Notes under the pieces: generated by a model | What the model was told of the DNA's origin: nothing | Databases searched by the model: none | Seen by the model: only the letters and a program-made list of their open reading frames with translations | Program-made: the position numbers and the translations under genes | Source of the DNA: an uncultured Spirochaetaceae bacterium | Lineage (GTDB): Bacteria > Spirochaetota > Spirochaetia > Treponematales > Treponemataceae | Length of the DNA: 11,228 nt | Assembly: GCA_902796985.1 (NCBI GenBank) | Contig: CADBRC010000154.1 | Coordinates: 1-11,228 of the forward strand | Direction of reading: 5' to 3' | In this document: in pieces, positions 1-11,228 of the stretch | Position numbering within the stretch: position 1 is the stretch's first letter | How the letters are laid out: every line of letters starts with the position of its first letter

Positions 1-379
1 AATCCTCTGTCAGTCCGAGCGTATCTGTTAGGAAATCGCATGCTGCCGCTGCTGCCGGGCCCGGGCCACATCCTATGTCCAGTACGGAGACCGTGTCTTT
101 CCGGTCAGTGATGGCTTTTATGAAGCTGTTCGAGGCTGGATTGCTGAGTGTCCGGAAGATGTGCGAAAGCTGCTGGTAGGAAACCGGCCAGTAATAGAGG
201 AGGTAGGCCGAGAGCAGGCCTTTTTCTTCCATATATTGCCTTCCAGCCAGCTCCCGTTCCCCCGTAAGTCCCCGCTGCAGGCGGAGGAGGGATTCTGCCG
301 TCCTTTTCCATCCGGGCGTTTTGTCGGGGGCAAGATAGATGAGTGTCCTGATATGCCGTTGCAAGCCAGTCTTTTTCAT
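1..379 (-). CDS. Rsm22-family (mitochondrial-type small ribosomal subunit) methyltransferase, N-terminal part
   Basis: The gene is partial: 126 codons are open from the ATG at 379 down to the left edge, with no stop. The protein has an N-terminal helical segment with an aromatic motif at about residues 58-66 (SAYLLYYWP). A SAM-binding motif I, VLDIGCGPG, follows at residues 99-107 with the acidic residue at D101. This order, a helical lead-in with a 'YLLYY-P' block and then a class I Rossmann methyltransferase, is what I know from the Rsm22 family (PF09243), which associates with the small ribosomal subunit. The substrate is not known from this sequence, and the catalytic C-terminal half lies outside the window. 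The start is the only ATG consistent with the N-terminal layout. There is no Shine-Dalgarno sequence, and a -10-like TATACT lies eight bases upstream. A generic SAM methyltransferase is the alternative. Confidence 0.72.
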   Translation of the reverse strand, partial: MKKTGLQRHIRTLIYLAPDKTPGWKRTAESLLRLQRGLTGERELAGRQYMEEKGLLSAYLLYYWPVSYQQLSHIFRTLSNPASNSFIKAITDRKDTVSVLDIGCGPGPAAAAACDFLTDTLGLTED

Positions 380-380
380 A

Positions 381-409
381 TTGAAAAAGTATAGCACAAG
401 CTGTATTCT
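381..409 (+). promoter_or_regulatory. sigma-70-like promoter of the GT2 gene
   Basis: The -35 box TTGAAA (381-386), a 17-base spacer and the -10 box TATTCT (404-409) fit a housekeeping promoter well. Ten bases separate the -10 box from the ATG at 420. The transcript would therefore start about 3-4 bases before the ATG and carry no room for a Shine-Dalgarno sequence. Confidence 0.62.
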
Positions 410-416
410 TTAGCCA
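388..416 (-). promoter_or_regulatory. Possible promoter of the Rsm22-family gene
   Basis: Read on the minus strand, TATACT (393 to 388) is a good -10 box eight bases upstream of the ATG at 379. The matching -35 position (TGGCTA, 416 to 411) is poor. The element overlaps the opposite-strand promoter almost completely. It predicts a nearly leaderless mRNA. Confidence 0.38.
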
Positions 417-419
417 GCT

Positions 420-1448
420 ATGCTGAGTATAATAATACCTGTTTACAACAGCGAGAGCTATTTGTCTGCCTGCATCGCGTCGGTACTGTCTCAGACCTAC
501 CGGGACTTCGAGCTTATCCTTGTTGATGACTGTTCCACTGATTCCAGCGCATCCGTGTGCGAGTCCTTCGCCGCCCAGGATCCCCGCGTGCGCTTCATCC
601 GCCACGAGGAAAACAAGGGCATCTCCGGTACCCGCTATGATGGTTTCCTGCTGTCAAAAGGAGAATACATCAGCTTCATTGACAATGACGACATTCTTGC
701 CAGAAGGGCCTACGAGATTATGATGGCTGATATGGGGGATGCTGATATGTCCGTCATTGCGGCGGAAGTGCTGGACGGGGATGCGGTCGAACGGAAGAGG
801 TCGGAGATAGATGCTGCTCCTGCTGGCCCGGTGCAAAGCGAGCCGATGAGCGGGCTTTCGGCTTATGAGCTTCTGAAATCCGGCACATGCAGGTACGGGG
901 ATATAGGCGGTCCCTGGGGCAAGGTCTATACGAGGAACATTGTTGAGCAGACCCTTGCAATAACGTTGCAGTATAAGGAAAGCCTGCCCTGGTCGTATTT
1001 CGAGGATAACCTTTTTGTCCCCCTGTGTTACCCTCTTGCTGCTCGGGTTGTACTGCATCAGTTTACCGGCTACCTGCACAGGGGCGGGGGGCTTTCCCGC
1101 CGGAACAAGCCGACCCCCTACCTCTACGGCTGCATAGGGGCGGGCAATGTCGTCCTGGACTTCTACAAGGAGCGTGGATTCAGCCGCCTCTATGACCTCT
1201 ACATAGGCCAGCACTTGGTTTACCTGCAAAGCATTTATTATCGTATAGACCGCTTTGAGGATGACGAGGATAAGAGAAAACGCTTTCTTTCCCTCATAGA
1301 AGAAGCTTTCGCCAGCTACTGCGGTGACTGCCTGAGCTCTCCCTGTTCCTCCAGTTCCGAGAAACTGTCCTCGTTCCTTTTTGCCCGGATTCGTCCCCTG
1401 TGGTGCCTCCTTGTCGGACGGCTGGTTCTGGCCCGGAAGTACCGCTAG
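420..1448 (+). CDS. Family 2 (GT-A fold) glycosyltransferase
   Basis: This 342-residue protein begins directly with the GT2 first strand (LSIIIPVYN, residues 2-10), which supports the ATG at 420. The nucleotide-sugar motif VDDCSTD sits at residues 35-41. The metal-binding DxD-like element is FIDNDD at 86-91. A candidate catalytic-base region, YFEDNLF, is at 193-199, and the typical 'GYLHR' acceptor-side segment is at about 217-221. These features mark an inverting glycosyltransferase that moves a sugar from an activated donor to an envelope glycan or lipid carrier at the cytoplasmic face. The donor and acceptor cannot be read from the sequence. There is no membrane segment strong enough to call. 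The C-terminus has a Ser/Cys-rich stretch around 325-333 and then a basic amphipathic tail that could hold the membrane. It is divergent from the methyltransferase gene, and no terminator is evident after it. Confidence 0.9.
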   Translation: MLSIIIPVYNSESYLSACIASVLSQTYRDFELILVDDCSTDSSASVCESFAAQDPRVRFIRHEENKGISGTRYDGFLLSKGEYISFIDNDDILARRAYEIMMADMGDADMSVIAAEVLDGDAVERKRSEIDAAPAGPVQSEPMSGLSAYELLKSGTCRYGDIGGPWGKVYTRNIVEQTLAITLQYKESLPWSYFEDNLFVPLCYPLAARVVLHQFTGYLHRGGGLSRRNKPTPYLYGCIGAGNVVLDFYKERGFSRLYDLYIGQHLVYLQSIYYRIDRFEDDEDKRKRFLSLIEEAFASYCGDCLSSPCSSSSEKLSSFLFARIRPLWCLLVGRLVLARKYR

Positions 1449-1504
1449 TGACGTGGACTTGTCTGAGCTTTCGTGACTGGGGCGTTCTGGGTCATGCCTT
1501 CGTG

Positions 1505-1518
1505 AATCAAATTTGATT
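1505..1518. promoter_or_regulatory. 14-bp perfect palindrome overlapping a -35 box (candidate operator)
   Basis: AATCAAATTTGATT is a perfect inverted repeat without a central gap. Its right half contains the -35 hexamer TTGATT of the promoter of the following small ORF. A dimeric repressor bound here would block polymerase. No T-run follows the arms directly enough for a terminator, and the stem has no loop, so a DNA-binding site is the better reading. The binding protein is unknown. Confidence 0.4.
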
Positions 1519-1540
1519 TTTCGGGAATTGGGGTTATAAT
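1513..1540 (+). promoter_or_regulatory. sigma-70-like promoter of the 122-codon ORF
   Basis: The -35 box TTGATT (1513-1518), a 16-base spacer and a perfect TATAAT (1535-1540) lie upstream. Only six bases separate the -10 box from the first ATG at 1547. The predicted transcription start falls on or next to the start codon, making this the clearest leaderless candidate in the window. Confidence 0.68.
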
Positions 1541-1546
1541 AGAAGA

Positions 1547-1915
1547 ATGATGGAAGATGTTGCGATTGTAGGCAGGAAAACCTTTTTTATAGCCCCGGAC
1601 AGGTCCTTGGTGACCGATTTTGTCTGGAAAGGCTTATGTCCCACGGATATGAGTCATACGTCATTCCCGATGACGGTGTATGACCGTTTCAACGGCCTTA
1701 CGGTGAACTTCAACGGGCTGACTATCACGAGCGATGCGGTGCTGATTATGAAGCACAGCAGGTCGGGCGTGAACTGCGGTATTTTCATGTTCGTCAAGGA
1801 AGACGGATCGCCTGAGCTGGAGACGGCCCAGAAGGAGCTCTTGAACAAGAAGATATACAGTATACTTACGGCCGGGCGGAGGAGTGAGATGGACAGGGCC
1901 TTTGCCTCTGTGTAA
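1547..1915 (+). CDS. Small ORF of 122 codons, possibly a decayed PilZ-type protein gene
   Basis: The ORF opens with two consecutive ATGs directly behind a strong promoter. I have no confident family assignment for the intact frame. The N-terminus (KTFFIAPDRSLV, residues 11-22) and the C-terminal half (from GLTITSDAVLIM through NKKIYSIL) resemble, from memory, the two ends of a longer spirochaete protein. That protein has an N-terminal 'FFIAPD' domain and a C-terminal PilZ-like domain that binds cyclic di-GMP. Between 1618 and about 1675 the expected continuation (LERLMSHGYESYVIPDD) reads only in another frame. This suggests a one-base loss in the TTTT at 1618-1621 and a later internal deletion that restores frame. 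It could instead be a genuine short protein. The gene stops 66 bases before the chemoreceptor, and its stop codon forms part of that gene's -35 region. Confidence 0.55.
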   Translation: MMEDVAIVGRKTFFIAPDRSLVTDFVWKGLCPTDMSHTSFPMTVYDRFNGLTVNFNGLTITSDAVLIMKHSRSGVNCGIFMFVKEDGSPELETAQKELLNKKIYSILTAGRRSEMDRAFASV

Positions 1916-1940
1916 AAAAATGGAGCTAAGCAGCCGATAA
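1913..1940 (+). promoter_or_regulatory. sigma-28 (FliA)-type promoter of the chemoreceptor gene
   Basis: GCCGATAA at 1933-1940 is an exact match to the eight-base sigma-28 -10 consensus. TAAA (1913-1916) lies 16 bases upstream, one more than the usual 15. Chemoreceptors are classic members of the late flagellar sigma-28 regulon, so the site fits its gene. The predicted start near 1947-1950 gives a leader of roughly 30-35 bases that contains a full Shine-Dalgarno sequence. The TAAA overlaps the stop codon of the preceding ORF. Confidence 0.68.
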
Positions 1941-1966
1941 AGAAGAAGCTGAATAGTGGCAAATAG

Positions 1967-1972
1967 AGGAGG
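1967..1972 (+). promoter_or_regulatory. Shine-Dalgarno sequence that fixes the GTG start of the chemoreceptor
   Basis: AGGAGG is nine bases upstream of the GTG at 1982. The first membrane helix follows at residues 12-28, so no later start is plausible. This gene uses a canonical ribosome site, in contrast to the promoter-adjacent genes around it. Confidence 0.75.
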
Positions 1973-1981
1973 TCCCCAGCC

Positions 1982-4063
1982 GTGGTTCTTGGAATAAAGA
2001 CAAAGATAACAGCAGCCCAGTCTCTGATGATTGTGCTTACCTGCCTTGTGGTCGTTTTCTTCTCCTACAGGAAGGCGAGCAGCGAGCTTACGGAGGCGGT
2101 TGAGACAGGTAACAAAGACTTGGCGCATGCGACCGCGTCGGACATATTCAACATAAACGACCGTGAGGTCAAGATGCTGACCGCCATGTCTAAGCTCTCG
2201 GTTATACGGGACCCTGATGTGGACCTGCACGACAAGTGGGAGCTGGTGAACTCAGCCGTCAAGGGGGAATCCGGCTATCTGGGCATGGGAATCTACAATG
2301 CCGAGGGAATCGGTTACGCGACCACAGGCAAGTGGAGCGACCTGCACGAGCGCGCTTACATCTCTAACGCTTTAAAGGGAAAGTATTATATCCAGGAACC
2401 GGGCTACAGCAAGGTCAACGGCCATGTCTGTACCTATTACGGCATGCCGATTTTGAGTGAGTCAGGCAGCATTATGGGAGTCATCGCTTCCGTCGTAGAC
2501 AGTGAGGCCCTCTGCCGCACCGTTCAGGGGATCCTGGTCGGAGAGAAATCCCATCCTTATGTCGTGGACAGGAAGACCGGGGCCATAATCGCCAGCGAGG
2601 ACATAGAGAAGGTCAAGTCTGCGGTTAAGCTTGCTGATGAGGCTTCCAAGGGCTTCAGCCCGATTGTTTCCGACATATTGGGCGGACAGACGGGTACCGC
2701 CGTTTATTACGATGAGAACCTGGGCAAGAAGATGTCCGTCGCCTACCAGCCGGTCAATGACTGTTCCTGGACCGTCGTCTGTGTCGCTCCCTACAGCGAC
2801 TTCTATGGCGGGGTCAGTGAGCTGCTTATGGCGATGATAGCCATCTGCATCGCATCCCTGATTGTGGCCGTCGTAATCGGCATCCTCGTTGTCAAGTCTG
2901 CCATAAAGCCCCTCCAGGTGGTCGGCGGTTCCATGAACGAGATTTCCAAGGGGCATGCCGACCTGACCCGCCGCTTGGACAGTTCCGGCGCGCAGGATGA
3001 GCTTGGGCTGGTTGTCGGCGGTTTCAATGCCTTCGTCGCCAAACTGCAGGAAATCATTACTGACCTTAAGAAATCCAAGAACGATTTGCGCGGCTACGGT
3101 GACCAGCTGAGCAACCTGGTCCAGAAGAACGCCGATTCCCTTTCCGACATGCTCTCCGGCATCAAGCGGGTGGGGGATGAGGTCGGTATCCAGCATTCGA
3201 AGGTCGGAAGCACCGTCTCGGCCGTGGACCGCATCTCCGATGCCGTGAACGGTCTCCGCGATCTTCTGCGGAACCAGGACGAGAGCGTGGAACAGGCTTC
3301 CAGCGCAGTTACTGAGATGATAAGCAGTATCCAGTCGGTCAGCAACTCCATCCAGCACATGGCGAGCGAGTTCGGCAACCTTCGTGGCGGGGTTGACAGC
3401 GGAATCGAGCAGCAGCGCAAGGTCAACGTTCAGATTCAGCAGATTGAGGAGCAGTCCAAGATGCTCAATGAGGCGAACACGGTCATCTCCTCGATCGCAA
3501 ACCAGACCAACCTCCTTGCAATGAATGCTGCGATTGAGGCGGCCCATGCGGGCGAGGCGGGGCAGGGCTTCGCGGTCGTTGCGGACGAAATCAGGAAGCT
3601 TTCCGAGAACTCCTCGGCACAGTCCAAGAAAATCGGCCAGCAGCTCAAGGGCATCCTCTCATCCATTTCATCTGTCGTTGCCTCGTCCGACATGGCCGAC
3701 AAGTCCTTCATGGCCGTCATGGATAAAATCAGCGCGACGGGCGACATGGTGCGTGAGATTAAGTATGCGATGGACGAGCAGGCTGCCGGTTCCAAGCAGA
3801 TAGGCCAGGCCTTGAGCGCGATGAACGAGGCGACGAGCCAGGTCAAGAATGCGTCTGAAGACGTGGACGGGGCCAGAAAGGACATCATCAGTGATGTTAC
3901 GAGCCTGAAGCAGTCCTCCGAGTCCGTGCAGACTCATATCACCCAGATGGAGGGCTACGTCAAACAGCTTGAGACTTCGGATGAGGATCTTCTGAACATA
4001 GCGACCTCGGTTTCCGGCTCCATCTACCGCATCGGTACGCAGATAGACAGCTTCGAGACATGA
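1982..4063 (+). CDS. Methyl-accepting chemotaxis protein with extracytoplasmic Cache sensor
   Basis: This 693-residue transmembrane chemoreceptor signals to the CheA/CheW array. It has a first membrane helix at about 12-28, then a periplasmic double-Cache-type domain at about 33-275. The typical '[14 protein letters not shown]' and '[18 protein letters not shown]' blocks lie at about 123-173. The second membrane helix is at about 281-304, the HAMP domain at about 305-358 and the long coiled signalling domain from about 380 to the end. The hairpin tip region starts at I505 ([20 protein letters not shown]), continues with '[12 protein letters not shown]', and is the hallmark of the family. The ligand cannot be read. 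There is no C-terminal NWETF-type tether for CheR/CheB; the protein ends in SFET. It starts with GTG behind AGGAGG, is probably transcribed from its own sigma-28 promoter, and is followed by a strong terminator. Confidence 0.96.
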
Positions 4064-4076
4064 TATCCGTTGCTGC

Positions 4077-4110
4077 ATGAAAAAGCCTCCCGGTTGGGAG
4101 GCTTTTTCAT
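4077..4110. terminator. Bidirectional intrinsic terminator between convergent genes
   Basis: A perfect 15-bp stem (4077-4091 with 4096-4110) closes a four-base GGTT loop. The GC-rich core GCCTCCC/GGGAGGC is flanked by A5 on the left and T5 on the right, so it ends in a T-run on both strands. It lies 13 bases after the chemoreceptor stop and 16 bases after the end of the convergent iorB-type gene, serving both. Confidence 0.93.
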
Positions 4111-4126
4111 TTTGTCGGTGATAGGA

Positions 4127-4699
4127 TCAGTTGTTTCTTCCCAGGGCGAAGGCCTTCTTGTTGAGCTCCAGGAACTGGGGCTTGACACAGTCGGCGAGGG
4201 CAGAAAGCCACTCTTCTTCCGATATATCCTTGTAGTACTTGGAAAAGCGTCCCATCAGGGCAATGTTGGCGGATTTTGCCGATCCTGCCTGCATCGCGAC
4301 GGCAAGGGCGTCCATCTCATCGACGTTCGCTCCTGCATTCCGCATCTTTTCCTCAAGGCCTTCGGGATACTCGGCTGCCCCGGTCAGGACGGGCATGGGA
4401 TCCAGCCGCTGGCTGTTGACTATGACCGTTCCTCCTTTTTTGAGGTAGCCGATGTAACGGGCTGCTTCCAGCAGCTCGAAGGAGATGATGTAATCCGCTT
4501 CTCCCTTGTCGATTATGGGGGAGGAGACTGTATCTCCCCACCGCACATAAGTGACGACGCTTCCGCCGCGCTGGCTCATACCGTGAACCTCGCTGACCTT
4601 CACGTCGAACCCTTTTTTCAGGACGACTTGGCCCAGAAGTTTGCTGGCGAGGAGGGAACCCTGTCCCCCCACGCCGACTATCATGACGTTCGTTACCAT
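4127..4699 (-). CDS. iorB: Indolepyruvate:ferredoxin oxidoreductase beta subunit (2-oxoacid oxidoreductase gamma domain)
   Basis: This 190-residue protein matches IorB in length and motifs. A glycine-rich loop VGVGGQGSLLASK occupies residues 8-20, and the family signature SEVHGMSQRGGSV is at 36-48. The enzyme oxidatively decarboxylates aryl pyruvates from aromatic amino acids to aryl-acetyl-CoA in the cytoplasm and reduces ferredoxin. The beta subunit works with the larger IorA, which carries the thiamine diphosphate and Fe-S sites and usually lies next to it. No iorA is visible here: upstream is a phosphofructokinase gene whose stop codon is only nine bases before this ATG, and downstream is a terminator. 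There is only a weak AGG overlapping the upstream stop codon, so translation is probably coupled. The gamma subunit of another 2-oxoacid:ferredoxin oxidoreductase is a less likely alternative. Confidence 0.88.
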   Translation of the reverse strand: MVTNVMIVGVGGQGSLLASKLLGQVVLKKGFDVKVSEVHGMSQRGGSVVTYVRWGDTVSSPIIDKGEADYIISFELLEAARYIGYLKKGGTVIVNSQRLDPMPVLTGAAEYPEGLEEKMRNAGANVDEMDALAVAMQAGSAKSANIALMGRFSKYYKDISEEEWLSALADCVKPQFLELNKKAFALGRNN

Positions 4700-4708
4700 C
4701 TCGCGAAC

Positions 4709-6136
4709 CTATGAGTTCCGTGTCATCTGGGTGACTTTCTCCAGGCGGACGAGGGCCTTTTTGTCGGCCTCCTCCTGCGCGGAACTGAGCTTCTCGATGA
4801 CGGTTGCCATGTTGTTGACCATGTAGACCGGCTGCAAGGTCGCGTCCAGGCAGTCCCTCCACAGGGAGCTCTCGGGATCGACAATGTTGCGCTTGAGCGT
4901 TGCCATGGAAATCGGGATGTGGACATACTTGTCGTGGACAAGTCCGATGACAATCTTTGTCTTGCCCGCCATTGCGGCATGGACGGCATTGTTGCCAAGC
5001 CTCTCGCAGTAGAGGGAGTCATTTGCGGTTGTGACAGCTGCCCTGACTTCATAGCTGGGGTCGATGTACTTGACGTTGATGTGAATCTTCTTGTTCGCGA
5101 AGTGCTCGGTAATCTTGTCACGGACATAGATGCCTATGTCTGCGAGCTTCTTGTTGCCGGACGCATCGGTCTGGTTGGTGGAAGTGAGAAGTTCCTGTCC
5201 TGCGCCTTCTGCAACGATGATGACCGCATGGTGGCGGCTTTCCAGCCTTTTCTCCAAGTGGGTAAGGAGACCGTTGGGTCCGTCCATGTCGAAGGGAACC
5301 TCCGGGATAAGGCAGAAATTAGCCTCGTGGCTGGCAAGGGCGGTCGCCGTCGCGATGAAACCGGACTCGCGTCCCATCAGCTTGACTATTCCGATGCCGT
5401 TTATCTGTGAGTGAGCCTCCATGTGCACGGCATTGACGGCCTGTGTCGCCCGCTGGACGGCGGTCTCGAATCCGAACGAGCGGTCGATGAACTGGAGGTC
5501 GTTATCGACGGTCTTGGGAATTCCGATGACCGCGACCTTGAGACCCCTTGCCCCAATTTCGTTCGCTATGTCCAGGGCTCCGCGCTGGGTTCCGTCACCG
5601 CCGATGATGTACATCTGGTTGATTCCCAGCTGCTCGATGGAATCGACGATTTCCTTGACCTTGTCACCGCCTCCGCGTGAGGTGCCGAGGAAGGTTCCTC
5701 CGATGCGGTGGATGGAGTCCACGATGTCCGGGTTCAGGTCTATGGCGCGGAAGGTCGTGTCATGGGCAAGGCCCTTGTAGCCGAATTTAATTCCCTTGAT
5801 TCTCCTGACTCCATAGCGGTTCCAGAGGCAACGGACGATGGCGCGGATGACGTCGTTGAGTCCGGGGCAGAGACCGCCGCAGGTGCAGATTCCTGCCGTG
5901 ACGTGCTGCGGGTTGAAGTAGATGTACTCGCGGGGGCCCGCCTTCTCCATAAGGTTGGACTTGTCGTCCGGGACAGCCTCATCGTCTGCGAAGACGTTGA
6001 CATGGTAGCGGACGGATGATGTGTCTTTGACGTAGGCGGCGCGGAAAGTACCGTGATCCAGCGAAAGTTCAATCGGGGAGTGGATTTTGCACTCTCCCAG
6101 ATTCTCCACCGTGAAATCGTATTTCATCTTGCTCAT
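4709..6136 (-). CDS. 6-phosphofructokinase, long type, predicted ATP-dependent
   Basis: This 475-residue cytoplasmic enzyme phosphorylates fructose 6-phosphate to the 1,6-bisphosphate in glycolysis. The N-terminal extension of about 80 residues precedes the PFK core, as in the long plant, trypanosome and spirochaete group. Seen in the core are CGGLCPGLN at 86-94, GGDGT at 179-183, PKTVDND at 207-213 with catalytic base D211, MGR at 254-256 and PE at 278-279. The phosphoryl-donor positions are Gly182 in GGDGT and Lys208 in PKT. Diphosphate-dependent enzymes carry Asp (GGDD) in the first position, so ATP is the predicted donor, as in trypanosomatid PFK, which has the same Gly/Lys pair. Family annotation as diphosphate-dependent is possible but less likely. 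The start at 6136 follows AGGGG at a spacing of six. It is the first gene of a two-gene operon with the iorB-type gene. Confidence 0.93.
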
Positions 6137-6164
6137 ATAAAACCCCTGAAAATGTGCCAGTTAT

Positions 6165-6170
6165 AGTATA
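6165..6170 (-). promoter_or_regulatory. Possible -10 box of the phosphofructokinase operon
   Basis: On the minus strand TATACT (6170 to 6165) lies about 28 bases before the ATG at 6136. It leaves a short leader that contains the AGGGG ribosome site. The -35 position is a run of T and does not match consensus, so the promoter is weak or needs an activator. Confidence 0.32.
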
Positions 6171-6216
6171 GGATACAACGAATTCTTAAAAAATGCAATA
6201 TTGAAGTTGGCATAAC

Positions 6217-6245
6217 TTGCAAACCATACTTCTTTGTGTTAATCT
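6217..6245 (+). promoter_or_regulatory. Candidate promoter of the FAD oxidoreductase-trpR operon
   Basis: TTGCAA (6217-6222), a 17-base spacer and TAATCT (6240-6245) are a modest sigma-70 match. The -10 box ends seven bases before the ATG at 6253, the same spacing as at the other promoter-adjacent genes here. A competing pair, TTGAAG (6201) and CATACT (6225), would give a leader of about 16 bases without a Shine-Dalgarno sequence. Confidence 0.35.
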
Positions 6246-6252
6246 TGTTTCT

Positions 6253-7803
6253 ATGAAAGATGTTTTGGTTATAGGGGCAGGACCCGCCGGACTTACAGCG
6301 GCATACGAGCTGCTTACGAAAGGAAAGGATTTCAGGGTCACAATCTTTGAGGAGACAAATCAGCTGGGGGGCATCTCCCGCACGGTGGAATATAAGGGTA
6401 ACAGGATGGATATGGGCGGTCACCGCTTCTTCTCCAAGGTGCCTGAGGTGAACGAGTGGTGGGAGAAGATGCTTCCCCAGCAGGGGGCGCCGTCAAAGGA
6501 CGACATAGTGCTGGGCCGGAGCGTGACGCTCAAGGCTGGCGGCCCCGATCCGGAGAAGGGGGACCGCGTGATGTTGCGCCGGAACAGGGTGTCACGCATA
6601 TTTTTCAACCAGAAGTTCTTCGATTATCCTATCTCGCTCAAGCCGGAGACCTTCGTCAACATGGGGCTTGGAACGACGATTGTCGTCGGATTCAGCTACA
6701 TCAAGTCCTGCCTCTTTAAAAGAAAGGAAAATTCCCTCGAAGACTTCTATATAAACCGCTTCGGACGCAAGCTCTATTCGATGTTCTTTGAGCGTTATAC
6801 GGAGAACCTCTGGGGCCGCCACCCCTCGCAGATAGACCCGTCCTGGGGGGCACAGCGGGTCAAGGGCCTTTCGATTATGGCCGTCCTTGCCAACGCCATT
6901 TCCAAGATTTTCTCGGGCAAGAAGCGCAAGGTGGAAACTTCCCTTATAGAAGAGTTCAGCTACCCCAAGCTCGGACCGGGTCAGCTCTGGGAAGTGACTG
7001 CTTCAGAGATAGAGAAGCTTGGCGGCACGATAATCATGGGGGCCAGGGTCGTTTCCCTGCACAAGGACGGGGACCGCATGACCGGTTTGACCTACGTCAA
7101 GGACGGGTGTGAGCATGAGATGACCGGCGACTTCATCATTTCCTCCATGCCGGTGAAGGATCTCGTCGGCGGCATGAACGATGTCCCGGAAGATATCGCC
7201 GGCATCGCCCGCGGCCTGCCATACCGCGACTACATGACTGTTGGCGTGCTGGTGCCTCGCCTGAACCTGAAGAACAAGACCAGGCTCAAGACTGTTTCTG
7301 ACATTGTTCCCGACGACTGGGTTTACGTGCATGACAGGAGCGTGGATATGGGCCGCTTCCAGATTTACAACAACTGGTCTCCCTACCTGGTCAAAGACCT
7401 GGAGCATACGGTCTGGGTCGGGCTCGAGTACTTCTGCAATGAGGGCGATGCGATGTGGTCCATGACCGATGAGGCTGTTGCCCGTAAGGGAATCGGCGAG
7501 ATGGTTACGATGAAGCTCATCGACAAGGCGGATGACGTGCTGGATTTCCACGTGGAGCGGGTCAAGAAGGCGTATCCCGCCTACTTTGATACCTATTCCC
7601 GGATGGATGAGCTGGTTGCCTACCTGAACGGCATCGGTAACCTCTTCTGCGTGGGCCGCAACGGCCAGCACCGCTACAACAACATAGACCACTCCATGTG
7701 TACGTCGTTCGAAGCTGTCAAGGACATCATCAGCGGTATAGGCGACCACAGCAACGTCTGGCAGGTCAACACGGAGAAAGAGTACCACGAGGAGAAGAAA
7801 TAG
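6253..7803 (+). CDS. FAD-dependent oxidoreductase, UDP-galactopyranose mutase-like / amino-oxidase family
   Basis: This 516-residue flavoprotein starts with a dinucleotide-binding fold: VLVIGAGPAGL at residues 4-14, with the adenosine-ribose acidic residue near E33 and LGGISRT at about 38-44. The MGGHRFF segment follows at about 55-61. Near the end is a second FAD-binding block, CVGRNGQHRYNNID, from about 466. This arrangement belongs to the COG1232 group, which includes UDP-galactopyranose mutases and related enzymes of glycan biosynthesis. The exact reaction cannot be assigned. The ATG at 6253 is preferred over an in-frame TTG at 6217, because it places the beta1-GxGxxG motif at the N-terminus and the upstream 12 residues are not family-like. 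The gene heads an operon with the TrpR-type regulator two bases downstream. Its neighbours suggest an envelope-glycan role, but an aromatic-metabolite oxidase is not excluded. Confidence 0.85.
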   Translation: MKDVLVIGAGPAGLTAAYELLTKGKDFRVTIFEETNQLGGISRTVEYKGNRMDMGGHRFFSKVPEVNEWWEKMLPQQGAPSKDDIVLGRSVTLKAGGPDPEKGDRVMLRRNRVSRIFFNQKFFDYPISLKPETFVNMGLGTTIVVGFSYIKSCLFKRKENSLEDFYINRFGRKLYSMFFERYTENLWGRHPSQIDPSWGAQRVKGLSIMAVLANAISKIFSGKKRKVETSLIEEFSYPKLGPGQLWEVTASEIEKLGGTIIMGARVVSLHKDGDRMTGLTYVKDGCEHEMTGDFIISSMPVKDLVGGMNDVPEDIAGIARGLPYRDYMTVGVLVPRLNLKNKTRLKTVSDIVPDDWVYVHDRSVDMGRFQIYNNWSPYLVKDLEHTVWVGLEYFCNEGDAMWSMTDEAVARKGIGEMVTMKLIDKADDVLDFHVERVKKAYPAYFDTYSRMDELVAYLNGIGNLFCVGRNGQHRYNNIDHSMCTSFEAVKDIISGIGDHSNVWQVNTEKEYHEEKK

Positions 7804-7805
7804 TC

Positions 7806-8129
7806 ATGCGCATCAAGAATACCGAGACCCTTGAAAACGAGAAGAACGTAGACTCAATAGCGCAGATATGCTCGCTTTTGGCGGAGGTCACCGACGAGAA
7901 GCTGATATATGACTTCTTTGGATGCCTCTTTACTAAGTCGGAGCTGAAGGACTTTGCCAACCGCTGGCATTTGGTCAAGGAACTCCGCGCCGGAACGACC
8001 CAGCGGGAAATCGCGAAGAAGTACGGGATGTCGCTCTGCAACATCACGCGCGGTTCCCGGGAGCTCAAGAAGGAGGATTCCGCTTTCAAGCGGATGCTTG
8101 CCCTCTTGGACGCGCGGGGGGAGGAATAG
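7806..8129 (+). CDS. trpR: TrpR-family transcriptional repressor
   Basis: This 107-residue protein has the length and all-helical layout of TrpR. The helix-turn-helix is QREIAKKYGMSLCNITRGS (about residues 65-83). It contains the ITRGS element that in E. coli TrpR holds Arg84-Gly85 at the tryptophan pocket and DNA-reading helix. The preceding helix has FANRWHLVKELRAGT, whose spacing resembles YerC and chlamydial TrpR proteins, with an Arg where TrpR uses Arg54 to bind the corepressor. A ligand of L-tryptophan or another indole compound is therefore likely but unproven. The start ATG at 7806 follows GAGGAG at 7789-7794 with a long 11-base spacing. The upstream stop codon is two bases away, so the gene is probably co-transcribed and coupled with the FAD oxidoreductase. 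No trp biosynthesis gene is visible. Confidence 0.83.
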   Translation: MRIKNTETLENEKNVDSIAQICSLLAEVTDEKLIYDFFGCLFTKSELKDFANRWHLVKELRAGTTQREIAKKYGMSLCNITRGSRELKKEDSAFKRMLALLDARGEE

Positions 8130-8141
8130 GCCGGGAGGCCG

Positions 8142-9074
8142 TCAGTTCTGGTCGAAGTAACTTCTCAGAATGATTCCCTGGTCGTAGTTGCCGAAGCCCT
8201 TGCCGAAGATGTTCATGCCTCCGACATGCTCCGCGTCATCCTTCACGCCGATCTTGACGCGGATGGAATGGTGCTCGCCTATCTTCAGGTCATCCAGCTT
8301 GACATCGGACATCTTTACCCCGTCTACGAAGCTGCCTTCCGCAGTGACGGCGAAGTGTTTGAGCAGACCGTATTGAGAGCCTTCCAGTTTCCACCAGAGC
8401 GGGGTGTAGCGGCCCCGCTTGTCGCCGTAGTCGCCGGGTGAAATCCATGTGCCCAGCTCCACTTTGTTTATCCAGACGGTGATGTCCGACGGCCAGTTGG
8501 CATTGGTTCCCGGGGTTTCCGACGAGAGTTCCATGCTCAGCTCAAGCTTGGAAAGCTTCTTGGGGTCGTACATCGTATTGTTCGGGAACTTGTACTCGAA
8601 GCTGCCCGAGCCGCACCAGAGCAGTCCGGCCTTCATGCGGTCGGGGTTCAGGAAGGAGTCCGGGATGTCCAGAAGCCCGATTATCTTTTCTGAGGAGCAG
8701 AGTCCGCAGGGGGCGGTCACCTTGCAGTCGGTGAAGATGCCGATGGGCATTTCTATCTCCGTGTAGTTCTTCTGCCCGTCCTGCTTCTCCGGGAACTGTA
8801 TCAGGATGTCCCGGAAGGAGGGGCGGCAGAGCTTCTGGTTGCCCTTCTTGGCCTTCACGGACTCGGTAAAGATAAGCCCCGCGTCTTCCAGAATCGATAT
8901 GTGCGTTGCGACGGTGGATTGGGGGAGTTTCAGCTCCTCGGCAATTTCGTTGATGTTCAGGGTCTTCTCCCTCGTCAGCCTGAGCATTTCCAATCGTGGT
9001 TCCGAGGCAAGAGCCTTGATTTTCTTTATATCCTCAAGAGGATTAATGACCATTGTCGTTTCTGATTCGCCCAT
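8142..9074 (-). CDS. ArsR-like winged-helix regulator with large C-terminal beta-rich domain
   Basis: The first 80 or so of 310 residues form an ArsR-type winged helix: ALASEPRLEMLRL (about 21-33), NINEIAEELKLPQSTVATHI as the helix-turn-helix (40-59), then LEDAGLI (62-68). A linker and about 200 residues of Trp-, Gly- and Asp-rich, probably beta-sheet sequence follow. The C-terminal part has cysteines at 117, 123, 126 and 154, including a CGLC pair (123-126), and motifs such as GLLWCG, EYKFPN and VELGTWISPGDYGD. I recall similar two-domain regulators in Firmicutes and spirochaetes but know no ligand. The extra domain suggests a small-molecule or sugar-derived signal rather than a metal. It converges on trpR (12 bases apart) and is divergent from the YidC-sulfatase fusion gene, which it may control. 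The ATG at 9074 is chosen from promoter spacing; ATG at 9053 is an alternative. Confidence 0.82.
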   Translation of the reverse strand: MGESETTMVINPLEDIKKIKALASEPRLEMLRLTREKTLNINEIAEELKLPQSTVATHISILEDAGLIFTESVKAKKGNQKLCRPSFRDILIQFPEKQDGQKNYTEIEMPIGIFTDCKVTAPCGLCSSEKIIGLLDIPDSFLNPDRMKAGLLWCGSGSFEYKFPNNTMYDPKKLSKLELSMELSSETPGTNANWPSDITVWINKVELGTWISPGDYGDKRGRYTPLWWKLEGSQYGLLKHFAVTAEGSFVDGVKMSDVKLDDLKIGEHHSIRVKIGVKDDAEHVGGMNIFGKGFGNYDQGIILRSYFDQN

Positions 9075-9083
9075 AATGAAACT

Positions 9084-9112
9084 ATTATAACGGTTTTTGT
9101 TGATATTGTCTA
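9084..9112 (-). promoter_or_regulatory. sigma-70 promoter of the ArsR-like gene
   Basis: On the minus strand TAGACA (9112 to 9107, one mismatch to TTGACA), a 17-base spacer and a perfect TATAAT (9089 to 9084) form a near-consensus promoter. The -10 box ends nine bases before the ATG at 9074, predicting a leader of only two or three bases. Confidence 0.75.
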
Positions 9113-9140
9113 GAAAAAAACAGAACTTTTACCAGCTCCG

Positions 9141-9169
9141 TTGAAAAGAGCTTGGGATTGTGCTATTAT
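9141..9169 (+). promoter_or_regulatory. sigma-70 promoter of the YidC-sulfatase fusion gene
   Basis: TTGAAA (9141-9146), a 17-base spacer and TATTAT (9164-9169) lie upstream, and the -10 box ends seven bases before the ATG at 9177. This implies a leaderless transcript. The -35 boxes of this and the divergent promoter are about 28 bases apart, so one regulator could affect both. Confidence 0.68.
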
Positions 9170-9176
9170 GTCGGTC

Positions 9177-11228
9177 ATGCTTCGAGTCGTTGCTTTTCTC
9201 TATTCCCTTGCCGTGGAACCTATAGAATATATCCTGGAAACGGCGTTCTGCTATTTCCGAAGCTTTTTCTCCGGACAGGCATCCATACCGATGGCGATAG
9301 TGGCTGTCAGCCTGCTCGTGAATCTCCTGACTCTTCCCATCTACAATGCGGCGGATGCGAAACAGCTGGAAGAGAGGAATCTGCAGAAGAAGCTTAGCAG
9401 AGGGATTGCGCATATAAAAGCGGCATTCAAAGGCGACGAGCGCTTCCTTATGCTCTCTGAGTACTACAGACAGAATCATTACAGTCCCCTTTATGCACTC
9501 CGGAGCTCGCTGTCCATTTTGGTGCAGGTGCCCTTCTTTGTTGCGGCCTACCACTTTCTGTCGAATTGTCCTGAGCTTGCTGGTGTCAGTCTCGGCCCCA
9601 TAGGAGACTTGAAAGAGCCGGATGCACTGCTGCCCATAGGAAGCCTGCGTCTGAACCTGCTTCCAATCCTGATGACCGCGATAAATATAGTCTCGGGGGC
9701 GATATATACGAGGTCCGCGCCTGTCCGCGAGAAAGTCCAGGTCTACGGTCTTGCCCTTGTGTTCCTTGTCCTGCTGTACGGGTCTCCGAGCGGCCTTGTA
9801 TTCTACTGGACGCTCAACAACCTCTTTTCGCTGGCGAAAAACTTTATACAGGGGCGCAGGAATCCCCGGTCGTGGATCAAGACGCTCTTCTGTCTTGCCC
9901 TTGTGGCTTTCTGCCTGTATATGGCGTTCTTCAAGCCTCGTGCCCACCTGTATAAGAAATTCGTGCTGTATGCCGTCACTCTTGCCGTTTGCCTTCTGTG
10001 CATCTTCTCCGGACGGGTAAAAGCTTGGCTTGCGAGAGTTCTTATGCAGGGCAGGGGAATAGCTGAACATGACATTAAGCTATTTGACCGAATATTCGTG
10101 ACTTCCTGTCTGGGCCTGTTTCTTCTTATTGGTAGTGCGATACCCCTTTCTGTCTTAGGCTCTGATCCGGATGCATTCTCGTTCCTCGAGGGCTACAGTT
10201 CTCCCTTCCGTCTTTTTTGGCCTACGTTCATAAAGGCAGCGGGGCTGATTCTGCTCTGGCCTCTCTTCATTTATAGCCTGTCTGAGGTGAAAGAAAGAAA
10301 GATAATGTCGGTTCTTTCAGGTCTGATGTTTGTTTCGGCTCTGCTGAACTTCTATACTTTCTCCGGGGACTATGGAATTTTATCGGATTTGCTCGTGTAT
10401 GAGCGTGATGATGTTTTTAGTACGGGGGTGGGAGTAAAATTTTTGAATCTGCTTGTTCTTGCCCTTGTTGCGGTGCTGGTATGTGTAACCATGCAAAAAA
10501 AACTTCGTAAGATTTTGCTTTTTATAGTCATTGTCCTCAATATTGCTGTGGCGGGTCACGCTCTTGTGGAGGCAGGAAGGACGAAGCGCGGGTATGACAT
10601 AGCTCTCTCCATCGTGCGGCGAAACGAAGCGAATTCGTCTGTGGAAAATATGGAACCGATCTTCACTCTGTCAAGAACAGGTAAGAACGTGTTTTGCATT
10701 ATGTTGGACAAGGCTACAGGGGCTTATCTGGAGGAGTGCTTTAGGGAAGACCCTAAATTGTATGAGCAATATGAAGGCTTTGTATTCTACCCGAATACAG
10801 TATCGTACAGTTATGGAACGCTTGCTGGTTTTCCAGGTTTATACGGTGGTTATGAATATGTGCCTGCCGTGATGAACCTGAGGAAGGACGTCTCGATGCA
10901 TGATAAGCTCGAGGAGGCAACATCTCTTTTGCCTCGGATTTTTTCAAGGAATGGGTATTCCTCCGTTATGACGGATATTCCTCCTGCAACATTAAGCACA
11001 ACAAAAGTTGATGCATATTTTATGGATAAGTTTCCAGAGAATATAAAAAGCTTTGTAACTGAACGCGTATATGAGAAAAGTTGGAGAAAAGAGCATGGTT
11101 TTGGTGTGTCCAACTTCCAGCTTGAAATTGATAGAAAGCGTTTTCTGTCTTATAGCGTTTTAAGAGCGTGTCCGAATTTTCTCAGGACAAAGATGTATGC
11201 TGATGGGAGCTACTTGATAAGTTACTAT
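9177..11228 (+). CDS. YidC/Oxa1-like membrane domain fused to a sulfatase/LtaS-type phosphotransferase domain, N-terminal part
   Basis: The frame is open for 684 codons from the ATG at 9177 to the right edge without a stop. Residues about 37-226 follow the YidC core. They include a first core helix ending in LLTLP (50-54) and a cytoplasmic charged hairpin (60-96). Then come SPLYALRSSLSILVQVPFF (103-121), further helices near 160-178 and 186-204, and GLVFYWTLNNLFSLAKNFI (206-224). The pore-groove Arg of YidC (R366 in E. coli) aligns with Asn49. About seven more hydrophobic segments follow (near 234-252, 261-277, 306-326, 347-366, 376-394, 421-438 and 445-461). A soluble domain begins at NVFCIMLDKATGAYL (504-518), the first strand and metal-ligand D510 of the alkaline-phosphatase/sulfatase superfamily. 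T548 in SYGTLAGFPGLYGG is the candidate nucleophile. I infer an outward-facing enzyme that transfers or removes a phosphate-linked or sulfate group on an envelope glycan. The 3' part is visibly richer in A+T than the 5' part. Confidence 0.78.
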   Translation, partial: MLRVVAFLYSLAVEPIEYILETAFCYFRSFFSGQASIPMAIVAVSLLVNLLTLPIYNAADAKQLEERNLQKKLSRGIAHIKAAFKGDERFLMLSEYYRQNHYSPLYALRSSLSILVQVPFFVAAYHFLSNCPELAGVSLGPIGDLKEPDALLPIGSLRLNLLPILMTAINIVSGAIYTRSAPVREKVQVYGLALVFLVLLYGSPSGLVFYWTLNNLFSLAKNFIQGRRNPRSWIKTLFCLALVAFCLYMAFFKPRAHLYKKFVLYAVTLAVCLLCIFSGRVKAWLARVLMQGRGIAEHDIKLFDRIFVTSCLGLFLLIGSAIPLSVLGSDPDAFSFLEGYSSPFRLFWPTFIKAAGLILLWPLFIYSLSEVKERKIMSVLSGLMFVSALLNFYTFSGDYGILSDLLVYERDDVFSTGVGVKFLNLLVLALVAVLVCVTMQKKLRKILLFIVIVLNIAVAGHALVEAGRTKRGYDIALSIVRRNEANSSVENMEPIFTLSRTGKNVFCIMLDKATGAYLEECFREDPKLYEQYEGFVFYPNTVSYSYGTLAGFPGLYGGYEYVPAVMNLRKDVSMHDKLEEATSLLPRIFSRNGYSSVMTDIPPATLSTTKVDAYFMDKFPENIKSFVTERVYEKSWRKEHGFGVSNFQLEIDRKRFLSYSVLRACPNFLRTKMYADGSYLISYY

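Follow-up and report, generated by a model that had tools for sequence, protein, structure and literature searches.

What is the function of a protein that joins, in a single chain, the fold of the essential membrane insertase YidC to a domain of the alkaline phosphatase (AP) superfamily? The question is raised by an open frame at the right-hand end of the DNA analysed here, a stretch of 11,228 nucleotides (the window) which makes up the whole of contig C154 of an uncultured Spirochaetaceae bacterium. The first-pass annotation of the window held that the two parts form a dedicated unit, in which the YidC part may have been recruited as a lipid- or substrate-handling groove beside an envelope-modifying enzyme. 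That the unit is a dedicated one is supported by the analysis described below.

The fusion gene

The frame extends from 9177 to 11228 on the forward strand (684 codons, no stops) and reaches the end of the contig, so that the gene lacks its 3' end. The start was chosen by alignment with homologues, and an alternative in-frame ATG at 9168 is possible. The N-terminal part, described in the first-pass annotation as a YidC core at about residues 37-226, is matched by PF02096 over residues 39-224 (E = 2.2e-21, 77 bits, cut-off 35; 80.3 bits in the genome search), which places the YidC/Oxa1-fold core at 9291..9848 (+). The same family is matched by 29 of 30 alignment rows at E up to 0.01. An AlphaFold2 model of residues 1-240 (pLDDT 89.5, pTM 0.81) bears out the proposed resemblance to YidC, its best Foldseek match being the B. 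halodurans protein (3wo7_B, E = 8e-7, TM 0.67/0.71, rmsd 3.4), and all eight PDB matches at E up to 0.001 were YidC (3wo7 chains, 3wo6, 6al2, 3wvf and 6y86). After the core there are seven hydropathy peaks at residues 234-464, in agreement with the earlier estimate of about seven extra membrane segments (9876..10568, +); the assignment also draws on loop charge and on the helices of a modelled paralogue, C177, described below. The loop charges of the window protein are consistent with location of the AP domain outside the cytoplasm.

The AP-superfamily domain begins near residue 497 (10665..11228, +), as judged from alignment and from the PF00884 match and Foldseek results obtained with C177. 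That such a domain starts here, as first annotated, is upheld by invariant columns and by the C177 match; the metal ligand numbered D510, however, is D511 when counted from 9177 (codon 10707..10709, +; D514 of C177). The nucleophile, which had been placed in a GT...P region at 547-553, is predicted to be T548 (codon 10818..10820, +; T551 of C177). Both D511 and T548 lie on invariant columns of the 30-row alignment. The C-terminal His and Asp-His ligands of the window gene would lie beyond the contig and are deduced from homologues.

Further copies are present in the source genome, the assembly of which consists of 426 contigs and is 75.7% complete. The paralogue on contig C177 is 60% identical over window residues 3-684, has 899 codons and is also cut at its 3' end. 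It scores above the Pfam cut-offs for both PF02096 and PF00884 (28 bits against 25 for the latter), so that the profile check of the second domain, which failed to detect PF00884 in the 3'-truncated window protein, succeeded in this paralogue. Of the two copies on contig C421, one lacks its 5' side but has the complete C-terminus, and the other is cut at the 3' side. The complete C-terminus was below the PF00884 cut-off (18.7 bits against 25), and this piece, from which the YidC part is absent, gave no PF02096 match. Contigs C216 and C316 hold partial copies. A YidC periplasmic domain was not found by Pfam in the window protein or in the C177 and C421 copies. In addition, contig C337 encodes one genuine YidC of 613 amino acids with both PF14849 and PF02096.

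Synonymous differences were saturated (pS 0.79-0.80), while pN was 0.26 between the window gene and C177 and 0.22 between the window gene and L069, a Treponema MAG from goat rumen; the window frame is therefore under purifying selection. A frameshift, chimera or assembly artefact is contradicted by this result and is ruled out by the architecture, which is unbroken in 149 distinct homologues of at least 840 amino acids. The single chain read from the window is thus genuine, with no frameshift separating its two parts.

Distribution of the family

Among the source genome and its relatives, 55 of 59 genomes gave some match, many of these being genuine YidC alone. The full-length matches, of about 900 amino acids, had no interruptions and often lay in tandem, as with the four copies of genome G048. 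A contig scan confirmed at least 549 homologous stretches, and 77 loci were kept, of which 43 are from Spirochaetota and 34 from Bacillota by title. The survey for the same architecture that the first-pass annotation had called for thus found it recurring in both phyla. Genes were called in a set of 102 loci made up of the window, four more contigs of the source genome and 97 neighbourhoods, some of which overlap or are repeated (L066 and L107, L078 and L113). The fusion gene was called in 99 of them; in L087, L016 and L017 the caller chose an opposite-strand frame, and their rows are absent from the locus counts. There were 166 fusion hits, representing 164 distinct sequences, 149 of them of at least 840 amino acids, and a single locus (L091) contained eight fusion frames, five full-length and three partial.

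The fusion was found in 102 of 392 sampled Spirochaetota genomes (E up to 1e-40), across 29 of 166 genera. Many of the named source records of the family are from gut or rumen samples, and its cultured carriers include Treponema bryantii B25 (L073) and Schwartzia succinivorans DSM 10502 (L142). In a quick tree of 80 rows, 33 Bacillota rows were separated from the others by a branch with support 100, with which a single transfer and common ancestry both fit. An origin from plasmids, phages or other mobile elements was considered and rejected. A tblastn search with a full-length protein (L084) matched 26 plasmid and 10 phage records. Coverage of the query stayed below 80% in all of them, and among the matches listed (20 of the 26 plasmid records) it was at most 24% and was of the YidC part.

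The groove of the YidC-fold domain

Residue 49 of the fusion (N49 in the window, codon 9321..9323, +) aligns, in a profile alignment to PDB YidC chains, with the basic residue of the insertion groove, which is Arg for E. coli and T. maritima and Lys for the genome's own YidC. It is Asn in 65, Ser in 47 and Thr in 42 of the 166 fusion copies and gapped in the other 12, ie all 154 aligned copies have one of these three residues. At the same position, 21 genuine YidCs (that of the source genome and 20 chosen from the listed matches of related genomes) have Lys (19) or Arg (2). A basic residue is found instead at position 109 (Arg in 116 and Lys in 38 of 156 copies), directly after three residues which have no E. 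coli YidC counterpart. Conservation of the YidC part was similar to that of the enzyme part, with a mean column identity of 45% and 33 invariant columns among 36 sequences, compared to 44% and 16 invariant columns among a different set of 25 sequences.

Lipid scrambling by way of the insertion groove is reported for YidC, that of E. coli included, and for other insertases (PMC10491306), and because of this a groove without its basic residue would be a reasonable path for a lipid or its head group. The suggestion that the YidC fold may act as a groove for handling lipids or substrates is consistent with these data.

The C-terminal domain

In C177 numbering, D514, T551, D798 and H799 are unchanged in all 160 copies that have the residue, of the 166 hits, and H735 in all 158. 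The nucleophile of formylglycine sulfatases is a Cys or Ser which is converted to formylglycine. Since the nucleophile here is Thr in 160 of 160 copies, a sulfatase of that kind is excluded; from the original description of the domain as 'sulfatase/LtaS-type', the LtaS-like character is kept and the sulfatase function is dropped.

The full-length model of C177 (pLDDT 79.9, pTM 0.70) had as its top Foldseek PDB matches PbgA/YejM (6xlp, ranked first), MCR-1, 3lxq and EptA, with E-values from 1.7e-7 to 1.7e-6; individual values were 4.5e-7 for MCR-1 (9nww), 1.7e-6 for EptA (5fgn) and 3.5e-6 for LtaS (4uoo, rank 7). Hydrolases were interleaved in this list (phosphonate monoester hydrolase 2w8s at rank 6, a chondroitin sulfatase at rank 11), and the AP part had modest TM-scores, about 0.3-0.5 when normalised to the target. 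The C-terminal profile matched L. monocytogenes LtaS (4uoo, E = 3.8e-4) and LtaP (4uop, E = 0.011); several sulfatases outscored LtaS (best 9e-7), although these were local matches, most covering fewer than 100 profile positions. PF00884, the 'Sulfatase' family, was matched by 27 of 30 alignment rows at E up to 0.01. The full-length LtaS model NF053595 gave 18.2 bits for one protein (L020) against a cut-off of 970 and was unlisted for the other three proteins scored. Assignment to the LtaS/EptA type is therefore made on the nucleophile, the ligands, the membrane setting and the gene company, not on overall similarity, and a Thr-nucleophile transferase is our best reading of the domain, its chemistry being predicted from sequence.

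Neighbouring genes

The most constant neighbour of the fusion is a gene for a protein of about 419 amino acids (median) with a hydrophobic N-terminus, which is probably membrane-anchored. It matches PF04464 (CDP-glycerol glycerophosphotransferase) with 38.1 bits against a cut-off of 22.1. This partner was called in at least 79 of 102 loci, a lower bound because gene calls can miss it. Beside the gene or gene array it was found for 85 of 131 distinct full-length fusion genes away from a contig edge, and was absent for 46; for 10 of the 18 distinct full-length genes at an edge it was present on the visible side. In the 392 Spirochaetota genomes the partner occurs in 102, across 30 of 166 genera (E up to 1e-40), with 98 genomes having both fusion and partner, four the fusion alone, four the partner alone and 286 neither. 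The Fisher value for this co-occurrence (7e-82) ignores relatedness and is not usable as a probability. The best reading is that partner and fusion protein act in one pathway.

Enzymes for making activated head groups are also encoded near the pair. When one representative of each was scanned, PEP mutase (TIGR02320), phosphonopyruvate decarboxylase (TIGR03297) and an NTP-transferase/2-aminoethylphosphonate-transaminase fusion (TIGR03301) were above cut-off; single representatives likewise identified choline/ethanolamine-type kinases (PF01633), an NTP-transferase fused to a HisC/CobD-like aminotransferase (NTP-HisC) and GT4 glycosyltransferases. Over the 102 loci, NTP-HisC was present in 18, choline kinase in 17, PEP mutase in 13, the decarboxylase in 11 and a PntC-like protein in nine, and at least one scored head-group gene or module in just 42. 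PntC enzymes, that of T. denticola included, are reported to activate 2-aminoethylphosphonate for surface tailoring (PMC6697681). The three scored head-group modules are those for activated phosphonate, phosphocholine and, putatively, an amino-alcohol phosphate. Of 233 eligible same-strand flanking proteins 129 were taken, and the families among them included NTP_transf_3 (22), Glycos_transf_1 (11) and PEP_mutase (5). Ordinary metabolic neighbours, for example acetate kinase (3), also occur among the flanking proteins.

A reverse search, starting from the head-group enzymes in the 59 genomes (E up to 1e-60), placed all seven NTP-HisC genes at 20-129 nt from a partner gene. For PEP mutase, 8 of 16 genes were at 11-116 nt from the partner, two more were within 8 kb of fusion or partner and six were elsewhere. 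Two of the eight are on contigs of one genome with equal score and are perhaps duplicates, and another belongs to genome G011, in which no fusion was detected. In the source genome, two partner genes each overlap the start of an NTP-transferase gene. On contig C57 this gene encodes an NTP-transferase/aminotransferase, and on C255 it is followed by a GT4 gene; both NTP-transferase enzymes were too divergent for inclusion among the seven NTP-HisC hits. Contig C127 has a PEP mutase, with no partner or fusion seen there. The window itself has a GT2 gene at 420-1445 and no scored head-group genes.

Proposed function and alternatives

From sequence and gene context, we give about an even chance to the fusion being an outward-facing phospho- or phosphono-alcohol transferase for envelope glycans or glycolipids, which works with the PF04464 partner and uses the YidC fold as a groove. 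It would be an inner-membrane enzyme with its C-terminal, metal-dependent Thr-nucleophile domain outside the cytoplasm. Cytosolic enzymes would produce CMP- or CDP-activated head groups, ie 2-aminoethylphosphonate, phosphocholine and probably an amino-alcohol phosphate, and the partner would load the activated group, on the inner face, onto a lipid or lipid-linked glycan. The YidC-fold domain, with its groove charge gone, would offer a polar groove for the passage or positioning of the head group, and the AP domain would then transfer it, via a Thr-linked intermediate, to a surface acceptor. LtaS and EptA draw on ordinary phospholipids as donors, so it may be some other step that the activated head groups supply. 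A treponemal LTA-like glycolipid is a candidate acceptor. A unique lipooligosaccharide has been reported from oral treponemes (PMC13252047). As a pathway assignment, surface decoration with phospho- or phosphono-alcohols is better supported than are the role of the groove and the direction (donor lipid or acceptor glycan). Against this transferase reading count the 46 fusion genes without an adjacent partner, the figure of 42 loci with a scored head-group gene, the six PEP mutase genes located elsewhere and the one in G011, the absence of such genes from the window, and the long branch formed by the window lineage (C177 and L069) in the quick 80-row tree. On the same side weigh the hydrolases found between the fold matches, the modest TM-scores, the sulfatases which outscore LtaS by profile and the C421 C-terminus that stays below the PF00884 cut-off. 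A more specific version is an enzyme that flips and transfers, the charge-less YidC fold being a translocation path which feeds the fused LtaS-type transferase, in a modular system with the PF04464 partner and exchangeable head-group cassettes. We regard this version as less likely than not.

Two other explanations concern the role of the YidC fold. The domain could still be an insertase or chaperone for the fused segments or for a client such as the partner, and merely be tethered to an LtaS-like transferase. The fold and core helices are kept, the hydrophobic N-terminal stretch of the partner makes it a possible client, and, with E. coli YidC reported to scramble lipids (PMC10491306), groove roles are not necessarily exclusive. 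This possibility, which we consider rather unlikely, is weakened by the replacement of the basic groove residue in 154 of 154 copies when 21 of 21 true YidCs retain K or R, by the genuine YidC already present in the source genome, and by the several copies in one locus (L091), which is unlike a housekeeping insertase. We place at about the same low level the idea that the fold is an inert scaffold which positions or dimerises the enzyme, with the AP domain and the seven segments providing all the activity. LtaS and EptA, with about five membrane segments each, work without a YidC part, and the loss of the groove charge would suit a scaffold; the YidC part is, however, about as conserved as the enzyme part (45% against 44%, in different sets), which a scaffold need not be.

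Two further proposals concern the enzyme domain, and both seem very improbable. A catabolic sulfatase or phosphodiesterase which trims host or plant glycans would agree with the PF00884 matches in 27 of 30 rows, with the high places of sulfatases and phosphonate monoester hydrolases in the profile and fold searches, and with the many records from gut and rumen. It is at odds with a nucleophile that is Thr throughout, not Cys or Ser, and with a protein which is membrane-embedded and linked to biosynthetic head-group genes. The top Foldseek match, 6xlp, could point to a lipid sensor or regulator of the PbgA/YejM kind, having the AP fold without catalysis. YejM is described as having no functional site, whereas the fusion retains its ligand and nucleophile residues, and several copies per genome are ill-suited to a single sensor.

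Relation to known systems

Both domains are already known; searches of open-licence literature turned up no description of the combined architecture or of the gene module. The fusion is like YidC/Oxa1 insertases in fold, in the order of the core helices, in its cytoplasmic C1 region and in matching PF02096, and differs from them in the N/S/T groove residue, in R/K109, in its seven extra segments and in the fused enzyme. With LtaS, EptA and MCR-1 it shares the Thr nucleophile, the Asp-His pair, the His ligand, a membrane anchor and a catalytic domain which, on its predicted orientation, is outside. The first metal ligand of LtaS and EptA is Glu, whereas that of the fusion is Asp; the fusion also has twelve hydropathy peaks and no overall sequence membership of that group. 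Like PbgA/YejM it combines multiple inner-membrane segments with an AP fold, but it keeps the catalytic residues and adds the YidC domain. The conserved partner belongs to the TagB/TagF-type CDP-alcohol phosphotransferases (PF04464), and is a separate gene, not part of the fusion. PntC-type activation is represented near the fusion gene by PEP mutase, phosphonopyruvate decarboxylase and the NTP-transferase/aminotransferase fusions; 'YidC' and 'sulfatase' are absent from the main text of the PntC paper (PMC6697681).

If the transferase reading is true, an essential insertase fold has been reused for envelope-lipid chemistry, and the fusion would offer a cis-linked case in favour of the proposed movement of lipids by insertase grooves. 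It would also be a candidate for the unidentified steps that bring phosphonates and phosphocholine to spirochaete and clostridial surfaces.

The fusion also bears on annotation. The NCBIfam model TIGR03592 ('membrane protein insertase YidC', cut-off 84.3 bits) gave 75.4 bits for the window protein, 68.1 for L019, 80.9 for L020, 81.7 for L142 and 85.0, ie above the cut-off, for L106, while models for the second domain came nowhere near their own cut-offs in these proteins. Judged from such scores, automatic naming of fusions as 'YidC' in databases is plausible, as the first-pass annotation had supposed. If the transferase reading holds, some proteins annotated as 'YidC' may be something else, and insertase counts in Treponema and Oscillospiraceae could include fusions.

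Residue 109 of the fusion protein

The codon for residue 109 of the YidC-fold/LtaS/EptA-type fusion lies at 9501-9503 of the window. The residue is arginine or lysine in 154 of the 156 fusion copies that align at this position and is specific to the fusion. It is located immediately upstream of the second core membrane helix and, compared to E. coli YidC, is directly preceded by three extra residues which have no counterpart in that protein. Arginine or lysine at this position is possibly a relocated charge.

Neighbouring genes and related loci

The gene for an ArsR-type winged-helix regulator (window 8142-9074, minus strand) is divergent from the fusion gene, with about 100 bp between them; the C-terminal 230 or so amino acids of the regulator are without a Pfam match. 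Zero Pfam matches were obtained for a 122-aa open frame (window 1547-1915, plus strand) that is flanked by a gene for a GT2 glycosyltransferase and a chemoreceptor-like gene.

A MobA-like NTP transferase and a HisC/CobD-like aminotransferase domain (threonine-phosphate decarboxylase family) are joined in one bifunctional enzyme at two loci of the window's own genome, L169:1097-2908 and L168:871-2400 (in the latter, Pfam matches the NTP-transferase part only), and at L071:12720-14693. This pairing is distinct from the PntC/2-aminoethylphosphonate transaminase fusion. The single chain may both make and CTP-activate an amino-alcohol phosphate, eg ethanolamine phosphate.

Fusion genes, or the accompanying PF04464 partner genes, are interrupted by contig ends in C154 (the window), C177, C216, C316, C421, C255 and C57 of the same genome. 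These paralogues probably break the assembly, so that their copy number there would be underestimated. An unusually large array of eight fusion-family open frames is present at L091, a 20.7-kb Clostridiales locus: five of at least 840 aa, one truncated at the contig end, and two short frames (354 and 579 aa) which, lying side by side, may represent one interrupted fusion copy.
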